From NCBI RefSeq assembly GCF_012272815.1, contig NZ_JAAWWL010000001.1, positions 700,929 to 764,928 of the forward strand: a stretch of DNA of 64,000 bases. The letters run 5' to 3'. Below the pieces are notes generated by a model. The model made no database searches. It was not told where the DNA came from and saw nothing but the letters and a program-made list of their open reading frames with translations. Origin of the DNA: Croceivirga thetidis (GTDB lineage: Bacteria > Bacteroidota > Bacteroidia > Flavobacteriales > Flavobacteriaceae). The translations under genes and the position numbers were made by a program. Positions 1-64,000 of this stretch are shown here, piece by piece (position 1 is the stretch's first letter; each line of letters opens with the position of its first letter).

Positions 1-220
1 TCCCCATGACCGTATTATTTTCTTCCAAAGGAAGACTATTGGTAATATCTATATTCTTTAATTGGAACAATTTTTCGTGGTATTCAATACCATACTTATC
101 ACATTCCGCAAAAAATTCATTTAGCAGTGGTTGCAATCTACCGTCGATATCGACAGATTTTTGTCCATAAGAAATTAAAACGGAAAAAAGTAGGGCAAGC
201 CAAAAGAGAGAGGTTTTCAT
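1..220 (-). CDS. Partial secreted protein of unknown function (C-terminus outside window)
   Basis: An open frame runs leftward off the window edge from an ATG at 220. About 73 residues are visible. They begin with a classic Sec signal peptide (MKTSLFWLALLFSVLISYGQ), cleaved probably after YGQ, followed by KSVDIDGRLQPLLNEFFAEC and a mixed charged stretch. The mature protein would be periplasmic or exported. I do not recognise the family from this fragment. It is divergent from the plug lipoprotein gene at 413, and the 192 bases between them carry the likely promoters of both. Confidence 0.7.
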   Translation of the reverse strand, partial: MKTSLFWLALLFSVLISYGQKSVDIDGRLQPLLNEFFAECDKYGIEYHEKLFQLKNIDITNSLPLEENNTVMG

Positions 221-332
221 AAGATTGGGATTTAGGCGGTAGTAGGAATCTAAAATCCCTACCTTATAAAAACGGGAAACAAGTTCGATTATTCTTAGCT
301 CAAGCCTGTTAAAACCAGTACTTTACAACAAG

Positions 333-361
333 AAAAGTGGTTTTGACAAAAAAGTGGTTTT
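333..361. repeat. Two 12-bp direct repeats in a promoter region
   Basis: AAAAGTGGTTTT occurs at 333-344 and again at 350-361, a 17-bp period, just upstream of a TACCTTTA box (378-385) that matches the Bacteroidota -7 consensus TAnnTTTG at 7 of 8 defined positions. It could be an operator or a chance A/T-rich repeat. Confidence 0.3.
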
Positions 362-412
362 ATTCTCGATTCCTATGTACCTTTAAAAATGAATCATCTT
401 ACGAAACAAGCC

Positions 413-808
413 ATGAATAAAACACTCTGTTTACTCTTACTCGTTGCATTAAGTCTTGGAACTTCATGCACATCTTCTAAAAGCAGTACGGCGGCAACTG
501 CTGAAGAAATCGAAGAAAAGAATCAAGGTCATATTCCTTTACTGACACGCATACGAAGATTACCCGGAGTGGTCTTACAAAATGGTGTGCCTACCATTGC
601 AAAAAACACCAATACGGTTTCCACTTTCGGAAGCGGAGAACCACTGTACATTCTCGATGGTCAACTTATCGGTAATTCATTCAACAGAATCAACGATTTA
701 GTCGACAATTTTAATGTGAAATCCGTAAAGGTTCTTAAAGGTTCTGCAGCTTCAAGTTATGGGGCCCAAGCGGCAAGCGGAGTAATCGCTATAGAAACTT
801 ACCAGTAG
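413..808 (+). CDS. Stand-alone TonB receptor plug-domain lipoprotein
   Basis: About 131 residues from the ATG at 413, which starts a lipoprotein signal (MNKTLCLLLLVALSLGTSC). An upstream in-frame ATG at 389 would give 139 residues but would lie almost on the transcription start predicted from the -7-like box at 378-385. After a Ser/Thr/Glu-rich linker, the rest is the core of a TonB-dependent receptor plug: a GEPLYILDGQLIG segment, an INDLV...VKSVKVLKGS stretch and a final YGAQAASGVIAIET motif. There is no beta-barrel and the gene stops right after the plug, so it cannot be a transporter by itself. In full receptors the plug fills the barrel; a free lipidated plug may instead bind a partner at the outer membrane (inference). 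Its stop codon abuts the stop of the convergent DUF2141 gene with no base between. Confidence 0.8.
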   Translation: MNKTLCLLLLVALSLGTSCTSSKSSTAATAEEIEEKNQGHIPLLTRIRRLPGVVLQNGVPTIAKNTNTVSTFGSGEPLYILDGQLIGNSFNRINDLVDNFNVKSVKVLKGSAASSYGAQAASGVIAIETYQ

Positions 809-1216
809 TTAAAGGGTAACGTTGATTTTGGTGTCTTTAGAAACCTGAAAAACACATTCTTTAAACTTCGGAGGTCCAAAGGTTTTCATCTTCGCATTTG
901 AGAACGCTACTTTTTCTTTGGGAATACCAATCCAGTTGGTATCCAATTTATCATTTCCGTTTTCATCATAAAAAACGGCAAGGGCATATTCCCCTTCAGG
1001 CAATCCTTTTAAGGAAATACTGGTAACACCTTGCTTTGCCGCAGTGCTATCGCTTTTGAAAACCTTATCGAATTTTAAAAAGTCTTCTTCTTGATTGTAA
1101 AGTGCGACACTAATTTTACCCTCTGATTTGGGTACACCATGAACTTCTACTGACAACTGGTTTTGAGCTACGAGGGAACAGGAAAAAAGCAGAAAAAAGA
1201 CTGTTAGTATTCTCAT
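809..1216 (-). CDS. DUF2141 domain secreted protein
   Basis: 135 residues from the ATG at 1216, where a signal peptide begins (MRILTVFFLLFSCSLVAQ). An earlier in-frame ATG at 1243 would add nine residues ahead of that signal and is less likely. The mature part shows the DUF2141 hallmarks: VEVHGVPKSEGKISVALYN, then LPEGEYALAVFYDENGNDKL, then TNWIGIPKEKVAFSNA and FGPPKF. The family is a small beta-sandwich of unknown biochemical function, usually periplasmic or outer-membrane associated in Bacteroidota and Proteobacteria. Length is normal for the family. It is convergent with the plug lipoprotein and lies downstream of a small membrane protein and a peptidase on the same strand, 63 bases apart. 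Confidence 0.85.
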   Translation of the reverse strand: MRILTVFFLLFSCSLVAQNQLSVEVHGVPKSEGKISVALYNQEEDFLKFDKVFKSDSTAAKQGVTSISLKGLPEGEYALAVFYDENGNDKLDTNWIGIPKEKVAFSNAKMKTFGPPKFKECVFQVSKDTKINVTL

Positions 1217-1279
1217 GGGGTTCGTTTTGGCTGTAAATATCAAACTTTGAATAACCGCATATAGTATACGGTATAAACA

Positions 1280-1711
1280 TTATTCTGGATTTTGCTTTTC
1301 AAGTTCAACATACGCATTCATTTCTTCAAATATTTTCAAGGTTTCCAGACTGTCTGCCATATTCAAATAGATGAGCAGCGAATCGTGGTGAATAATTTCA
1401 AGCTTCTGTTGGGCAAGATCATCTACAAAAACATAAACTTTTGACCCTGAAATCGAATCCAAAAAAACACCCTTCTCTTTGGCTAACCAAGAAAATCCAT
1501 TTTTTCGTTGCAATTCAGGAATTCTCGGAACAAAATTTATGCCATCGATTTCGTTTAAAGGAATTCGCTGTTTGTAAATGCCCGAGACAATCTGAAAATC
1601 ACCCTCTTCAAACTTTGTCCAATTCTTGTAATGAAGCACAAAGGCCAATAGACAAACAACAAGTGTTAGTATGATAATAATATTCCAAAACCAGTTATTC
1701 TTTTTCTTCAT
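1280..1711 (-). CDS. Small single-pass membrane protein, unknown function
   Basis: 143 residues. A basic N-terminus (MKKKNNWFWN) leads into one membrane helix (about residues 9-27), then a soluble domain of about 115 residues with a FQIVSGIYKQRIPLNEIDGI segment that resembles the beta-strand start of PH-like bacterial domains (weak resemblance). The ATG overlaps the 3' end of the S9 peptidase gene by 17 bases, so the two are probably co-transcribed and translationally coupled. I cannot assign a function. Confidence 0.7.
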   Translation of the reverse strand: MKKKNNWFWNIIIILTLVVCLLAFVLHYKNWTKFEEGDFQIVSGIYKQRIPLNEIDGINFVPRIPELQRKNGFSWLAKEKGVFLDSISGSKVYVFVDDLAQQKLEIIHHDSLLIYLNMADSLETLKIFEEMNAYVELEKQNPE

Positions 1712-3743
1712 TTTTCACATCAGTTCTATACTTATCAAACCAGGCTACCGTATTGGCGATTTTGGTTATCAAGTTACTTGGTCTACTGGCAATACCATGG
1801 CTTGCGCCTGGAATTTCAACCAATACGGTTTCCTTCTTTCGCAATTTTAAGGCATGGTACAATTGCTTGGCTTCGCTAGGTGGGGTGCGTAAATCATTCA
1901 TTCCCACCATAACCATTGTTGGGGTCTCAATATTACCAACGAGTGAAATGGGTGAAAATTTCCAATAATGTTCAAAATTTTCCCATGGTTGTCCCTCGTA
2001 TCTCGAATTGGCATAACCAAAATAGTTGTCTGCAACGAGTGTCTTACTTATCCAGTTCATAACTGGTTTCGCAACAACGGCCGCTTCAAAACGGTTGTTT
2101 TTGCCAATCATCCAAGCCGTCATTATTCCACCGGCACTACCCCCGGTAACAAATAATTGATCTTCATGGGCAATACCCATTTTTATGCAATGGTCAACAC
2201 CATCCATGGTGTCGTCATAATCTTGACCCGGATAGTTACGATACAACAGATTACCAAATTCTTCACCATAACTGGTACTTCCTCGGGCATTGGGATAGAA
2301 AACAACATAACCAGCCGTCGCATACAATTGCATTTCAATCGAAAACCGGTCTCCATAATTCAAAATTGGCCCACCATGGTTCTCCACCATAAATGGATAC
2401 TTCTTAGTAGCGTCGTAATTTGGCGGATAAACTACCCAACCTTGCAGGTCACGGCCATCAAACGAAGATTTATACCACACTTCTTCTACCTTGCCCAAGG
2501 TTCGGTAGTTAAGCAATCCGGAATTTAAATCCGTGATTTGCTTTGGGGTCTTTGTTTTGGTAGATACCAAGGCAATTTCCGCGGGGTATTTTGGCGTTGC
2601 GTAGGTGTAGGCAATTACACCGTTTTTTGAAACACTGTACGAGCCGCTACCATAGGGTCTACCCAAGGTAGTGCCACCGCGATTATCAGCCATCTTAGTG
2701 ACCTTGCCTGAAAGGTTGATATAGCCAACTTTTCCGTTTCCTTTGTCATCGTAATTAAAGTAAAGACCATTCCCCTTTTCATCCCAAGTAATACTCGAAA
2801 TACTTCGGTCCAATTCATCTGAAATACTTCTTTTATTGGAACCATCAGCATTCATCAGATGTAATTTTCGAACCTGATAAGCTTGCTTTTTATCACCATA
2901 ACCCAGATAGGCAATCAATTGCCCATTTGGTGAGACCACAGGGTTGTAATCCGGGCCGTCGCGGTCGGTCAAGGCAATAATATCCCCAGTTTCTACTGCA
3001 ACTGAATAAATCTCACTATTTCGAAAACGGTATTCCCAATCTTCAACCCTATTGGCCGAAAAGTAGATTTTGGAACCATCGGGTGACCATGAGAGGGACC
3101 CTCGGTGCTGCCAGTCACCAGAAGTGATTTGTCGTGCAGCGCCACCATTGGATGGCATAACAAAAATGTGATTGAAACCCGGTTTTATATATCCCCGTCC
3201 ATCGGCTTCATGGTATACACGATCTGTAATTCGTGGGGCATCTGCCCATTTAGCCCCTTTCGGCTTTTTTGGCATTTTGGCCAAAACAGGTGACTTCGAA
3301 GGAACATTCATTGAAAAGGCGAGTTTACGCCCATCTGGCGACCAGGTCAACGAACTTGGTGAAAAGGGTAATTGCGACAACTTTGCCACCTTGCCAGAAT
3401 CCACCCAATACACATAAATTTCGGACCCTTCTGCCGTACTACTAGAAAAAACTATTCTGTCACCGGAGGGTGACCATGAAGCACTACTCTCTGATACTTC
3501 ACGTGAAGTCAATTTTTGATGTTGGCTACCATCCGATTTTAATAACCAGAGGTTGCCCCATGCCCTATCCTTCATAATATCAAAACCCATTCTTCGATAC
3601 ACCACCCAATCTCCATTCGGAGAAATTTGAGGGTCAAATGCGTATTGTAAATCAAAAACATCTAGATAAGAGAAATTCGGTTTTTGTGCATGGCCAACAC
3701 TAAAAAACAAAAGAAGCAGTAAAGAGGATATCAATTTTGGCAT
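1695..3743 (-). CDS. Secreted S9 family prolyl oligopeptidase-type peptidase
   Basis: About 682 residues from the ATG at 3743, which begins the signal peptide MPKLISSLLLLLFFSVGHAQ. An ATG at 3752 would add three residues. The N-terminal half is a beta-propeller of TolB/WD40-like blades (repeated SPDG/SPNG turns such as ISPNGDWVVYRR and LSWSPDGSKIYFS). The C-terminal half is an alpha/beta hydrolase. Counting from 3752, the catalytic triad reads Ser539 in GGSAGG, Asp620 in MVGMNDLRTPP and His652 in PGASHGIAS. Family members cleave short peptides, often after proline or as dipeptidyl/acylaminoacyl peptidases; specificity is not visible here. It is probably periplasmic. It is the first gene of a leftward operon and is divergent from the formamidase-like gene. 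Confidence 0.92.
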   Translation of the reverse strand: MPKLISSLLLLLFFSVGHAQKPNFSYLDVFDLQYAFDPQISPNGDWVVYRRMGFDIMKDRAWGNLWLLKSDGSQHQKLTSREVSESSASWSPSGDRIVFSSSTAEGSEIYVYWVDSGKVAKLSQLPFSPSSLTWSPDGRKLAFSMNVPSKSPVLAKMPKKPKGAKWADAPRITDRVYHEADGRGYIKPGFNHIFVMPSNGGAARQITSGDWQHRGSLSWSPDGSKIYFSANRVEDWEYRFRNSEIYSVAVETGDIIALTDRDGPDYNPVVSPNGQLIAYLGYGDKKQAYQVRKLHLMNADGSNKRSISDELDRSISSITWDEKGNGLYFNYDDKGNGKVGYINLSGKVTKMADNRGGTTLGRPYGSGSYSVSKNGVIAYTYATPKYPAEIALVSTKTKTPKQITDLNSGLLNYRTLGKVEEVWYKSSFDGRDLQGWVVYPPNYDATKKYPFMVENHGGPILNYGDRFSIEMQLYATAGYVVFYPNARGSTSYGEEFGNLLYRNYPGQDYDDTMDGVDHCIKMGIAHEDQLFVTGGSAGGIMTAWMIGKNNRFEAAVVAKPVMNWISKTLVADNYFGYANSRYEGQPWENFEHYWKFSPISLVGNIETPTMVMVGMNDLRTPPSEAKQLYHALKLRKKETVLVEIPGASHGIASRPSNLITKIANTVAWFDKYRTDVKNEEKE

Positions 3744-3764
3744 GGTATACAATTTTGGTGTTTT

Positions 3765-3794
3765 TAAAGGTAAAGAATTTGTAATTTGAACAAA
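3765..3794 (-). promoter_or_regulatory. Candidate promoter of the S9 peptidase gene
   Basis: Read on the minus strand, TTTG (3794-3791), an 18-base spacer and TACCTTTA (3772-3765) match the Bacteroidota housekeeping promoter (TTTG, about 19 bases, TAnnTTTG) except for the last base. The predicted start lies about 10-20 bases ahead of the start codon. Confidence 0.45.
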
Positions 3795-3814
3795 TCAACC
3801 AAAAGAAACTGAAA

Positions 3815-4831
3815 ATGAAAAATCTAAGTACCCTACTCGGAATTTTCGCCATAATCTTTGTTACAGCTTGTATAGAGAAGAATTCCAGCAAAGAAACCGA
3901 AGAAATTACGGCACCTAAAGACAGCTTGGTAATCGACCACACTTTGACCACAGAAAACACCCATAACAAATTCAGTAGTAGTATAGCACCTGTTCTTAAA
4001 GTAGAATCAGGAGCGGTCATAGAGGCATTTACAGAAGAAGCAAGTGACGGCCAGTTTAATTTGAATTCAACAATAGGAGCACTGGATTCGTTGGATTTTG
4101 AGCCCATTCATCCATTGACCGGTCCTGTTTTTGTCGAAGATGCCAAGCCAGGGGATGTACTTAAGGTCACACTTCATAAAATTGAATTGGGCGGTTGGGG
4201 CTGGAATGCCATTTTACCAGGATTTGGTTTTCTAGCAGATACTATTGACACCAAATACCTGAAACTTTATGAATTGGGAGCTGAACGTGAAGAAGTGCAA
4301 TTTAATGATGACATCTCCATAAAGCTAAACCCATTTCCTGGTGTAATGGGTGTTGCTCCAGATACTTCAGAACTATTAAATACAATTCCGCCAAGAGCGA
4401 ATGGTGGCAACATGGATGACCCGAATATGACCGAAGGCACTATTATGTACTTTCCCGTATTTGTTGAAGGAGGTCTTTTTTCCATTGGCGATGGTCATGC
4501 TGTACAAGGTTTAGGTGAGGTGTGTGGTACCGCAATTGAATGTCCACTGCGTATTGTTTATGAAATCGAATTACTGAAAGATAAATCCATTCCCGAGCCC
4601 CAATATGAAACCAACGATTATTATGCAACCACTGGGTTTGCGACTACCATAGACGAAGCAGCTAAAAAGGCGACGCTATATATGGTAAATTACTTGAAAT
4701 CAGAGCAAGGGCTATCAACTGAAGAAGCATACGCCCTCTGTTCGTTACAAGGAGATTTGCAAATAGCAGAGGTTGTTGACTTGCCAAATATGTTAGTGAC
4801 CATGCACATGCCCAAGAGTGTTTTAAACTAA
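3815..4831 (+). CDS. Acetamidase/formamidase family lipoprotein
   Basis: 338 residues. A lipoprotein signal ends at Cys19 (IIFVTAC), followed by a Lys/Glu/Ser-rich linker, so the protein is likely anchored in the periplasm or outer membrane. The body matches the FmdA/AmdA family: HPLTGPVFVEDAKPGDVLKV, a WGWNAILPGFGFL segment, PFPGVMGVAP, then IPPRANGGNMD and FSIGDGHAVQGLGEVCGTA, which carries the metal-site Asp and His and the Glu typical of this fold. Family enzymes hydrolyse formamide or acetamide, but many secreted Bacteroidota homologs are untested, so substrate is open. It opens the long + strand run that contains the DUF6090 array, and lies 5 bases ahead of the next gene. Confidence 0.88.
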   Translation: MKNLSTLLGIFAIIFVTACIEKNSSKETEEITAPKDSLVIDHTLTTENTHNKFSSSIAPVLKVESGAVIEAFTEEASDGQFNLNSTIGALDSLDFEPIHPLTGPVFVEDAKPGDVLKVTLHKIELGGWGWNAILPGFGFLADTIDTKYLKLYELGAEREEVQFNDDISIKLNPFPGVMGVAPDTSELLNTIPPRANGGNMDDPNMTEGTIMYFPVFVEGGLFSIGDGHAVQGLGEVCGTAIECPLRIVYEIELLKDKSIPEPQYETNDYYATTGFATTIDEAAKKATLYMVNYLKSEQGLSTEEAYALCSLQGDLQIAEVVDLPNMLVTMHMPKSVLN

Positions 4832-4836
4832 GAACA

Positions 4837-5394
4837 ATGGCAAAAAAACAGCTGAACACCGATCGGATTCTAGGCATCTCTGCTATGCTCATCAGTTTGA
4901 TGACCTTGGTAATTTTCATTTACCAGACCAATATCATGCGGGAGCAAAGTAAGCTTTCGGTGAAACCAAGACTAGATTTCACCACCAACTTTGGTGGTAA
5001 TGATTCAATAACGACAATACAAGAAGTAATTGAGAACAAGGGATTGGGACCAGCGATTATAGACTCGATTTATTTCAAATTCAAAGAAGAAAGGTATCCA
5101 ATTGACATTGAAAATTTCCTTGGAGAAAAATTACCTAAAGTCTTGGAAACTGGATATCTAGCACAAAGTGCTACACTTGGTAGAGGAACAACAATTTCAC
5201 CCGGAGAGGAAAGACCTATCTATACCTATGTAATAAATTCAGATAAACTACCAGAAGTTATGGAATATTTAGGTGTTACAGATGAAGGTGAAAACCCCTT
5301 TCCGATAGAAGTAATTTACACTTCGATTTATGAAGATGAACTGTGGAAAATGGATAACAATGACATCTCTGTTCCGATTAAAGTTAAGCGATGA
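4837..5394 (+). CDS. One-helix membrane protein heading the DUF6090 array
   Basis: 185 residues. A short basic N-terminus precedes one membrane helix (about residues 12-30, ISAMLISLMTLVIFIYQTN), then MREQSKLSVKPRL and a predicted beta-rich outer domain of about 145 residues. Topology (N-in, large domain out) matches that of the following DUF6090 proteins, but the sequence is not theirs. The QTNxxREQ-KLSVxPxL signature resembles a class of unnamed Flavobacteriia proteins I half recognise; no function is known to me. Its stop codon overlaps the start of the first DUF6090 gene by 4 bases (ATGA), so it is probably translated together with the array. Confidence 0.75.
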   Translation: MAKKQLNTDRILGISAMLISLMTLVIFIYQTNIMREQSKLSVKPRLDFTTNFGGNDSITTIQEVIENKGLGPAIIDSIYFKFKEERYPIDIENFLGEKLPKVLETGYLAQSATLGRGTTISPGEERPIYTYVINSDKLPEVMEYLGVTDEGENPFPIEVIYTSIYEDELWKMDNNDISVPIKVKR

Positions 5395-6131
5395 TAAAGT
5401 TCTTTCGTCTTATACGTAAAAAGCTACTGTCTGAGAACCAATTCTCCAAGTACTTGATTTACGCCCTTGGTGAAATCGTGTTGGTCGTCATCGGGATCTT
5501 AATCGCCTTGCAAATCAACAATTCAAATGAACTTCATAAAGCAGAGGTAAAAGAACAACAATATCTTACCCAGCTTCTTAATGATTTTGAAACCAACAAA
5601 AAAGTACTCGAATTTTACAAAAAAGAGTATGATCGACAACTGAAATTCCTTGATGTGATTGTGCGTCATACTGGGCCAAAAGTTAAATCCCCAAACTCAG
5701 AGGTCTTTGATTCCATACAAAAATTAAATACCCCAAGTGTAAATGTCCTTTATGCGACCAGTGCCTCACAATCGAATTTAGATTTAGGTCTACTCACCAA
5801 CAATCATTTGAAACAGTTTATACAAGCACTACCAGTAGTCTTTAGTCTTTACAGAGGTAATGAAAATGCAATTACCAATCTACTTTTAAAACAACGGGAA
5901 ATACAACAACAATATATTCCGCTGATGCTTCTTAACTCAATGGAACCAACACAGGAAAATTTCAAGGCAGATACCTTGGGCCTTCTGCGGAACATGCAAT
6001 TTCAAAATGTGACCGTCGATAGGCTATGGGTCACTGAGTCAGCCATTTTTGATCTTGATAGGGTACAGAAACATAATGATTCGATTATTTCATTGATTCG
6101 TAACGAACTAAAAATGTCTCAGGATGATTAA
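5391..6131 (+). CDS. DUF6090-type membrane protein, array copy A1
   Basis: 246 residues. First of 25 tandem paralogs. Residues 1-21 are basic and cytoplasmic, residues about 22-42 form the membrane helix with the conserved Gly27-Glu28, and the rest should be periplasmic. The post-helix motif reads NNSNE instead of the usual NNWNE. The outer domain has the 'ADTLG.L....QN.T.D..WVT' pattern shared with copy B1 (11593) and more weakly with C10 (29120), which makes a subfamily spread over all three blocks. It overlaps the gene before by 4 bases and the next by 8. Family function is unknown. Confidence 0.88.
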   Translation: MIKFFRLIRKKLLSENQFSKYLIYALGEIVLVVIGILIALQINNSNELHKAEVKEQQYLTQLLNDFETNKKVLEFYKKEYDRQLKFLDVIVRHTGPKVKSPNSEVFDSIQKLNTPSVNVLYATSASQSNLDLGLLTNNHLKQFIQALPVVFSLYRGNENAITNLLLKQREIQQQYIPLMLLNSMEPTQENFKADTLGLLRNMQFQNVTVDRLWVTESAIFDLDRVQKHNDSIISLIRNELKMSQDD

Positions 6132-6873
6132 GTTTTTCCGTCGTTTGCGCCAAAAATTACTTTCTGAGAACGAGCTCTCAAAATACCTTTTATATGCAGT
6201 GGGAGAAATCGTTTTGGTTGTTATTGGCATACTGATTGCCTTACAGCTGAACAGCATGCGCGAAGAACAAAAAGCGCGCGAAAAAGAACAATCGTATTTG
6301 AAAGAACTTCACTATGATTTTACCTACAACAAAAATCAGTTGGACTCTATTATCGCACACAATACCACTGCGATAAAAGCCGCAATACGGGTAAGTGAAA
6401 TAATTGAAAAGATGAAAAAGGAGGTTCCAGCAAATGAATATCTCAACTATCCCTTGGTTGACAGTATTCTGCCCTTACAGGACATGGCCTTTTCAAATAT
6501 GTCTTTTAATCCAAAGAATGGAACCGTACAGGCATTGATAAATTCTTCAACTTTTGACCTGATACAAAACGATAGTCTTCGTAGAAATCTAATCTCTTGG
6601 AAAGATGTTTTGGACGATTATTTAGAAGAAGAGGAATTTGCAATGAAATTTTTGTTTGAAGAATACCAACCTTGGATTCGTAGCAATTATCAATTTCAAA
6701 AAGGATTGAGTCGAGAAAACCTTGAAATTCTGGTTAGTCCTCAGGAATTCAATTATAGAATCACAAGAATAGGTGACTTGGACAATCTTTTGAATACTGT
6801 TGAAACCGAAGGTATTGTTAAGACAATCGACGATATCTTACGAATGACAGCTCAAGAAACAAACAATGATTAA
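6124..6873 (+). CDS. DUF6090-type membrane protein, array copy A2
   Basis: 249 residues. The anchor is typical but the usual NNWNE is replaced by LNSMREE. Residues about 128-160 carry FNPKNGTVQALINSS, then FDLIQNDSLRRNL and an acidic EEEE run. This is the clearest example of the middle motif 'GT(I/V)..LI.S...LIQNDSLR..L..W' and is closely matched by copy B10 (18319) and C3 (23884). The C-terminus ends in NND because the stop TAA is shared with ATGATTAA of the next gene (8-base overlap). Confidence 0.88.
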   Translation: MIKFFRRLRQKLLSENELSKYLLYAVGEIVLVVIGILIALQLNSMREEQKAREKEQSYLKELHYDFTYNKNQLDSIIAHNTTAIKAAIRVSEIIEKMKKEVPANEYLNYPLVDSILPLQDMAFSNMSFNPKNGTVQALINSSTFDLIQNDSLRRNLISWKDVLDDYLEEEEFAMKFLFEEYQPWIRSNYQFQKGLSRENLEILVSPQEFNYRITRIGDLDNLLNTVETEGIVKTIDDILRMTAQETNND

Positions 6874-7612
6874 ATTTTTCCGTCTCATCCGTCAAAAACT
6901 AATTTCCGAGAACAAATTCTCGAAATACCTTTTCTATGCAATTGGAGAAATAGTCTTGGTCGTTATTGGAATCTTAATCGCCTTACAAATCAATAGTTGG
7001 TACCAAACACGATTGGATTTTGAAAAAGAAGAAAAATTCCTATTGGAAATCAAAGAGAACCTCAACGAAGACCTTAAAAAGATAAACGAAGTCATTTCTG
7101 CAAATGCGTTCAAATTAAAAAAAATCGACTCAGCATATTACTATTTATCGTTAATGAAAGAGAACCCGGCTCTTGGTAAAGATTTTTCATATCAAATGCC
7201 GGTAATAACCAATCATAAATTATTCACCCCAACAAGGGTAGCATTCAACAATATAACTTCTACTGGTAAAATTGATATTTTGCGTTCAGACCCTTTGAGA
7301 AAGGATATTTCCCGATACTATTCAGATGTCTCCCTTGATGGAGTTCAAAATCAGATTGTAAGTACGACGCAGCGTTTTTTGGATAATGTTGCCCCTAAAA
7401 TGATCAATAAGACCATGATGAAGTTCATTACCAAAAAAGATTTTGATGTTATAGCCATAAACGAGGTAAAGGTGCACACCGACCCCGAAATCTTATCCGG
7501 ACTTTTTGTTTTGACCAACAAAACATTTGAACACAACCAAAAACTTGAAGAAACCAAAGTCACCATAGCAGAACTCATAGCTGCCATAGATTCTTATTTG
7601 AATTCAAAATGA
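6866..7612 (+). CDS. DUF6090-type membrane protein, array copy A3
   Basis: 248 residues with a standard anchor but INSWYQ after the helix. The middle motif is FNNITSTGKIDILRSDPLRK followed by ISRYYSD, the 'SG/TG...LR..I..YY' variant that I group with B3, B8, C1 and C11. The rest is predicted helical and lysine-rich. It overlaps the next gene by 4 bases (ATGA). Confidence 0.87.
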   Translation: MIKFFRLIRQKLISENKFSKYLFYAIGEIVLVVIGILIALQINSWYQTRLDFEKEEKFLLEIKENLNEDLKKINEVISANAFKLKKIDSAYYYLSLMKENPALGKDFSYQMPVITNHKLFTPTRVAFNNITSTGKIDILRSDPLRKDISRYYSDVSLDGVQNQIVSTTQRFLDNVAPKMINKTMMKFITKKDFDVIAINEVKVHTDPEILSGLFVLTNKTFEHNQKLEETKVTIAELIAAIDSYLNSK

Positions 7613-8337
7613 TAAAATTCTTTCGCCGCTTACGACAGAAACTACTCTCCGAAAACAAGTTTTCGAAATACTTGCTATATGCCATTGGTGAAATTATTTT
7701 GGTCGTCATCGGTATTCTATTGGCCTTACAAGTCAATAACTGGAACAACGATAAAAATGACCGTGCAAAAGAACAGTTGTATTTGTCTAGTTTTCATAGC
7801 GATATGAAAATTAACCTAAAAGAGCTGGACCGTGTCATAGAAAAATCAAGCCAAACAATTAGCACTACTGATTCTTTATTAAGATATGCCGATGGCCAAA
7901 TAAAATTAAATACGGTCAGGGAAATTCAAGCTCTAGTAATGGAAACAGCGAGCTATACTTTCTTTTTCGGGGCCGAGGGTACCATCAAAGACATTTTTGG
8001 TTCTGGCGACTTGGCTTTAATTCAAAATGACAGCATTCGCAAAGCCATGGTCAATTGGGAAGCTAATCTTAAATATTTAAAGGAATTTGAAACACTGGGC
8101 AAAGACAATCAATTGAGCTACATAAACTACTTGAAGTCGGAGACGCCTATGTATAAATATGCTTTGAAAAGAGACTTTTTGGACCATGAAACGATCAACA
8201 AAATAATTACCGATGAAAAATTCTTGAATCTTGTTGGCGAGCAGAAACATATGGCTAAAGAAGTGAATCGACTTTATTTGAGTCAGAAAACCAAAATGAC
8301 CGAACTATTGAATCAAGTTTCAAAAACCATTGAATAA
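7609..8337 (+). CDS. DUF6090-type membrane protein, array copy A4 (last of block A)
   Basis: 242 residues. Anchor with IGILLALQVNNWNN. Middle motif: EGTIKDIFGSGDLALIQNDS then IRKAMVNWE (about residues 122-152). The gene ends 39 bases before the GH113-like gene. In that gap ATGATT at 8354-8359, followed a few bases on by CCGAATCC, looks like a decayed start of a further copy (see findings). Confidence 0.88.
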   Translation: MIKFFRRLRQKLLSENKFSKYLLYAIGEIILVVIGILLALQVNNWNNDKNDRAKEQLYLSSFHSDMKINLKELDRVIEKSSQTISTTDSLLRYADGQIKLNTVREIQALVMETASYTFFFGAEGTIKDIFGSGDLALIQNDSIRKAMVNWEANLKYLKEFETLGKDNQLSYINYLKSETPMYKYALKRDFLDHETINKIITDEKFLNLVGEQKHMAKEVNRLYLSQKTKMTELLNQVSKTIE

Positions 8338-8376
8338 TTCAATGTAAACTTCAATGATTTCCTCTGACCGAATCCC

Positions 8377-9744
8377 ATGAAAAAAAACATTAAAAATGTA
8401 GTTCTTATTTATCTTATATCCTGGGTGCTAGGCTTTGTGTTGCTACTATGGCAACTGGTGGCAAGGGGTGAAGGTTTTGTAGAAAGTGTGCAACGGTATT
8501 TTGAAGATGTACTCCCCAACAAGTCATTTTTAGTCGCACAACATTTACTTTTCTTAATACTTCTGGTCTTATTTCTGCTTGTTCGTTATTTCCGAAAAGT
8601 TTACAGAAAATATGGTTCAAAATTGATGTTCAAGCGATTGGGTCTCTATTTGCTGCTTCCTGTCACCTTACTTGTCGTTAGCTTTAAAACCTTGGTGCAT
8701 TTGAATACCTCAGAAGTAATAGACTTTACTTGGGATGAAAAGGCAATGAACCAATCAGGAGAAGTCGCGAATTATTATGAGCGTGATGGTCTTCATCGCG
8801 GTATGAGCGTTTTTGGTTGGCAACAAGATAATACCGAAGGTATTGATGCCTTGGTTAAAGCCAATGTTGAATGGGTAGCCGTAGTTCCTTTTATATGGCA
8901 AGAAAATGAACAATCGCCCGAAGTGGCTTCAAAACGTGAAGACGGAATTTTTACCCGAAGGGATTCCACCTTTATTAAGGCCATTAACGATTTACATCAA
9001 AAGGGTATTCATGTGCACCTAAAACCACACCTATGGTTGGGTGAAGGTTGGCGCTCAAATCTAAATTATTCTTCAAAAGAAGATTGGGATACTTGGTTTA
9101 ACTCTTACCGAAGTCGCATGCTGCATTACGCGAAAATGGCCCAACTAACCAAGGCAGAGCTTTTTTGTGTTGGAACTGAACTACGCACTTCGATTAAAAA
9201 ACAACCCGAAGCTTGGAAACTACTAATTGCTGATATACGTGATATATACGACGGCCCACTTACCTACGCAGCGAATTGGTATGACGAATATGAACATATT
9301 GGTTTCTGGGATGCATTGGACTATATTGGGATTCAGGCATATTTTCCATTGACCAAAGTCGAAAATCCAGATTTGGAATCCATTAAAACCGGTTGGCAAC
9401 CCCACATTGAAACCTTGGCTGCATTATCCAAAACAGAAGGAAAACCAATCCTTTTTACCGAGGTTGGTTACAAAAGTGAAGCCTCAGCAACAATTAAACC
9501 TTGGGAATGGGACGATACTTTTGGGGTCTTGTATAAGAAAAAGTCAGACCAAACACAGCAATTGGCTTTTGAAGCCCTTTTTCAGGAACTATGGGACGAA
9601 GAATGGTTTGCCGGTGTCTACATTTGGGAATGGAATACCCGCAGTCAAGAAAGCAATGCACCGACCAATTTAAACTTCTCCCCTCGTTTTAAGCCCGCTG
9701 AAAATGTTATTGCCAAATGGTTCGGCCAGCCAAAAGTTCAATAG
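8377..9744 (+). CDS. Membrane-anchored GH113-like glycoside hydrolase
   Basis: 455 residues. Three membrane helices at the N-terminus (about residues 8-28, 50-70 and 88-106) put the following domain outside the cytoplasm. The domain is a TIM barrel like that of family GH113 (beta-mannanases and relatives): HRGMSVFGWQQD at the start, HVHLKPHLWLGEGW, FCVGTELRTS with Glu268 as likely acid/base, YAANWYDEYEHIGFWDALDY, YIGIQAYFPL, and ILFTEVGYKS with Glu362 as likely nucleophile, then YIWEW. GH113 members are usually about 330 residues; the three-helix N-terminus is extra. Substrate cannot be read from the sequence. It lies between DUF6090 blocks A and B on the same strand. Confidence 0.87.
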   Translation: MKKNIKNVVLIYLISWVLGFVLLLWQLVARGEGFVESVQRYFEDVLPNKSFLVAQHLLFLILLVLFLLVRYFRKVYRKYGSKLMFKRLGLYLLLPVTLLVVSFKTLVHLNTSEVIDFTWDEKAMNQSGEVANYYERDGLHRGMSVFGWQQDNTEGIDALVKANVEWVAVVPFIWQENEQSPEVASKREDGIFTRRDSTFIKAINDLHQKGIHVHLKPHLWLGEGWRSNLNYSSKEDWDTWFNSYRSRMLHYAKMAQLTKAELFCVGTELRTSIKKQPEAWKLLIADIRDIYDGPLTYAANWYDEYEHIGFWDALDYIGIQAYFPLTKVENPDLESIKTGWQPHIETLAALSKTEGKPILFTEVGYKSEASATIKPWEWDDTFGVLYKKKSDQTQQLAFEALFQELWDEEWFAGVYIWEWNTRSQESNAPTNLNFSPRFKPAENVIAKWFGQPKVQ

Positions 9745-9747
9745 CTA

Positions 9748-9786
9748 AAAAACGTAAATAGCTCAGCCCTAGAAGGCAACGTTTTT
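9748..9786 (+). terminator. Weak hairpin after the GH113-like gene
   Basis: AAAAACGT (9748-9755) and ACGTTTTT (9779-9786) can pair around a 23-base loop and end in a T-run. The stem is short and A/T-rich, so it is at best a leaky terminator. The surrounding gap 9745-9929 shows no gene. Confidence 0.25.
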
Positions 9787-9929
9787 ATTTCATATATTTA
9801 AAAAGGCGACGCCTAAACCAGACCAACCAATAATGAGAATAGTTGCAAGACCCAATTGGCAACAGCACCAATTGTATTTTCCCTCTATAAGTAAGCTGTT
9901 AGCAATCATTGGATTAATTGAATCAACCC

Positions 9930-11600
9930 ATGAAACATAGATTTTCACTACTCCTGCTTTTGATTTTTTTAGGCTCTTGTAATGAAGGGCAAAAAAATGA
10001 AAAAGACGCGCCTACAAATACCGCATTCACAACTACATCCTACGATGATTTGGTTCTACTGTTTCATGACTGGCGCGAATTTGAAAATCCGCCAAAACTT
10101 GACGGTGCACCGGATTATACTAAAGCAACTTTTGAAAAACGTTGGCCAAAATTCAAAGAACTCCAGCAAAAACTCATAAAAATAGACACTACCGATTGGC
10201 CCATTCCCGAACAGATAGACTGGATGATAGTTTGGGCCGAAATGAACGGTTACGATTTCAATCATCGGATTTTAAAACCTTGGGAACGCGACCCAGCCTT
10301 TTACAAATCGGTATGGACGTACAAAAGTGATGTTCCAGCCCACGAGGGTCCAACCCACCATGGAACATTAGAATTGTGGACCTATGAATTTCCACTCACT
10401 AACAATGAAAAAGAACGCTTACTCAGCGACTTAAAGGTTATTCCCACATTGAATAAGCAAGCCGAACAAAATCTTACCGGTAATGCCAAAGATTTGTGGG
10501 TAGCGGGTATTCGTGATATCAAGAATCAAAGTACCGTTTTAAAAACGATTTTATACCAACAAGGGGTACGTGAAGATTCTGCTTTGGTTGATGCTATAAT
10601 GGAAGCAGTGGCATCGACTGATGCATTGGCAATCTGGTTGCAAGACCAAGCCGATTCAAAAACGGGACCTTCAGGTATTGGAAAAGACAACTACACCTGG
10701 TATTTGCAAAATGTGCATTTGGTTCCCTTGACCTGGGAAGACGAGGTCATGATTTTAAAAAGGGAACTTGCCCGAGCTTGGTCCGCTTTAAAATTGGAGG
10801 AACATCAAAACAGAAATTTGCCCGAATTGGTTGCGGCAGATTCGCCAGAAGCCTATGATAACATGGCTGATGCAGCTGCACGAAGTCTAATTGACTTTTT
10901 AGAGCAGCAAGATATTGTTACCGTTAAGCCCTATTTTGAACCCGCACTTCGAGAGCATTTGGGGGCCTTTGTCCCTGAAGAAAAACGCAACTTTTTTTGG
11001 ATAGGAGCCCATTACGACCAACGACCACTCTACTCCCATTTTTACCATTGGTTCGAATTGGCACGAATGGACAAGGAGCCGCGTAAAAGCGAAATACGAA
11101 GGGGGCCATTATTGTATAATATTTTTGATTCAAGAAATGAGGGAACAGCCACCGCGGTCGAAGAAATGTTCATGGATGCCGGATTGTATCAAGACTCACC
11201 GCGCAGCAGGGAGATTGTCTATATCATGATTGCCCAACGGGCGGCAAGAGGGTTGGGGTCTTTGTATGCCCACGCGAATGAAATGACAGTGGAAGAGGCC
11301 GGTGGAATTCACTCAGCATATACCCCAAGGGGATGGATGAAGACCGAAAAAGAACTGCTGATTTTTGAGCAACACCTGTATTTGCGGCAACCCGGTTATG
11401 GCACAAGCTATATTACCGGAAAGTATTTATTAGAGGCCGCCATGGCCGATTATGCCAGAATTCAAGAGCTGGAAGGGAAACCATTTAAAACAAAAGAATT
11501 CTTTGACGAATTGAATAGCATCGGCAACATTCCCATGGTTTTAGGCCATTGGGAAATGACAGGCGAAAAAGAACAACTAAAACCTATTTTGAATGATTAA
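9930..11600 (+). CDS. DUF885-like lipoprotein, probably metallopeptidase-related
   Basis: About 556 residues from the ATG at 9930 (a TTG at 9918 is in frame but less likely). Lipoprotein signal [17 protein letters not shown]. The C-terminal half matches DUF885: an [17 protein letters not shown] helix corresponding to the usual EGWAxYxE stretch, a [21 protein letters not shown] stretch split here only by numbering, and [18 protein letters not shown]. The zinc-type HExxPGH motif expected earlier is not present; the aligned place reads YSHFYHW. The protein may therefore be catalytically altered or inactive (inference). It lies between blocks A and B. Its last 8 bases are the first 8 of copy B1, giving the same ND ending seen in array members. 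Confidence 0.8.
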
Positions 11601-12330
11601 GTTCTTCCGTCGCATACGCCAAAAACTTTTCAAAGAGCATCAAGGCTCCAGATACCTGCTTTATGCTATTGGTGAAATCGTTTTGGTGGTGATTGGGATA
11701 CTTATTGCTCTTCAAATCAATAATTGGAATGAAAACAAAAAGGCAAGGAAAAATGAAATTGTCATTTTAAATCAATTCCTTAAAAATTTTCAAGCCAATG
11801 ATAGCATTATCAAGGAAGGGTTTACAGACTATGCAGCCCAAAAAATGTACATCGATGCAATGCTAAGGTATAGCGGACCTAATCCCAAACTACCAGAAGA
11901 TTTTGAAACTGCAGATTCCATTGGAAGATTTACTTATGTCAAAGTAGATTTAGCTTATGGCTCCATTGAATTTCCAAGCCAACAAATTGACAAACTGACC
12001 AATGAACCTTTAAAACTCGAGTTATCAATTTTTCCAAGTGTATATTCTTCCTATAAAGAACAAGAAGATCAACTCATTGAACTCACCTTGAATCAACGGC
12101 GAAGACATCAAAAACACGTGACCTTGTTGGCAAGGGTCAGTGGATTTGAAAAACAACGATTTGAATCTGACACTTTAGGCTGGTTAAAAGACAAGGAATT
12201 GCAAAATATTACAACAGATAAAAAATGGGTTACAAATGGTGCCCTAAGAGAACTTAAAAAGTTAGACAATCAGAATCGCAGCATTCTCAATTTGATAAAA
12301 CTTGAATTAAATCAAGCTATCAATGATTAA
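11593..12330 (+). CDS. DUF6090-type membrane protein, array copy B1
   Basis: 245 residues. The anchor departs slightly from the others ([15 protein letters not shown]). The outer domain carries an [13 protein letters not shown] segment and a [20 protein letters not shown] segment, both matched in order in A1, so A1 and B1 are closer to each other than to their neighbours. It overlaps the DUF885 gene and the next copy by 8 bases each (ATGATTAA). Confidence 0.88.
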
Positions 12331-13054
12331 ATTTTTCCGCCGCATACGTCAAAATTTACTTCAAGAGAACCGTTTCTCAAAGTACCTCCTATATGCGATA
12401 GGTGAAATTATACTGGTGGTCATTGGAATATTGATTGCGTTACAGGTCAACAATTGGAATGAAAAACGAATACTAAGAACCACCCAAAATAATTACCTCA
12501 GAGAACTAAAGGCTGATATTGATATTATGAATGTTGAATACAAATTAATTGTGGACGATCATACCCAGAAATTGAAAGCTGCCCAAGATGTTTTTCAAAG
12601 TCTAAATACCTGTGAACTCAACCATAATCAAAAAAAACGTTTTGATGAATTGCTTCTAACCTATAATTCCCTTACAGTCTTATATCAGGTACGAAACACC
12701 TATGAAGAAATGCTTTCTGCCAATATTTATTCGGAATTGGAGAACAAGAAAGTTAAAAATTTTGTTTCCGAATTTTATGAACATAGAGATGCCATGCAGC
12801 ACTATATAGATGATTTTCGACAAGATATTGGTGTAACCTATCCCACCATTAAAAAGCATGTGAGTTTTGAATATGATGGTAATGGAGAAACTACAGTATC
12901 TTATGAGATTTCAGATTTATGCAATGACAGCGAATTCAAAAATGCCATTTTTGAATCGGTTAGAACCAAAGAATATATTATGCAAATGACTACTATACTC
13001 TCAGAAAAACTTGAGGTAATGGTGCAAATGCTGGAAACAGAAATGGATAATTAA
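12323..13054 (+). CDS. DUF6090-type membrane protein, array copy B2
   Basis: 243 residues. Anchor of the RQNLLQENRFSK type, shared with B5. The middle motif is weak (NTYEEMLSANIYSELENKKV, then FVSEFYEH). A Cys in LNTCEL and another in SDLCNDSE are unusual for the family. A 12-base gap follows; it begins as ATAATTAAG, possibly a damaged ATGATTAAG start (see findings). Confidence 0.87.
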   Translation: MIKFFRRIRQNLLQENRFSKYLLYAIGEIILVVIGILIALQVNNWNEKRILRTTQNNYLRELKADIDIMNVEYKLIVDDHTQKLKAAQDVFQSLNTCELNHNQKKRFDELLLTYNSLTVLYQVRNTYEEMLSANIYSELENKKVKNFVSEFYEHRDAMQHYIDDFRQDIGVTYPTIKKHVSFEYDGNGETTVSYEISDLCNDSEFKNAIFESVRTKEYIMQMTTILSEKLEVMVQMLETEMDN

Positions 13055-13066
13055 GTCGTATACACT

Positions 13067-13813
13067 ATGCTAAAATTCTTTCGTCGCATTCGTCAAAAAT
13101 TACTTCAAGAGAATCGGTTTTCAAAATATTTGCTCTATGCTATTGGTGAGATAGTCTTGGTCATGATCGGTATTCTATTGGCGCTTCAAATAAATAACTG
13201 GAACGAAAATTTAAAAGCAAGGAAAGAGGAGCAAAGAATACTGAAATTATTAAAAGATGAAGTAAGTAGGGACATTTCTCTCTTAGAAAATTTAATTGAA
13301 AGTGGAAAAAGAAGAGGAGCGGAAATGGATTCTCTTATGATCATGTTAGCCAATAAGCAAAATTATGATGTCTCAAATTTTCTACGTCTTAGCTATTCAA
13401 GTCTTGGTTTTGAAGGTCATTTTAAATCAAGTGCTGGCACCTATGAAGAATCCCTTGCTGCAGGAAGCATCAAGTCAATTACCAATGAGACCCTAAGACA
13501 AAAAATATTTTCTTATTACGGTGACGTCAAATTAAATTATACCGATAAGAATGCCCAGAAAATTATTTACGAGAGTATTTACCCTGTGTTTTTTAAGAAG
13601 ATAATGGCCACAAACGAGGCTTTGCAATCTGCAGAGTTGCCAAGTCGATTAAAGCCTATTGATTTGATGGCCCTGGGAAAAGACCCTGAATTTATGGCCA
13701 TGATTATTCAAAAACGCACAGCAGAAACCTTTCAAATCTTTGACTGGGGCATATTTCTTGAAAAGGCAACCGAGCTCCATAAAGAAATAAACCAAGAAAT
13801 AGAACATGATTAA
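13067..13813 (+). CDS. DUF6090-type membrane protein, array copy B3
   Basis: 248 residues starting MLKFF. Like the other ATGCTA starts (B6, B9, C7) it follows a gap, since ATGC cannot overlap a TGA stop. Anchor with [17 protein letters not shown]. Middle motif GTYEESLAAGSIKSITNETL then RQKIFSYYGD. Ends in EHD through an 8-base overlap with B4. Its first 120 bases resemble those of B9 more than those of its direct neighbours. Confidence 0.88.
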   Translation: MLKFFRRIRQKLLQENRFSKYLLYAIGEIVLVMIGILLALQINNWNENLKARKEEQRILKLLKDEVSRDISLLENLIESGKRRGAEMDSLMIMLANKQNYDVSNFLRLSYSSLGFEGHFKSSAGTYEESLAAGSIKSITNETLRQKIFSYYGDVKLNYTDKNAQKIIYESIYPVFFKKIMATNEALQSAELPSRLKPIDLMALGKDPEFMAMIIQKRTAETFQIFDWGIFLEKATELHKEINQEIEHD

Positions 13814-14555
13814 ATTCTTTCGCCGAATCCGCCAGAAATTGCTCTCCGAAAATAAATTTTCTAAGTACATCCTCTATGCCATTGCTGAAATCATCTTGGT
13901 GGTCATCGGTATTTTGATTGCATTACAGATCAACAATTGGAACGAGGAACGAAAAAGGGCTGCGCTCGAAGAAAAGATATTGTTGGAAATTAAAGATGAC
14001 CTTAAATTCAATATAGAAAAAGCCAAAAAAGAGATTGAAATAGAACAAACAGTCATTACTTCAATTAATCTGCTATCCTCAAAATTTTTTGAACAAAAGG
14101 AATACGATGAAGGTCTCGATAAGCATTTTAACAATTGCTTCTATTGGCCAACTGCCAGTTGGAAATTATCTGGGTACGAAACCTTGAAATCGCAAGGAGT
14201 TGCATTGGTTCAGTCAGAAGAACTGAGAAGCACCATCATTGATCTTTACGAAATACAATACAATGAACTGGCTGAAATCATTAGAACTACTGAAGGCTAC
14301 TCTGCTGCCTCAACCGTGTTAGTGCATGCCAATCTCGAATATCAACTGGGATATTCAAACAAGATTCCTTTGAACATTGGGGCTGCAAAGCCAATACATA
14401 CTGAAGCATTGAAAAACAATACCGAATTTTATGGGCTAATGACCTTTTGGCGGGTACTGCGACTTGAAGGTATCCGTATTAGAAAAAAAACCATAACCTA
14501 TTGCGAAGATTTGATAGTCCAAATAGACGACCATCTTAAAAAACAAATTCAATGA
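13806..14555 (+). CDS. DUF6090-type membrane protein, array copy B4
   Basis: 249 residues. The only copy with AIAEI in place of the conserved GEI (Gly27 to Ala); Glu28 is kept. Middle motif: SGYETLKSQGVALVQSEELR then STIIDLYEIQY, the 'Y.TLKS.G' subtype also seen in B5, B9 and C7. Cys in NNCFYW and in YCEDL. It overlaps B5 by 4 bases. Confidence 0.88.
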   Translation: MIKFFRRIRQKLLSENKFSKYILYAIAEIILVVIGILIALQINNWNEERKRAALEEKILLEIKDDLKFNIEKAKKEIEIEQTVITSINLLSSKFFEQKEYDEGLDKHFNNCFYWPTASWKLSGYETLKSQGVALVQSEELRSTIIDLYEIQYNELAEIIRTTEGYSAASTVLVHANLEYQLGYSNKIPLNIGAAKPIHTEALKNNTEFYGLMTFWRVLRLEGIRIRKKTITYCEDLIVQIDDHLKKQIQ

Positions 14556-15268
14556 TCAAGTTCTTTCGCCGCTTCCGTCAAAATCTGCTTCAAGAGAACC
14601 GCTTCTCAAAATACCTGCTTTATGCCATTGGTGAGATTGTCCTAGTAGTTGTCGGAATTCTAATAGCACTTCAAATCAATAATTGGAACGAGAAACAAAA
14701 GACGGTACAATTTGAACAAAAACTTTCAACTGAGCTCATTCAATCATTGCAAAGTGATATTAAAGGAATGCGATTTGTTATTAAAGAGAATAGAGAAATT
14801 ATGCAACAAGCTTCTGTGATAATTGAACTTATCGAAGGCCAAAGAACGTATCATGACTCACTAAGCACTTATATCTTCAACGCGCATGAATATTACCATC
14901 ATAGTTTTGATAAATCTGCATATGAAACTTCCAGAACACACGGGCTATATTTCATTAAAAACGACAGTACAAGAAAACAACTTTCAGATTTGTATGAATG
15001 GCAATATGAACATAATAGTAATCTAAGACCGATTAGAAATGACTTCTATTCATCAACAGTAGAACCTTTTCTAGCGGAAAACTTTGCACTAGAATTAACC
15101 GAAAATAAAGGCCTCATTCCCCATAACCCTGAGGACTTGATAAAAAACCCGAAGTATAAATTCATTATTATGTCAAGTATAAGCAAAACAAGAACTACGC
15201 TATACTGGCAAAATAAGTTCTTAGAAAATATGGAAACCATTAAAAAAAGATTAAAAAGTGAATTCTAA
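14552..15268 (+). CDS. DUF6090-type membrane protein, array copy B5
   Basis: 238 residues. Anchor RRFRQNLLQENRFSKYLLYA, nearly the same as B2. Middle motif SAYETSRTHGLYFIKNDSTR, then KQLSDLYEWQY, followed by a proline- and asparagine-bearing region (GLIPHNPEDLIKNPKYKF) that recurs in other members as a '...DP.F...' segment. A 3-base gap separates it from B6. Confidence 0.88.
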   Translation: MIKFFRRFRQNLLQENRFSKYLLYAIGEIVLVVVGILIALQINNWNEKQKTVQFEQKLSTELIQSLQSDIKGMRFVIKENREIMQQASVIIELIEGQRTYHDSLSTYIFNAHEYYHHSFDKSAYETSRTHGLYFIKNDSTRKQLSDLYEWQYEHNSNLRPIRNDFYSSTVEPFLAENFALELTENKGLIPHNPEDLIKNPKYKFIIMSSISKTRTTLYWQNKFLENMETIKKRLKSEF

Positions 15269-15271
15269 TCA

Positions 15272-16093
15272 ATGCTAAAATTTTTCCGTCGTATTCGCCA
15301 CAAACTACTTGCTGAAAACCGATTCAGCAAATACTTCCTTTATGCCATAGGTGAAATTGTACTTGTGGTCATTGGTATTCTGATTGCATTGCAGATCAAC
15401 AATTGGAACGAGGAACGAAAAAATATTGCTCAAAAAAATGCGTACTGTGCCCAATTGATTACAAGTTTAAAATCGGATCGTAAAGTGTTGAAAGAGTTTT
15501 ACAATCGCCTTTTGGCAGTCGAGAAAAAAGGAAAGTACCTGTGGGAATTTGTAAGTGGCACTGAAATGGAAATCGATACCAATCTTTTCAAAAACCATTT
15601 TTTAAGTGCCGCAAATGCTTTTGAATTTACCCCAAAAACTACTGCCTATGACAATATGGTAGCCAGTAATGGGCTTAATCTAATTAAAAATGATTCTTTA
15701 AAAATTTTGTTGCCCATATATTTTGTTCCACAAAAGGGTGAATTAGAAAGTGCCAAGCAACGTAGTGACTATGATGCTTCCTATAATAATACTCGATTTG
15801 AATTTACCTCGCCTATGATGCTAAAAAAATATCTAAACGCAATCTTCAAAGCGAGTCCAGGAACTATGGAAGCAGGATTAGTTGAAGAAAATCAGGATGC
15901 TCAAATGGATTTAGAGGTAGACCTATCCCAATTTGAAATGGATTGGGAAAAATTAAGAAAGAGTAAGGTTTACAAAGTTTATCTCGGAAGAATGCTCGCC
16001 ATTAGGGAACCCCAATTAAATTCTACCAAGGAGAAACAACTTCTTATTGAAAAAATGATTAATCTTCTTGAAAAAGAAATAAATCAACGATGA
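15272..16093 (+). CDS. DUF6090-type membrane protein, array copy B6 (longest)
   Basis: 273 residues, about 25-35 more than its relatives. The excess lies in the C-terminal third, an acidic insert around VEENQDAQMDLEVDLSQFEM. It starts MLKFF and has anchor RHKLLAENRFSKYFLYA. Middle motif TTAYDNMVASNGLNLIKNDS. A 27-base stretch of its anchor (from CTTGCTGAAAACCG at 15308) is identical to that in B7. It overlaps B7 by 4 bases. Confidence 0.88.
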   Translation: MLKFFRRIRHKLLAENRFSKYFLYAIGEIVLVVIGILIALQINNWNEERKNIAQKNAYCAQLITSLKSDRKVLKEFYNRLLAVEKKGKYLWEFVSGTEMEIDTNLFKNHFLSAANAFEFTPKTTAYDNMVASNGLNLIKNDSLKILLPIYFVPQKGELESAKQRSDYDASYNNTRFEFTSPMMLKKYLNAIFKASPGTMEAGLVEENQDAQMDLEVDLSQFEMDWEKLRKSKVYKVYLGRMLAIREPQLNSTKEKQLLIEKMINLLEKEINQR

Positions 16094-16857
16094 TCAAGTT
16101 CTTTCGCCGTATTCGCCAAAAACTGCTTGCTGAAAACCGATTCAGCAAATACCTATTTTACGCCATCGGTGAAATAATTTTGGTCATGATTGGAATTTTG
16201 CTGGCCCTCCAAGTCAATAATTGGAATCAAGATCGCATTAACGATAAAAAAGAAATTGAGATTTTAAAAGCACTTAAAACAGATGTTGAAATCAATTTGG
16301 GCCAATTTGACCACTACAAAAATCTGGTCGGGGTAAAAACAGATGTTCTTGTCAAAATATTGAACGGTACCTATGACACCTTAAAATACATAGAGGTAAA
16401 TGGTGATAGCATAAATGAACTCTTCGTAACAAGATTTGAATACGACTTAACTATTCAAGACTTAACAATAAAGGAAACCTTTAGTAATGGTAATAACGCG
16501 CTTATTAAATCAGACGAACTTCGAAAAGAGATTTTCAATTACTATAATTTGATTGATGATCGCAGAGGCGCCATGAAAACAGGACGAAGTAATTGGACTG
16601 CCCTGTTATCTGGGTTGATTCCCGGTGAACTTTATGAAACCGGTATCAATGAAGACTCAACCGATGAATTGAGCCCAATCGTACCAAAAGTAGTTATTCA
16701 AAAACTGAAGACGGATTTGGAGGTATTACGACCTGCAATCAATGCTGAAATTCAATATTCGAGCCGTGCTTATCGCAATCTCAATCAACTTAAAAAACGT
16801 GCAAATAATTTGATTCAGCAGCTTGATCAAGAGATAAAAAGTAAAAGCAATGATTAA
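16090..16857 (+). CDS. DUF6090-type membrane protein, array copy B7
   Basis: 255 residues. Anchor RQKLLAENRFSKYLFYAIGE with LVMIGILLALQVNNWNQ. Middle motif IKETFSNGNNALIKSDELRK, then EIFNYYNL. A glycine/proline-bearing link (LSGLIPGELYETGINEDSTD) follows, unlike most copies. The last helix is basic and glutamine-rich. It ends in SND through an 8-base overlap with B8. Confidence 0.88.
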   Translation: MIKFFRRIRQKLLAENRFSKYLFYAIGEIILVMIGILLALQVNNWNQDRINDKKEIEILKALKTDVEINLGQFDHYKNLVGVKTDVLVKILNGTYDTLKYIEVNGDSINELFVTRFEYDLTIQDLTIKETFSNGNNALIKSDELRKEIFNYYNLIDDRRGAMKTGRSNWTALLSGLIPGELYETGINEDSTDELSPIVPKVVIQKLKTDLEVLRPAINAEIQYSSRAYRNLNQLKKRANNLIQQLDQEIKSKSND

Positions 16858-17584
16858 ATTTTTCCGACGTATCCGCCAAAAACTTCTTGAAGAAAATCGC
16901 TTCAGTAAATACCTTTTGTACGCTATTGGTGAAATTACCTTGGTCATGATTGGTATTCTATTGGCCCTCCAGGTCAATAATTGGAATGAAGCCCGAAAAA
17001 ATAGCATTAATGAACAGCTATACTTGATTAATATTCGTGATGAGGTAGCTGCCGATTCTACGGCACTTCATAGAACATGGTTCCAGAACTACCCGAAAAA
17101 AGTCAACAACTTGCATCAAACAAAACAATATATAACGGGCGATTATGCGCTGATTGATACCCTGGCGTTCATTGATGCTGTCGGATTTGGTGGCGTGGGC
17201 AGCAGGAGTACCTTCTACGGAAGCTCGAGAACCTACCAAGAATTAATCAGTACTGGTAATTTGAGTCTGATAAGCAGTGAAAAGCTAAGGCAACAAATTG
17301 TGGAATATTTTGATGGCAAAGAATTTGTAAACAAATATGCCAACAACATCAGGACCCCTTATGCCGATTATGTGAATTCGTTCAAATATTTTAATTCAAA
17401 ATTTCCTGACAGCATCAATAAAGCGGAAATACCAAGAATGCTTAAAAAAATCAAAACAGATGAATTTTATGGGCTTATCAATCAAGAATTAACTTACGCC
17501 TATTCCATACATCGAGCTTTGGAACGTAACAAACAAGAAGCCCACCAACTTTATGACAGCATCCAAAAATTTCTAAGCAAGTAA
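16850..17584 (+). CDS. DUF6090-type membrane protein, array copy B8
   Basis: 244 residues. Anchor [20 protein letters not shown] with TLVMIGILLALQVNNWNE. The middle motif is strong: SSRTYQELISTGNLSLISSE then KLRQQIVEYFDG. A glycine-rich VGFGGVGSRS loop precedes it. It shares a run of synonymous codon choices with B10 in the anchor (GAAGAAAATCGCTTCAGT). One base separates it from B9. Confidence 0.88.
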   Translation: MIKFFRRIRQKLLEENRFSKYLLYAIGEITLVMIGILLALQVNNWNEARKNSINEQLYLINIRDEVAADSTALHRTWFQNYPKKVNNLHQTKQYITGDYALIDTLAFIDAVGFGGVGSRSTFYGSSRTYQELISTGNLSLISSEKLRQQIVEYFDGKEFVNKYANNIRTPYADYVNSFKYFNSKFPDSINKAEIPRMLKKIKTDEFYGLINQELTYAYSIHRALERNKQEAHQLYDSIQKFLSK

Positions 17585-17585
17585 T

Positions 17586-18326
17586 ATGCTAAAATTCTTT
17601 CGTCGTATTCGCCAAAAACTCCTTCAAGAAAATCGGTTTTCTAAATATCTGCTCTATGCGATTGGAGAGATTATCTTGGTCATGATTGGAATTTTGCTAG
17701 CCCTCCAAGTCAATAATTGGAACGAAGGGATAAAAGCAAAAGCAAATGAAATAAAGCTTCTTAAGGAATTGAGAAAAGATGTGGCCTTTTCAGTCGGCGA
17801 ATTGGATACCGTAATTCAATATAATCAGGTTTCCGTTAACTACTTAAAGAAAATTCAAAACCATATTATTAATGACCTCCCCTACTCAAAAGTTTTGGAC
17901 ACTGCATTTACTTACATAGATATATTTCAAATCCCGTATTTACCCAAAACAACCTATGAGACCTTAAAAGTGAGGGGTATTGATAAAATTAGTAATGATA
18001 GTCTCAAAGCAAAAATCATAAGTATTTACGATTTTGAATTTCAACGTATCGAAGATGATTGGGGGGAATGGGAATGGAGTTTTAACCAAAACACCACCCA
18101 ACGCATGATGATAAGCCATATTCGAAGAAGTGATAACTATGATGACGATATTGCACGACCAAACGACTACGAAGCACTGAAAACAAATGTTGAGTTTGGC
18201 AATTTTCTAAATGTGCTCATAGTACTTAGAACAGGTCATGTAGAGGCAATGACTTGGACGCGGAAAAAAGTAGAAGAATTACACCAACTTTTAAATAAAG
18301 AATTATACCGTAACCAAAATGATTAA
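17586..18326 (+). CDS. DUF6090-type membrane protein, array copy B9
   Basis: 246 residues starting MLKFF, anchor as in B3. Middle motif TTYETLKVRGIDKISNDSLK then AKIISIYDFEF. It is followed by a tryptophan cluster (DDWGEWEWSF) not seen in other copies, and a possible ligand or packing site. Ends in QND through an 8-base overlap with B10. Confidence 0.88.
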   Translation: MLKFFRRIRQKLLQENRFSKYLLYAIGEIILVMIGILLALQVNNWNEGIKAKANEIKLLKELRKDVAFSVGELDTVIQYNQVSVNYLKKIQNHIINDLPYSKVLDTAFTYIDIFQIPYLPKTTYETLKVRGIDKISNDSLKAKIISIYDFEFQRIEDDWGEWEWSFNQNTTQRMMISHIRRSDNYDDDIARPNDYEALKTNVEFGNFLNVLIVLRTGHVEAMTWTRKKVEELHQLLNKELYRNQND

Positions 18327-19032
18327 ATTCTTTCGTCGCATACGCCAAAAATTACTCGAAGAAAATCGCTTCAGTAAATACTTAATTTATGCTATCGGCG
18401 AAATTATTTTAGTCGTCATCGGAATTTTGATTGCCCTTGCAATTAACAATTGGAACACTGAAAATACCAATAGAAAAAAAGAAGCTTTGATACTGAAGCA
18501 AATCCATATGGATTTTCAAAGCAATAGAAACCAATTGGATAGTATAGTGCTCATCAATAAAAAGAAACAAAAAGCACTTACGATTTTTATCGATGCCTTA
18601 TTGACCGATCCCGGTGTTGCTGCCATAGATTCACTTTTGAAATACAATGCTGATATCTATACCATTAAAACCTTTAATCCTTCGAATGGTACCATTGAGG
18701 CCCTAATCAATTCCTCTTCATTTGAGTTGGTTCAAAATGATTCGTTACGAAACCTACTTGTTTCTTGGAAAGATGTATACAACGATTATGCTGAAGAAGA
18801 GCAATTGGAGCGCACTTATCAAATACAAAATTTCACCCCTTATTTACGGAAGAACTTTAACCGTTTGCAGCCCTATTCCCAAGAAAATCTTGAACTGCTT
18901 AAAACCGTTGAGTTTCAAAACACCTTTATTGATAAACGCTTGCTATGTGATTTTGTATTAGAGGCCATTGAACAAGAAAAAATCAATTCTTATATCGATG
19001 AGATAATTCGACTTTCAAAAGACCATGATTGA
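18319..19032 (+). CDS. DUF6090-type membrane protein, array copy B10 (last of block B)
   Basis: 237 residues. The anchor has LALAINNWNT (Gln41 to Ala). Middle motif FNPSNGTIEALINSSSFELV then QNDSLRNLLVSWKDVYNDYA, which matches A2 closely. Its last bases contain ATGATTGAATTG at 19025, which looks like the altered start of a missing next copy. The protein still ends in DHD, the ending typical of an 8-base overlap. Confidence 0.88.
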   Translation: MIKFFRRIRQKLLEENRFSKYLIYAIGEIILVVIGILIALAINNWNTENTNRKKEALILKQIHMDFQSNRNQLDSIVLINKKKQKALTIFIDALLTDPGVAAIDSLLKYNADIYTIKTFNPSNGTIEALINSSSFELVQNDSLRNLLVSWKDVYNDYAEEEQLERTYQIQNFTPYLRKNFNRLQPYSQENLELLKTVEFQNTFIDKRLLCDFVLEAIEQEKINSYIDEIIRLSKDHD

Positions 19033-19104
19033 ATTGAATTAACTAGTTCTTCGTCAAAACCCGTATCTTCCTGATACTAAAATCAAATCACAACACGAAT
19101 CACT

Positions 19105-22100
19105 ATGAAATTCATCCATCTTAAAAGAAAACCCCTATCCTTACTTTTTTTCGCTGCATTTATCGCAGTAAGTTTTGCCCAAACCGAGACAAAATTGATG
19201 CACCAGCCGGCTTTGAGTGATACCCATATCGCCTTTATTTATGCAGAAGACCTCTGGATAGCCAATAGGGATGGTTCCAATCCCAAACGTTTGACCATTG
19301 ACGAAGGTGTGGAATCCAATCCGGTTTTTTCGCCAGATGGTACCATGATCGCATTTAATGCGGAATATGATGGTAATTCCGATGCCTATATCGTTCCGGC
19401 GACCGGTGGTGTTCCCAAACGGTTGACCTGGCATCCGTATTTAGACTTGGTTCGTGATTTTACCCCAGACGGCAAGCACGTTCTTTTCTCGTCAAGAAGA
19501 AACGCACATACCAATCGGCATTTTCAATTGTTTACCGTGCCTGTAGAAGGCGGAACAATATCCCAATTGGATATACCGAACGGTTTTTGGGCCAGTTATT
19601 CCGATGACGCAAAGCATATAGCGTACAATACCTTATTCGATGCCTTTACCCAATGGAAACACTATCGCGGTGGACGCATTTCAAGAATTTGGGTATACAA
19701 TACTGAGGATCATAAAGTGGTTGAAATTCCAAAACCACAGGGCGGAAGTAATGATGTGCAACCACAATGGTTTGGCAACAAGGTATACTTTAGAAGTGAT
19801 CGTGATGGCGAATTTAATTTGTTCAGCTATGATATTGATAGCAAGGCTATCGCTAAACTCACTGATTATTCGGACTTTCCGGTAATCAACCCTAAAATGC
19901 ACAAAAGCAGTATCATTTATGAACACGCAGGAACCCTACATATCTACGATACCACGTCTGGGAATGATACCAAATTGACCCTTAACATCGCAACAGATTT
20001 ATTGGAACATCGTGAACGCTTTGTGTCTGGCCAGAACTACGTGCGTTCAGGTGGAATCTCTCCCTCTGGAGCTCGGGTAGTTTTGGATTTTAGAGGAGAT
20101 ATCGTCACCCTCCCTGCTAAAAAAGGGGATGCAAATAATCTAACACAAACCACGGGCACTCATGAGAAGTTTCCAGCTTGGTCACCAGATGGTAAATCGA
20201 TTGCCTACTGGTCTGATGCCACTGGGGAATATGCCTTGCATGTGAAAAGGATTGATAATGGCAGTGTCAAAGAAATTAAACCAATCGGTACAGGATTTTA
20301 TGGCAACATCCACTGGGCACATGACAGTAAGAAAGTTAGCTATGTTGACAATGGTCGCAATCTATATGTTACAAATGTTATTAGCTCAAAAACAACTAAA
20401 ATTGACCAGGATACCATGTTCGTGCCTGGGGATCTTAGAGAGCTATTCAGCGACTGGTCTTACGACTCAAATTGGATTGCCTACACCAAAATAATCGACA
20501 CGAATTTCGAAAAGGCATTTTTGTATTCGCTAGGTGAAAATAAGTCCTATGAATTGACCGATGGCCTATCAGATGTCACCGAACCAACTTTTGATTCCAG
20601 TGGAAAATATCTGTATTTATTAGCTTCAACAGATGCTGGTCCTGTGGTCAACTGGTTTGACCAATCGAATCAAGACAAAATCGCGACCAATTCAATTTAT
20701 GTGGTAACGCTTCAGAAAGACGTGGTATCCCCATTGAAAAAAGAAAATGATGAGGAAAAAGCTGCTGAGAAAGATGAAGAAGACAAACCAGAGGTTTTAA
20801 AAATAGATTGGAATGGCTTACAAAATAGAATGCTGGCCTTACCCCTTGAACCTGGGGCGTATGATAATCTGAATGCTGTAAAGGAAGGAGAACTATTTTA
20901 CACTACAACCAATGTGTTAGATGGTGATACCCAACTCAATAAATTCACCTTTGAAGAGCGGGAGGCCGAATCACTACTGCCGTTGGATTATTATGAAGTT
21001 GCCAGCGGTGGAGAGAAAATGTTTTATTACAGTGGCGGTTCGTGGTTCGTTTCAGATTTGGGCAAAAAATCAGAAGACGGCCCATTGGGTCTAGGTAAGA
21101 TTTCCATCAAAATAAATCCTAAGGATGAATGGAAAAATATCTTTAATGAAGCTTGGCGCGTAAACCGCGATTATTTCTATGATCCAGGCATGCATGGGGC
21201 AGATTGGAATGCCATGAAAGCGAAGTACGAACCTTTGGTTGCACATGCTTCTTGCAAGGATGACTTATACCGTGTTATGCAATGGATGTTCAGTGAGCTT
21301 GCTGTTGGACACCACCGCTTCGGAAGTGACGGGGATGAACTAAACAGTCCGGAGCGAATTACAGGTGGTCTATTGGGTGCGGATTATGCCGTCAAAAACA
21401 ACCGCTACCAAATCACTAAAATCTACGGTGGGTTAAACTGGACACCTGATTTAAGATCTCCACTGACTGAACCAGGGGTTATGGTCAAAGAAGGGGATTA
21501 CATTATCAGTGTTAATCGAAAGAATGTTTCTGGATCGGCTAATCTTTACAGCTTTTTCGAGAATACTGCGAATACCCTGGTTGATTTAAAGGTCAGTGCT
21601 AATGCCGATGGCAGTAACGCGAGAACCTATCAAGTTACACCACTTCGAACGGAATGGGCCATTCGCAACCGTGATTGGGTCGAGGGCAATATGAAAAAGG
21701 TTCATGAAGCCACCAATGGTCAAGTAGCCTATGTCTATGTTCCAAATACAGCAGGTGCTGGATTCGAATATTTTAAGCGCTATTTCTATCCACAAGCCAA
21801 TAAAAAGGCGATCATTATTGATGAGCGCTATAATGGAGGTGGGCAATTGGCCGATTACTACATAGACATACTTAAACGCCCGGTGCAATCGTATTGGAAT
21901 TTTAGATATGGAAAAGATTTAAAGGCACCTAGCGCTTCCATTCAAGGACCCAAGGTCATGTTAATTGATGAAACTGCTGGTTCTGGAGGCGATTACTTAC
22001 CGTGGATGTTCCGAAAATTCAAAATGGGAACCTTGGTAGGAAAACGCACCTGGGGCGGTTTGGTCGGTGTATTGGGCTATCCAGAATTCATTGATGGTGG

Positions 22101-22323
22101 AGTGGTCACTGCACCTAATGTGGCCTTCTATTCTGAGAATGGCTTTCGGGTCGAGAATGAAGGGGTGGCCCCTGACGTTGATGTGGAGCAATTACCAGAA
22201 CTGGTTGTCAAAGGTCAGGACCCGCAATTGGAAAAGGCCATTGAAATCGTGTTGAAGGAACTTGCTGAAAACCCTGCCAAGGAAATGTCGACTCCAGCAT
22301 ATCCTGTGCGGGTCAAAAACTGA
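19105..22323 (+). CDS. Secreted Tricorn-type protease (beta-propeller plus PDZ plus S41 protease)
   Basis: 1072 residues, the length of archaeal Tricorn (1071). Signal peptide to about residue 25 (FIAVSFAQ). Residues about 30-330 and 330-590 hold TolB/Tricorn-like propeller blades with repeated FSPDG, SPSGARV and WSPDGKS turns. A charged Lys/Glu linker lies near 550-570. Then come a helical region, a PDZ domain (about 765-850, VMVKEGDYIISVNRK) and the S41 core. Residues matching the Tricorn tetrad are His736/His737 in AVGHHRFGSD, Ser960 in ETAGSGGD and Glu1019 in NEGVAPDVD. It should degrade peptides in the periplasm. It lies between blocks B and C, 29 bases ahead of C1, and is the second large peptidase in the window. 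Confidence 0.93.
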   Translation: MKFIHLKRKPLSLLFFAAFIAVSFAQTETKLMHQPALSDTHIAFIYAEDLWIANRDGSNPKRLTIDEGVESNPVFSPDGTMIAFNAEYDGNSDAYIVPATGGVPKRLTWHPYLDLVRDFTPDGKHVLFSSRRNAHTNRHFQLFTVPVEGGTISQLDIPNGFWASYSDDAKHIAYNTLFDAFTQWKHYRGGRISRIWVYNTEDHKVVEIPKPQGGSNDVQPQWFGNKVYFRSDRDGEFNLFSYDIDSKAIAKLTDYSDFPVINPKMHKSSIIYEHAGTLHIYDTTSGNDTKLTLNIATDLLEHRERFVSGQNYVRSGGISPSGARVVLDFRGDIVTLPAKKGDANNLTQTTGTHEKFPAWSPDGKSIAYWSDATGEYALHVKRIDNGSVKEIKPIGTGFYGNIHWAHDSKKVSYVDNGRNLYVTNVISSKTTKIDQDTMFVPGDLRELFSDWSYDSNWIAYTKIIDTNFEKAFLYSLGENKSYELTDGLSDVTEPTFDSSGKYLYLLASTDAGPVVNWFDQSNQDKIATNSIYVVTLQKDVVSPLKKENDEEKAAEKDEEDKPEVLKIDWNGLQNRMLALPLEPGAYDNLNAVKEGELFYTTTNVLDGDTQLNKFTFEEREAESLLPLDYYEVASGGEKMFYYSGGSWFVSDLGKKSEDGPLGLGKISIKINPKDEWKNIFNEAWRVNRDYFYDPGMHGADWNAMKAKYEPLVAHASCKDDLYRVMQWMFSELAVGHHRFGSDGDELNSPERITGGLLGADYAVKNNRYQITKIYGGLNWTPDLRSPLTEPGVMVKEGDYIISVNRKNVSGSANLYSFFENTANTLVDLKVSANADGSNARTYQVTPLRTEWAIRNRDWVEGNMKKVHEATNGQVAYVYVPNTAGAGFEYFKRYFYPQANKKAIIIDERYNGGGQLADYYIDILKRPVQSYWNFRYGKDLKAPSASIQGPKVMLIDETAGSGGDYLPWMFRKFKMGTLVGKRTWGGLVGVLGYPEFIDGGVVTAPNVAFYSENGFRVENEGVAPDVDVEQLPELVVKGQDPQLEKAIEIVLKELAENPAKEMSTPAYPVRVKN

Positions 22324-22352
22324 TTTCGTTCCCCATGTAAGCGAAAGAAGCA

Positions 22353-23129
22353 ATGATTAAATTTTTCCGGCACATTCGGCAAAAACTGCTAAACGAAGGA
22401 AAATCCTCGAAATACCTAACCTATGCCATAGGGGAAATAGCATTGGTGGTTTTTGGTATCCTCATTGCTTTACAGATCAATAATTGGAACAACGACAGAC
22501 TCAATGTTCAAAAGGAAATTTGGTACTTGGATAACATTGCCAACGATATGTTCAATCAAAAGAGTGGATTGCTCCAATTAAAAAAGGAGTACTTGAATTC
22601 CGTTTCGGTCTCGGAGAACTTATTACTCGACGTTAAAGTTTCTAAGCAGTATGAAAGTATTGACAGTCTCTCCCAAAAATTGAACCAATTGATGACCTCA
22701 CATTCGTATCGAAATATTGATAATACCTATCGTGAAATGGTTTCATCAGGTCAGGTCTCTTTAATTGAAAATGATAGTTTGATTTTAGAGATCATTGACT
22801 TTTACATTTACTCTTCAGAAGTCGAGGAAATGTTCAAGGTGAATCAAGACCAATTGTTTTTTGGAGAAATATTTCCTGTGCTTAACAAATATGCTCAAGT
22901 AGATATTTCGGATTACACAGAAAACAAGGCCATCGTTTTTGAAGACGAAGAAATCAGTGGATTTCTGAAAAACGAACTAAAAAATTCTAAGAACAAACTT
23001 GAACTCACCAATGCCATTCGAAATAAACTCAAAATTCTTCACGATTTTTTAATTACGATAGAAGAATCCCTTGATGAAGTCAACAGGATTATTGGTAAGA
23101 TCGACATGGAAATTGAAAATCTGAAATGA
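22353..23129 (+). CDS. DUF6090-type membrane protein, array copy C1 (first of block C)
   Basis: 258 residues. The anchor is the most divergent at the start of block C ([38 protein letters not shown]). Middle motif NTYREMVSSGQVSLIENDSL, then ILEIIDFYIYSS. The C-terminus is long, acidic and helical, ending in KIDMEIENLK, and is probably a coiled coil. It does not overlap the protease before it (29-base gap) but overlaps C2 by 4 bases. Confidence 0.88.
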   Translation: MIKFFRHIRQKLLNEGKSSKYLTYAIGEIALVVFGILIALQINNWNNDRLNVQKEIWYLDNIANDMFNQKSGLLQLKKEYLNSVSVSENLLLDVKVSKQYESIDSLSQKLNQLMTSHSYRNIDNTYREMVSSGQVSLIENDSLILEIIDFYIYSSEVEEMFKVNQDQLFFGEIFPVLNKYAQVDISDYTENKAIVFEDEEISGFLKNELKNSKNKLELTNAIRNKLKILHDFLITIEESLDEVNRIIGKIDMEIENLK

Positions 23130-23887
23130 TAAAATTCTTCCGACGAATACGGCAAAAATTAATATCTGAGAAGTCATTCTCTAAGTACCTGTTCTACGCC
23201 ACGGGGGAGATTGTATTGGTTGTTATTGGAATTTTAATCGCTCTTAAGATAAACAACTGGAACACAGAAACAATTGAACAAAAACAAGAGTTGAAACTAG
23301 TTCATCGATTAAACTCTGATTTAAAAAACAACCTAGCCGAAGTAAAGGATATTCAATCGAGGTTGATAATCAACCAACAGGGTATTGATAGCCTGATTAG
23401 CGGTTTAAAAAAGAATAGCTATACCGACATGGTTCCATTTTATATGAACTTTGCGCAACGCAAAACCTTTTTTACCAATTCGAGTACTGCATACCAAATG
23501 ATTCGAAATGGAATGGCGAACTATTTCTCCAATGATCAAATATTGGAACCAGTTCTCAATTTATACGAAATAGACTTTGAAGAAATCAATGAACGACAGG
23601 AACAATTGCATCAGGAAATCGACTATTTAAAACGTAATTTTATTTTTAATGAATTCGAGCCTGCCCCCAGAAAAATGCAATTCAAATTCAATGATTTTGA
23701 TAAGGTATCCAATGATTTGTTCGTGCCCATTGACTTTAATCAGCTTTCAAATAATAAAGCCTTTTTGAATAACCTCATTCAATTGAGACAATCGGTTGAT
23801 AATCGATTGGTTAATTTAGAAGAAACCCAAGAAAAGATTGAAAAGACCCTTGAAACAATTGAAGGAGTATTAAAAAACAGCCAATGA
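23126..23887 (+). CDS. DUF6090-type membrane protein, array copy C2
   Basis: 253 residues. The anchor has YATGE and LALKINNWNT, a lysine right after the helix. The middle motif is degenerate: NSSTAYQMIRNGMANYFSND, then QILEPVLNLYEIDF. A proline-rich segment (FEPAPRKMQF) follows. The C-terminal 35 residues are a strongly helical Glu/Lys repeat. It overlaps C3 by 4 bases. Confidence 0.87.
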   Translation: MIKFFRRIRQKLISEKSFSKYLFYATGEIVLVVIGILIALKINNWNTETIEQKQELKLVHRLNSDLKNNLAEVKDIQSRLIINQQGIDSLISGLKKNSYTDMVPFYMNFAQRKTFFTNSSTAYQMIRNGMANYFSNDQILEPVLNLYEIDFEEINERQEQLHQEIDYLKRNFIFNEFEPAPRKMQFKFNDFDKVSNDLFVPIDFNQLSNNKAFLNNLIQLRQSVDNRLVNLEETQEKIEKTLETIEGVLKNSQ

Positions 23888-24594
23888 TCAAATTTTTCCG
23901 TCGCATTCGCCAAAAACTGCTTTCTGAGAACCGTTTCTCAAAGTATTTGGTTTATGCAATTGGTGAAATTATATTGGTCATGGTAGGCATACTTCTGGCG
24001 TTACAGGTAAATACATGGAATGCAAACCGAGAAGATAGGGAACGTGAGGCTCTACTTATTCAACAGCTTCACTTAGAAATGCAAGATAATCTGGAGCAAT
24101 TCAAAACCGTTCAAGAAAATATTTCTAGGCTTGTAAATTCAGGAAAGGAAATTGTTTCCGTTTTTCCGCTTAATGCAAAAAACGTTCAAGAAGAACCGTT
24201 TCAAAGCAATTTTCTTGACTTTCTATATTGTCCTTCCTTTGACCCATACCAAGGCACTATAAAATCAATCATAAGCAGCGGTAACCTCAATCTTATTCAA
24301 AATGATCAACTGCGAAAGTTAATTGTAACTTGGGAGGATGTGGTCCGTGATTACAAAGAAGAAGAGCAAATTGCGTGGGAATACGGTTATGAGATCATGG
24401 ATTGGTCCACCGAAAATTTTCCAAACCCGAATTTTGTAGAGCCAGAGTGGGAAAATGCTAATTTTAGAGGTCTACAAAGTAAGATGGGTGAAAAAATCAA
24501 TCGCTATGAGTATTGTATCGTTGGAGAAGATGTAAAAAACCTAGAAAAACATATTCAAAACATCATAGCATTAACCACACCTTCTAAGCAATGA
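23884..24594 (+). CDS. DUF6090-type membrane protein, array copy C3
   Basis: 236 residues, the shortest. Anchor with LVMVGILLALQVNTWNA. Middle motif FDPYQGTIKSIISSGNLNLI, then QNDQLRKLIVTWEDV and KEEEQ, the A2/B10 subtype. After that it carries an Asn/Pro/Trp-rich stretch (DWSTENFPNPNFVEPEWENA) and two Cys (FLYCPSF and EYCIVG). It overlaps C4 by 4 bases. Confidence 0.88.
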   Translation: MIKFFRRIRQKLLSENRFSKYLVYAIGEIILVMVGILLALQVNTWNANREDREREALLIQQLHLEMQDNLEQFKTVQENISRLVNSGKEIVSVFPLNAKNVQEEPFQSNFLDFLYCPSFDPYQGTIKSIISSGNLNLIQNDQLRKLIVTWEDVVRDYKEEEQIAWEYGYEIMDWSTENFPNPNFVEPEWENANFRGLQSKMGEKINRYEYCIVGEDVKNLEKHIQNIIALTTPSKQ

Positions 24595-25334
24595 TTAAGT
24601 TCTTTCGTCGCATTCGTCAAAAACTACTTTCTGAAAACAAATTCAGTAAGTACCTCTTATACGCTATTGGCGAAATTGTATTGGTGGTCATCGGAATTCT
24701 GATTGCACTGCAGATTAATAACTGGAATGAGAACAAGAAAACAGAAGTCTCCTTCGATCAGTTCGTAATTGAGTTTAAGCAAGAGCTGCAATACAACATT
24801 CAAGACCTTAAGGTCGCCATCGCCGAACTAGAACATCAAATGGAGATCAAAAAGAAGCTTTTAACCAATAATTCCCTTGATACTTTACCACTAGATTCAC
24901 TCGAAGCACAAATTGAATCGAAATATATTAATGTAGGTTATAACCCAACCATTCTTAGGCGTTTTGAGAACGCCCAAATCGGAGCTTATGGTCAATACGA
25001 TTCAATATTTATCAAATTACAGAATTTCTATGGCTATCACTGGCCAGAATTCGAAAAGGCAAAACAATGGCATAACAATCAAGTTGATATTGAAGATGAA
25101 TGGTGGCGTTATGGCCAAAACAGCTATGAGTTAAATCTGGCAACTGAAGAAAATTTGCTATTAAACGATTCAACCAATCGAAAAAAAGAACTTCTCAAGC
25201 TTTTGCACTCCCCTAAGGTTCGAAACATGCTAAAATCTGATTATTCAAGAAAAAAAAGGCTTAAGCCATATTTTGAATATCATTTGGAAATGGCCAATGA
25301 GCCCTTAGAACTGATAAACAGCCAGATTAAATGA
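24591..25334 (+). CDS. DUF6090-type membrane protein, array copy C4 (divergent outer domain)
   Basis: 247 residues. The anchor is the array consensus, yet the outer domain lacks the usual 'SG..LI.ND.LR' motif. The corresponding place reads NPTILRRFENAQIGAYGQYD then SIFIKLQNFYGYHW, followed by a Trp/His-rich section (KAKQWHNNQVDIEDEWWRYG). This is the clearest case of a normal anchor joined to an unlike outer domain. It overlaps C5 by 4 bases. Confidence 0.87.
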   Translation: MIKFFRRIRQKLLSENKFSKYLLYAIGEIVLVVIGILIALQINNWNENKKTEVSFDQFVIEFKQELQYNIQDLKVAIAELEHQMEIKKKLLTNNSLDTLPLDSLEAQIESKYINVGYNPTILRRFENAQIGAYGQYDSIFIKLQNFYGYHWPEFEKAKQWHNNQVDIEDEWWRYGQNSYELNLATEENLLLNDSTNRKKELLKLLHSPKVRNMLKSDYSRKKRLKPYFEYHLEMANEPLELINSQIK

Positions 25335-26071
25335 TAAAGTTCTTTCGCAAGATTCGTCAAAAACTCCTTTCTGAAAACAAGTTTTCGAAGTACTTACTTT
25401 ATGCCATCGGCGAAATCATTCTCGTTGTCATTGGTATTCTTATTGCCCTTCAAATTAATACCTGGAACGAGAAGCGAAAGGCCAATAATGATGAGCAACG
25501 GCTCATAGCCGACCTGAATACTGAATTTCAGAACAATTACGATGAGCTTAAAGTTGACATCAAAAGATTACAACGAGTCGTTGACGCCTCTGGCAAACTT
25601 CTAGTCTTGCTGCAAGAACCTGAGTCTCAAATAGGGGTGTTGGAATTGGACAGTCTAATCAGTGAATCGCTGACCACACCCACTTGGAACCCTAGTTTTT
25701 TTGTTATTGAAGAACTCAAAAAATCAGGCGGCTTTGCCCAATTGAAAAATGCTGAATTAAAAACAGCTCTGCTGGAATGGGAGCGTTATTACACTAACCT
25801 ATTGGAAGTCGAAGCCATATTTTCAAGGTCCTTCCATTACTTTATCGACTATCTTACCGAACATGGGTCAATCCGTAATGTCGACGATAAGAATCCTGGA
25901 TTCAATGTTGGGATTTCACGGTTATCAAAAGGTAACATCTCCCTATTAACCGACTATCGATTTGAAAACCATATCGATAACATACATGTCACTAGTTTAG
26001 ATGAACTGCATAAATACCAAATGGCATTGACAAAAATCGAAACGATATTGACCCGCAGTAAATCCCAATGA
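25331..26071 (+). CDS. DUF6090-type membrane protein, array copy C5
   Basis: 246 residues. Anchor RKIRQKLLSENKFSKYLLYA with INTWNE. Middle motif WNPSFFVIEELKKSGGFAQL, then KNAELKTALLEWERYYTNLL. The late segment YRFENHIDN is shared with C8 (IQFENHIAQ). Four bases separate its stop from C6. Confidence 0.88.
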   Translation: MIKFFRKIRQKLLSENKFSKYLLYAIGEIILVVIGILIALQINTWNEKRKANNDEQRLIADLNTEFQNNYDELKVDIKRLQRVVDASGKLLVLLQEPESQIGVLELDSLISESLTTPTWNPSFFVIEELKKSGGFAQLKNAELKTALLEWERYYTNLLEVEAIFSRSFHYFIDYLTEHGSIRNVDDKNPGFNVGISRLSKGNISLLTDYRFENHIDNIHVTSLDELHKYQMALTKIETILTRSKSQ

Positions 26072-26075
26072 CAAT

Positions 26076-26840
26076 ATGATTAAATTCTTTCGCCGCATCC
26101 GCCAAAAACTGCTTACTGAAAACAAGTTTTCGAAGTATCTCCTTTATGCCATTGGTGAAATCATACTGGTGGTGATTGGTATTTTGATTGCATTGCAAAT
26201 CAATACCTGGAACCAACAAAAACAAACCATAGCGAAAGAACGGAATTACCTTTCACTTATCAAACAAGAGATGGGGACAAATCTCGAAGCAATAAGGGTA
26301 GAGCAAGAAGTATTGGATGACTTTCTAAAAAATGTAACCAAGATGTTAGCGTTGTATGGCGCTCCACAAGTAGAGTTGACCAATAAAGAACTGTCTGAAA
26401 TATTAGTACCCATTTTGAGTCGAGATATGGACATTTACTTTAAAGACGGCACTTTAAACGAAATTATATCGACGGGAAACCTTAAGGATATTACTAATGA
26501 TAGTATTCGAAATATTTTGGCCTCAATCAGTGGAAATTTAGAACGTGTAAGAGCACAAGAAACACGGGTCAACAATTACATCTCAAAAAGCAATGCCTTT
26601 ATCGAAAAGGAAGGTTCTATAAAACAGGTGATAACTGATGTTGGTTATGATAAAGAATATGGTATTCCCTTACATTCCAGTGGAAATGGTAACCTACATT
26701 TGGTGAAAAGCGAAGAATTTGAAAACATTATGGTTTTTGCATCCTTGGTCGCCACTAGCCTTGATGAAGAATACTATTCCGTTTTTGAAAAAGAAATCAA
26801 GACGCTTATTGAATTAATCGATATAGAGCTAGAAAGATAA
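26076..26840 (+). CDS. DUF6090-type membrane protein, array copy C6
   Basis: 254 residues. Anchor RRIRQKLLTENKFSKYLLYA with INTWNQ. Middle motif FKDGTLNEIISTGNLKDITN, then DSIRNILASISG, close to A4. A glycine/serine-rich piece (GIPLHSSGNGNLHLV) follows. It starts with ATGATTAAA but does not overlap the gene before; four bases lie between. Confidence 0.88.
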   Translation: MIKFFRRIRQKLLTENKFSKYLLYAIGEIILVVIGILIALQINTWNQQKQTIAKERNYLSLIKQEMGTNLEAIRVEQEVLDDFLKNVTKMLALYGAPQVELTNKELSEILVPILSRDMDIYFKDGTLNEIISTGNLKDITNDSIRNILASISGNLERVRAQETRVNNYISKSNAFIEKEGSIKQVITDVGYDKEYGIPLHSSGNGNLHLVKSEEFENIMVFASLVATSLDEEYYSVFEKEIKTLIELIDIELER

Positions 26841-26844
26841 TCGA

Positions 26845-27585
26845 ATGCTAAAATTCTTCCGTAAAATCCGTCAAAAACTGCTCTCTGAAAACAAGTTTTC
26901 GAAGTACCTACTCTATGCGGTTGGTGAAATTGTGTTGGTGGTCATTGGGATTCTGATTGCGCTGCAGATTAATAATTGGAATGAGGCTAAAAAATCCAAA
27001 GAAAAAGAACGTCAGGTTTTGACTGAAATACTTTCAGATTTACAGTACACGCTCGAAAACTGTGATTATGTTATCCATAGAAGAGAAAACAACTTAAAAA
27101 AGACAATTCAATCCCAAAAAATGATAATAGCTATTATTGATTCCAATCAGCAATACCATGATTCATTGGGGATATATTTTAGGGCATCATATGCCTATGA
27201 CGAAGTAGATTACAAAACTAGTGGTTACCAATCTTTGGTCTCAATTGGCACTGACCTGATCAATGATGCCGAGATTAGGGCAAAAATCGGTAAGTTTTAC
27301 ACCTCATCGATATCTGAAACAAAAGAAACCTTTAATGAAGTGAAACTAGATTTTCATAATTATATGATAGATTATTTTAGGGAGAAGTTTACATCAGAAA
27401 ATGTGGATTCAGCAATTAAGCCTCTTCATCCAAATGATTTTGAAGCACTAAAAAAAGATAAAGGATATAGACAATCATTACTCACCTTTTTAGAAGTCAA
27501 TCAAGCCTATTTAGAAAGACTGGAATACATGCAAGATGAGATTCAGATTCTGAAGAAGAATATTGAAAATTATATCGATGATTAA
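26845..27585 (+). CDS. DUF6090-type membrane protein, array copy C7
   Basis: 246 residues starting MLKFF. Anchor RKIRQKLLSENKFSKYLLYA. Middle motif SGYQSLVSIGTDLINDAEIR, then AKIGKFYTSS, the B4/B5/B9 subtype; the later PNDFEALKKDKGYRQSL matches PNDYEALKTNVEFGNFL of B9. One Cys in ENCDYV. It ends in IDD through an 8-base overlap with C8. Confidence 0.88.
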   Translation: MLKFFRKIRQKLLSENKFSKYLLYAVGEIVLVVIGILIALQINNWNEAKKSKEKERQVLTEILSDLQYTLENCDYVIHRRENNLKKTIQSQKMIIAIIDSNQQYHDSLGIYFRASYAYDEVDYKTSGYQSLVSIGTDLINDAEIRAKIGKFYTSSISETKETFNEVKLDFHNYMIDYFREKFTSENVDSAIKPLHPNDFEALKKDKGYRQSLLTFLEVNQAYLERLEYMQDEIQILKKNIENYIDD

Positions 27586-28366
27586 GTTCTTCCGCCACAT
27601 TCGTCAAAAACTGCTCTCTGAAAACAAGTTTTCAAAGTACTTGCTCTATGCTATTGGTGAAATCATCTTGGTGGTCATTGGTATTCTGATTGCGCTGCAG
27701 ATTAATAACTGGAATGAAAATCGTATAGCACAACAGAAAGAGCAGGAATTATTACTTCAATTACATTCAGAATTCAAGAGTAACCTTGAACAATTGGAAC
27801 AGAAAATATCCTTAAGAAATTCCATGATCAATGCCTCTTTCAAATTACTTGAATATGTAGATCATCCCGAAAAAAGAAACAACGATAGCATTTTAAAACA
27901 TTTGGGCTACACCGTACTCTCCCCAACCTTCGACCCCATTGTAAACGACATCAACAGTTCAGGACGTATTGGATTGATTCAAAGTGCTGAACTAAAGGAA
28001 AAACTCTCTTTATGGACCAGTGAGATTATTCAAGTAACCGAAGAAGAACAAGTATGGTTGCATTATCGCAATAACAACTATATGCCACTTTTGTTGAAAA
28101 AAGGAATGTATAGGAATCTGGTGAATCAATATTGGAAAGACAATATCATCGAAGCTTTTCATTTAGACAAAAACATAAAAGCTGATTTTTATTTAGGTGA
28201 TACCAAAAGGGAAATCAACCTATCGGTACTATTGGATGAAATCCAATTCGAAAATCATATCGCCCAATGTGCCACTTTTGCCAACCTGGCGAATAGCCAG
28301 TCGTTAAGTTTGCGCAACAGGATTGTTGAACTATTGGAATTAATAGAACAAGATCTAGGGCTATGA
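27578..28366 (+). CDS. DUF6090-type membrane protein, array copy C8
   Basis: 262 residues from the ATG at 27578, which gives the family start MIKFF. An in-frame ATG at 27563 would add five residues inside the preceding gene and is not preferred. Anchor RHIRQKLLSENKFSKYLLYA. Middle motif FDPIVNDINSSGRIGLIQSA then ELKEKLSLWTSE. The second half has an extra piece (NQYWKDNIIEAFHLDKNIKA). It overlaps C9 by 4 bases. Confidence 0.88.
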   Translation: MIKFFRHIRQKLLSENKFSKYLLYAIGEIILVVIGILIALQINNWNENRIAQQKEQELLLQLHSEFKSNLEQLEQKISLRNSMINASFKLLEYVDHPEKRNNDSILKHLGYTVLSPTFDPIVNDINSSGRIGLIQSAELKEKLSLWTSEIIQVTEEEQVWLHYRNNNYMPLLLKKGMYRNLVNQYWKDNIIEAFHLDKNIKADFYLGDTKREINLSVLLDEIQFENHIAQCATFANLANSQSLSLRNRIVELLELIEQDLGL

Positions 28367-29127
28367 TTAAACTCTTCCGTAAAATCCGTCAAAAATTACT
28401 CTCTGAAAACAAGTTTTCAAAGTACTTGCTTTATGCCGTCGGAGAAATTGTGTTGGTGGTCATTGGTATTCTGATTGCGCTGCAGATCAATAACTGGAAT
28501 GAGGGGAAAAAAGAGGCCGAAAGTCAACAAAAACTATTTGCCAATCTGAAGATTGATTTTGAAAACAGGCTTAGTGAACTCGAAGAATTTCATGCCAGTA
28601 AAAGGCAAGCTATAACAAATATTTCGAGGATCAATGCGATTATTTCCAGTTCCCATAAGGAATTCGACGAAGATGAAGTTGGTGCGCTATTAGCCTATCA
28701 GCTTAACAATTTCAGCTTCAATGAAGACTTTAAATTATTGGAAGGAGTGTTCAATACCGGCTTGATCAATGACATCAAAAATGAAACACTTAAAAGAAAG
28801 CTTATTGAATGGCCTCAGCTCGTTGAAGAAATGTTGGAAGAGCAACGTATTTTTCAAAATGACAACCTGACCAAATACGGTCCCTTGTTAGAGAAATACA
28901 TTTCAAATAGACGATTGTATGAACATTTTGACTTTCGAAATTATGCACTCCCCAAAGGAGGGCAAATCACACTTAAAGAGAATTATGAAGGTCTATTGAA
29001 AGACCCCCTTTTGGAAAACCTTTTGGCAACCAAAGAAGTACACCTTAGGATATCAGTTATAGATTTGGGCAATCTTACCAATGAAGCAAAAGAAATCATT
29101 AGACTCTTAGAGCTAACGCATGATTAA
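28363..29127 (+). CDS. DUF6090-type membrane protein, array copy C9
   Basis: 254 residues starting MIKLFRKIR (Phe4 to Leu, unique). Middle motif FNEDFKLLEGVFNTGLINDI, then KNETLKRKLIEWPQLVEEML. Later YEGLLKDPLLENLLATKE resembles YTGLLKDRQLSNDYVNRN of C10. It ends in THD through an 8-base overlap with C10. Confidence 0.88.
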   Translation: MIKLFRKIRQKLLSENKFSKYLLYAVGEIVLVVIGILIALQINNWNEGKKEAESQQKLFANLKIDFENRLSELEEFHASKRQAITNISRINAIISSSHKEFDEDEVGALLAYQLNNFSFNEDFKLLEGVFNTGLINDIKNETLKRKLIEWPQLVEEMLEEQRIFQNDNLTKYGPLLEKYISNRRLYEHFDFRNYALPKGGQITLKENYEGLLKDPLLENLLATKEVHLRISVIDLGNLTNEAKEIIRLLELTHD

Positions 29128-29857
29128 ATTCTTTCGTCATATTCGCCGTTCACTAGTCAACCAAAACCAAATGGGAAAGTACCTCAAATACGCCATCGGA
29201 GAAATTCTCCTTGTGGTAATTGGAATATTGATTGCCCTTCAGATCAACAATTGGAAAGAACAGCAACAACTGAAACAAGAACAAAAAGTAGTTCTTGAGG
29301 CCTTACTGGGTGATTTTAGGATAAACAAGTCCTTAATCCAAGAGGGTGCAAAACGACACAAATATCACAAAGACCTGGGTCTAACATGGATAAATATAAT
29401 GAGGGAAGACACTGTAAACGTTAGAAAGACATCCTTTTTAGATAGTCTTATGTATTGGGGTCCAGAATATAAGGTGATTGATTTTGTTGATGCCTCACTC
29501 AACAATGTCATCAATAGCGAAAAACTGGACCTAATAAAAAATACCGAGTTGAAACAAAACTTAATAGAATATCCTCTATCCATTACACTTTACAAGGATT
29601 TTGAAGCCGTAGTACGTGAAATAGTTATTGAGCGTATTCGACCTCGAAATGAAAGATACATTTCGTTAGCCAACATGTTAAATGGCAGCAATTCTTTTAA
29701 ATCAGATTACACCGGCCTTTTGAAAGACCGACAATTAAGCAATGATTATGTGAATAGAAATTGGCAATTAGATGAACTGCTCAAAGCCTTACAAATCTTA
29801 GAAATAAAAACCGTTACCTTAATTGAGCTTATTGAAAAAGAATTGAGCTATGATTAA
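29120..29857 (+). CDS. DUF6090-type membrane protein, array copy C10
   Basis: 245 residues. The most divergent anchor of the array (RHIRRSLVNQNQMGKYLKYA, INNWKE), a lysine where others have Leu23. The outer domain shows SDYTGLLKDRQLSNDYVNRN, related to the 'DTLG.L....QN.T.D..W' part of A1 and B1. Middle motif DASLNNVINSEKLDLIKNTE. It overlaps C11 by 8 bases. Confidence 0.87.
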   Translation: MIKFFRHIRRSLVNQNQMGKYLKYAIGEILLVVIGILIALQINNWKEQQQLKQEQKVVLEALLGDFRINKSLIQEGAKRHKYHKDLGLTWINIMREDTVNVRKTSFLDSLMYWGPEYKVIDFVDASLNNVINSEKLDLIKNTELKQNLIEYPLSITLYKDFEAVVREIVIERIRPRNERYISLANMLNGSNSFKSDYTGLLKDRQLSNDYVNRNWQLDELLKALQILEIKTVTLIELIEKELSYD

Positions 29858-30590
29858 ATTTTTCCGCCGCATTCGCCAAAAACTACTCGCTGAAAATAAG
29901 TTTTCAAAGTACCTGCTTTATGCAGTCGGAGAAATTATCCTAGTTGTTATTGGAATCTTAATTGCGCTTCAAGTGAACAATTGGAACGAGGAGCGAAAAT
30001 CCATTAAAAAGGAAGAACTTTTTCTCACTGAAATCAGAAATAGCCTAGTCTCCGATTCAACCCAAATAACTGAGATACTTGAATTCAATAAGGGTAAGGT
30101 GAAAATAGTTCAAGGTTTTATGGGCTTGTTTGCAGATACCTTGTCGCCAGATCAACGGTTTACAATCATTGAGAAATACACAAGGCCGTTTACCGAATAC
30201 CAAGTATTTCTCCCAAATAAAACCGCATGGAACAACCTAATTACTTCAGAGCGGTTGAACCTCATTCAAAATAGGGATTTACGAACGCTCTTAATGGAAT
30301 ATTACGCCTTTGACTACGACTCTTCAGTACAAGAACGATTGAAATTTATGAATAGAAAGGTCGTTGATGAAGTTTTCCCAAAATTCTTTACCAAAGAGTT
30401 TGTCGCCAAAAATCTTGGTATAACCACTGATTTTCCTTCAAAGGATGAAAACAAACTGCATTTAAACCAAACCTTTCTCTCCGATCTTTACGGAATTGTT
30501 TATTTGATTAACCTTCAAAACGAATTTTTGAAAGATATTAATCTGAACATTACCGAAGCACTTGAATTGATTGATAAACAATTGGAATAG
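29850..30590 (+). CDS. DUF6090-type membrane protein, array copy C11 (last copy)
   Basis: 246 residues. Anchor RRIRQKLLAENKFSKYLLYA with LQVNNWNE. Middle motif NKTAWNNLITSERLNLIQNR, then DLRTLLMEYYAFDY. The later IYEIxPxFF-like piece (KVVDEVFPKFF) recurs in B3 (ESIYPVFFKK) and C1 (GEIFPVLNKY), a second conserved spot of the outer domain. A 32-base gap leads to the SDR gene; no start relic is visible there. Confidence 0.88.
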   Translation: MIKFFRRIRQKLLAENKFSKYLLYAVGEIILVVIGILIALQVNNWNEERKSIKKEELFLTEIRNSLVSDSTQITEILEFNKGKVKIVQGFMGLFADTLSPDQRFTIIEKYTRPFTEYQVFLPNKTAWNNLITSERLNLIQNRDLRTLLMEYYAFDYDSSVQERLKFMNRKVVDEVFPKFFTKEFVAKNLGITTDFPSKDENKLHLNQTFLSDLYGIVYLINLQNEFLKDINLNITEALELIDKQLE

Positions 30591-30622
30591 ACTCAGTAAA
30601 CTACCTTAATAGACCAAATTGA

Positions 30623-31381
30623 ATGAACTTCGAAAATAAAAAAGTACTAATCACTGGAGCATCAAGAGGAATAGGTAAAGCCACTGCACTAGCTTTTGCT
30701 GAAAAGGGGGCCCAAGTAGGCATCAATTTTCGCAGTAATGTAGAAGAAGCGAAAAAAACGCTTTCCGAGTTGCCCGGTTCAGGACATGAATTGTTTCAAG
30801 GTGATATTTCAGAAAAGGCCAACTGTCAATCAATTATTGATGAGTTTGTAAAAACTTATGGACAATTGGACGTTTTAGTAAACAATGCCGGAATCTCAAT
30901 CTTTCATGAAATCGACAAGGTCGATTTTGACCAATGGACCTCAGCTTGGGAAAATACCTTTAAAACCAATCTTTTTGCTGCTGCAAATATGACCTATTGC
31001 GCAGCACAAGCCATGATAAAATCGGGTGGTGGACGCATTGTAAACGTTTCTTCAAGAGGGTCTTTTCGCGGTGAACCCACCAAACCAGCCTATGGGGCAA
31101 GTAAGGCTGCACTTAATGCCATGACACAATCATTGGCCAAAAAGTTGGCACCCCATAATATTTATCTTGGGGTGGTCGCACCAGGCTTTACCGAAACCGA
31201 GATGGCAGCGGTGACCTTGACCCCTGCTGAACGTGAAAATCTGCTGCGTGAGTCTCCGTTCAAACGTATGGCCCAACCCAGTGAAGTAGCCCACGCCATT
31301 TTATTTTTAGCCTCAGAGGGGGCTGAATATTCTTCGGGTACGATAATAGATGTCAATGGGGCATCGTACCTTAGAAATTAG
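30623..31381 (+). CDS. SDR family oxidoreductase
   Basis: 252 residues. Classical short-chain dehydrogenase: TGASRGIG nucleotide-binding motif near residue 11, NNAG near 88, catalytic Ser in VNVSSRGSF and the YxxxK pair in PAYGASKAAL. The end (YSSGTIIDVNGASYLRN) is typical of the FabG-like group. An NAD(P)-dependent alcohol or keto substrate is expected, but which one is not visible. It is cytoplasmic, follows the array by 32 bases and precedes the flavin oxidase by 11, so it probably belongs to the same transcript. Confidence 0.92.
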   Translation: MNFENKKVLITGASRGIGKATALAFAEKGAQVGINFRSNVEEAKKTLSELPGSGHELFQGDISEKANCQSIIDEFVKTYGQLDVLVNNAGISIFHEIDKVDFDQWTSAWENTFKTNLFAAANMTYCAAQAMIKSGGGRIVNVSSRGSFRGEPTKPAYGASKAALNAMTQSLAKKLAPHNIYLGVVAPGFTETEMAAVTLTPAERENLLRESPFKRMAQPSEVAHAILFLASEGAEYSSGTIIDVNGASYLRN

Positions 31382-31392
31382 AAACGATTCAC

Positions 31393-32586
31393 ATGATGAC
31401 ACGATCTGAGTTTGTAAGAACCTGTTCCCTATTTGGCATAAGTCTTCCCTTTCAAAGTGCGATTAATTCTTGTTCAGATGAAATTGAAGCACCGATTGTC
31501 TCTGGTAAATTTAACGGCACCGTTTTGATTATTGGTGCAGGTGCAGCTGGTATGGCAACGGCTTATTTATTGGAGCAACAGGGAATATCCTATCAAATAC
31601 TTGAAGCAGATACTTCATATGGGGGTCGCTTTCGAACCAATGATGACTTTACTGATTTTCCGATTCCTTTGGGTGCCGAATGGCTACATATATCTAAAAG
31701 TGAATTGCCAGCCATTGTTAACGATGAAACCGTGAACATCGACACAGTTTTACTCCCCTATTCTGAATCGGATACATCTGGTTATTTCAGCAATGGTAAC
31801 CTGACCATAACTGAAATAGGGTCAGCAGTGAATGACGACGAAGACCAGAAATTCATTGGCTCTTCTTGGTTCGATTTCTTTGAAGATTACATCGTACCGA
31901 GCATTCGTAATAAAATGCAATTCAATACCAAAATTGCCTCTATTGATTACAGTGGCGACAAAGTTGTTGCAGTAGATGATAATGGTCAACAATTTGAGGC
32001 AGATAAGTTGGTGATGACCGTTCCATTGAAATTGCTTCAGTTAGGGGAAGTAAATTTTATTCCTGAACTGCCCAATAACAAACAGAACGCCATTGCAGAT
32101 GCCAACATATGGAGCGGAATGAAAGTCTTCTTGAAATTTTCAGAGCAATTCTATCCCACTTTTCTCTATTTTGACGATAGCGGTAACCGAGAAGGCCAAC
32201 GCCTTTACTACGATGCTGCCTATGGTCAGAGCTCTTCTGATAACGTATTGGGACTGTTCTCCGTTGGCAGTCAGGCCGAAGTCTACCAACAATTCAGTGG
32301 GGATGCCCTTCGCGATTATGTTTTGGCAGAACTCGATGAAATATTTAATGGAAAAGCCTCAGAAACCTTTGTAGACATTATAACACAAAATTGGAACGAA
32401 CAGGCCTTTGCAAAAGGTGCCTACTTGAATGATAGCGCATCAACATCCATTTCAAGAAGAATGGCAGAATCGGTTGACGACAAATTGTACTTTGCGGGAT
32501 GTTCTTACACCCAATTTGATGATTGGAGTTCGGTTCATACGGCAGCGCGCTCAGCAAGAGATGCTGTGCGCGAATTGATTCGATAA
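31393..32586 (+). CDS. Flavin amine oxidase-like FAD-dependent oxidoreductase
   Basis: 397 residues. The N-terminus looks like an export signal with a possible Cys anchor (SAINSC, not a perfect lipobox). The FAD-binding Rossmann motif is VLIIGAGAAGMATAYLLEQQ, followed by Glu in QILEADTSYGGRF. The C-terminal flavin motif is YFAGCSYTQFDDWSSVHTAA. This matches the monoamine oxidase/phytoene desaturase clan, nearer to amine oxidases. Substrate is unknown. It runs 11 bases after the SDR gene, so the two oxidoreductases may act in one pathway (inference). Confidence 0.85.
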   Translation: MMTRSEFVRTCSLFGISLPFQSAINSCSDEIEAPIVSGKFNGTVLIIGAGAAGMATAYLLEQQGISYQILEADTSYGGRFRTNDDFTDFPIPLGAEWLHISKSELPAIVNDETVNIDTVLLPYSESDTSGYFSNGNLTITEIGSAVNDDEDQKFIGSSWFDFFEDYIVPSIRNKMQFNTKIASIDYSGDKVVAVDDNGQQFEADKLVMTVPLKLLQLGEVNFIPELPNNKQNAIADANIWSGMKVFLKFSEQFYPTFLYFDDSGNREGQRLYYDAAYGQSSSDNVLGLFSVGSQAEVYQQFSGDALRDYVLAELDEIFNGKASETFVDIITQNWNEQAFAKGAYLNDSASTSISRRMAESVDDKLYFAGCSYTQFDDWSSVHTAARSARDAVRELIR

Positions 32587-32632
32587 AAGGGTTTTTCAAA
32601 GAGCTTCGTATCTTCGATAGGAAGACTGTTCA

Positions 32633-33376
32633 ATGACCGAAACCATAAATCATAACGAGAATCAATTGCATAAAAAATCAAGACTATTTCAGCGATTCGA
32701 AAAGTATATTGGTGAATTTGTTTATGGGGGAATCGATGGTTGCGTTACCACCTTTGCGGTTGTAGCGGGTTCGGTGGGTGCCGGATTGGATAGTGCAATC
32801 ATTATCATCTTGGGCTTTGCAAACCTCTTGGCTGACGGCTTTGCCATGTCTATCGGCGCATACCTATCAACAAAGTCAGAAAGGGACAATTACAATAAGC
32901 ATAAACAAGAGGAGTATTGGGAGGTAGAAAACCTACCCGATATGGAAAAAGAAGAAATCAGGGAAATCTATGCTTCAAAAGGATTTGAAGGGGAATTATT
33001 GGAAAAAGTCGTTGATGTCATTACCAGCGACAAGGAAAGATGGGTAAATACCATGATGAAGGAAGAATTGGAGATGATGGAAGAAGACCGATCGCCCTTT
33101 TGGATTGGAGCTACAACTTACATTTCTTTTATTACTATTGGTCTTATTCCACTGATCACCTATGTTGTTGACTATATTTCTCCAATTAATAAAAATCTAT
33201 TTGTGATTTCTTCAATACTCACAGCCCTCGGATTTATTATTATTGGAGGACTAAAAACCTATATCAATCAAACTTCCATACTAAAAGGAATTCTCGAAAC
33301 TCTAATTTTGGGAGGTATAGCTGCCGCAGTTTCCTATTTTGTTGGCGACCTACTCGAAAAACTCATTACGGGATAA
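32633..33376 (+). CDS. VIT1/CCC1-type metal transporter
   Basis: 247 residues. The family start [20 protein letters not shown] is present, then [20 protein letters not shown], a cytoplasmic acidic segment with metal-binding-like Glu pairs ([27 protein letters not shown]), and three more helices. Known relatives move Fe(II) or Mn(II) out of the cytosol. Five helices can be counted, as expected. It continues the + strand run 46 bases after the oxidase. Confidence 0.9.
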
Positions 33377-33386
33377 ACATAGATAA

Positions 33387-33863
33387 ATGAAGGCTGCCAC
33401 AGTTACCCAACTCAAAAAAGAACTACAACACCGAAATCCCGAAGAGCTTTTGGCGCTTTGTCTTCGACTATCCAAATTCAAAAAAGAAAACAAGGAACTT
33501 TTGACCTATTTGCTTTTTGAAGCGGACCATGAAGAAGGCTATATCGAAACGGTCAAGTCAGAAATTGATGAATTATTTACAGAGATCAACACTAATAGTT
33601 ATTTCTACATCAAAAAAAGTGTTCGAAAAATACTACGCAACCTCAAAAAATATATTCGGTATTCTGGCAACAAAGAAACTGAGGTTGTGCTTTTGCTCCA
33701 TTTTTGTGAGAGGTTGAAAGACTTCAAACCCTCAATTCAAAGAAATACAACCTTGATCAATTTGTACAATCGTCAGCTTGACTTTATAGAGAAGAAAATT
33801 GGCCTTCTGCATGAAGATTTACAATATGATTATGGCCTTTTGCTTGAAGAGCTAAAACTCTAG
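33387..33863 (+). CDS. Conserved-looking helical protein of unknown function
   Basis: 158 residues, with no signal peptide or membrane helix. All-helical and rich in Lys, Leu and Glu (TVTQLKKELQHRNPEELLAL at the start). I do not recognise a family. It follows the VIT1/CCC1 gene by 10 bases and is the last gene of the long + strand run. Its 3' end overlaps the convergent NTF2-like gene by 12 bases. Confidence 0.75.
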   Translation: MKAATVTQLKKELQHRNPEELLALCLRLSKFKKENKELLTYLLFEADHEEGYIETVKSEIDELFTEINTNSYFYIKKSVRKILRNLKKYIRYSGNKETEVVLLLHFCERLKDFKPSIQRNTTLINLYNRQLDFIEKKIGLLHEDLQYDYGLLLEELKL

Positions 33864-34358
33864 TGGTTCTTGGGCCGCAAAGTCATCTGCCCCAATGGCT
33901 TTTCCATTAATCGTCGTGGTATCCCAGTCTTGGGTGATTTTCCACTGGCCTTCAACTTTTTTGAGAACAATATGAAAATGTCCGTAAACAAAATTTGTCT
34001 TTCCCAATTTATCAGTGAACCCTATTCTATAAAAACCTACTTCATAAGACGTATTTGAATTTGTCCTGCGGCTATCAAACCAAAAATCCAAGGCTATGGA
34101 CAAACCCTCTTTTCGGTTCTTCTGAAAACGTTCCAAGTTTTTAGGTTTGAAAGCATTCTCCGTATCTAAACCATCTGGTGTTGCCCTTAAGACTTGTTCA
34201 GCATAGGTGGCATTTAAGGCTTCACCATTCAAGGTTTCAAAGGCATTTTTAAAAGGCCTCCAGACTTGAATGTCGATTTCTTTTTGAATTTCTTCAATTG
34301 ATTGTGCATTACTCCCCATGGAAATCGCCAAAATCAGAAAAAATAGTTTACTGCGCAT
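33852..34358 (-). CDS. Secreted NTF2-like (DUF4440/SnoaL-type) protein
   Basis: 168 residues with a signal peptide (MRSKLFFLILAISMGSNAQ). The body has the cone-like alpha+beta pattern of the NTF2 superfamily: a helix pair (IWRPFKNAFETLNGEALNA-like segment), then YEVGFYRIGF, FVYGHFHIVLKKVEGQWKIT and DWDTT. No catalytic residues can be assigned. It is probably periplasmic and follows the MFS gene on the minus strand by 19 bases. Confidence 0.78.
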   Translation of the reverse strand: MRSKLFFLILAISMGSNAQSIEEIQKEIDIQVWRPFKNAFETLNGEALNATYAEQVLRATPDGLDTENAFKPKNLERFQKNRKEGLSIALDFWFDSRRTNSNTSYEVGFYRIGFTDKLGKTNFVYGHFHIVLKKVEGQWKITQDWDTTTINGKAIGADDFAAQEPLEF

Positions 34359-34377
34359 GCTTCAAAAATAGCATAAC

Positions 34378-35541
34378 CTAAGTCAAATTCGCTTTTCTAA
34401 AGTTTAAAAATAGTAGGCCCACAATAGCTAAAAAAGCACACCCCAACATGGTGTGTGGTATGTTTTGAAAGGTATTTTGATAATACCATCCTGACATAAG
34501 TGCCCCTAGCCCTATACCGGCTTCAAGTGCAATGAACATGGTTGAAATTCCCTTTCCTCTCGCGTTCTCTGGACTTAAATCAACAGTCCAGGCATTTAGT
34601 GCTGGAGATAATATTCCCATAGAAAGACCATAGGTAATCGCAGCAGATAACAATCCAATCCTCGTTTGTAAAAATACCATCACCAACAATGCTGCTATCA
34701 GTATAATCAACCCCACCTGAACCACCACTTTGCGACCCAGTTTATCAGATGCCGAACCGGCCAAAAATCGAATGGTCAAAGAGGCAATGGTAAATGCAAC
34801 AAAAAAGCTTCCTTTATTCTGAAAACCTAAAAAATCACTCCAATCTGGTATTAATGTCAGTACCATTCCAAAAGCGAAATAGGCCAAAAAGGTGATAAAT
34901 GCAGGAATAAATACTTCTTTTGCTATAATATCGGTTTTTGAAATTTTAAGCATCCGCCATTCGAAGCGAGTTTTTTCGATTAAAGTTTCCTTTAGATTAA
35001 ATAAAAATACCATTGATAATAAGGCCATAACCGAAGAACTGTAAAACAAGATGTCATAGGAATAGTACAGTTTAATGGTACTCCCCAAAGCAGGACCCAG
35101 GGCCAAACCACTGGTAAAAAAAACACCCTGTACACCAAAAGCTTCTCCCCATCGGTTCGCTGGTACAATATCAGAAACGTAAGCTGCAATTGCCGTTGGG
35201 GTAAAACCTGTAGAAAAACCATGTAATAACCGTAAAAAAAGGAAACCAGCAACACTACCTAAAACCGGATAAAGAAAACCGCAAACCAAACATACGACTG
35301 CTCCAAAAAGCATCACTGGAATGCGACCGATCTTATCGGTCAAAATTCCACTAAAAGGCCTTGAAAGACCAGCGGTCAATGTAAACAACGCAATAATCAA
35401 ACCGATATAATTTGAACCACCTAGGCCAGACAGGTATCCTGGTAATTCGGGAATAAGTAGATTGTAACTGCTGGAAAACAATAATGAGCTCAAACAAAGA
35501 AGTCCAAATCGGAGATTGTAGATAGGATGGGTTTTTTTCAT
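34378..35541 (-). CDS. MFS transporter, drug efflux-like
   Basis: 387 residues with 12 membrane helices. The signature between helices 2 and 3 is GILTDKIGRIPVM, and the matching loop in the second half is GSASDKLGRKVVV. FGVQGVFFTSGLALGPALGS is the motif-C-like antiporter stretch in helix 5, which points to proton-driven efflux. Substrate unknown. It is divergent from the Crp/Fnr gene, 89 bases apart, and may be its target. Confidence 0.88.
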   Translation of the reverse strand: MKKTHPIYNLRFGLLCLSSLLFSSSYNLLIPELPGYLSGLGGSNYIGLIIALFTLTAGLSRPFSGILTDKIGRIPVMLFGAVVCLVCGFLYPVLGSVAGFLFLRLLHGFSTGFTPTAIAAYVSDIVPANRWGEAFGVQGVFFTSGLALGPALGSTIKLYYSYDILFYSSSVMALLSMVFLFNLKETLIEKTRFEWRMLKISKTDIIAKEVFIPAFITFLAYFAFGMVLTLIPDWSDFLGFQNKGSFFVAFTIASLTIRFLAGSASDKLGRKVVVQVGLIILIAALLVMVFLQTRIGLLSAAITYGLSMGILSPALNAWTVDLSPENARGKGISTMFIALEAGIGLGALMSGWYYQNTFQNIPHTMLGCAFLAIVGLLFLNFRKANLT

Positions 35542-35609
35542 TTGAACTTATGGTATCTTGTTGGCGATTACTTCAATTCAAAGAAAAAACGGTTTTATAA
35601 ATTTTGGAA

Positions 35610-35621
35610 GGACATTTGTCC
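35610..35621. promoter_or_regulatory. Inverted repeat GGACA-TT-TGTCC, candidate operator
   Basis: A perfect 5-bp inverted repeat with a 2-base spacer lies 9 bases ahead of the Crp/Fnr ATG and in the gap shared with the divergent MFS gene. A partial copy (GGTATTTGTCC at 36288-36298) lies downstream of the regulator, ahead of folE. It could be autoregulatory. Confidence 0.4.
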
Positions 35622-35630
35622 CAATTGAAA

Positions 35631-36194
35631 ATGATTCGGGTTAACAGTACTTTTTTAGATTATATCGTAACTCTTAAAAATTCATCTTACGGTGAATTGA
35701 TAACCGAAAAACAAGCAGAATTTGGAGAAAAAATAATCGAACAAAAAACCAATGTTCGTTATGTCTTTCTAATAAAAGAAGGACTGGCAAAGTGTTATTT
35801 GACTGAAGATACGGGTGAAGATTTCATTCAGGAATTTTTTGGAAAGGGTGAAGTTTTTGGTGAAATCGAATTGATAACCAATAACATTAGTTTCTGTACC
35901 ATTGAGGCTTTGACCCCCACCACTTATTTCAAAATTCCGAAAAGGGTATTTCATGATTTAATTAAAAAAGACGAAGCATTTAACACCCAAATTCTTGAAC
36001 TAATGGCCGGAAAAGTTCGATACACGGCTTTGCGACATTCTTATAACCAAACCCACTCCATCGAAGAAATTCTGAAGAGCCTTTTGCTGCAATATCCGGA
36101 TTTACTCAAGTTGATTTCCAAAAAAGACATTTCGAACTACTTAGGCATAACTGTTAGAAGTTTAAATAGGGTTCTTAAAACGGTTATACCATAG
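35631..36194 (+). CDS. Crp/Fnr-family transcriptional regulator
   Basis: About 187 residues from the ATG at 35631; a TTG at 35604 is also in frame but would read through the candidate operator. The N-terminal half is a cyclic-nucleotide-binding-like beta-roll (VFLIKEGLAKCYL, FFGKGEVFGEIELIT), and the end has a helix-turn-helix (ISKKDISNYLGITVRSLNRV). It is shorter than Crp (209). The effector cannot be told from the sequence. Divergent MFS and downstream folE are the obvious candidate targets. Confidence 0.86.
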   Translation: MIRVNSTFLDYIVTLKNSSYGELITEKQAEFGEKIIEQKTNVRYVFLIKEGLAKCYLTEDTGEDFIQEFFGKGEVFGEIELITNNISFCTIEALTPTTYFKIPKRVFHDLIKKDEAFNTQILELMAGKVRYTALRHSYNQTHSIEEILKSLLLQYPDLLKLISKKDISNYLGITVRSLNRVLKTVIP

Positions 36195-36318
36195 TTCCTC
36201 CTCCCGTTAGACGTACGCAGCCAAAGTATTAACCCGACTAAAACCAACCATTTAAGGTGGCAAAAATGCAGCAAAAATTTTCGGAACGGTATTTGTCCTT
36301 AATACTACCTAAGGAATT

Positions 36319-36392
36319 CTAAATTATTTTGTTTAAACTTTAACAATTATTATTAAACAAAATAAGTAGTTTTAGAATCTAAAATAATTTAA
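36319..36392. repeat. Nested inverted repeats upstream of folE
   Basis: Three overlapping dyads: TTATTTTGTTTAA (36324-36336) with its exact complement at 36353-36365 around a 16-base loop; TTTTAGA-A-TCTAAAA (36370-36384); and AAATTATTTT (36321-36330) with its complement at 36381-36390. The first and third share an arm, so the two structures exclude each other. The gap 36195-36437 holds no gene. Confidence 0.5.
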
Positions 36393-36437
36393 TTGAACTG
36401 GGGGTCGAACAAATTGACCTCACTGGAATTAAAAAAC

Positions 36438-37145
36438 ATGAAAGACAAACAAGAACTAGTATTAGAAGATTACCTTGACACCACTGAATTATTAAATGGG
36501 TATACGCACGAAGAGATTGGTGACGATCATTTGTATACAGGGGTAGAAACCCCAATGAAACCTGATGCTTTCGATATATCGGACAGTGAAAAAAAGGAAC
36601 AAATTGCTGAATTATTTGCCCAAATCATGAACGTGATGGGTCTTGATTTAACCGATGATTCATTGAAGGGTACCCCGAAGCGGGTTGCCAAAATGTATAT
36701 TGAGGAGATTTTCTCTGGGTTGGATCCAAAGAACAAACCTAAAGTTGCGCTTTTCGATAACAAGTATCAGTACAATCAAATGCTTGTAGAAAAAGACATC
36801 ACTTTTTATTCAAATTGTGAACATCATTTTGTGCCCATTATCGGAAAGGCCCATGTAGCATATATATCATCTGGAAAAGTAATCGGGTTATCAAAATTGA
36901 ACCGTATTGTCCAATATTTTGCAAAACGTCCTCAAGTACAAGAGCGATTGACCAATCAAATTGCGTTGGAACTACAGTCCATACTGGAAACGGAGGACGT
37001 AGCTGTTATCATTGACGCCAAGCATTTATGTGTTTCGTCAAGGGGTATTAAAGATGACACCTCAGCAACAGTAACTTCATTTTACGGCGGCCAGTTCAAT
37101 TCGCCAGAGAAAATACAGGAATTGTACAATTACATCAATAACTAG
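36438..37145 (+). CDS. folE: GTP cyclohydrolase I
   Basis: About 235 residues from the ATG at 36438; an upstream TTG at 36393 is less likely. Zn-dependent GCYH-IA: the metal-site NCEHHFVPI motif, GKAHVAYI, the SKLNRIVQYFAKRPQVQERL core helix and KHLCVSSRGIKD with the second Cys are all present. It converts GTP to 7,8-dihydroneopterin triphosphate, the first step of tetrahydrofolate and pterin synthesis. An N-terminal extension of about 50 residues is common in Bacteroidota. It is monocistronic here, with an unusual dyad-rich leader. Confidence 0.96.
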   Translation: MKDKQELVLEDYLDTTELLNGYTHEEIGDDHLYTGVETPMKPDAFDISDSEKKEQIAELFAQIMNVMGLDLTDDSLKGTPKRVAKMYIEEIFSGLDPKNKPKVALFDNKYQYNQMLVEKDITFYSNCEHHFVPIIGKAHVAYISSGKVIGLSKLNRIVQYFAKRPQVQERLTNQIALELQSILETEDVAVIIDAKHLCVSSRGIKDDTSATVTSFYGGQFNSPEKIQELYNYINN

Positions 37146-37166
37146 AAGTACTACCCTCTAGTTGCA

Positions 37167-37988
37167 TTACCCTAGTCCAACATCTAGGGTCATCATAATG
37201 ATAAATCCGCCGATAAAGCCCATGGTGGCTATATCGGTGTATTTATCTTGTTGGGTCTCAGGTATGACCTCTTCTACAACAACAAAAATCATTGCGCCGG
37301 CAGCAAAAGCAAGCGCATAGGGTAAAATGGGTTCAAAGGTCAAAACTGCCCATGCACCCAATACCCCTGCAATTGGTTCAACTATAGCAGAGGCTTGGCC
37401 ATACATCCAGCTCTTTCTTCTACTTAAGCCATGTCGCCTCATGGGAACAGCAACGGCAAAGCCTTCAGGAAAGTTTTGAAGCCCAATACCAAGCGCAAGT
37501 GCTACTGCCCCACCAATGGTGGCACCTTCGAATCCGGATGCGACACCACCAAATAGCACCCCTACGGCTAACCCTTCAGGAATATTATGTAGGGTAATCG
37601 CAAGAACTAAAAGTGTGGTTCTATGCCATGGGGTCTTTACTCCTTCGGCCTCATCCATCTTAAAATTGATATGTAGATGGGGCATTACCTTGTCAAGGCC
37701 AAAAATGAACAAGGCTCCCAACAAGAATCCGACTGCGGCCGGAATGACTTTTACAAAGCCCTCGCCCTCACTCATTTCAATACCAGGTGCCAATAAACTC
37801 CAAAAACTTGCTGCAACCATTACTCCGCCGGTAAAACCCAACATTCCATCCATCAAAGCCCTTTTCGGACTTTTAAATAGAAAAACCAGACCTGCACCAG
37901 CTGCAGTAAGCCCCCATGTAAAAAGGGTAGCATACAGTGCTGCCAATATGGGGTCTATACTTTCAAAATAAGTTATGATTTCTTCCAT
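37167..37988 (-). CDS. ZIP-family divalent metal transporter
   Basis: 273 residues, eight membrane helices. The metal site helices read HNIPEGLAVGVLFGG and QNFPEGFAVAVPMRRHG, and a HLHINFKMDEAEG loop carries the His cluster. ZupT-like members import Zn, Fe or Mn. The start shares one base with the stop of the DtxR-type regulator gene (overlap at 37988), so the pair is an operon. That context favours a role in Mn or Fe supply (inference). Confidence 0.9.
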   Translation of the reverse strand: MEEIITYFESIDPILAALYATLFTWGLTAAGAGLVFLFKSPKRALMDGMLGFTGGVMVAASFWSLLAPGIEMSEGEGFVKVIPAAVGFLLGALFIFGLDKVMPHLHINFKMDEAEGVKTPWHRTTLLVLAITLHNIPEGLAVGVLFGGVASGFEGATIGGAVALALGIGLQNFPEGFAVAVPMRRHGLSRRKSWMYGQASAIVEPIAGVLGAWAVLTFEPILPYALAFAAGAMIFVVVEEVIPETQQDKYTDIATMGFIGGFIIMMTLDVGLG

Positions 37989-38644
37989 TATTCCTGTCTT
38001 TTAATGTAAAGATTACTTGCAATCTGGTTTGAAATATGTAATTGCCGGCCATCAATTTCAATCTGAATTGATTCGTCAAAATCCTCTTTATCCAAAATCA
38101 TAATAAGATGACCTAAAGCAATCTGGTTCTTATCCAAAAACTTCAAAAAAGAGGGAGAGGTATCCTTTACTCCAACGCAGACTCCTCGTCCGAATTTGGG
38201 CAGCTCACTCAACAAAACCTTATCACGTTGTGGAAACCTACCATCTTTTGTCGGTATGGGGTCCCCGTGTGGATCATATTTTGGAAAGTCAAGCAACTCA
38301 TCAATTTTATCAATCAATTTTTCACTCTTGATATGCTCAAGTTGTTCCGCAACTTCATGTACTTCATCCCAAGTGAAATCTAATTTCTTGACTAAAAAGA
38401 CCTCCCATAATCGGTGTTTTCTAATAATGCCCAATGCAGTATTTTTTCCATTGGCACTTAATGAAACACCTTGGTATTTCACATAATCTACCAAGCCTTT
38501 TTCCGCTAATTTCTTAGCCATATCAGTTACTGAAGAAGGCTTAGTATTCATTTCTTCTGCTATGGCATTGGTAGAAACTGATTTGTTTTCGACTCCGCCT
38601 AGGTGAAATATGGTCTTTATATAATTTTCCTCTGCCCTGGTCAC
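37988..38644 (-). CDS. DtxR/MntR-family metal-dependent repressor
   Basis: 218 residues with a GTG start at 38644; the frame upstream is closed by a stop and the next Met is at residue 31. Order: winged helix (NYIKTIFHLGG ... VSTNAIAEEMNTKPSSVTDM), a dimer/metal-binding region (RKHRLWEVFLVKKL, EVHEVAEQLEHIKSEKLIDK with the His/Glu ligands), then DPHGDPIPTKDG and a C-terminal FeoA-like domain. It senses Mn(II) or Fe(II). It is divergent from a TonB receptor and upstream of the ZIP gene; all three may be one regulon. Confidence 0.92.
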   Translation of the reverse strand: MTRAEENYIKTIFHLGGVENKSVSTNAIAEEMNTKPSSVTDMAKKLAEKGLVDYVKYQGVSLSANGKNTALGIIRKHRLWEVFLVKKLDFTWDEVHEVAEQLEHIKSEKLIDKIDELLDFPKYDPHGDPIPTKDGRFPQRDKVLLSELPKFGRGVCVGVKDTSPSFLKFLDKNQIALGHLIMILDKEDFDESIQIEIDGRQLHISNQIASNLYIKRQE

Positions 38645-38657
38645 GAGACTCTTTTTT

Positions 38658-38665
38658 CAAATGTA
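38658..38665 (-). promoter_or_regulatory. -7 promoter box of the DtxR-ZIP operon
   Basis: TACATTTG on the minus strand matches TAnnTTTG exactly and lies 13 bases ahead of the GTG start. No clear TTTG -33 element is visible, so the call is moderate. Confidence 0.45.
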
Positions 38666-38694
38666 CATTTTATTTTTATTTATAAAAACATATT

Positions 38695-38710
38695 TTTAGA
38701 TTTGTCTAAA
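38695..38710. promoter_or_regulatory. Candidate DtxR-type operator TTTAGA-TTTG-TCTAAA
   Basis: A 6-bp perfect inverted repeat in the 74-base gap between the DtxR-type repressor and the divergent TonB receptor. It ends four bases before a TAATTTTG -7-like box (38714-38721), so binding would block the receptor promoter. The similar arms ahead of folE (36370-36384) have a 1-base spacer, which argues against the same protein there. Confidence 0.5.
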
Positions 38711-38718
38711 TTTTAATT

Positions 38719-41076
38719 TTGATAATTAAAAATCTATTATTTTTCGTTAGCTGCTTTGTCGGTAATTTGGTTTTTGGCCAAACGACCGTACTCAGTGGAA
38801 GCATTACAAGTGAGGGGCAAGCCATTCCCTTTGCCAATATTTTTATTGAAAATACTTCGATAGCTGCCAATGCCAATGAAAATGGTTACTATCAGCTTGA
38901 GACTTCCATTAAAAAGTTCACATTGGTAGTTCAGGCAAATGGGTTTCGAACCCAACGAGCGGAAATTACCCTAAACGGTGAATCGAATAAAAAAGTAGAT
39001 ATTTATCTTTTGGAAGACGTTTTGGGATTGGAAGAAGTTGTTATTAGTGCAACAAGAAACCGCGTTGAAAGAAAAAGCTCGCCAGTAATAGTTTCCTCCT
39101 TAAAACCTCGTTTGTTAAATGCCACCCAATCAATAAGCGTAGCCGAAGGACTAAATTTTACGCCTGGTGTTAGGGTGGAGAACAATTGCCAGAATTGTGG
39201 GTTCACACAAGTTCGATTAAATGGTTTGGATGGCAGTTACACCCAGATCTTATTAAATAGCAGACCCATATTTACATCGCTTTTGGGTGTCTACGGATTG
39301 GAGCAAATTCCAACCAATATTATTGAACGCGTCGAGGTGGTCAGAAGTGGTGGCTCTGCCCTATATGGCTCAAATGCCATAGCCGGTACTGTTAATATCA
39401 TTACCAAAGACCCCCTATTAAATACTTGGGAAATAGGAAGTAACATGGCGGTTATTGGAGGGGAAGCCTTAGACCGTTTGGTAAATTTCAATAGTTCGCT
39501 GGTAGCAGATGATTTTAATAGTGGCTTGACACTATTTGGCAGTTATCGAAATCGAGATTCGTATGATGACAATGATGACGGTTTTACAGAAATTGTAGAA
39601 TTGCGAAATACCACAGTTGGGGCAAAGGCATTTTTAAGGCCTACCAATCGAAGCCGTTTGTCTCTAAACCTAAATGCAATTCAAGAGTATCGTCGGGGCG
39701 GTGATCGATTGAATTTAGCACCTCAGTTTACCGATATTACGGAAGAATTAGATCATGATACCTTTATTGGTGGGGCGGACTACGAGTTGAACAATAAAGA
39801 CTACACCCAAAAATTCCAATTGTACTCCTCAGCTTCTTACACCAATCGTGATAGTTATTACGGTGGCTTGGGTGGGGCTAGAACGCAACAAGATAGCATA
39901 ACGGCTAACAATGCCTTTGGTTCGACCAAGGATCTTTCGTGGGTGAACGGAGTTCAGTATACCAAGACATTTCAAAATGAAGATGTTTTAACCACAGGTG
40001 CGGAACTCAACACAAATAATACTGAAGATCAAATTCCCGGATACAACCGACTAATTGACCAGAGTGTTCAAAGTATTGGAGCTTATGCACAATATGAGTG
40101 GAAACCATCCAAAGCCTTTACGGCGTTGTTCGGTAGTCGTCTTGACAATGTTTCCATCGACGGAAATTATACCATAGGGGGAATTTCCAGAAATGTGGAT
40201 TTAAGCCAAACTGTACTTTCTCCAAGATTTACACTTTCATTCCAATTGTCTGAAAACTTAAAATTACGAGGAGGATATGCCCGGGGTTTTCGTGCTCCAC
40301 AAGCGTTTAATGAAGACTTGCATATCTCTAGTGTTGGAGGCGAACCACAATTTGTAATTCTTTCCCAAGATTTAGATACCGAATTTTCAAACGCCTTCAC
40401 TAGCTCTTTGAATTTTGCCAAAAACAAGGATCTTCTGCAACTTGATATTCTTGTTGAAGGATTCTATACCACAATGGATAACCCTTTTACTTTAGTAAGC
40501 ACAGGTGCTGTACTTGAAAATGGTTCGATTTTGGAGGAAGTTAGAAATGGCGAAGGAGCCAAAGTTTATGGAACAAACCTTGAATTTGGAATCTCACCAG
40601 ATCCCAGATGGCAATTTCAATTGGGTGGCACTATACAAAGAACAAAGTATGACCAACCTCAATTACTATTTGAGAGTGATGGAACTGTGGGCGAAAACGA
40701 TATCATCATTGACGAATTTGTTCGAGTACCTAAAATTTATGGATACGTCAATACCACATGGTTACCTAACAAAAAGTTTAATGTAGACATTACAGGTACT
40801 TACACAGGTAATATGACAGTGCCCAGAGTTGTTAGCGATACTGGATTTTTACAGTTAAACGAGGTGGGATCATTCTTCGACCTAAATCTTAAATTAGAAT
40901 CCCATTTTGATTTTAGTGCATCCTTTATGGTGACACTAACTGCCGGTGTCACCAATATTTTCAATAGTTACCAAGAAGACTTTGATACTGGACCCACTCG
41001 AGACTCCGATTATATTTATGGACCAGATGCCCCAAGGGCGTTCTTTTTTGGACTAAAATTTGGTAAAATGCATTAG
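38719..41076 (+). CDS. TonB-dependent outer membrane receptor
   Basis: 785 residues. Signal peptide (LLFFVSCFVGNLVFGQ), a carboxypeptidase-like regulatory domain (about 22-105), a plug (FTPGVRVENNCQNCGFTQVR ... YGLEQIPTNIIERVEVVRSG, YGSNAIAGTVNIITKD) and a 22-strand-type barrel ending in aromatic FFFGLKFGKMH. The CQNCG pair in the plug is seen in some metal-related receptors. No ATG or GTG starts the frame; a TTG at 38719 is the best start, after a stop just upstream. Position next to a DtxR repressor suggests metal or metal-chelate uptake (inference). Confidence 0.9.
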   Translation: MIIKNLLFFVSCFVGNLVFGQTTVLSGSITSEGQAIPFANIFIENTSIAANANENGYYQLETSIKKFTLVVQANGFRTQRAEITLNGESNKKVDIYLLEDVLGLEEVVISATRNRVERKSSPVIVSSLKPRLLNATQSISVAEGLNFTPGVRVENNCQNCGFTQVRLNGLDGSYTQILLNSRPIFTSLLGVYGLEQIPTNIIERVEVVRSGGSALYGSNAIAGTVNIITKDPLLNTWEIGSNMAVIGGEALDRLVNFNSSLVADDFNSGLTLFGSYRNRDSYDDNDDGFTEIVELRNTTVGAKAFLRPTNRSRLSLNLNAIQEYRRGGDRLNLAPQFTDITEELDHDTFIGGADYELNNKDYTQKFQLYSSASYTNRDSYYGGLGGARTQQDSITANNAFGSTKDLSWVNGVQYTKTFQNEDVLTTGAELNTNNTEDQIPGYNRLIDQSVQSIGAYAQYEWKPSKAFTALFGSRLDNVSIDGNYTIGGISRNVDLSQTVLSPRFTLSFQLSENLKLRGGYARGFRAPQAFNEDLHISSVGGEPQFVILSQDLDTEFSNAFTSSLNFAKNKDLLQLDILVEGFYTTMDNPFTLVSTGAVLENGSILEEVRNGEGAKVYGTNLEFGISPDPRWQFQLGGTIQRTKYDQPQLLFESDGTVGENDIIIDEFVRVPKIYGYVNTTWLPNKKFNVDITGTYTGNMTVPRVVSDTGFLQLNEVGSFFDLNLKLESHFDFSASFMVTLTAGVTNIFNSYQEDFDTGPTRDSDYIYGPDAPRAFFFGLKFGKMH

Positions 41077-41157
41077 AAAATGCTCATCGATACGTTTTTT
41101 TTAAAGTGAAATTTTTTAAAAATTTTCTTGTTAAATTTTAGGCTTTAAAAGTCAGAA

Positions 41158-43197
41158 ATGCGTGCCTTCAAGGTCAGTATTGGGTTTATTTTTTGTTGCT
41201 TCTTCGGTTTTTCACAAAACTTGGGTGAAACCATTCTGGTTGATAGCCTAAAGCAAAACTTGACCAGAAAAGGTATTTCAGCCAAAACCATAGACTCGGA
41301 TTACGTTCAACTACTATTGGATATAAGTACCGCATACGCCTCTAAAAACAAGGATAGTCTTTATCATTATGCGAATAAAGCCAAAATCCTAAGCGAGGAA
41401 AAAGGTTATTCGAACTTGACTGTTCTTAGTTATCGGAACATTGGATTCTTCCACTCTGATCAAGGCAACAATAAGAAAGCATTAGAACATTACTGCACCG
41501 CATTAGACATCTGCGATAAAAGCAATTTATTAAGCTTAAAACCTGACCTTTTACGATTAATTGGTGACGAATACTACTATTTAGGTGATTTTGAAAACAG
41601 CTTGAACGGTCTTTTAGAGGCAATTGATATCGCAAGTCAAAATGAGGAGAAAAACCTCTTAATGTTATCTATTTCTAATAAGAACATTGCCAGACTCTTT
41701 TTAACCCAAAAAGATTATCCGACAGTTCTAGAATTCTACAAAAAAACCCTAGAACTCAATGAAAGGCTAGATAATGAGGATGTAAAGGGCATAACCTTTG
41801 CCAACTTAGCTGAAATCTATATTGAAATGAACAATACAGCAATGTCAACGGAATATATTGACAAGAGTATTGCCCATTTTAAAACTGGTCATCGTCCAAA
41901 GTGGCTAGCTTTTGCCTATGGTGTAAAGGGAAGAATATACCTCGCTGAACAAGATTTTGAAAAAGCCCTCGAATGGCTAAAAAAATCAGAGGACCAGTAT
42001 TCCAAATTGGATGAAGATCGAAATGAGACCATTACCCTAATTGCAATGGGAAAGGTTCATTTCTTAACGAATAATTTGACTATTGCTAAGAACTATGGCC
42101 AAAGAGCATATAATCTAGCCAGGGAAATAGGTGATATACACTCAAGTATTGAAAGTGTAGGACTTTTGTTCGAAATTGAAAAAATTCAAAATAACGCCAC
42201 CAAGGCATTGAAATATCATGAAGAATTTAAATTCCTAAGTGATTCCATCTTAAATGTAAATAATAATCGAGGTCTAAATCTATATAAGGCGCAGGTAAAA
42301 TACACGCAAGAAAAAAAGAATCTAATTCTTGAAAACAATGAAAGAGTAGCCAAACAAAAACAAATCTTAGTTTACGCGGCTATTATCGTTATTTTACTAA
42401 TAAGCACTCTTGTACCCCTATATTTTAAACAAAAGAAGCTTAATATATTGAATAACGAGCTGAACCTGAAAACGGCCGAATTGGTCAAAAGAGAAAAAGA
42501 CCTAAGTAATGCCAACAGTTCAAAAGACCTTATATTTTCTATCCTTGGGCATGACCTAAAAGGTCCAATGGCAGCGCTTCATTCGCTCTTAGAAATGTAT
42601 TCAGAAGGTCTATCCAAGAAAAAACTCAGTGATTACATTCCTAAATTGAAACTTAATGTCGAAAATATTCTTTTCACATTGACCAATCTTTTGAACTGGG
42701 GTCATTCACAATTGAATGGTCTAACAATGAAAAGGGAAACGTTTGAATTAAATGATATCGTAACTGACAACATAAATTTTCTTTCAGGTGCAGCAGATTT
42801 AAAAAATGTTGCCATCAAAAATGACCTAAAAGATTCAATACCGGTAAATGCCGATAAAAATCAGATAAGTCTTGTCGTACGGAATTTGTTGAGTAATGCA
42901 CTTAAATTCACACCTGCAGGAGGGAATGCAGTAGAAATTTTCGCAATAAAGAATGATACAAATTGGACAGTATCAGTAAAAGATTATGGGGTTGGAATCC
43001 CTAACAGTATTGCGAATACACTTTTTAAAGAATCACATTACCAAACCACCAAAGGAACCAATCTAGAGAAAGGGACCGGATTAGGTCTAATGATTTCAAG
43101 AAAAATGGTTTTGAATAATGGAGGTGAAATCTGGTTTGAAAATAACAAGAATCATGGAACAACATTTAGCTTTACAATCCCAATGGGGACAAATTGA
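41158..43197 (+). CDS. TPR-domain sensor histidine kinase, orphan
   Basis: 679 residues. Signal peptide, then about eight tetratricopeptide-like helices pairs (about 45-385) in the periplasm, one membrane helix (about 400-420), a coiled coil, and the kinase: His465 in ILGHDLKGPMAALHS, N-box SLVVRNLLSNALKF, G1 KDYGVGIPNS and G2 GTGLGLMISRKMV. It should phosphorylate itself and then a response regulator, but none lies nearby. Bacteroidota often use such TPR kinases with LuxR- or LytTR-type regulators. Confidence 0.92.
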   Translation: MRAFKVSIGFIFCCFFGFSQNLGETILVDSLKQNLTRKGISAKTIDSDYVQLLLDISTAYASKNKDSLYHYANKAKILSEEKGYSNLTVLSYRNIGFFHSDQGNNKKALEHYCTALDICDKSNLLSLKPDLLRLIGDEYYYLGDFENSLNGLLEAIDIASQNEEKNLLMLSISNKNIARLFLTQKDYPTVLEFYKKTLELNERLDNEDVKGITFANLAEIYIEMNNTAMSTEYIDKSIAHFKTGHRPKWLAFAYGVKGRIYLAEQDFEKALEWLKKSEDQYSKLDEDRNETITLIAMGKVHFLTNNLTIAKNYGQRAYNLAREIGDIHSSIESVGLLFEIEKIQNNATKALKYHEEFKFLSDSILNVNNNRGLNLYKAQVKYTQEKKNLILENNERVAKQKQILVYAAIIVILLISTLVPLYFKQKKLNILNNELNLKTAELVKREKDLSNANSSKDLIFSILGHDLKGPMAALHSLLEMYSEGLSKKKLSDYIPKLKLNVENILFTLTNLLNWGHSQLNGLTMKRETFELNDIVTDNINFLSGAADLKNVAIKNDLKDSIPVNADKNQISLVVRNLLSNALKFTPAGGNAVEIFAIKNDTNWTVSVKDYGVGIPNSIANTLFKESHYQTTKGTNLEKGTGLGLMISRKMVLNNGGEIWFENNKNHGTTFSFTIPMGTN

Positions 43198-43303
43198 AAT
43201 CATGGTTTTTTAGTCACATTAACAACTCATAGGATATGCTTTTTTATCCCATTTTTCAAGACCTTTCGTATTTTAGATTATACTAACCAATACTCCCCTG
43301 TTA

Positions 43304-43849
43304 ATGGATGTAAATGAAAACCAAGTTGAATACGCAGATTTTGGAATTCGACTGGGCGCATACCTTTTAGATGCTTTGATTTTAGCACCAATTGCTATTG
43401 CATACAATTATTTGAATTTTACCTACTTTAAAAGCTTTTGGACTTACCTCCTATTTTTTCTACTAATGACACTTTACAAGCCGTTCTTTGAATTTAAGTT
43501 CGGAGCTACATTAGGAAAAATGGCCTGTAAGCTCAAAGTTACTGATCATCTGTTTCAACAAATTGATTTTGAAAAGTCTCTGACAAGAAGCTTGATTTTT
43601 ATAATTCCAAGTGTACTTAATTTAGCACCTCAATACTTGGCTTATAGTAACCCTTCATTGATGGATTCAGGTAGTTTTTGGCAGTTCAACACTTTAATAT
43701 CCCAAACCTACCCATTGGCCTCTTTATTAGGATGTCTTACGGGAATTATCGTTTTGGTAGATCTTATTGTTTTATTGACCGATGATATGAAAAAACAACG
43801 ATCACTTCATGACCGAATAGCCAAAACCTACGTAATCAGGGACAAGTAA
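43304..43849 (+). CDS. RDD family membrane protein
   Basis: 181 residues. The RDD pattern begins ADFGIRLGAYLLDALILAPI, with Arg and two Asp-type positions, then a second helix pair and FGATLGKMACKLKVTD, then further helices. The family is of unclear function; some members act in ion exchange. It is followed by the DUF1801 gene after 7 bases. Confidence 0.85.
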   Translation: MDVNENQVEYADFGIRLGAYLLDALILAPIAIAYNYLNFTYFKSFWTYLLFFLLMTLYKPFFEFKFGATLGKMACKLKVTDHLFQQIDFEKSLTRSLIFIIPSVLNLAPQYLAYSNPSLMDSGSFWQFNTLISQTYPLASLLGCLTGIIVLVDLIVLLTDDMKKQRSLHDRIAKTYVIRDK

Positions 43850-43856
43850 AATCAAA

Positions 43857-44321
43857 ATGAAACCAAATACCCAATTAGAAATAATCATTGAACCCTATGA
43901 CCAGAATATTCAAAAATTGGCCTTAAAACTTCGCGCTTTCATTATCAATTTGGTACCTGAGGCTAATGAATTGATTTGGGATAATTACAATGCCGTGGCT
44001 CTAGCCTACTCTAAATCCAAAAAACTAAAAGATGCCTTCTGTCACATTGCCCTATATGCAGAATATGTGAATTTTGGTTTTAATAGAGGTTCAGAGTTGA
44101 CAAAATCGTCGGTAGTACTTCACGGAAAAGGAAAGCTTATAAGGCACATCAAGGTCAAGGATTTTGATGATTTTCCTCAAAAAGAAATCAAGAAGATGAT
44201 TTGGGAAGCGGTCGTAAATTCTGAAAGGCTTAATCCTAAATTACTTGAGATCAATGACGATCCCCAAAGTATCGTAATGTCGATATCTGAAAAGAAAATT
44301 AGACCGAATATTCAAGATTGA
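43857..44321 (+). CDS. DUF1801 domain protein
   Basis: 154 residues, no signal. Features of DUF1801: an N-terminal helix pair, LVPEANELIWDNYNAVALAY, HIALYAEYVNFGFNRGSEL and GKGKLIRHIKVKDFDD. The family is a small cytoplasmic alpha/beta fold of unknown function. It runs in a pair with the RDD gene and overlaps the convergent unknown gene by 10 bases. Confidence 0.87.
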   Translation: MKPNTQLEIIIEPYDQNIQKLALKLRAFIINLVPEANELIWDNYNAVALAYSKSKKLKDAFCHIALYAEYVNFGFNRGSELTKSSVVLHGKGKLIRHIKVKDFDDFPQKEIKKMIWEAVVNSERLNPKLLEINDDPQSIVMSISEKKIRPNIQD

Positions 44322-44800
44322 ACCGCTTTTATATGGGCAGGTATTAAGTCGTCAGTACCTGAACCTTTTTTTCGTATTGCAAGGCGGCAAAAGCCTTTAC
44401 CAGAATTAGATTGTGATTCCAACACAACCAAATCTCCTCCTATGGCACTCATCAATTGTCTGTCGTAATTCATTAATTTATAACAGGCTTCGACATTTCC
44501 TGTTCCTCTCAAAGGACAGTGCAAGTGAATTTCAGTATATGCTGTATCATTTGTAATCATATCAACTTTAAAATTTGAACTGCCATCCGGAGGCATCAAA
44601 TCTATCCATGAATTAGCAAGGTCTTTAACGTTAGTACCTGTAACCGGTTTGTTGAGTAAAATATTTAATCGTGCAGTTTTTCTAGTAACCCATTCCGTTA
44701 GATTGTCAAAGTAAGATCGTTTAGCAAAAATCGAGAATAGCTTCAAGGTCATATTAAATACCCGCTGTTTCTCCAATATTCTTTTAAGTAGACCTAACAC
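44312..44800 (-). CDS. Unrecognised cytoplasmic protein with conserved Cys/His-like cluster
   Basis: 162 residues if started at the GTG at 44800, five bases after the arylsulfotransferase stop, or 146 from an ATG at 44752. No signal or membrane helix. It shows IHLHCPLRGTGNVEACYKLM, DRQLMSAIGGDLVVLESQSN and GKGFCRLAIRKK. The HCPLxxTG...C...D arrangement recalls heme- or ATC hydrolase-like domains, but I cannot assign it. It probably shares a transcript with the gene before it. Confidence 0.72.
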   Translation of the reverse strand: MLGLLKRILEKQRVFNMTLKLFSIFAKRSYFDNLTEWVTRKTARLNILLNKPVTGTNVKDLANSWIDLMPPDGSSNFKVDMITNDTAYTEIHLHCPLRGTGNVEACYKLMNYDRQLMSAIGGDLVVLESQSNSGKGFCRLAIRKKGSGTDDLIPAHIKAVQS

Positions 44801-44805
44801 AAACT

Positions 44806-46362
44806 TTAATTTGAATATAGAGGTATTCGTAGTACGTTATGAAAGCTGATATTGATGATACTATTGGGCGGATTGATTGTAGCCTCAAACAAAACCTCTT
44901 TCGTATTATAATCCACCTCGATTACCTTACCTGCTGCAACCCCATTACTTACAGCAGAACCTGGCGTAAATAAAATGGAATTGTTTTCCGGTAGATAACT
45001 CACCTTAGAAACAACTCGTGCATACGTTTCTTCCCCACGTTCCTTACCATAACTCCAAACCTGTTTTATGGTTTTATTGGTTTCGTCAATTTCATATTCC
45101 ACCGCTCTACTATAGGGGCCGGCATTTACATAATTTCTATTGTCACCATTGTCAAAAACCATTAAGTTACCGTTGGGCATTAAAATTGGGGAATGCTGGT
45201 ACCAAGACCATTCAAAATCAGGATGGTTCTCAGTTCCATCCAAAACTGCCATATCGGTAATTTCCTCATTATTGGCATCTAAGGGAGTCAACAAAAATTG
45301 GGTGAGGTCGGTGCCATCTCCCGACGTACTCCATTCTCGATGCGGGGCCAATATATAGCTGAGTTCATTTTGGGCATTTAGCTTTGCTATACCTTGGGTT
45401 CGTCCCGAAACGATTATTTCTTCATCCTGTGCGCTATATTCCAATGAATTTGCATGGAACCAATCCACTTCCAAATCGGCCAAATCCGTTGGCCATGCCC
45501 TGCGCGAATTGTCAAGGGAATTATTGAGGTCCCATCTGTTTACAAAAGAGCCAGAACCACGGTCAATTTCAATAATTACATCTTCAACAGTACTTTTTGA
45601 AGCATCATTTATTGTGACCAACAAATTGCCATCAGGTTTTTCAATTACATGATGATGAAATCCATTTCCTTGTAAACTCCATGAATTTGAAATCCTTCCT
45701 AAAAAGTCAATTTCGTAAATACTAAACGTTCGACCATCTCCAAATAAAAGATTGCCGTTTTGCAAAAGCGTCATTCCATTGTCATAAAACAAATCGTTCA
45801 ATGTCGGATGGTTTGAAAAATCAAGGTACCACCTAATGTCTCCGAACTGATCAAAAATAAAAGGGCGTTGGGGTCTAAAATTATCGACAAAACCAAAATA
45901 GTTTACAAAATTAAAAACAGGTTCGCTTGAACCAGAGGGTACATCAATGGTAATAACTGGCATCTCAGCAATTAGAGGATCGGTTTGAATAGTTACCATT
46001 TGGGTTTCAAGCACGTTACCTGTTGAACCCAGAAGTCGTATTTCAACCTCGTTATCATAATTTGCATAGAGTCCAAGAACTTCAAGTTCAAAACTCGAGT
46101 CAACACCAACAAAGCGTTTAGTTATAGTTGAGGCATCACCATTCTTACCAAGAACCGCAACCTCAACTGAGACCGGCTCAGTCGTTTCCAGATTTATTCT
46201 TGCTGCAAGTGGGGCGTAGCCCGATGGGTTCAATTGAACATCTATTGATTCAATTAAGTCAGAATCAATATTTGGATTTGGACTTGGAGATGAGTCGTCA
46301 TCAGAACACGAAAAAAGCGCTATTAGCATAAAAGCCAACAGCCCATATATCTTCAATTTCAT
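44806..46362 (-). CDS. Aryl-sulfate sulfotransferase-like surface lipoprotein
   Basis: 518 residues from the ATG at 46362 (a TTG at 46371 is also in frame). Lipobox LIALFSC followed by SDDDSSPSP, which fits the acidic export signal of surface-exposed Bacteroidota lipoproteins. The body is an ASST beta-propeller: NGFHHHVIEKPDGNLLVT, DWFHANSLEY, WSWYQHSPILMPNGNLMVFD and FHNVLRI, holding the His residues used to carry the sulfate group in known enzymes. It may transfer sulfate between phenols, or have been reused for another role. Confidence 0.85.
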   Translation of the reverse strand: MKLKIYGLLAFMLIALFSCSDDDSSPSPNPNIDSDLIESIDVQLNPSGYAPLAARINLETTEPVSVEVAVLGKNGDASTITKRFVGVDSSFELEVLGLYANYDNEVEIRLLGSTGNVLETQMVTIQTDPLIAEMPVITIDVPSGSSEPVFNFVNYFGFVDNFRPQRPFIFDQFGDIRWYLDFSNHPTLNDLFYDNGMTLLQNGNLLFGDGRTFSIYEIDFLGRISNSWSLQGNGFHHHVIEKPDGNLLVTINDASKSTVEDVIIEIDRGSGSFVNRWDLNNSLDNSRRAWPTDLADLEVDWFHANSLEYSAQDEEIIVSGRTQGIAKLNAQNELSYILAPHREWSTSGDGTDLTQFLLTPLDANNEEITDMAVLDGTENHPDFEWSWYQHSPILMPNGNLMVFDNGDNRNYVNAGPYSRAVEYEIDETNKTIKQVWSYGKERGEETYARVVSKVSYLPENNSILFTPGSAVSNGVAAGKVIEVDYNTKEVLFEATINPPNSIINISFHNVLRIPLYSN

Positions 46363-46558
46363 AAAAAGCAATTTTCCCCTTCAAGATACTACATATTTGA
46401 TTGGGAAGGAAACGATCGGTCTTCTTACAAAAAGCTATAACCCTGATTCTTTCTCGGTCAATTTTATTAGGTGAATACAGTTATTCCTGAGTTTGTGAAA
46501 GCTTGATTTGTTTTACCATAGTCGGTCTAAGCTTAAAAATTATAGCTGGTTTAATTCG

Positions 46559-46566
46559 TAATTTTG
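46559..46566 (+). promoter_or_regulatory. -7 promoter box directly ahead of lycopene cyclase
   Basis: TAATTTTG fits TAnnTTTG exactly and ends 4 bases before the ATG at 46571, which would make the transcript leaderless. No good -33 element is seen. The gap 46363-46570 has no other gene. Confidence 0.4.
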
Positions 46567-46570
46567 AGCA

Positions 46571-47722
46571 ATGCCGAAGTACGACTATATCATTATCGGT
46601 GCAGGTGCCTCTGGTCTGCTATTGGCAGATGCATTGGGTAGCGATGACTTTTTCAAAAACAAAAAAATTCTGCTTCTTGATAAATTGGATAAGACCCAAA
46701 ACGATCGTACTTGGTGTTTTTGGGAACAGGAACGAGGTCCCTTTGATGAAATTCTTAGCAAATCATGGCCAAACATCCGTTTTGAAGGCGAAAAAATAAA
46801 TCAAAAATCAGACCTGAGTCCTTTTCAATACAAAATGCTACGGGGCTTTGATTTTTATCAATACTACTTGGAGCGGATATCGACATATAGCAATGTTCAA
46901 TTCATTCAAGAACGAATAGACTCAACACTTGAACACAATACCCATGTTGAAGTTATTGGTGAAAAACACACCTATGAAACAAAATATGTTTTTGACAGTC
47001 GTTTTGATTATAAGAAGCTGCTTTTACAATCAAAGTACCCGGTATTACAGCAGCACTTTCTGGGTTGGTTTGTAAAAACGGACAAACCAGTATTTGATTC
47101 GAAAACAGCCACTTTTATGGATTTTGCCATTCCTCAAAGAGGCAATACCCGTTTTATGTATGTACTTCCACTTTCAGAAAATGAAGGTTTGCTTGAGTAT
47201 ACCCTGTTTTCTGAGCATCCTTTAGAAAAGGAGGAATACGAGAATGCAATAAAAGACTATTTGGATTCAAAACTGGATACAACATCATATGAGATAACAG
47301 AGGTTGAACAAGGAAATATACCCATGACCTGCTTCGATTTCAGTAAAGAAAACACCACTCGTGTTCTTAAAATTGGTATTGCAGGTGGTTGGGCAAAAGC
47401 TAGCACCGGATATACTTTTTACAGCTCAACCAAAAAAGTCAAACAACTAGTAGAATTTCTAAAAAGTGGCCGTTCCCTTTCCAAATTTTCACGTAAAACA
47501 CGTTTTTGGTTCTATGACCTTTTGTTTTTGGACGTGCTTTACAAGAACAATCACTTAGGTAGACAAGTTTTTGAATCACTCTTTAAAAATAGAAGTCCAC
47601 AATTGGTGTTGAAATTTCTTCATGAAGAAACCACATTGAACGAAGAATTAAAAGTCATGTGGGCTTGCCCAAAAATGCCATTTGTTAAAGCCTTATTCAA
47701 TCGACTTTTTCGACTGTCATAA
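46571..47722 (+). CDS. crtY: Lycopene beta-cyclase
   Basis: 383 residues. FAD-binding start YDYIIIGAGASGLLLADALG, then the CrtY-specific NDRTWCFWE, FDSRFD, ATFMDFAIPQRG, FMYVLPLS and GIAGGWAKASTGYTF motifs. It closes both ends of lycopene to beta-carotene on the way to zeaxanthin and related yellow pigments typical of Flavobacteriaceae. It is membrane-associated and cytoplasmic. No other carotenoid gene is adjacent except the polyprenyl synthase 0.9 kb away on the other strand. Confidence 0.95.
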   Translation: MPKYDYIIIGAGASGLLLADALGSDDFFKNKKILLLDKLDKTQNDRTWCFWEQERGPFDEILSKSWPNIRFEGEKINQKSDLSPFQYKMLRGFDFYQYYLERISTYSNVQFIQERIDSTLEHNTHVEVIGEKHTYETKYVFDSRFDYKKLLLQSKYPVLQQHFLGWFVKTDKPVFDSKTATFMDFAIPQRGNTRFMYVLPLSENEGLLEYTLFSEHPLEKEEYENAIKDYLDSKLDTTSYEITEVEQGNIPMTCFDFSKENTTRVLKIGIAGGWAKASTGYTFYSSTKKVKQLVEFLKSGRSLSKFSRKTRFWFYDLLFLDVLYKNNHLGRQVFESLFKNRSPQLVLKFLHEETTLNEELKVMWACPKMPFVKALFNRLFRLS

Positions 47723-47770
47723 TCTTTAGCCAGTTAAATCGTTCTTGTTTAGTAACACTAACTGTTTCAT

Positions 47771-48607
47771 ATGAAAAGGTTATCGCTTTTGTCAATCCTT
47801 TTTATGGTTTTGGCTTGCTCTTCAGATTCGGACGGAATTAATTTGCCAAATGAGGCCATTGTCAATTACGAATTTTCAGACGGTTTTGAGACATCTTCTG
47901 AAGAATTTGACCTCTTATTTCCCTCGGATAATTCAAGGTGGAGCAACATTCAGATTGTGAATCCGAAAAGTGGTTTTAACAGACTTACCTTATCGAAAAC
48001 AGCATTCTCTGAAGGCAACCAATCTTTATTGATTGACTCAAAGAAATCTGATGAAATCCTTTCTAAAGTTGATATTGTAAAAAGTGGTTTTAGTGCTCCT
48101 GAAGAAGGGAAGATTACCATAGTTGCTGATTTTTATATCGACTCAGAAGAATCCATTTCAAACCTTTTGCTAATTGACTTGGAATGTTGTTCATGTTGGG
48201 ATTCTTCGGTATCGGAAAATCAATGCCCTGGTGTTCGATTGATGGTGACTGAAAACGATCATCTAGTTATTGAGCGTGGAAAAATAGCTGGTTCAACCCT
48301 ATCACAAAACACAACACAAATACCGAGAAAGGAATGGTTTACCATTACCTGGGAAATGCAACTTTCTCAATCTGAAAATGGATTTAACAAGCTGAGTATA
48401 GATGGCAATGAAATTCTATCGCAAAATGGAATGAACATGCCAAACGCGGAAATTTTTAGAACACTTTTTGCAGAAGAGGGTATTGAATTCGAATTACAAG
48501 AACCCTTATTTTATGAACGCCTTCAAATTGGTGCAACTGCAAATCCTGATGGTGAAGACGTTTTGATTTATATCGATAATTTCAAATTAACGATAACCAA
48601 CACTTAG
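47771..48607 (+). CDS. Lipoprotein with predicted jelly-roll domain
   Basis: 278 residues. Lipoprotein signal ending LFMVLAC, then SSDSDGI. The rest is predicted beta-sandwich, like a polysaccharide lyase or concanavalin-type carbohydrate module (GFETSSEEFDLLFPSDNSRW, IVADFYIDSEE, WFTITWEMQLS, LIYIDNFKLTI). A Cys-rich piece (LECCSCWDSSVSENQCPG) is unusual and could form disulfides. No catalytic residues can be named. It overlaps the convergent polyprenyl synthase gene by 4 bases. Confidence 0.75.
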   Translation: MKRLSLLSILFMVLACSSDSDGINLPNEAIVNYEFSDGFETSSEEFDLLFPSDNSRWSNIQIVNPKSGFNRLTLSKTAFSEGNQSLLIDSKKSDEILSKVDIVKSGFSAPEEGKITIVADFYIDSEESISNLLLIDLECCSCWDSSVSENQCPGVRLMVTENDHLVIERGKIAGSTLSQNTTQIPRKEWFTITWEMQLSQSENGFNKLSIDGNEILSQNGMNMPNAEIFRTLFAEEGIEFELQEPLFYERLQIGATANPDGEDVLIYIDNFKLTITNT

Positions 48608-49578
48608 GCAGTTCTATTCATCAACTGTTCTCCAAAAACCCTAAAAACGGTTTTACTTTCAGAAGAAGCTTCAATCTTTGACAAAGCGTCAAAGGCAAAA
48701 TCGGTATACTTTTTTACTTCATTTAAAATTGCTTCTGTTGCACCACTTAACTGAAAAATATCTTTGACCAATGCGACTTTTGAAGTAGCATCTTTTGGTT
48801 GAATACTAAATAAATCATTTAAGGTTTTCTGAGCATCTAAGTCTCCCAATTCCATAGCCTTTAGATATAAGAAGGTCTTTTTATTTTCTATGATATCACC
48901 CCCAACTTGTTTTCCAAACGATTCGGGGTCACCGAAGGCATCCAAATAATCATCCTGTAATTGGAAGGCGATTCCTAGGTTTCTTCCAAATTCGTAAATC
49001 AGGTTTTGATTTTCGGCATCTGCATCGGCAACTATTGCCCCCATTTTCAATGCCGCGGCAACCAGAACCGACGTTTTGAACTCAATCATTTTTAGGTACT
49101 CCTCGATAGATACATCATTACGCTCCTCAAAATCAACATCGTATTGTTGACCCTCACATACTTCAATTGCAGTTTTACTGAACAACTGAAATAAACTACC
49201 TAGTTTTTCACCTTCGTAAGTTTCTAAAAATTGATAGGCATTAATGAGCATTGCGTCACCAGAAAGTATGCCTGTATTCACATCCCATTTTTCATGAACC
49301 GTCTTTTTTCCTCGTCGAAGCGGGGCATCATCCATAATATCATCATGAACCAAAGAAAAATTGTGAAATACCTCAACGGCCATGGCAGCTGGAAGGGCCT
49401 TTTTGAAGTCTTTGCTAAATAAATCACATGCCATTAATGTCAAAATGGGTCGCATACGCTTACCACCGAGACCCATAATGTAACCAACAGGTTCATAGAG
49501 ATTCAAGGGTTCTTTGGAAAAATCTTGTGTTTCCAAATAGTCTAAAAAGGCCTGACGATAAGTTTCAAGCTGATACAT
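48604..49578 (-). CDS. Polyprenyl diphosphate synthase (FPP/GGPP type)
   Basis: 324 residues. Trans-prenyltransferase: GGKRMRP at 38-44, first Asp motif DDIMD at 79-83, second DDYLD at 209-213. It joins isopentenyl diphosphate to allylic primers and makes C15-C20 or longer chains; chain length cannot be fixed from the sequence. Product would feed carotenoids, quinones and cell-wall lipid carriers. It is cytoplasmic, and it is the first gene of a leftward unit divergent from the ECF sigma factor gene. Confidence 0.94.
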   Translation of the reverse strand: MYQLETYRQAFLDYLETQDFSKEPLNLYEPVGYIMGLGGKRMRPILTLMACDLFSKDFKKALPAAMAVEVFHNFSLVHDDIMDDAPLRRGKKTVHEKWDVNTGILSGDAMLINAYQFLETYEGEKLGSLFQLFSKTAIEVCEGQQYDVDFEERNDVSIEEYLKMIEFKTSVLVAAALKMGAIVADADAENQNLIYEFGRNLGIAFQLQDDYLDAFGDPESFGKQVGGDIIENKKTFLYLKAMELGDLDAQKTLNDLFSIQPKDATSKVALVKDIFQLSGATEAILNEVKKYTDFAFDALSKIEASSESKTVFRVFGEQLMNRTA

Positions 49579-49711
49579 ATGACAATTTTTCTCAAAAATA
49601 CGGGCAAATACTTTAACAAATCAGACCATTTTTCGTCATACCAATGAAAAAAATGCAATAGAATAAAAATGCTTCGTCTTTATAGATGAAAGCAAATTCA
49701 TCAATCAACCA

Positions 49712-50245
49712 ATGACGTCCAAAGAGACCAATCAAAACAACTTGTCTGAATTCTTTCGTGATGAGTATCATCAACTCAAGGGCTATGTGCGCTCGAAGTT
49801 GGAAGATACTGCTGACGGTGATGCTGAAGATATTATTCAAGACGTTGCTTTGCGATTGTTCTCGAGGCCAGAAGAAGCACTGCCGATTACAAATATTGGT
49901 GGGTTTGTCTATCACTCTTTAAAAAATAAGATCATAGATGTGATGCGAACAAAAAAAAGAATAGACCGTGACGAAGACCTCGCTGAAAAAGAAGATTCAA
50001 GCTTTTCAGATCATTATCAAGAAACAATGAATGAAGGTTTTCCTGAAGAACTAATCAGAAAGTTACGTCCGATTATTCTAAGCCTGAAACCCCCTTACCG
50101 CGATATCATCATAGCGATTGATTATGAAGGATACAGTTATCGAGAAATTTCTGAACAAACAGGAATTTCAATAGGAACCTTAATGTCAAGAAGACATCGT
50201 GCATTGGCACAGTTGCATAAAAAATTAAACAGAATTAAAAACTAA
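49712..50245 (+). CDS. ECF-type RNA polymerase sigma factor
   Basis: 177 residues. Region 2 reads FRDEYHQLKGYVRSKLED, then DAEDIIQDVALRLF and VYHSLKNKIIDVMRTKKR; region 4 reads LKPPYRDIIIAIDYEGYSYR then EISEQTGISIGTLMSRRHRA. The spacing fits an ECF factor. No classic anti-sigma (zinc-binding HxxxCxxC) gene follows; a small membrane protein 12 bases downstream could hold it at the membrane (inference). Confidence 0.92.
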   Translation: MTSKETNQNNLSEFFRDEYHQLKGYVRSKLEDTADGDAEDIIQDVALRLFSRPEEALPITNIGGFVYHSLKNKIIDVMRTKKRIDRDEDLAEKEDSSFSDHYQETMNEGFPEELIRKLRPIILSLKPPYRDIIIAIDYEGYSYREISEQTGISIGTLMSRRHRALAQLHKKLNRIKN

Positions 50246-50257
50246 AAAAATAGTGTT

Positions 50258-50692
50258 ATGACACACAAACAAAGATTGGAAAAAAGCATGGAAAAAAAGG
50301 CAGAATATTATGTTACCAAAATTGTGAAAGGCATCGCCATTGGAGTACTGATCATTGGGTTGTTCTTTTTGGCAAATTATGTTCTTATGCGCCTTTGGAA
50401 CTGGTTGATGCCCGATTTATTTGGACTTAGCACAATTGATTACTGGCAGGCTTTGGGCATTTTGGTACTGGCCAAAATCATTTTTGGCTTTGGCGGTGGT
50501 GACTCCAGTAAAAGCAGCAGTAAAAAAGATCGTAAAAGCAACTTCAAGAAAAAAGAAAAATGTTCCTCGTTTCGCCGAGATTTTTCAGAATGGAAATTGT
50601 ATGACGAATTCTGGGAATCTGAAGGAGAAAAGGCATTTCAAGCTTATGTGGAAAAAAGAAACGAAGACAATGGAGAAAAAGAAGAAAGTTAA
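50258..50692 (+). CDS. Small membrane protein paired with ECF sigma factor
   Basis: 144 residues. Two membrane helices (about 26-46 and 62-82), then a low-complexity Ser/Lys-rich tail (GGGDSSKSSSKKDRKSNFKK) and a charged acidic end. No known domain. It starts 12 bases after the sigma factor stop, suggesting a functional pair; whether it is an anti-sigma factor cannot be shown. The gap 50693-50889 has no gene but carries the TetR promoter. Confidence 0.75.
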   Translation: MTHKQRLEKSMEKKAEYYVTKIVKGIAIGVLIIGLFFLANYVLMRLWNWLMPDLFGLSTIDYWQALGILVLAKIIFGFGGGDSSKSSSKKDRKSNFKKKEKCSSFRRDFSEWKLYDEFWESEGEKAFQAYVEKRNEDNGEKEES

Positions 50693-50838
50693 AGCCTACG
50701 GTATTGGAACCCCGTTCAATGGGTTTTTGAACATTTCAAGTAGAAAAATGCCAATTCGGTCCAATCATATCCTCTTTAAACGTCTATCCAAAGGAAATTT
50801 GACCGACAATTAGCACAACGTTAAAAAAAAGTAAAACT

Positions 50839-50870
50839 TTGGAAACTTTTTTTGTTCCTAAAGTTTCCAA
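50839..50870. promoter_or_regulatory. 11-bp inverted repeat, candidate TetR operator
   Basis: TTGGAAACTTT (50839-50849) and AAAGTTTCCAA (50860-50870) are perfect complements around a 10-base spacer. The site overlaps the -33 element and spacer of the promoter ahead of the TetR gene, 19 bases before its ATG. That is the geometry of an autorepressor. Confidence 0.6.
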
Positions 50871-50880
50871 CCTACTTTTG
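50851..50880 (+). promoter_or_regulatory. Promoter of the TetR-RND efflux operon
   Basis: TTTG (50851-50854), 18 bases, TACTTTTG (50873-50880): full match to TTTG and TAnnTTTG of the Bacteroidota promoter. The start site would be about 5 bases before the ATG at 50890, so the leader is very short. Confidence 0.6.
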
Positions 50881-50889
50881 TCGCCAGAA

Positions 50890-51495
50890 ATGAGAGAAAA
50901 AATCCTACATAAAGCGACTGAGCTTTTTTTGAACTACGGCTTCAAAAGTGTAACTATGGATGACCTGGCGGAGCAAATGGGTATTTCGAAAAAGACCATC
51001 TATTCCCACTTTGAGAATAAAACCAAATTGGTAGAAGAGACTACAATGCATCTTTTTTTAGAAATCTCAAACGGTATTGACCATATTATTTCACTTCAAA
51101 AGAATCCTATTGAAGAGTTGTACGAAATAAAGAAGTTTGTAATGACTCGCTTAAAGGATGAGAAAGCTTCTCCCCAATACCAGTTACGAAAATATTACCC
51201 TAAACTCTTTGAGACTTTAAAAGATCAAGAGTTCTGTGTGATGCAAGAATGTGTCGTTGATAACATTAAGCGCGGCATGGAAATCGGAATCTATCGGGAA
51301 AACCTAGACGTGCAGTTTGTTGCACGAATCTACTTCGCTGGGGCAGTAAGTCTTGGTGATTTGGACCTATTCCCAAATTCGATGTTTACAAAATTACAAC
51401 TGGAAGATTACTATCTCGAATACCACTTAAGGGGAATCGTGACTCCTGAAGGCAGAAAAATATTAAACAAAATCATCAATTCAAACCAAGAATAA
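50890..51495 (+). CDS. TetR/AcrR-family repressor of the efflux operon
   Basis: About 201 residues from the ATG at 50890; a TTG at 50839 is in frame but lies inside the operator. HTH: ATELFLNYGFKSVTMDDLAE, QMGISKKTIYSHFENKTKLV. The C-terminal ligand domain is generic. It ends directly at the next gene's ATG (51496), so it is the first gene of TetR-TolC-adaptor-pump. Likely represses the operon until a pump substrate binds. Confidence 0.92.
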   Translation: MREKILHKATELFLNYGFKSVTMDDLAEQMGISKKTIYSHFENKTKLVEETTMHLFLEISNGIDHIISLQKNPIEELYEIKKFVMTRLKDEKASPQYQLRKYYPKLFETLKDQEFCVMQECVVDNIKRGMEIGIYRENLDVQFVARIYFAGAVSLGDLDLFPNSMFTKLQLEDYYLEYHLRGIVTPEGRKILNKIINSNQE

Positions 51496-52833
51496 ATGCG
51501 AACACTAACACGAATATTATTAGTACAACTGTTATGGTCTGTGCCAATATTTGCTCAAGAAGGCAATACTTCGTTCTCTTTGGACGAAGCCGTTGCGTAT
51601 GCCCTTGAACACAACTATGACGCAATTAACGCGGGCCGGGATCTGGTCGACGCCCAAAAACAAAAATGGGAAACCATTGCTACCGGACTACCCCAAATAA
51701 GTGGGGCCGTCTCTTATCAAAACCAATTGAAGCAGCCTGTGACCCAAATTCCTGCTGAATTTTTCGGCGGTGAACCCGGCACTTTTCAAGAGGTGGTTTT
51801 CGGTCAACCACAACAAATGAATGCAACGGCTACGTTGACCCAGCAAATTTTTGACGGTTCTTACATCGTTGGCGTGCAAGCAACGCAGGCTTTTCTTCGG
51901 TATAGTAGAAATTTTAAAGAAAAGACTGACCTCGATGTTAAGACTGCAGTAGTAGAAGCCTATGGTAATGTCTTGTTGACCAAAGAGAATGTGCTTATTC
52001 TTGAAAAGAACAAGAAAACATTGGAGGATAACCTGTTTGAAACAAAGAAAATCTTTGAAAACGGACTAGGCGATCAAGAAAGTGTCGATCAATTACAAAT
52101 TACCCTTTCATCAATTGATAACCAGCTTAAAAATGCAAAGCGATTGGAAAAAATCACCTTGCAAATGCTGAATCTAATGTTGGGACTGCCACTTGATAAT
52201 GCCACCGAACTTACGGAAGATTTGGATAACCTAACCCAAAGACAAATTGATTTTGGTTTGCTGGATAGTCAATTCATGATAGAAGAGAACACCGATTATA
52301 AAATCGTTCAAAATCTAAACGAACAACGAGCATTAGAGTTGAAACTTGCGAAAAGTAGGGCTTTACCAACCTTAAATGCATATGTGAATTATGGTGGACT
52401 TTCATTTGGTGATAGTTTTTCATTCTTTGACGGTGGTCAAGATTGGTTCGGATTTTCAACACTTGGCGTGGATTTGAGAATTCCTATTTTCAGTTCTCTG
52501 GGTAGAAGTGCAAATACGCAGCGTGCAAAGATTGCTTATGACAAAGCCAAGACACAATTAACACAGGCGCAATCGCAAATTAAACTTCAGCATGAAAGTG
52601 CCAAAAGCGAATATGTACTAGCAATTGAACAATACCAAACCTCAAAGGACAATTTAAACCTGGCCGAACGTATTGAAGGTCAAAATCAAGTTAAGTATGC
52701 TGAAGGTTTGGCCTCTAGCTTTGAATTACGACAGGCACAAACTCAATTATATACCACACAACAAGAGTATTTGCAATCTATGGTAGATGTTATCAACCGT
52801 AAGACAGCACTCGAAAATATTATAAATCAATAA
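51496..52833 (+). CDS. TolC-family outer membrane efflux channel
   Basis: 445 residues with a signal peptide (LVQLLWSVPIFAQ). The internal duplication of the OEP family is visible: SLDEAVAYALEHNYDAINAG at the start, and LAKSRALPTLNAYVNYGG opening the second half, with long helices and LRIPIFSSLGRSANTQRAKI. It forms the outer membrane tunnel of a tripartite pump. Zero to 20 bases separate it from its operon partners. Confidence 0.93.
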   Translation: MRTLTRILLVQLLWSVPIFAQEGNTSFSLDEAVAYALEHNYDAINAGRDLVDAQKQKWETIATGLPQISGAVSYQNQLKQPVTQIPAEFFGGEPGTFQEVVFGQPQQMNATATLTQQIFDGSYIVGVQATQAFLRYSRNFKEKTDLDVKTAVVEAYGNVLLTKENVLILEKNKKTLEDNLFETKKIFENGLGDQESVDQLQITLSSIDNQLKNAKRLEKITLQMLNLMLGLPLDNATELTEDLDNLTQRQIDFGLLDSQFMIEENTDYKIVQNLNEQRALELKLAKSRALPTLNAYVNYGGLSFGDSFSFFDGGQDWFGFSTLGVDLRIPIFSSLGRSANTQRAKIAYDKAKTQLTQAQSQIKLQHESAKSEYVLAIEQYQTSKDNLNLAERIEGQNQVKYAEGLASSFELRQAQTQLYTTQQEYLQSMVDVINRKTALENIINQ

Positions 52834-52852
52834 TCAGGAAACAACGAACAAA

Positions 52853-54043
52853 ATGAAAAAAATACTTCAACTATCAATCCTAGGAATCCTTATTGCCTCG
52901 TGTGGAAGCGGAGCAGGTGATTCAGTAGCGTCAGTTCTTGAAGGAAAGGATGTAGAAGCCATTCGTGCAAAACGAACATCCATAAACCAAGAATTGAAAG
53001 CTCTTGAAAATCAAGTAAAGCTTTTGGATTCTGCAATTGCAGAATTGGATGATAATGCAAAACTTCCATTGGTTTCAACCCTAAAAGTAGCCTCGCAAGA
53101 ATTCAATCATTATTTGGAATTACAAGGTGATGTCATGACCGATCAGAACGTTTTGGTCTATCCTGAAATGGCGGGTACCTTGACCCGTGTATATGTAAAA
53201 GACGGGCAACGGGTCTCAAAAGGTCAGCTATTGGCATCTATTGATGACGGCGGACTTTCAAGTCAATTGGCTCAGATGAAAACCCAATTGGACCTAGCCA
53301 AGACTACTTTCGAGCGTCAAAAAAGACTATGGGATCAAAATATAGGTTCTGAAATTCAATTTTTACAAGCCAAAACGCAATATGAAGCCCAAGAAAGCGC
53401 AGTTAAACAAATGGAAAGCCAGTTGGGTAAATCAAGTATTCGTGCTCCTTTCTCAGGTATTGTTGATGATGTGATCAAAGACCAGGGTACGGTTGTAAGT
53501 CCAGGTCCCGGTTCTGAAGTTTTTAGAATTGTAAATCTGTCCAATATGTACGTTGAGGTAGAAGTGCCTGAAGCGCATTTGGCGAATGTTACACCTGGTA
53601 AATCAGTAGAGGTATTTTTTCCTGTTTTAGGTGAAACCGTAACTAGTAAAGTACGCCAAACCGGTAATTTTATCAATCCAGGTAATCGTTCCTTTAGCGT
53701 TGAAATTCCAGTCCCCAACAAAAATGGTAAGGTCAAGCCTAATCTAACCGTAATTGCCAAAATCAATGATTACAGTAACGAAGAAGCGATATTGATACCT
53801 CAGAGTGTTGTTTCTGAAAATGCTACAGGGGAGCAATATGTATATGTTACTGAAGAAAACGGTTCTGAATCAGAATTGATTTCGAAGAAAAAAATCATAG
53901 AATTAGGCAAGACTCAAGGTGATTTAGTTGAAGTGGTTTCCGGTCTATCCAATGGTGATAACATAATCGTCGAAGGAGCCAGAAGCGTTCGGGATAATCA
54001 ATTGGTGAAGGTGTTAAACAGCGAAACAACAATGAACAACTAG
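52853..54043 (+). CDS. RND efflux periplasmic adaptor (membrane fusion lipoprotein)
   Basis: 396 residues. Lipobox LIASC at Cys17. An N-terminal coiled coil (about 40-70) is followed by the adaptor core: LQGDVMTDQNVLVYPEMAGT, VYVKDGQRVSKGQLLASIDD (lipoyl half), alpha-hairpin (about 140-185), SSIRAPFSGIVDDVIKDQGT (second lipoyl half), beta-barrel and a membrane-proximal end. It links the inner pump to TolC. 19 bases follow TolC and 3 precede the pump gene. Confidence 0.94.
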   Translation: MKKILQLSILGILIASCGSGAGDSVASVLEGKDVEAIRAKRTSINQELKALENQVKLLDSAIAELDDNAKLPLVSTLKVASQEFNHYLELQGDVMTDQNVLVYPEMAGTLTRVYVKDGQRVSKGQLLASIDDGGLSSQLAQMKTQLDLAKTTFERQKRLWDQNIGSEIQFLQAKTQYEAQESAVKQMESQLGKSSIRAPFSGIVDDVIKDQGTVVSPGPGSEVFRIVNLSNMYVEVEVPEAHLANVTPGKSVEVFFPVLGETVTSKVRQTGNFINPGNRSFSVEIPVPNKNGKVKPNLTVIAKINDYSNEEAILIPQSVVSENATGEQYVYVTEENGSESELISKKKIIELGKTQGDLVEVVSGLSNGDNIIVEGARSVRDNQLVKVLNSETTMNN

Positions 54044-54046
54044 ATT

Positions 54047-57000
54047 ATGGACAACAAAGCAAAAAAGAACGCCAATAAAGAGTTTCGACTCTCGTCATGG
54101 GCCATAGACAACCCATCGGTTATCTATGTGATGATAGGTATTTTCCTGTTCATTGGAATTTCTTCCTACTTCGCGATGCCAAGAGAGGAATTTCCTGAAG
54201 CTGTAGAAACCAAGATTTATGTAAGTACTATTTATCCTGGTAATACTGCTGAGGATATGGAGCGTCTTATTACCGACCCTCTCGAGGAACGCCTTAAAAA
54301 TGTCAGCAATTTTGTCGAGATGACCTCTACTTCTCAGGAAGATTATGCTATGGTCGTCATTGAGTTTGATGAGAATATTACCGTTGAAAACGCCAAACAG
54401 GAAGTCAAAGATGAAGTTGACGCTGAAAAAGCAAGTGAAGACTGGCCCATCTTCAACGGTGCAAAGGTTGAACCCAATGTATTTGATTTGAATTTGGCTG
54501 AGTCCTTCCCTATTCTCAATGTGAATATGAAAGGCGATTATCCCGTCGAAAAGTTGAAGGAATATGCCGAATACTTGGAGGATGAGATTGAAAATCTTGA
54601 AGAAGTCAAGCAGGTCGATATTCGAGGAGCGCAGGAGAAAGAGGTAGAAGTTGCAGTGGATATCAATAAAATGATGGCCGCCAAAGTTAATTTCCAGCAA
54701 ATCATTGACGCCATAAACAATGGTAACATGACCATGTCAGCTGGGAATCTGATTACTAGTGGTCAACGGCGAACAATTCGTATAACCGGAGAAATTGAAC
54801 AACCATCCGAGCTTAATAATTTCGTGGTAAAATCAGATAATGGCATTGTTTACTTGAGGGATATAGCTGAGGTTTCGTTTACCGAAGAAGATAAAAACAC
54901 CTATGCACGCGAAATGGGCCAGAGTGTTGTAATGTTGGATATCAAAAAACGTTCAGGTCAAAATGATGTCATTGCCATTGAGAAAATTCGAGAAATCGTA
55001 GCTGAGGCACAGAAGGATATATTACCTGAGGATTTAGAAATCACCTTTGCCAACGATAGCAGCAGTACTACACTTAACCAGGTTGATGATCTCGTAAACA
55101 ACATCATTTTCGGAATTATTCTGGTGGTTACCGTATTGATGTTCTTTTTAGGATTCAGAAACGCACTCTTTGTTGGTTTCGCTATACCAATGTCGATGTT
55201 TATGTCTTTCATGATCTTATCGGCTCTCGGTTACACCCTAAACACCATGATTCTATTCGGTTTGATTATGGGACTAGGGATGTTGGTAGATAATGGTGTT
55301 GTGGTGGTTGAAAATGTTTATCGCCTTATGGAACAGGAAGGGATGTCTAGAAAGGAAGCTGCCAAAAAAGGTATCGGTGAAATTGCCATACCCATTATTA
55401 TTTCAACTGCCACCACCGTAGCAGCATTTGTTCCATTAGGATTATGGCCAGGAATTATGGGAGAGTTTATGATATATTTCCCCATTACACTCTCTGTGGT
55501 ATTAGGTTCTTCATTGTTTGTAGCCATTTTTATGAACTCCATGTTGGTTTCACAGTTTATGGAAGTAGGTGAAAAGACATTGACCAGAAAACAATTAATT
55601 CGAATTAGTGCCTTATTAGGCGGATTCGGATTGTTCATTCTAGTGGTCGGTGGTCCGGTTCGTGGTTTGGGCACCTTGATGATTGTGGTGGCGATTATGT
55701 TTTGGGTGTATAAATATGCCTTAAAACCATGGTCGACACGTTTCCAAAAAAATAGTCTAGTTCGTTTGGAAAACTGGTACGAAAAGCGATTGAAACATGC
55801 ACTTAGGGGTAAAAACGTCTATTGGTATTTTGCGGTAACCATGTTGTTGTTATTTGCAGCTTTTGCCACTTTTGGCGGTTCGGTGGGAAGTCAGCGAACT
55901 AAAGTTGAATTCTTCCCAGATAATACGCCAAAAGAAATCTATGTCTACATAGAATATCCGCAAGGAACGGACATTGAAAAGACCAATATCTTGACCAAGG
56001 ATATTGAAGAACGGGTTTATGACATCATTGATGATGAACAGTACATTAAACCTGACGGTGTAAATTATTTGGTGGATACTGGAGTTTCACAAGTTGGTAG
56101 AGGTGCTGAAAATCCATTTACAGAAGCGGGGAATGCTGCTGATATGCCACACAGAGGTAAAATCACCCTTTCAATGCAAGAGTTTAAGTTTCGCGAAGGG
56201 CTGGATACCGAAAAGCTACGTTTACGAATCCAAAATGCTTTGTCAGATGTCTACCCAGGAGTTACCATATCTGTGGAAAAGGATGCTGTAGGTCCACCTG
56301 CAGGCTACCCGGTAAATGTTGAATTAATAGGTCAGAATTACGATACCTTAATCAATGTTGCTGAACGCATGCGCACCTTCATCAATTCTAAGAGTATCGA
56401 CGGTATGGAGGGCTTAAAAGTTGATGTCAACAAAAGTAGTCCTGGGATGGAAGTTAATGTAGACCGACAAAAGGCTGGTGAATTGGGTGTTTCTGTAGGC
56501 CAAGTAGCACAACAATTGAGACGCTCCATTTTTGGCGACAAAGCAGGAATCTACAAAAAAGATGGGGAGGACTATGACATTAATGTTCGCTTTAATGAAG
56601 ATTTGCGCTATAACACCAGTGCCCTTTTTGACCAAAACCTAATTTTTAGGGATCAAGCTTCAGGTCAAATCAAGGAAATACCAATCTCAGCAGTGGCTAG
56701 TCGTAAAAACACCTCTTCCTTCAATGCCATAAAACACAAAAACGGAAACCGTGTGGTAACTGTCTACTCCGGATTAAAACCCGGCGGTAATGCTCAAATT
56801 ATTGTGGACCAAATCAAAAAAGAAATGGAAAACTTTAAGGGTATGCCCGATGGTGTGAAGATTGACTATACTGGTGAATTGGAAGAGCAAGCCAAACAGC
56901 AAGCCTTTTTGATGGGTGCGTTTTTCTCTGGATTAGGACTGATAATGCTGATTCTAGTTTTCCAATTTGGGGGCATTTCCAAACCCGCAATCATTATGAT

Positions 57001-57553
57001 GGCAATCTTCTTGAGCTTTATCGGCGTATTTGGAGGATTGGTCGCTACAGGATGGCCCTTTGTTATCATGATGACTATGATGGGGATAATTTCTTTGGCG
57101 GGAATTGTGGTAAACAATGGTGTGGTACTTTTGGATTATACGCAAATACTTATCGACCGCAAAAAAGTAAATCTCGGTATTTCAGATGATGAACTATTGA
57201 CAAGAGAAGAGGTAACTGATGTTATCATAAAAGGTGGTAAGGCTAGGTTACGCCCTGTAATTTTAACGGCAATCACAACAGTGCTTGGCTTAATACCATT
57301 GGCAACAGGTTTGAACATCAATTTTATCACCCTGTTTGGTCGCTTTGATCCACAAGTTTATGTAGGTGGTGATAACGTAATTTTCTGGGGACCTTTGGCC
57401 TGGACCGTTATTTTTGGGTTGATTGTGGCTACATTCTTGACTTTAATTATTGTACCGGTATTATTCAATATTGTATATCGAATTAAACTTAGGATTCGTG
57501 GCAGTCATAAAAAGAATGAAGAAAAAGAAGCCGAACTGCGTAAAGCAGCATAA
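54047..57553 (+). CDS. RND efflux transporter permease
   Basis: 1168 residues, 12 membrane helices in two repeats with two large periplasmic loops. Near the start: NPSVIYVMIGIFLFIGISSY, then FPEAVETKIYVSTIYPGNTA. In helix 4: LFGLIMGLGMLVDNGVVVVE, where drug exporters carry two Asp; here one Asp is present, as in many Bacteroidota homologs. An extra segment of about 50 residues between helices (AQLIRISALLGGFGLF-like region near 520-560) makes it longer than AcrB (1049). Substrate unknown. It is the last gene of the operon and ends 15 bases before a strong terminator. Confidence 0.93.
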   Translation: MDNKAKKNANKEFRLSSWAIDNPSVIYVMIGIFLFIGISSYFAMPREEFPEAVETKIYVSTIYPGNTAEDMERLITDPLEERLKNVSNFVEMTSTSQEDYAMVVIEFDENITVENAKQEVKDEVDAEKASEDWPIFNGAKVEPNVFDLNLAESFPILNVNMKGDYPVEKLKEYAEYLEDEIENLEEVKQVDIRGAQEKEVEVAVDINKMMAAKVNFQQIIDAINNGNMTMSAGNLITSGQRRTIRITGEIEQPSELNNFVVKSDNGIVYLRDIAEVSFTEEDKNTYAREMGQSVVMLDIKKRSGQNDVIAIEKIREIVAEAQKDILPEDLEITFANDSSSTTLNQVDDLVNNIIFGIILVVTVLMFFLGFRNALFVGFAIPMSMFMSFMILSALGYTLNTMILFGLIMGLGMLVDNGVVVVENVYRLMEQEGMSRKEAAKKGIGEIAIPIIISTATTVAAFVPLGLWPGIMGEFMIYFPITLSVVLGSSLFVAIFMNSMLVSQFMEVGEKTLTRKQLIRISALLGGFGLFILVVGGPVRGLGTLMIVVAIMFWVYKYALKPWSTRFQKNSLVRLENWYEKRLKHALRGKNVYWYFAVTMLLLFAAFATFGGSVGSQRTKVEFFPDNTPKEIYVYIEYPQGTDIEKTNILTKDIEERVYDIIDDEQYIKPDGVNYLVDTGVSQVGRGAENPFTEAGNAADMPHRGKITLSMQEFKFREGLDTEKLRLRIQNALSDVYPGVTISVEKDAVGPPAGYPVNVELIGQNYDTLINVAERMRTFINSKSIDGMEGLKVDVNKSSPGMEVNVDRQKAGELGVSVGQVAQQLRRSIFGDKAGIYKKDGEDYDINVRFNEDLRYNTSALFDQNLIFRDQASGQIKEIPISAVASRKNTSSFNAIKHKNGNRVVTVYSGLKPGGNAQIIVDQIKKEMENFKGMPDGVKIDYTGELEEQAKQQAFLMGAFFSGLGLIMLILVFQFGGISKPAIIMMAIFLSFIGVFGGLVATGWPFVIMMTMMGIISLAGIVVNNGVVLLDYTQILIDRKKVNLGISDDELLTREEVTDVIIKGGKARLRPVILTAITTVLGLIPLATGLNINFITLFGRFDPQVYVGGDNVIFWGPLAWTVIFGLIVATFLTLIIVPVLFNIVYRIKLRIRGSHKKNEEKEAELRKAA

Positions 57554-57569
57554 TTCGCGCTAAAGCATA

Positions 57570-57601
57570 AAAAAACCCTGACGTTGGCGTCAGGGTTTTT
57601 T
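57570..57601. terminator. Strong bidirectional terminator
   Basis: CCCTGACG (57576-57583), loop TTGG, CGTCAGGG (57588-57595), flanked by A6 and T6 that also pair. It serves the RND operon on the + strand and the convergent YwqK-like gene on the - strand. Confidence 0.93.
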
Positions 57602-57617
57602 ATTGGTACAATTTGTA

Positions 57618-57965
57618 TTAACGAATGGCCACCACTTCAGACTGGTTCCATTTCTTCACATTGACAATTTTGTTGTTGACAAAATCAACTTCTTTCAGAA
57701 TTTCGTCCTGCCAAAAAAACCATTTTCCCGTACGCAATCCATTCTCATACTTGCCAGAGGCAATTTTCTTTCCATTTACATCGTACATCAACCATTGACC
57801 GTGTAATTTTCCCTTCATTAAATAGCCGATTTGTGCTATTTCTCCATTATCGTGAAAATATGTCGCCTTAACCATCTTACCGACTTTTTCCAAAGTAGGC
57901 TCGGTATCTTGCGGGTACATATAAACCGAGAAAACTAAAACTAATATCAATACTGCTCTTTTCAT
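57618..57965 (-). CDS. Secreted MORN-2/YwqK-like repeat protein
   Basis: 115 residues, signal peptide MKRAVLILVLVFSVYMYPQ. It contains three 20-odd-residue MORN-2 type repeats: ATYFHDNGEIAQIGYLMKGK, HGQWLMYDVNGKKIASGKYE and GLRTGKWFFWQDEILKEVDF. Databases often label these as YwqK-family antitoxin, but no toxin is nearby, and the export signal argues against an antitoxin. Function unknown. The candidate Pho-box-like region lies just upstream. Confidence 0.82.
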   Translation of the reverse strand: MKRAVLILVLVFSVYMYPQDTEPTLEKVGKMVKATYFHDNGEIAQIGYLMKGKLHGQWLMYDVNGKKIASGKYENGLRTGKWFFWQDEILKEVDFVNNKIVNVKKWNQSEVVAIR

Positions 57966-58017
57966 CTGTTAACTTATTTGGGATTTCTAATTCGTACAAG
58001 GCAAAGTTACAAAACAT

Positions 58018-58075
58018 TCTACATAATATTTACATTTACTTTACATTAATTTTACATATATTTTTTATAATATTG
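58018..58075 (+). promoter_or_regulatory. Four 11-bp-phased TTTACAT heptamers with a -7 box
   Basis: TCTACAT (58018), then TTTACAT at 58029, 58040 and 58051, each exactly 11 bases apart, then TAATATTG (58068-58075, 7 of 8 to TAnnTTTG) 10 bases after the last heptamer. This is the layout of PhoB-type activator sites. A converging minus-strand pair (GTAACAT-TAAA-TTTACAT) lies at 58120-58103. No + strand gene follows for 4.6 kb. Confidence 0.5.
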
Positions 58076-58082
58076 ATTTACA

Positions 58083-58248
58083 ACCATTTAATAATTGATT
58101 ATATGTAAATTTAATGTTACGTCGTCCGAAATTAAAAAGAATACACTGATACAAAACTTTCCGCTATCGATAAAGATCCATTTCTGTAGATAAAAAGTAA
58201 TTGCCATAAAATCAAAAAGCCCCTTCAAAATTGAAGGGGCTTTTAGGA
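58083..58248 (+). ncRNA. Possible small RNA between phased promoter and terminator
   Basis: Inferred only from layout. A promoter-like element at 58018-58075 faces right, no open frame over 11 codons follows on that strand, and a terminator hairpin with a T-run ends at 58244. The rest of the gap 57966-58269 is A/T-rich with no gene. It could instead be a silent region. Confidence 0.22.
58215..58244. terminator. Terminator of the SusCD operon (bidirectional)
   Basis: AAAAGCCCCTTCAA (58215-58228), AA loop, TTGAAGGGGCTTTT (58231-58244): a 14-bp perfect stem with T-runs on both strands, 26 bases past the SusD-like stop. Confidence 0.93.
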
Positions 58249-58269
58249 ACCAAGTTTTCGATTCGTTGA

Positions 58270-59589
58270 CTATTCGTTTTCAGATAGGGGAATTGGAAAA
58301 ACATTAAAAACTTGATCGCCTGCTCTATCAATTGGCAAGGTGCTAGAAAGACCATATCGTCTTAAATCAAACATTCGGTGATTTTCACACCACAAAGAAT
58401 ACCTTCTTTGATTCAATAGCTCTGTTGTCAGCGCATCTGCTGTCTGTGCTCCAGCATAATCGGCGAGACCAGCAGCATTTCGAATTACATTTAAGGCATC
58501 TTCCGCATCTTGAAGACTTCCGCTTAAAATACTTGCCTCTGCATAAACCAAAATCAATTCTTCATTTCGAATCATATCGATTGGCGAAACGTTGGTAGCA
58601 TACAATGCGGTTTGATTCGTGCCATTTAAACCATCTTGCGATGTCGGATTGGAACGAACGGATGTTTTTGTTGTAACCCGGGTATCACCTGCCTCAGCAT
58701 CAGCAATCCAAGAATCATGGACAATTATTTGATCCCCATTGTTATCGGTAATTTTAAACAAGCCGTTAGTGACATCACCAGAATTTAAACTAAAAACGTG
58801 TTTCGGACCAACAGTTAAGTCACCTCCAATATCGAAATACGATGCACCCAAGGCAGTCAAGGTAGCACCACCATCTCCATCATACAATGCTGCGGTGGCA
58901 GCTGTTGCCCTATTAAACTGTGCAAAGGTCGCTGGTGTGTCAAATCCTTCGAAACCAGCCAATGGAAAAGCAAATTCACTTCCTGCTCCGTTTAAATCTG
59001 AAAGGGCTTCGTCCAACAATGCCCGTATTTGTCCTAATGCAGCAGAAAAGTCCAGAACTGGCCCCAAATTATCAGGATCAGCAACATCTATTCTAGCCCT
59101 ATTGTAGGAACGTAAAACCTCAATTAATTCGTAGGCAATAATCGTTTTTGCAAAACCACGATAACCGCTTTTGTCGGCATCTGTAACCGAAGTGGTATTG
59201 TCCAACGATTGTAATAAAATATTCGCGTTTTTGATACTTCTATATCGACCACCCCATGGGGCCGTGGAATAAAACGAGTTATTGTCCAATGAGGCTCCGT
59301 TGGCACCCAACAAATCACCGGTATTTCTCGGATCAGCATCAAACAAGTATAACTCACGGGCCATCGTACCTGAACCCGTAGTCTGAATTGCAATACTATT
59401 TCGCATAGCAGATTCTACACCTACTACCAGGTTGTTCAATTGATTTTGTGAAGCATCGGTCAACACCCCTGCCAAACTAGGTCTATTTGGGTCTACCTGA
59501 TCTTCAAATTCACATGAGGTCAGCAATAGTGCTCCAAAAAACAGCAATGCCAAACCATATCTTAAGTTTTTCATCATATTCATTTTCAT
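58270..59589 (-). CDS. SusD/RagB-family nutrient-binding lipoprotein
   Basis: About 439 residues; several Met codons (59595, 59589, 59583) could start it. Lipobox LLLTSC at the signal end. The C-terminal SusD signature is IRNEELILVYAEASI, then DALNVIRNAAGL and QRRYSLWCENHRMFDLRRYG. It is a surface lipoprotein that lids the SusC-like barrel and binds the nutrient, usually a glycan or peptide. It is one gene downstream of SusC, with 9 bases between them. Confidence 0.93.
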   Translation of the reverse strand: MKMNMMKNLRYGLALLFFGALLLTSCEFEDQVDPNRPSLAGVLTDASQNQLNNLVVGVESAMRNSIAIQTTGSGTMARELYLFDADPRNTGDLLGANGASLDNNSFYSTAPWGGRYRSIKNANILLQSLDNTTSVTDADKSGYRGFAKTIIAYELIEVLRSYNRARIDVADPDNLGPVLDFSAALGQIRALLDEALSDLNGAGSEFAFPLAGFEGFDTPATFAQFNRATAATAALYDGDGGATLTALGASYFDIGGDLTVGPKHVFSLNSGDVTNGLFKITDNNGDQIIVHDSWIADAEAGDTRVTTKTSVRSNPTSQDGLNGTNQTALYATNVSPIDMIRNEELILVYAEASILSGSLQDAEDALNVIRNAAGLADYAGAQTADALTTELLNQRRYSLWCENHRMFDLRRYGLSSTLPIDRAGDQVFNVFPIPLSENE

Positions 59590-59598
59590 AACCATTTT

Positions 59599-62523
59599 TT
59601 AGAAATTAACATTTAAGTGAAAATAGAACTGTTTTGCACTCGGGAATGGAGTTACCTCAATCCCCGACGATAATCCAGCACCACCGTTCACTGAGGTTTC
59701 GGGATCATAACTGGAATAATCAGTTATCGTAAAGATGTTACGACCAGAGACACCAAGACGAATATTATCAACAGTATCTCCAAAAAAGCTCTTAACACTT
59801 TCCGGTAACGTATAATAAACCGCAGCTTCACGAAGTCTTAAATAACCCGCAGGTTCTATAAATCTTGAAGCTACAAAACCCAAGGTTGTTCTTTCTTGAC
59901 CTGCAGCTGTCTCCAAATCCGGGGTCGTTCCACCTAAATCGGTCAACAACTTAGAAAGGTTAATGTTCTCTCCACCTTTTTTCCAATGCAAAAGGAAAGA
60001 AACATCCCAATTCTTGGCAATATTGAAGCTGTTGTTAAACGAAATTTGAAAATCAGGTTCAACATCCCCGATTTGTGTAGGAACACCGTCAACGTTACCA
60101 GCCAATTGCGTAACCGGTTGACCTTCTTCAATAAAGAATGTTCCCAATCCTAAACCAAATCCAGCACCGGGCTGAGGAAATGCAGGAACATCAAGTCTTG
60201 TTACCTCTGAACGGTTCAACCAGAAACTCACGTTAGAATCCCATCTAAAATTCTCGTTTGTAAATGGGAAGACGTTTATACCTATTTCTATACCCTGGTT
60301 TTTCAAGTCGGCCAAGTTGGTGGTTTCCGAACCAAAACCGGAAGAAGCAGGTAAGGCACGACTAAGCAAAAGGTCTTTTACCTGACGGTTGTAGTAACTC
60401 ACCTCTAAATTCACCTTATTAAATAGTCCTGCATCAAAACCAACCTCAAATTCCTGAGAAGTTTCAGGCTCGACATTGGCATCACCTCTTAGCGCGTTAA
60501 TTGAAGATCCACCATTACCCCCTATAGCAACCTGATTAAGTCCGGTAAAGGCCGATCCAAACCCAGCAGAAGAACCCGTTTCACCATAGGCAGCCCTAAG
60601 CTTTAAACTGTTTAAAGTCTCTGAACCCCAATTGTTGAAATTGTGAAGGTTAACTGCCAAAGAGGCCTTGGGGAAACCGTAGAATTTATTTGGGTCTCCA
60701 TTTAAAGTCGATTTATCCAAACGATAACCAAGAGTTCCAATAAATTGGTCTTTGTAATTACCCTCCAACTGACCGAAATAACCAAACTCCTTAACTGTAA
60801 ACTCATTTTGGGTTATGGCCTGTGCAGAACCTTGAGATAAGCTTGTTTGGTTAGGAATAAGCTGAGTGGCTTGACTCAGAATCAAGTCTGCCTGTTGTTC
60901 CAAATAAGTCCAACCTGCTTGGGTCGTAAGTGCCAAATCACCGCCCATTGCATTCTTGTTCCAAACACCAATTGCTTGGTAGTTGTAGTTGGTGAAAATA
61001 TTACGCCCATCTGCAATAAATCCATTTTGGTTTCCGCGCTGAGCTTGGTGAATTTCAGGAACATAAACATCCGTTTCATTTGCTAGATAATCCAAACCAC
61101 CGTTAAAAATAAACCGTAGTCTATCCGTATCCGTAGTCAATATATTGGTCGTAATCTTTACACCCTGTATCAAACGGTTGTTCTTGTCATCATTTCTTGC
61201 CAAATCACGAACCAAAATCGGGTTACCTGGGTAATTTGGGTTGTCAGGATAGTTTCCGTTAGCATCGGGAAAAAGATTAATCCATGGTCGGGTAAAAGAT
61301 AAGGTATAGCCGTAACTCAGACCTCCTTCATTTTCGTTACCGGTAAAACTTCTTGCAGAACTACTTCTTATATAATTCGTCGATGTAGAAAAGCTGAAAG
61401 TGTTTGATATTTTATGGTCAATATTGGCTCGAAGCGAAAAACGTTCAAATCCAGTGTTTTTGATAATCCCGTCTTCATTTCGATAAGAACCACCCACATA
61501 AAAACTTGTTTTATCGTTTCCACCACTGGCACTTAACTTGGTTTCAGTGATAAAACCGGTCTCACCATAAATGATATCCTCATAATCCAACAGTCCGCCA
61601 TTGGCAACCTGTTGATTGAACAATGCTACTTCGTCAGCACCAAAAGCCGCTTCAACACTTGCAGCCGTCCAAGGACGAAGGCCCAACTTTTTGATAATCG
61701 TATTGAATCCGGTGTCTTGGCCAAACTTGATATTTGTTTTACCTTCTTTCCCTCTCTTAGTAGTAATAATAACTACACCAGCATTTGCTCGAGTACCATA
61801 AATAGCCGCGGCAGAGGCACCTTTTAAGACCTCAATGTTTTCTATGTCGTTAGGGTCTAAATCAGCGATTCTGTTTGAAGAGTTTTCCTCATTACCACGG
61901 TTTGCACCAGAGGCAAAACGCAATCCTGAGGGTACTTCAGCATTGTTAATGTATACTCCATCTACTATGTATAACGGTTGGTTATTTCCGTTAATCGAAG
62001 AAATACCTCGGAGTCGAAGGGCAAACCCCCCACCAGGAGCACCAGAAGATGATGTAATATTGACACCGGTAAGCTTACCGTATAACGCGCCATCCAAAGT
62101 ACTTTGGGTGGTCGTTCCAACCAGTTCTTGCGCAGATACGGTTGCTACGGCATTGGCTAGATTACTTCTCTTGATGGATGTTCCCAGACCCGTTACTACT
62201 ACTTCGTCCAATCCTGTTGCGGATTCTTCGAGTGAAGCATTAATGGTCCCAGAACCTGAAACTTCGAGTTCAATCGAAGAGTATCCTAGCGAAGAAAATT
62301 GGAGCGTTGCAGGAAAGCTGCCAACATCAATGGTATAATTTCCATCGAAGTCGGTAGATGTTCCATTCGTAGTGCCCTTTTCGACGACTGTCACCCCAGG
62401 CAAGGGCAGATTGTTAGCATCGGTTACGGTTCCTGAAACCGTTCCTTGCGAAAATGCCATAAAAGGCAGGACAAAGAACAGCAGCAAAAACCCACCTTTT
62501 AGCAAGTTTTGTTTCATTTTCAT
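59599..62523 (-). CDS. SusC/RagA-family TonB-linked outer membrane protein
   Basis: About 974 residues from the ATG at 62523, which opens the signal peptide (MKMKQNLLKGGFLLLFFVLP); an ATG at 62574 would add 17 residues. Order: carboxypeptidase-like domain (VSGTVTDANNLPLPGVTVVE), plug with ALYGKLTGVNITSSSGAPGG, LRLRGISSINGNNQPLYIVD, EVLKGASAAAIYGTRANAGV, and a 22-strand barrel ending KQFYFHLNVNF. It imports a large nutrient with TonB energy. No glycosidase, sulfatase or peptidase gene lies beside the pair, so the nutrient is unknown. Confidence 0.95.
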   Translation of the reverse strand: MKMKQNLLKGGFLLLFFVLPFMAFSQGTVSGTVTDANNLPLPGVTVVEKGTTNGTSTDFDGNYTIDVGSFPATLQFSSLGYSSIELEVSGSGTINASLEESATGLDEVVVTGLGTSIKRSNLANAVATVSAQELVGTTTQSTLDGALYGKLTGVNITSSSGAPGGGFALRLRGISSINGNNQPLYIVDGVYINNAEVPSGLRFASGANRGNEENSSNRIADLDPNDIENIEVLKGASAAAIYGTRANAGVVIITTKRGKEGKTNIKFGQDTGFNTIIKKLGLRPWTAASVEAAFGADEVALFNQQVANGGLLDYEDIIYGETGFITETKLSASGGNDKTSFYVGGSYRNEDGIIKNTGFERFSLRANIDHKISNTFSFSTSTNYIRSSSARSFTGNENEGGLSYGYTLSFTRPWINLFPDANGNYPDNPNYPGNPILVRDLARNDDKNNRLIQGVKITTNILTTDTDRLRFIFNGGLDYLANETDVYVPEIHQAQRGNQNGFIADGRNIFTNYNYQAIGVWNKNAMGGDLALTTQAGWTYLEQQADLILSQATQLIPNQTSLSQGSAQAITQNEFTVKEFGYFGQLEGNYKDQFIGTLGYRLDKSTLNGDPNKFYGFPKASLAVNLHNFNNWGSETLNSLKLRAAYGETGSSAGFGSAFTGLNQVAIGGNGGSSINALRGDANVEPETSQEFEVGFDAGLFNKVNLEVSYYNRQVKDLLLSRALPASSGFGSETTNLADLKNQGIEIGINVFPFTNENFRWDSNVSFWLNRSEVTRLDVPAFPQPGAGFGLGLGTFFIEEGQPVTQLAGNVDGVPTQIGDVEPDFQISFNNSFNIAKNWDVSFLLHWKKGGENINLSKLLTDLGGTTPDLETAAGQERTTLGFVASRFIEPAGYLRLREAAVYYTLPESVKSFFGDTVDNIRLGVSGRNIFTITDYSSYDPETSVNGGAGLSSGIEVTPFPSAKQFYFHLNVNF

Positions 62524-62657
62524 AAGTGTTTGTATTAGTCTTTTCACTAGAAATGTAGGAAAGATTACAGCCATATTAAAATATTTTTAAGAAAATTCCG
62601 TAAAATTTCAAACGTTTTCGTTAAGAATTATTCATATCGTATTCTTTTCGAACTGAT

Positions 62658-62665
62658 TACCTTTG
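62658..62665 (+). promoter_or_regulatory. -7 promoter box of aspS
   Basis: TACCTTTG matches TAnnTTTG exactly, 17 bases ahead of the ATG at 62683. A convincing -33 TTTG is not seen at the expected distance. Confidence 0.5.
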
Positions 62666-62682
62666 CACCCAAAATTTTGAGC

Positions 62683-64000
62683 ATGTACAGAAGCCAGACC
62701 TGTGGAGAATTAAATCAGGGCAATATTGGGGAAGAGGTAGTTTTAAGCGGTTGGATTTCCAAACTCCGTGATAAAGGATTTGTTGTCTGGATTGATCTTC
62801 GTGATCGCTACGGAATTACCCAATTGGTATTTGATGAAGAGCGTACCTCAAAAGACCTTTTAAACAGTGTTCGTTCATTGGGTCGTGAAACGGTTATTCA
62901 GGTTAAGGGGAAAGTCATTGAACGTGCTTCAAAAAACCCAAATATTCCTACGGGTGACATTGAAGTTTTGGTCGAGCAATTGACTATTTTGAACGAAGCT
63001 CTGTTACCTCCGTTTACCATAGAAGACGAAACCGATGGTGGCGAAGAACTACGCATGCAGTACAGATACCTTGATATTAGAAGGAATCCAGTAAAAAATA
63101 ACTTGATTTTCCGACACAAAGTCACCATGGAAGTCAGAAAGTACCTTTCTGATAACGGCTTTATTGAGATTGAAACACCTTATTTAATAAAATCCACACC
63201 AGAAGGAGCGCGAGATTTTTTGGTGCCCAGTCGAATGAACGAGGGTCAATTTTACGCGCTACCACAATCTCCCCAAACCTTTAAGCAGCTATTAATGGTT
63301 GGTGGCATGGACAAGTATTTTCAAATCGTAAAATGTTTTAGGGATGAAGACTTGCGTGCAGACCGTCAACCAGAATTCACCCAGATAGATTGCGAAATGG
63401 CTTTTGTGGAACAAGAAGATGTGTTAAATGCTTTTGAAGGATTGACCAAACATCTGCTAAAAGAAATCAAAGGTGTGGATATCGATACCTTCCCAAGAAT
63501 GACCTATGATGAAGCTATGGCCAAATATGGAAACGATAAACCTGACATTCGATTCGGAATGGAATTTGGAGAATTGAATGCCATTGCCCAGCATAAAGAT
63601 TTTAATGTATTTAATTCGGCTGAGTTGGTTGTGGGAATCGCCATTCCAGGTGGTAATTCCTACACTAGAAAGGAAATAGACAAACTCATCGACTGGGTAA
63701 AAAGACCACAGATTGGGGCGAAGGGAATGGTCTATTGCCGATGCAATGAGGATGGCACCTTTAAATCTTCGGTTGATAAATTTTACGACCAAGAAGATTT
63801 GGCCAAATGGGCTGCGGCCACTAGTGCCAATGCAGGAGATTTAATTTTGGTTCTTTCTGGTGAAGCCAATAAAACAAGAGCGCAATTGAGTGCTCTTCGT
63901 ATGGAATTGGCCGAACGCCTAGGACTTCGAAACCCAGATGAGTTCGCACCACTTTGGGTCATTGATTTTCCATTGCTGGAATTGGATGAGGAAACAGGGC
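62683..64000 (+). CDS. aspS: Aspartyl-tRNA synthetase (partial, C-terminus outside window)
   Basis: 439 residues of an expected 580 or so are visible; the frame is open to the window end. The start [20 protein letters not shown] leads into the OB-fold anticodon domain ([27 protein letters not shown]), then the class II core: [53 protein letters not shown] and motif 2 [20 protein letters not shown], followed by the GAD-type insert of bacterial enzymes. It charges tRNA-Asp in the cytoplasm. Confidence 0.97.

Follow-up and report, generated by a model that had tools for sequence, protein, structure and literature searches.

A conserved Pho-box-like heptamer array and its probable role as the low-phosphate promoter of a secreted MORN-repeat protein gene in Flavobacteriaceae

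The stretch of DNA analysed here (the window; 64,000 nucleotides of the Croceivirga thetidis genome) carries four direct heptamers at 58018..58057, which most likely belong to the promoter of the minus-strand gene to their left and not to anything rightward. The segment 58002-58057 is likely to be a PhoB-activated promoter, used at low phosphate, that drives this gene (57965-57618), predicted to encode a secreted protein with a MORN fold. Computational comparison identified the array, its orientation, its spacing to the -7 box, its target and a motif shared with pst, oprP, TonB-receptor and phoB promoters.

On the plus strand the heptamers read TCTACAT (starting at 58018) and TTTACAT (58029, 58040 and 58051), and the exact 11-base steps noticed in the original prediction were confirmed. 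The minus-strand text is ATGTAAA-ATTA-ATGTAAA-GTAA-ATGTAAA-TATT-ATGTAGA, in which 27 of 28 positions equal the column majority across the four heptamers. When the 304-bp gap was shuffled 3000 times with dinucleotides preserved, no shuffle reached this score (best shuffle, 25), and when all periods from 8 to 14 were permitted 0/600 shuffles were as good as the array. Period 11 alone stands out in the 8-14 scan, scoring 27 vs ≤22 for the other periods. The exact heptamer triple occurs once in the 3.7-Mb genome; with up to three mismatches there are three genome matches, every one a register of this same array, and a control with the reversed pattern at the same tolerance gave two chance matches genome-wide. 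The shuffles and the genome-wide count show that the exact array is not general in A/T-rich gaps, so the random occurrence that had been named as grounds for abandoning the idea was not seen. The A/T content of the gap is very high, as would suit a functionless repeat arisen by chance, but given these counts, and a fixed spacing kept across genera, the probability of such an origin is close to nil. An exact heptamer pair followed by TAnnTTTG is likewise found only at this locus in the window genome. A looser scan for heptamer pairs with three mismatches returned 42 matches vs 64 in reversed controls and is therefore uninformative by itself. Similarity of the gap to relatives at the DNA level is limited to short matches in two genomes (G001 and G009), and a generic sigma-70 scan gave no excess over shuffles.

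The direction of the promoter follows from a -7 box, TAACTTTG, on the minus strand at 58002..58009, which lies 8 bp beyond the last heptamer, is kept in orthologues and matches the Bacteroidota consensus TAnnTTTG perfectly. In flavobacteria the sigma-A -7 box is TAnnTTTG, located at -12 to -5 (PMC9723704). The predicted transcription start would then fall near 57997, 32 bases 5' of the ATG at 57965, and the array would span about -60 to -21, a stretch that takes in the usual -33 position. The original prediction had the promoter pointing rightward in a gap with no annotated target; the array instead serves the minus-strand gene beside TAACTTTG, in a geometry that is kept in orthologues. This gene (57618..57965, minus strand) is supported as an open reading frame and by its orthologues, and encodes 115 aa with a predicted signal peptide and two MORN-like repeats. 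Its AlphaFold model is all-beta and MORN-like (pLDDT 83.7), and among PDB folds it best matches, with modest scores, the MORN part of SET7/9 (E 4e-4) and Morn1 proteins. The protein itself has no match in Pfam or NCBIfam, and one orthologue (L015) lies above the cut-off for MORN_2 (PF07661; 2e-7). An inverted repeat with T tails and a 14-pair stem (57570..57601) resembles a terminator common to the MORN gene (minus strand) and a convergent RND efflux gene (plus strand).

Rightward, the array is followed by no gene sequence other than the 3' end of a SusD gene with its minus-strand terminator, a stem-loop at 58215..58244 which closes the gap. A plus-strand promoter using TAATATTG (58068-58075), with a small RNA in the gap, would fit the position of that box 10 bp past the fourth TTTACAT, the stem-loop at the right end and the fact that TonB-receptor and porin promoters do have TTAACAT-oriented heptamers with a spacer of 8 bp. 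It is nevertheless highly improbable, as the spacing is 10 and not 8, the box lacks TTTG, no Rfam family reaches its gathering score, and the first plus-strand gene is aspS, which has its own upstream region. The small RNA was considered as a candidate and found no support. The box reported 10 bases on is present where it was described, but relatives have no plus-strand promoter box there: they keep AAATCAA at this position, a minus-strand element (58073..58079 in the window) that TAATATTG overlaps and that lies 22 bp, or two turns, before the first heptamer.

Further right, the opposing pair of the original prediction, GTAACAT-TAAA-TTTACAT on the minus strand, was also recovered; read on the plus strand it is an outward-facing second pair, ATGTAAA-TTTA-ATGTTAC, at 58103..58120 (heptamers starting at 58103 and 58114). 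No TTTG box lies 8 bp beyond it. Outward-facing arrays score in 16/28 related loci (about 60%), and where aspS adjoins they are placed about 130-165 bp 5' of that gene; at these loci a separate TAAATTTG box belongs to aspS, and the outward array is not followed by a box at 8 bp. The outward pair of the window genome is separated from aspS by a SusCD operon.

Orthologues of the MORN gene were collected by protein similarity alone, without use of the motif, and were found in 10/10 relatives of the same genus as well as in many other genera. The array precedes nearly all of them, amounting to about 30 related marine flavobacteria, in the arrangement ATGTTAA-n4-ATGTTAC-n4-nnGTTnn-n4-ATGTAAA-n8-TATATTTG, or more fully ATGTTAA-TTTA-ATGTTAC-GTAA-nnGTTGn-TTnA-ATGTAAA-n8-TATATTTG. 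An alignment of 32 promoter sequences has 19 invariant columns. The spacer to the -7 box is 8 bp (7 or 9 in a few orthologues), and four loci (L024, L025, L026 and L033) fit the promoter consensus poorly. A profile of the array promoter built from sequence only, R1, scores at the MORN promoter in 28/28 independently found loci (Flagellimonas/Allomuricauda/Croceivirga/Winogradskyella), and ranks this promoter first in most genomes of the same genus and of the same family. When 60 genomes of the family were searched separately with a pattern, 25 matches in 23 of them were obtained, mostly at the MORN promoter, and one match for the control; related genomes are not independent samples.

Outside the MORN gene, the motif points to phosphate. 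In a genome with a Pst system and no MORN gene (G017), the sole R1 match among those listed (E 2.6e-8) lies directly 5' of oprP (porin)-pstS-pstC-pstA-pstB-phoU. Weaker sites in the pstS, porin or phoB/pstS gaps of four further genomes (G013, G043, G046 and G012) beat shuffles (p≤0.006). Among PstS-family loci, arrays are present at strong PstS loci only, most weak PBP matches being without one. Across 30 phoB upstream regions the pair score exceeded that of shuffles (Mann-Whitney p=3e-13, uncorrected for relatedness), with 17/30 above the 95% point of the null and some carrying weak pairs only; seven loci of other response regulators in the window genome gave no pair score. Classical Pho genes (pst, oprP and phoB) are accordingly preceded by the same motif as the MORN gene, as is typical of a Pho box. 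The degenerate profile does find the phosphate neighbours that had been expected, both in relatives and at phoB of the window genome itself. A literal search for TTTACAT triples near pstS or phoU, which had been suggested as a check, cannot succeed in this genome because the triple is unique to the MORN promoter locus and no PstS or PstC was found.

The window genome encodes a PhoB (G000:C1:1430350-1431033) with PhoR as the next gene, and a divergent TonB receptor adjoins the pair; a Pit-type transporter is also present. This PhoB shares 63% identity with the PhoB adjoining pstS in G046, and PhoB is its best family, yet it falls under the curated equivalog cut-offs (217 vs 296 bits; 212 vs 270). 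The gap between phoB and the TonB receptor contains heptamer pairs, which on the receptor side read TTAACAC-GTAACAT-TTTACAG, followed after 8 bases by TTTCTTTG, and are kept in the genus. At porin and TonB-receptor promoters the heptamers point the other way (TTAACAT) but keep the same 8-bp distance to a box ending in TTTG, and orientation may therefore matter less than distance. Genes found near MORN in other genera are, among others, those for Porin_O_P, PHO4/Pit and TonB receptors; G035 has phoB, phoR and MORN in a row. A second MORN gene, a paralogue, adjoins the Pit phosphate transporter in the window genome (G000:C1:785090-785500; L181) and has an upstream array matched by R1 (E 1.2e-4). 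Separately, a conserved stretch resembling GTCGACAAAAACTAATA is present just past the -7 box of porin genes, perhaps as a conserved 5' leader element; it was seen upstream of porin or MORN genes at L016, L018, L021, L022, L030, L171 and L179.

The regulator that binds the array is most likely PhoB. A different OmpR-family regulator, responding to envelope or osmotic stress (RprY- or CpxR-like, for example), with the overlap with phosphate genes incidental, is improbable. Direct repeats of 11 bp do serve further OmpR-family proteins, among the proteins of the window genome four, PhoB included, matched as full-length OmpR-type regulators, and R1 sites also occur near DinB/rsmG and rpe, genes without a phosphate role. 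Against this, oprP-pst and phoB/TonB-receptor promoters have the strongest motif, the other response regulators of this genome that were tested lack it upstream, and phoB-phoR adjoin the MORN gene in G035. The part of the original prediction that proposed an OmpR/PhoB-type phosphate promoter is therefore very probably right, the same motif being found at pst, oprP and phoB promoters.

With PhoB as the regulator, we infer that PhoB binds the array and activates the promoter, and that it does so in response to low phosphate. Under low phosphate PhoR would phosphorylate PhoB, and two PhoB dimers, head to tail, would occupy the four ATGTWAA heptamers on one helix face, in keeping with the 11-bp period. 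Once bound, PhoB would bring sigma-A RNA polymerase to a promoter that has no -33 box of its own, and could stand in for that box because the array covers its position and ends 8 bp before TAACTTTG. The output would be a small exported MORN-repeat protein. As the same array precedes the MORN gene in about 30 flavobacteria, this protein is probably a previously unlisted member of the phosphate-starvation response; a literature search on flavobacterial phosphate responses found no paper naming the gene.

Pho boxes consist of 7-nt direct repeats with 4 loose bases, forming 11-nt units, with a consensus that depends on the species (PMC4415409), and E. coli PhoB sites overlap the -35 region (PMC3348028). 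The array at 58018..58057 contains at least two such units and covers the -33 region, equivalent to -35, beside the core -7 box, equivalent to -10. It resembles the E. coli Pho box in its 7 conserved and 4 loose bases, its several head-to-tail units over the -35/-33 region and a heptamer that runs toward the promoter as nTGTnAn. It differs in its consensus, ATGTWAA where E. coli has CTGTCAT, in the TAnnTTTG located 8 bp downstream and in its MORN target; the missing CTGTCAT is no defining failure because the Pho-box consensus differs among species (PMC4415409).

Also comparable are F. johnsoniae and B. fragilis. The F. johnsoniae phoBR locus / PUSIV (PhoB, TonB receptor and lipoprotein FII) is described as induced by Pi depletion (PMC8115612). 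The phoB/receptor layout of the window genome is that of this locus, with phoB-phoR beside a TonB receptor, and F. johnsoniae has OprP and lipoprotein neighbours; the main text of that paper, as covered by a term search, contains no operator motif and no MORN gene (PMC8115612). PhoB of B. fragilis is described as binding the pst promoter (pstC) by EMSA and controlling pst and a permease, and the searched text of that report gives no consensus (PMC3547664). No published PhoB operator for Flavobacteriaceae was found, though PhoB regulons are known from expression data.

The PhoP box of B. subtilis has TTAACA-type repeats with an 11-bp period. The hexamer is near-identical on the other strand (TTAACA/TTTACA) and the period is equal, but the repeats of the MORN promoter run the opposite way relative to the gene; it is the flavobacterial porin and TonB-receptor promoters that have the TTAACAT orientation.

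Of 60 genomes, 29 have a strong MORN orthologue and 6 have PstC, and none has both (Fisher p=0.015), a separation that shared ancestry could cause. Tentatively, PhoB may in flavobacteria lacking Pst drive the exported MORN protein as part of an alternative phosphate-uptake route (porin/TonB receptor plus Pit), with arrays working in either orientation if 8 bp separate the final heptamer from the -7 box. The comparison provides a testable Pho-box consensus for Flavobacteriaceae, namely ATGTWAA in 11-bp steps, 8 bp before TAnnTTTG, and if it is confirmed flavobacterial Pho regulons could be read straight from genomes by motif. A second gain is a secreted protein, conserved and uncharacterised, that can be added to the likely response to phosphate starvation in common marine bacteria, of which many lack Pst.

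MORN and aspS are direct divergent neighbours in most same-genus genomes, and the SusC/SusD pair that lies between them in the window (58270-62574) is therefore probably an insertion in this lineage; such a pair is also present between the two genes in G009 / Croceivirga lutea. A second conserved array, ATGTAAATTTAACGTTAATTAATTGT, lies close to DinB-family and rsmG genes and was seen in five genomes, the window genome included (G000:C1:58890-58930; L173:2091-2129), with the other loci being L162, L163, L164 and L170. In some genomes this array lies 3' of DinB and no target is evident, which may mean that a small gene there has escaped annotation. Several same-genus genomes also have R1 matches between a gene for a lysine-rich histone-H1-like small protein and rpe (ribulose-phosphate 3-epimerase), at L148, L152, L153 and L168.
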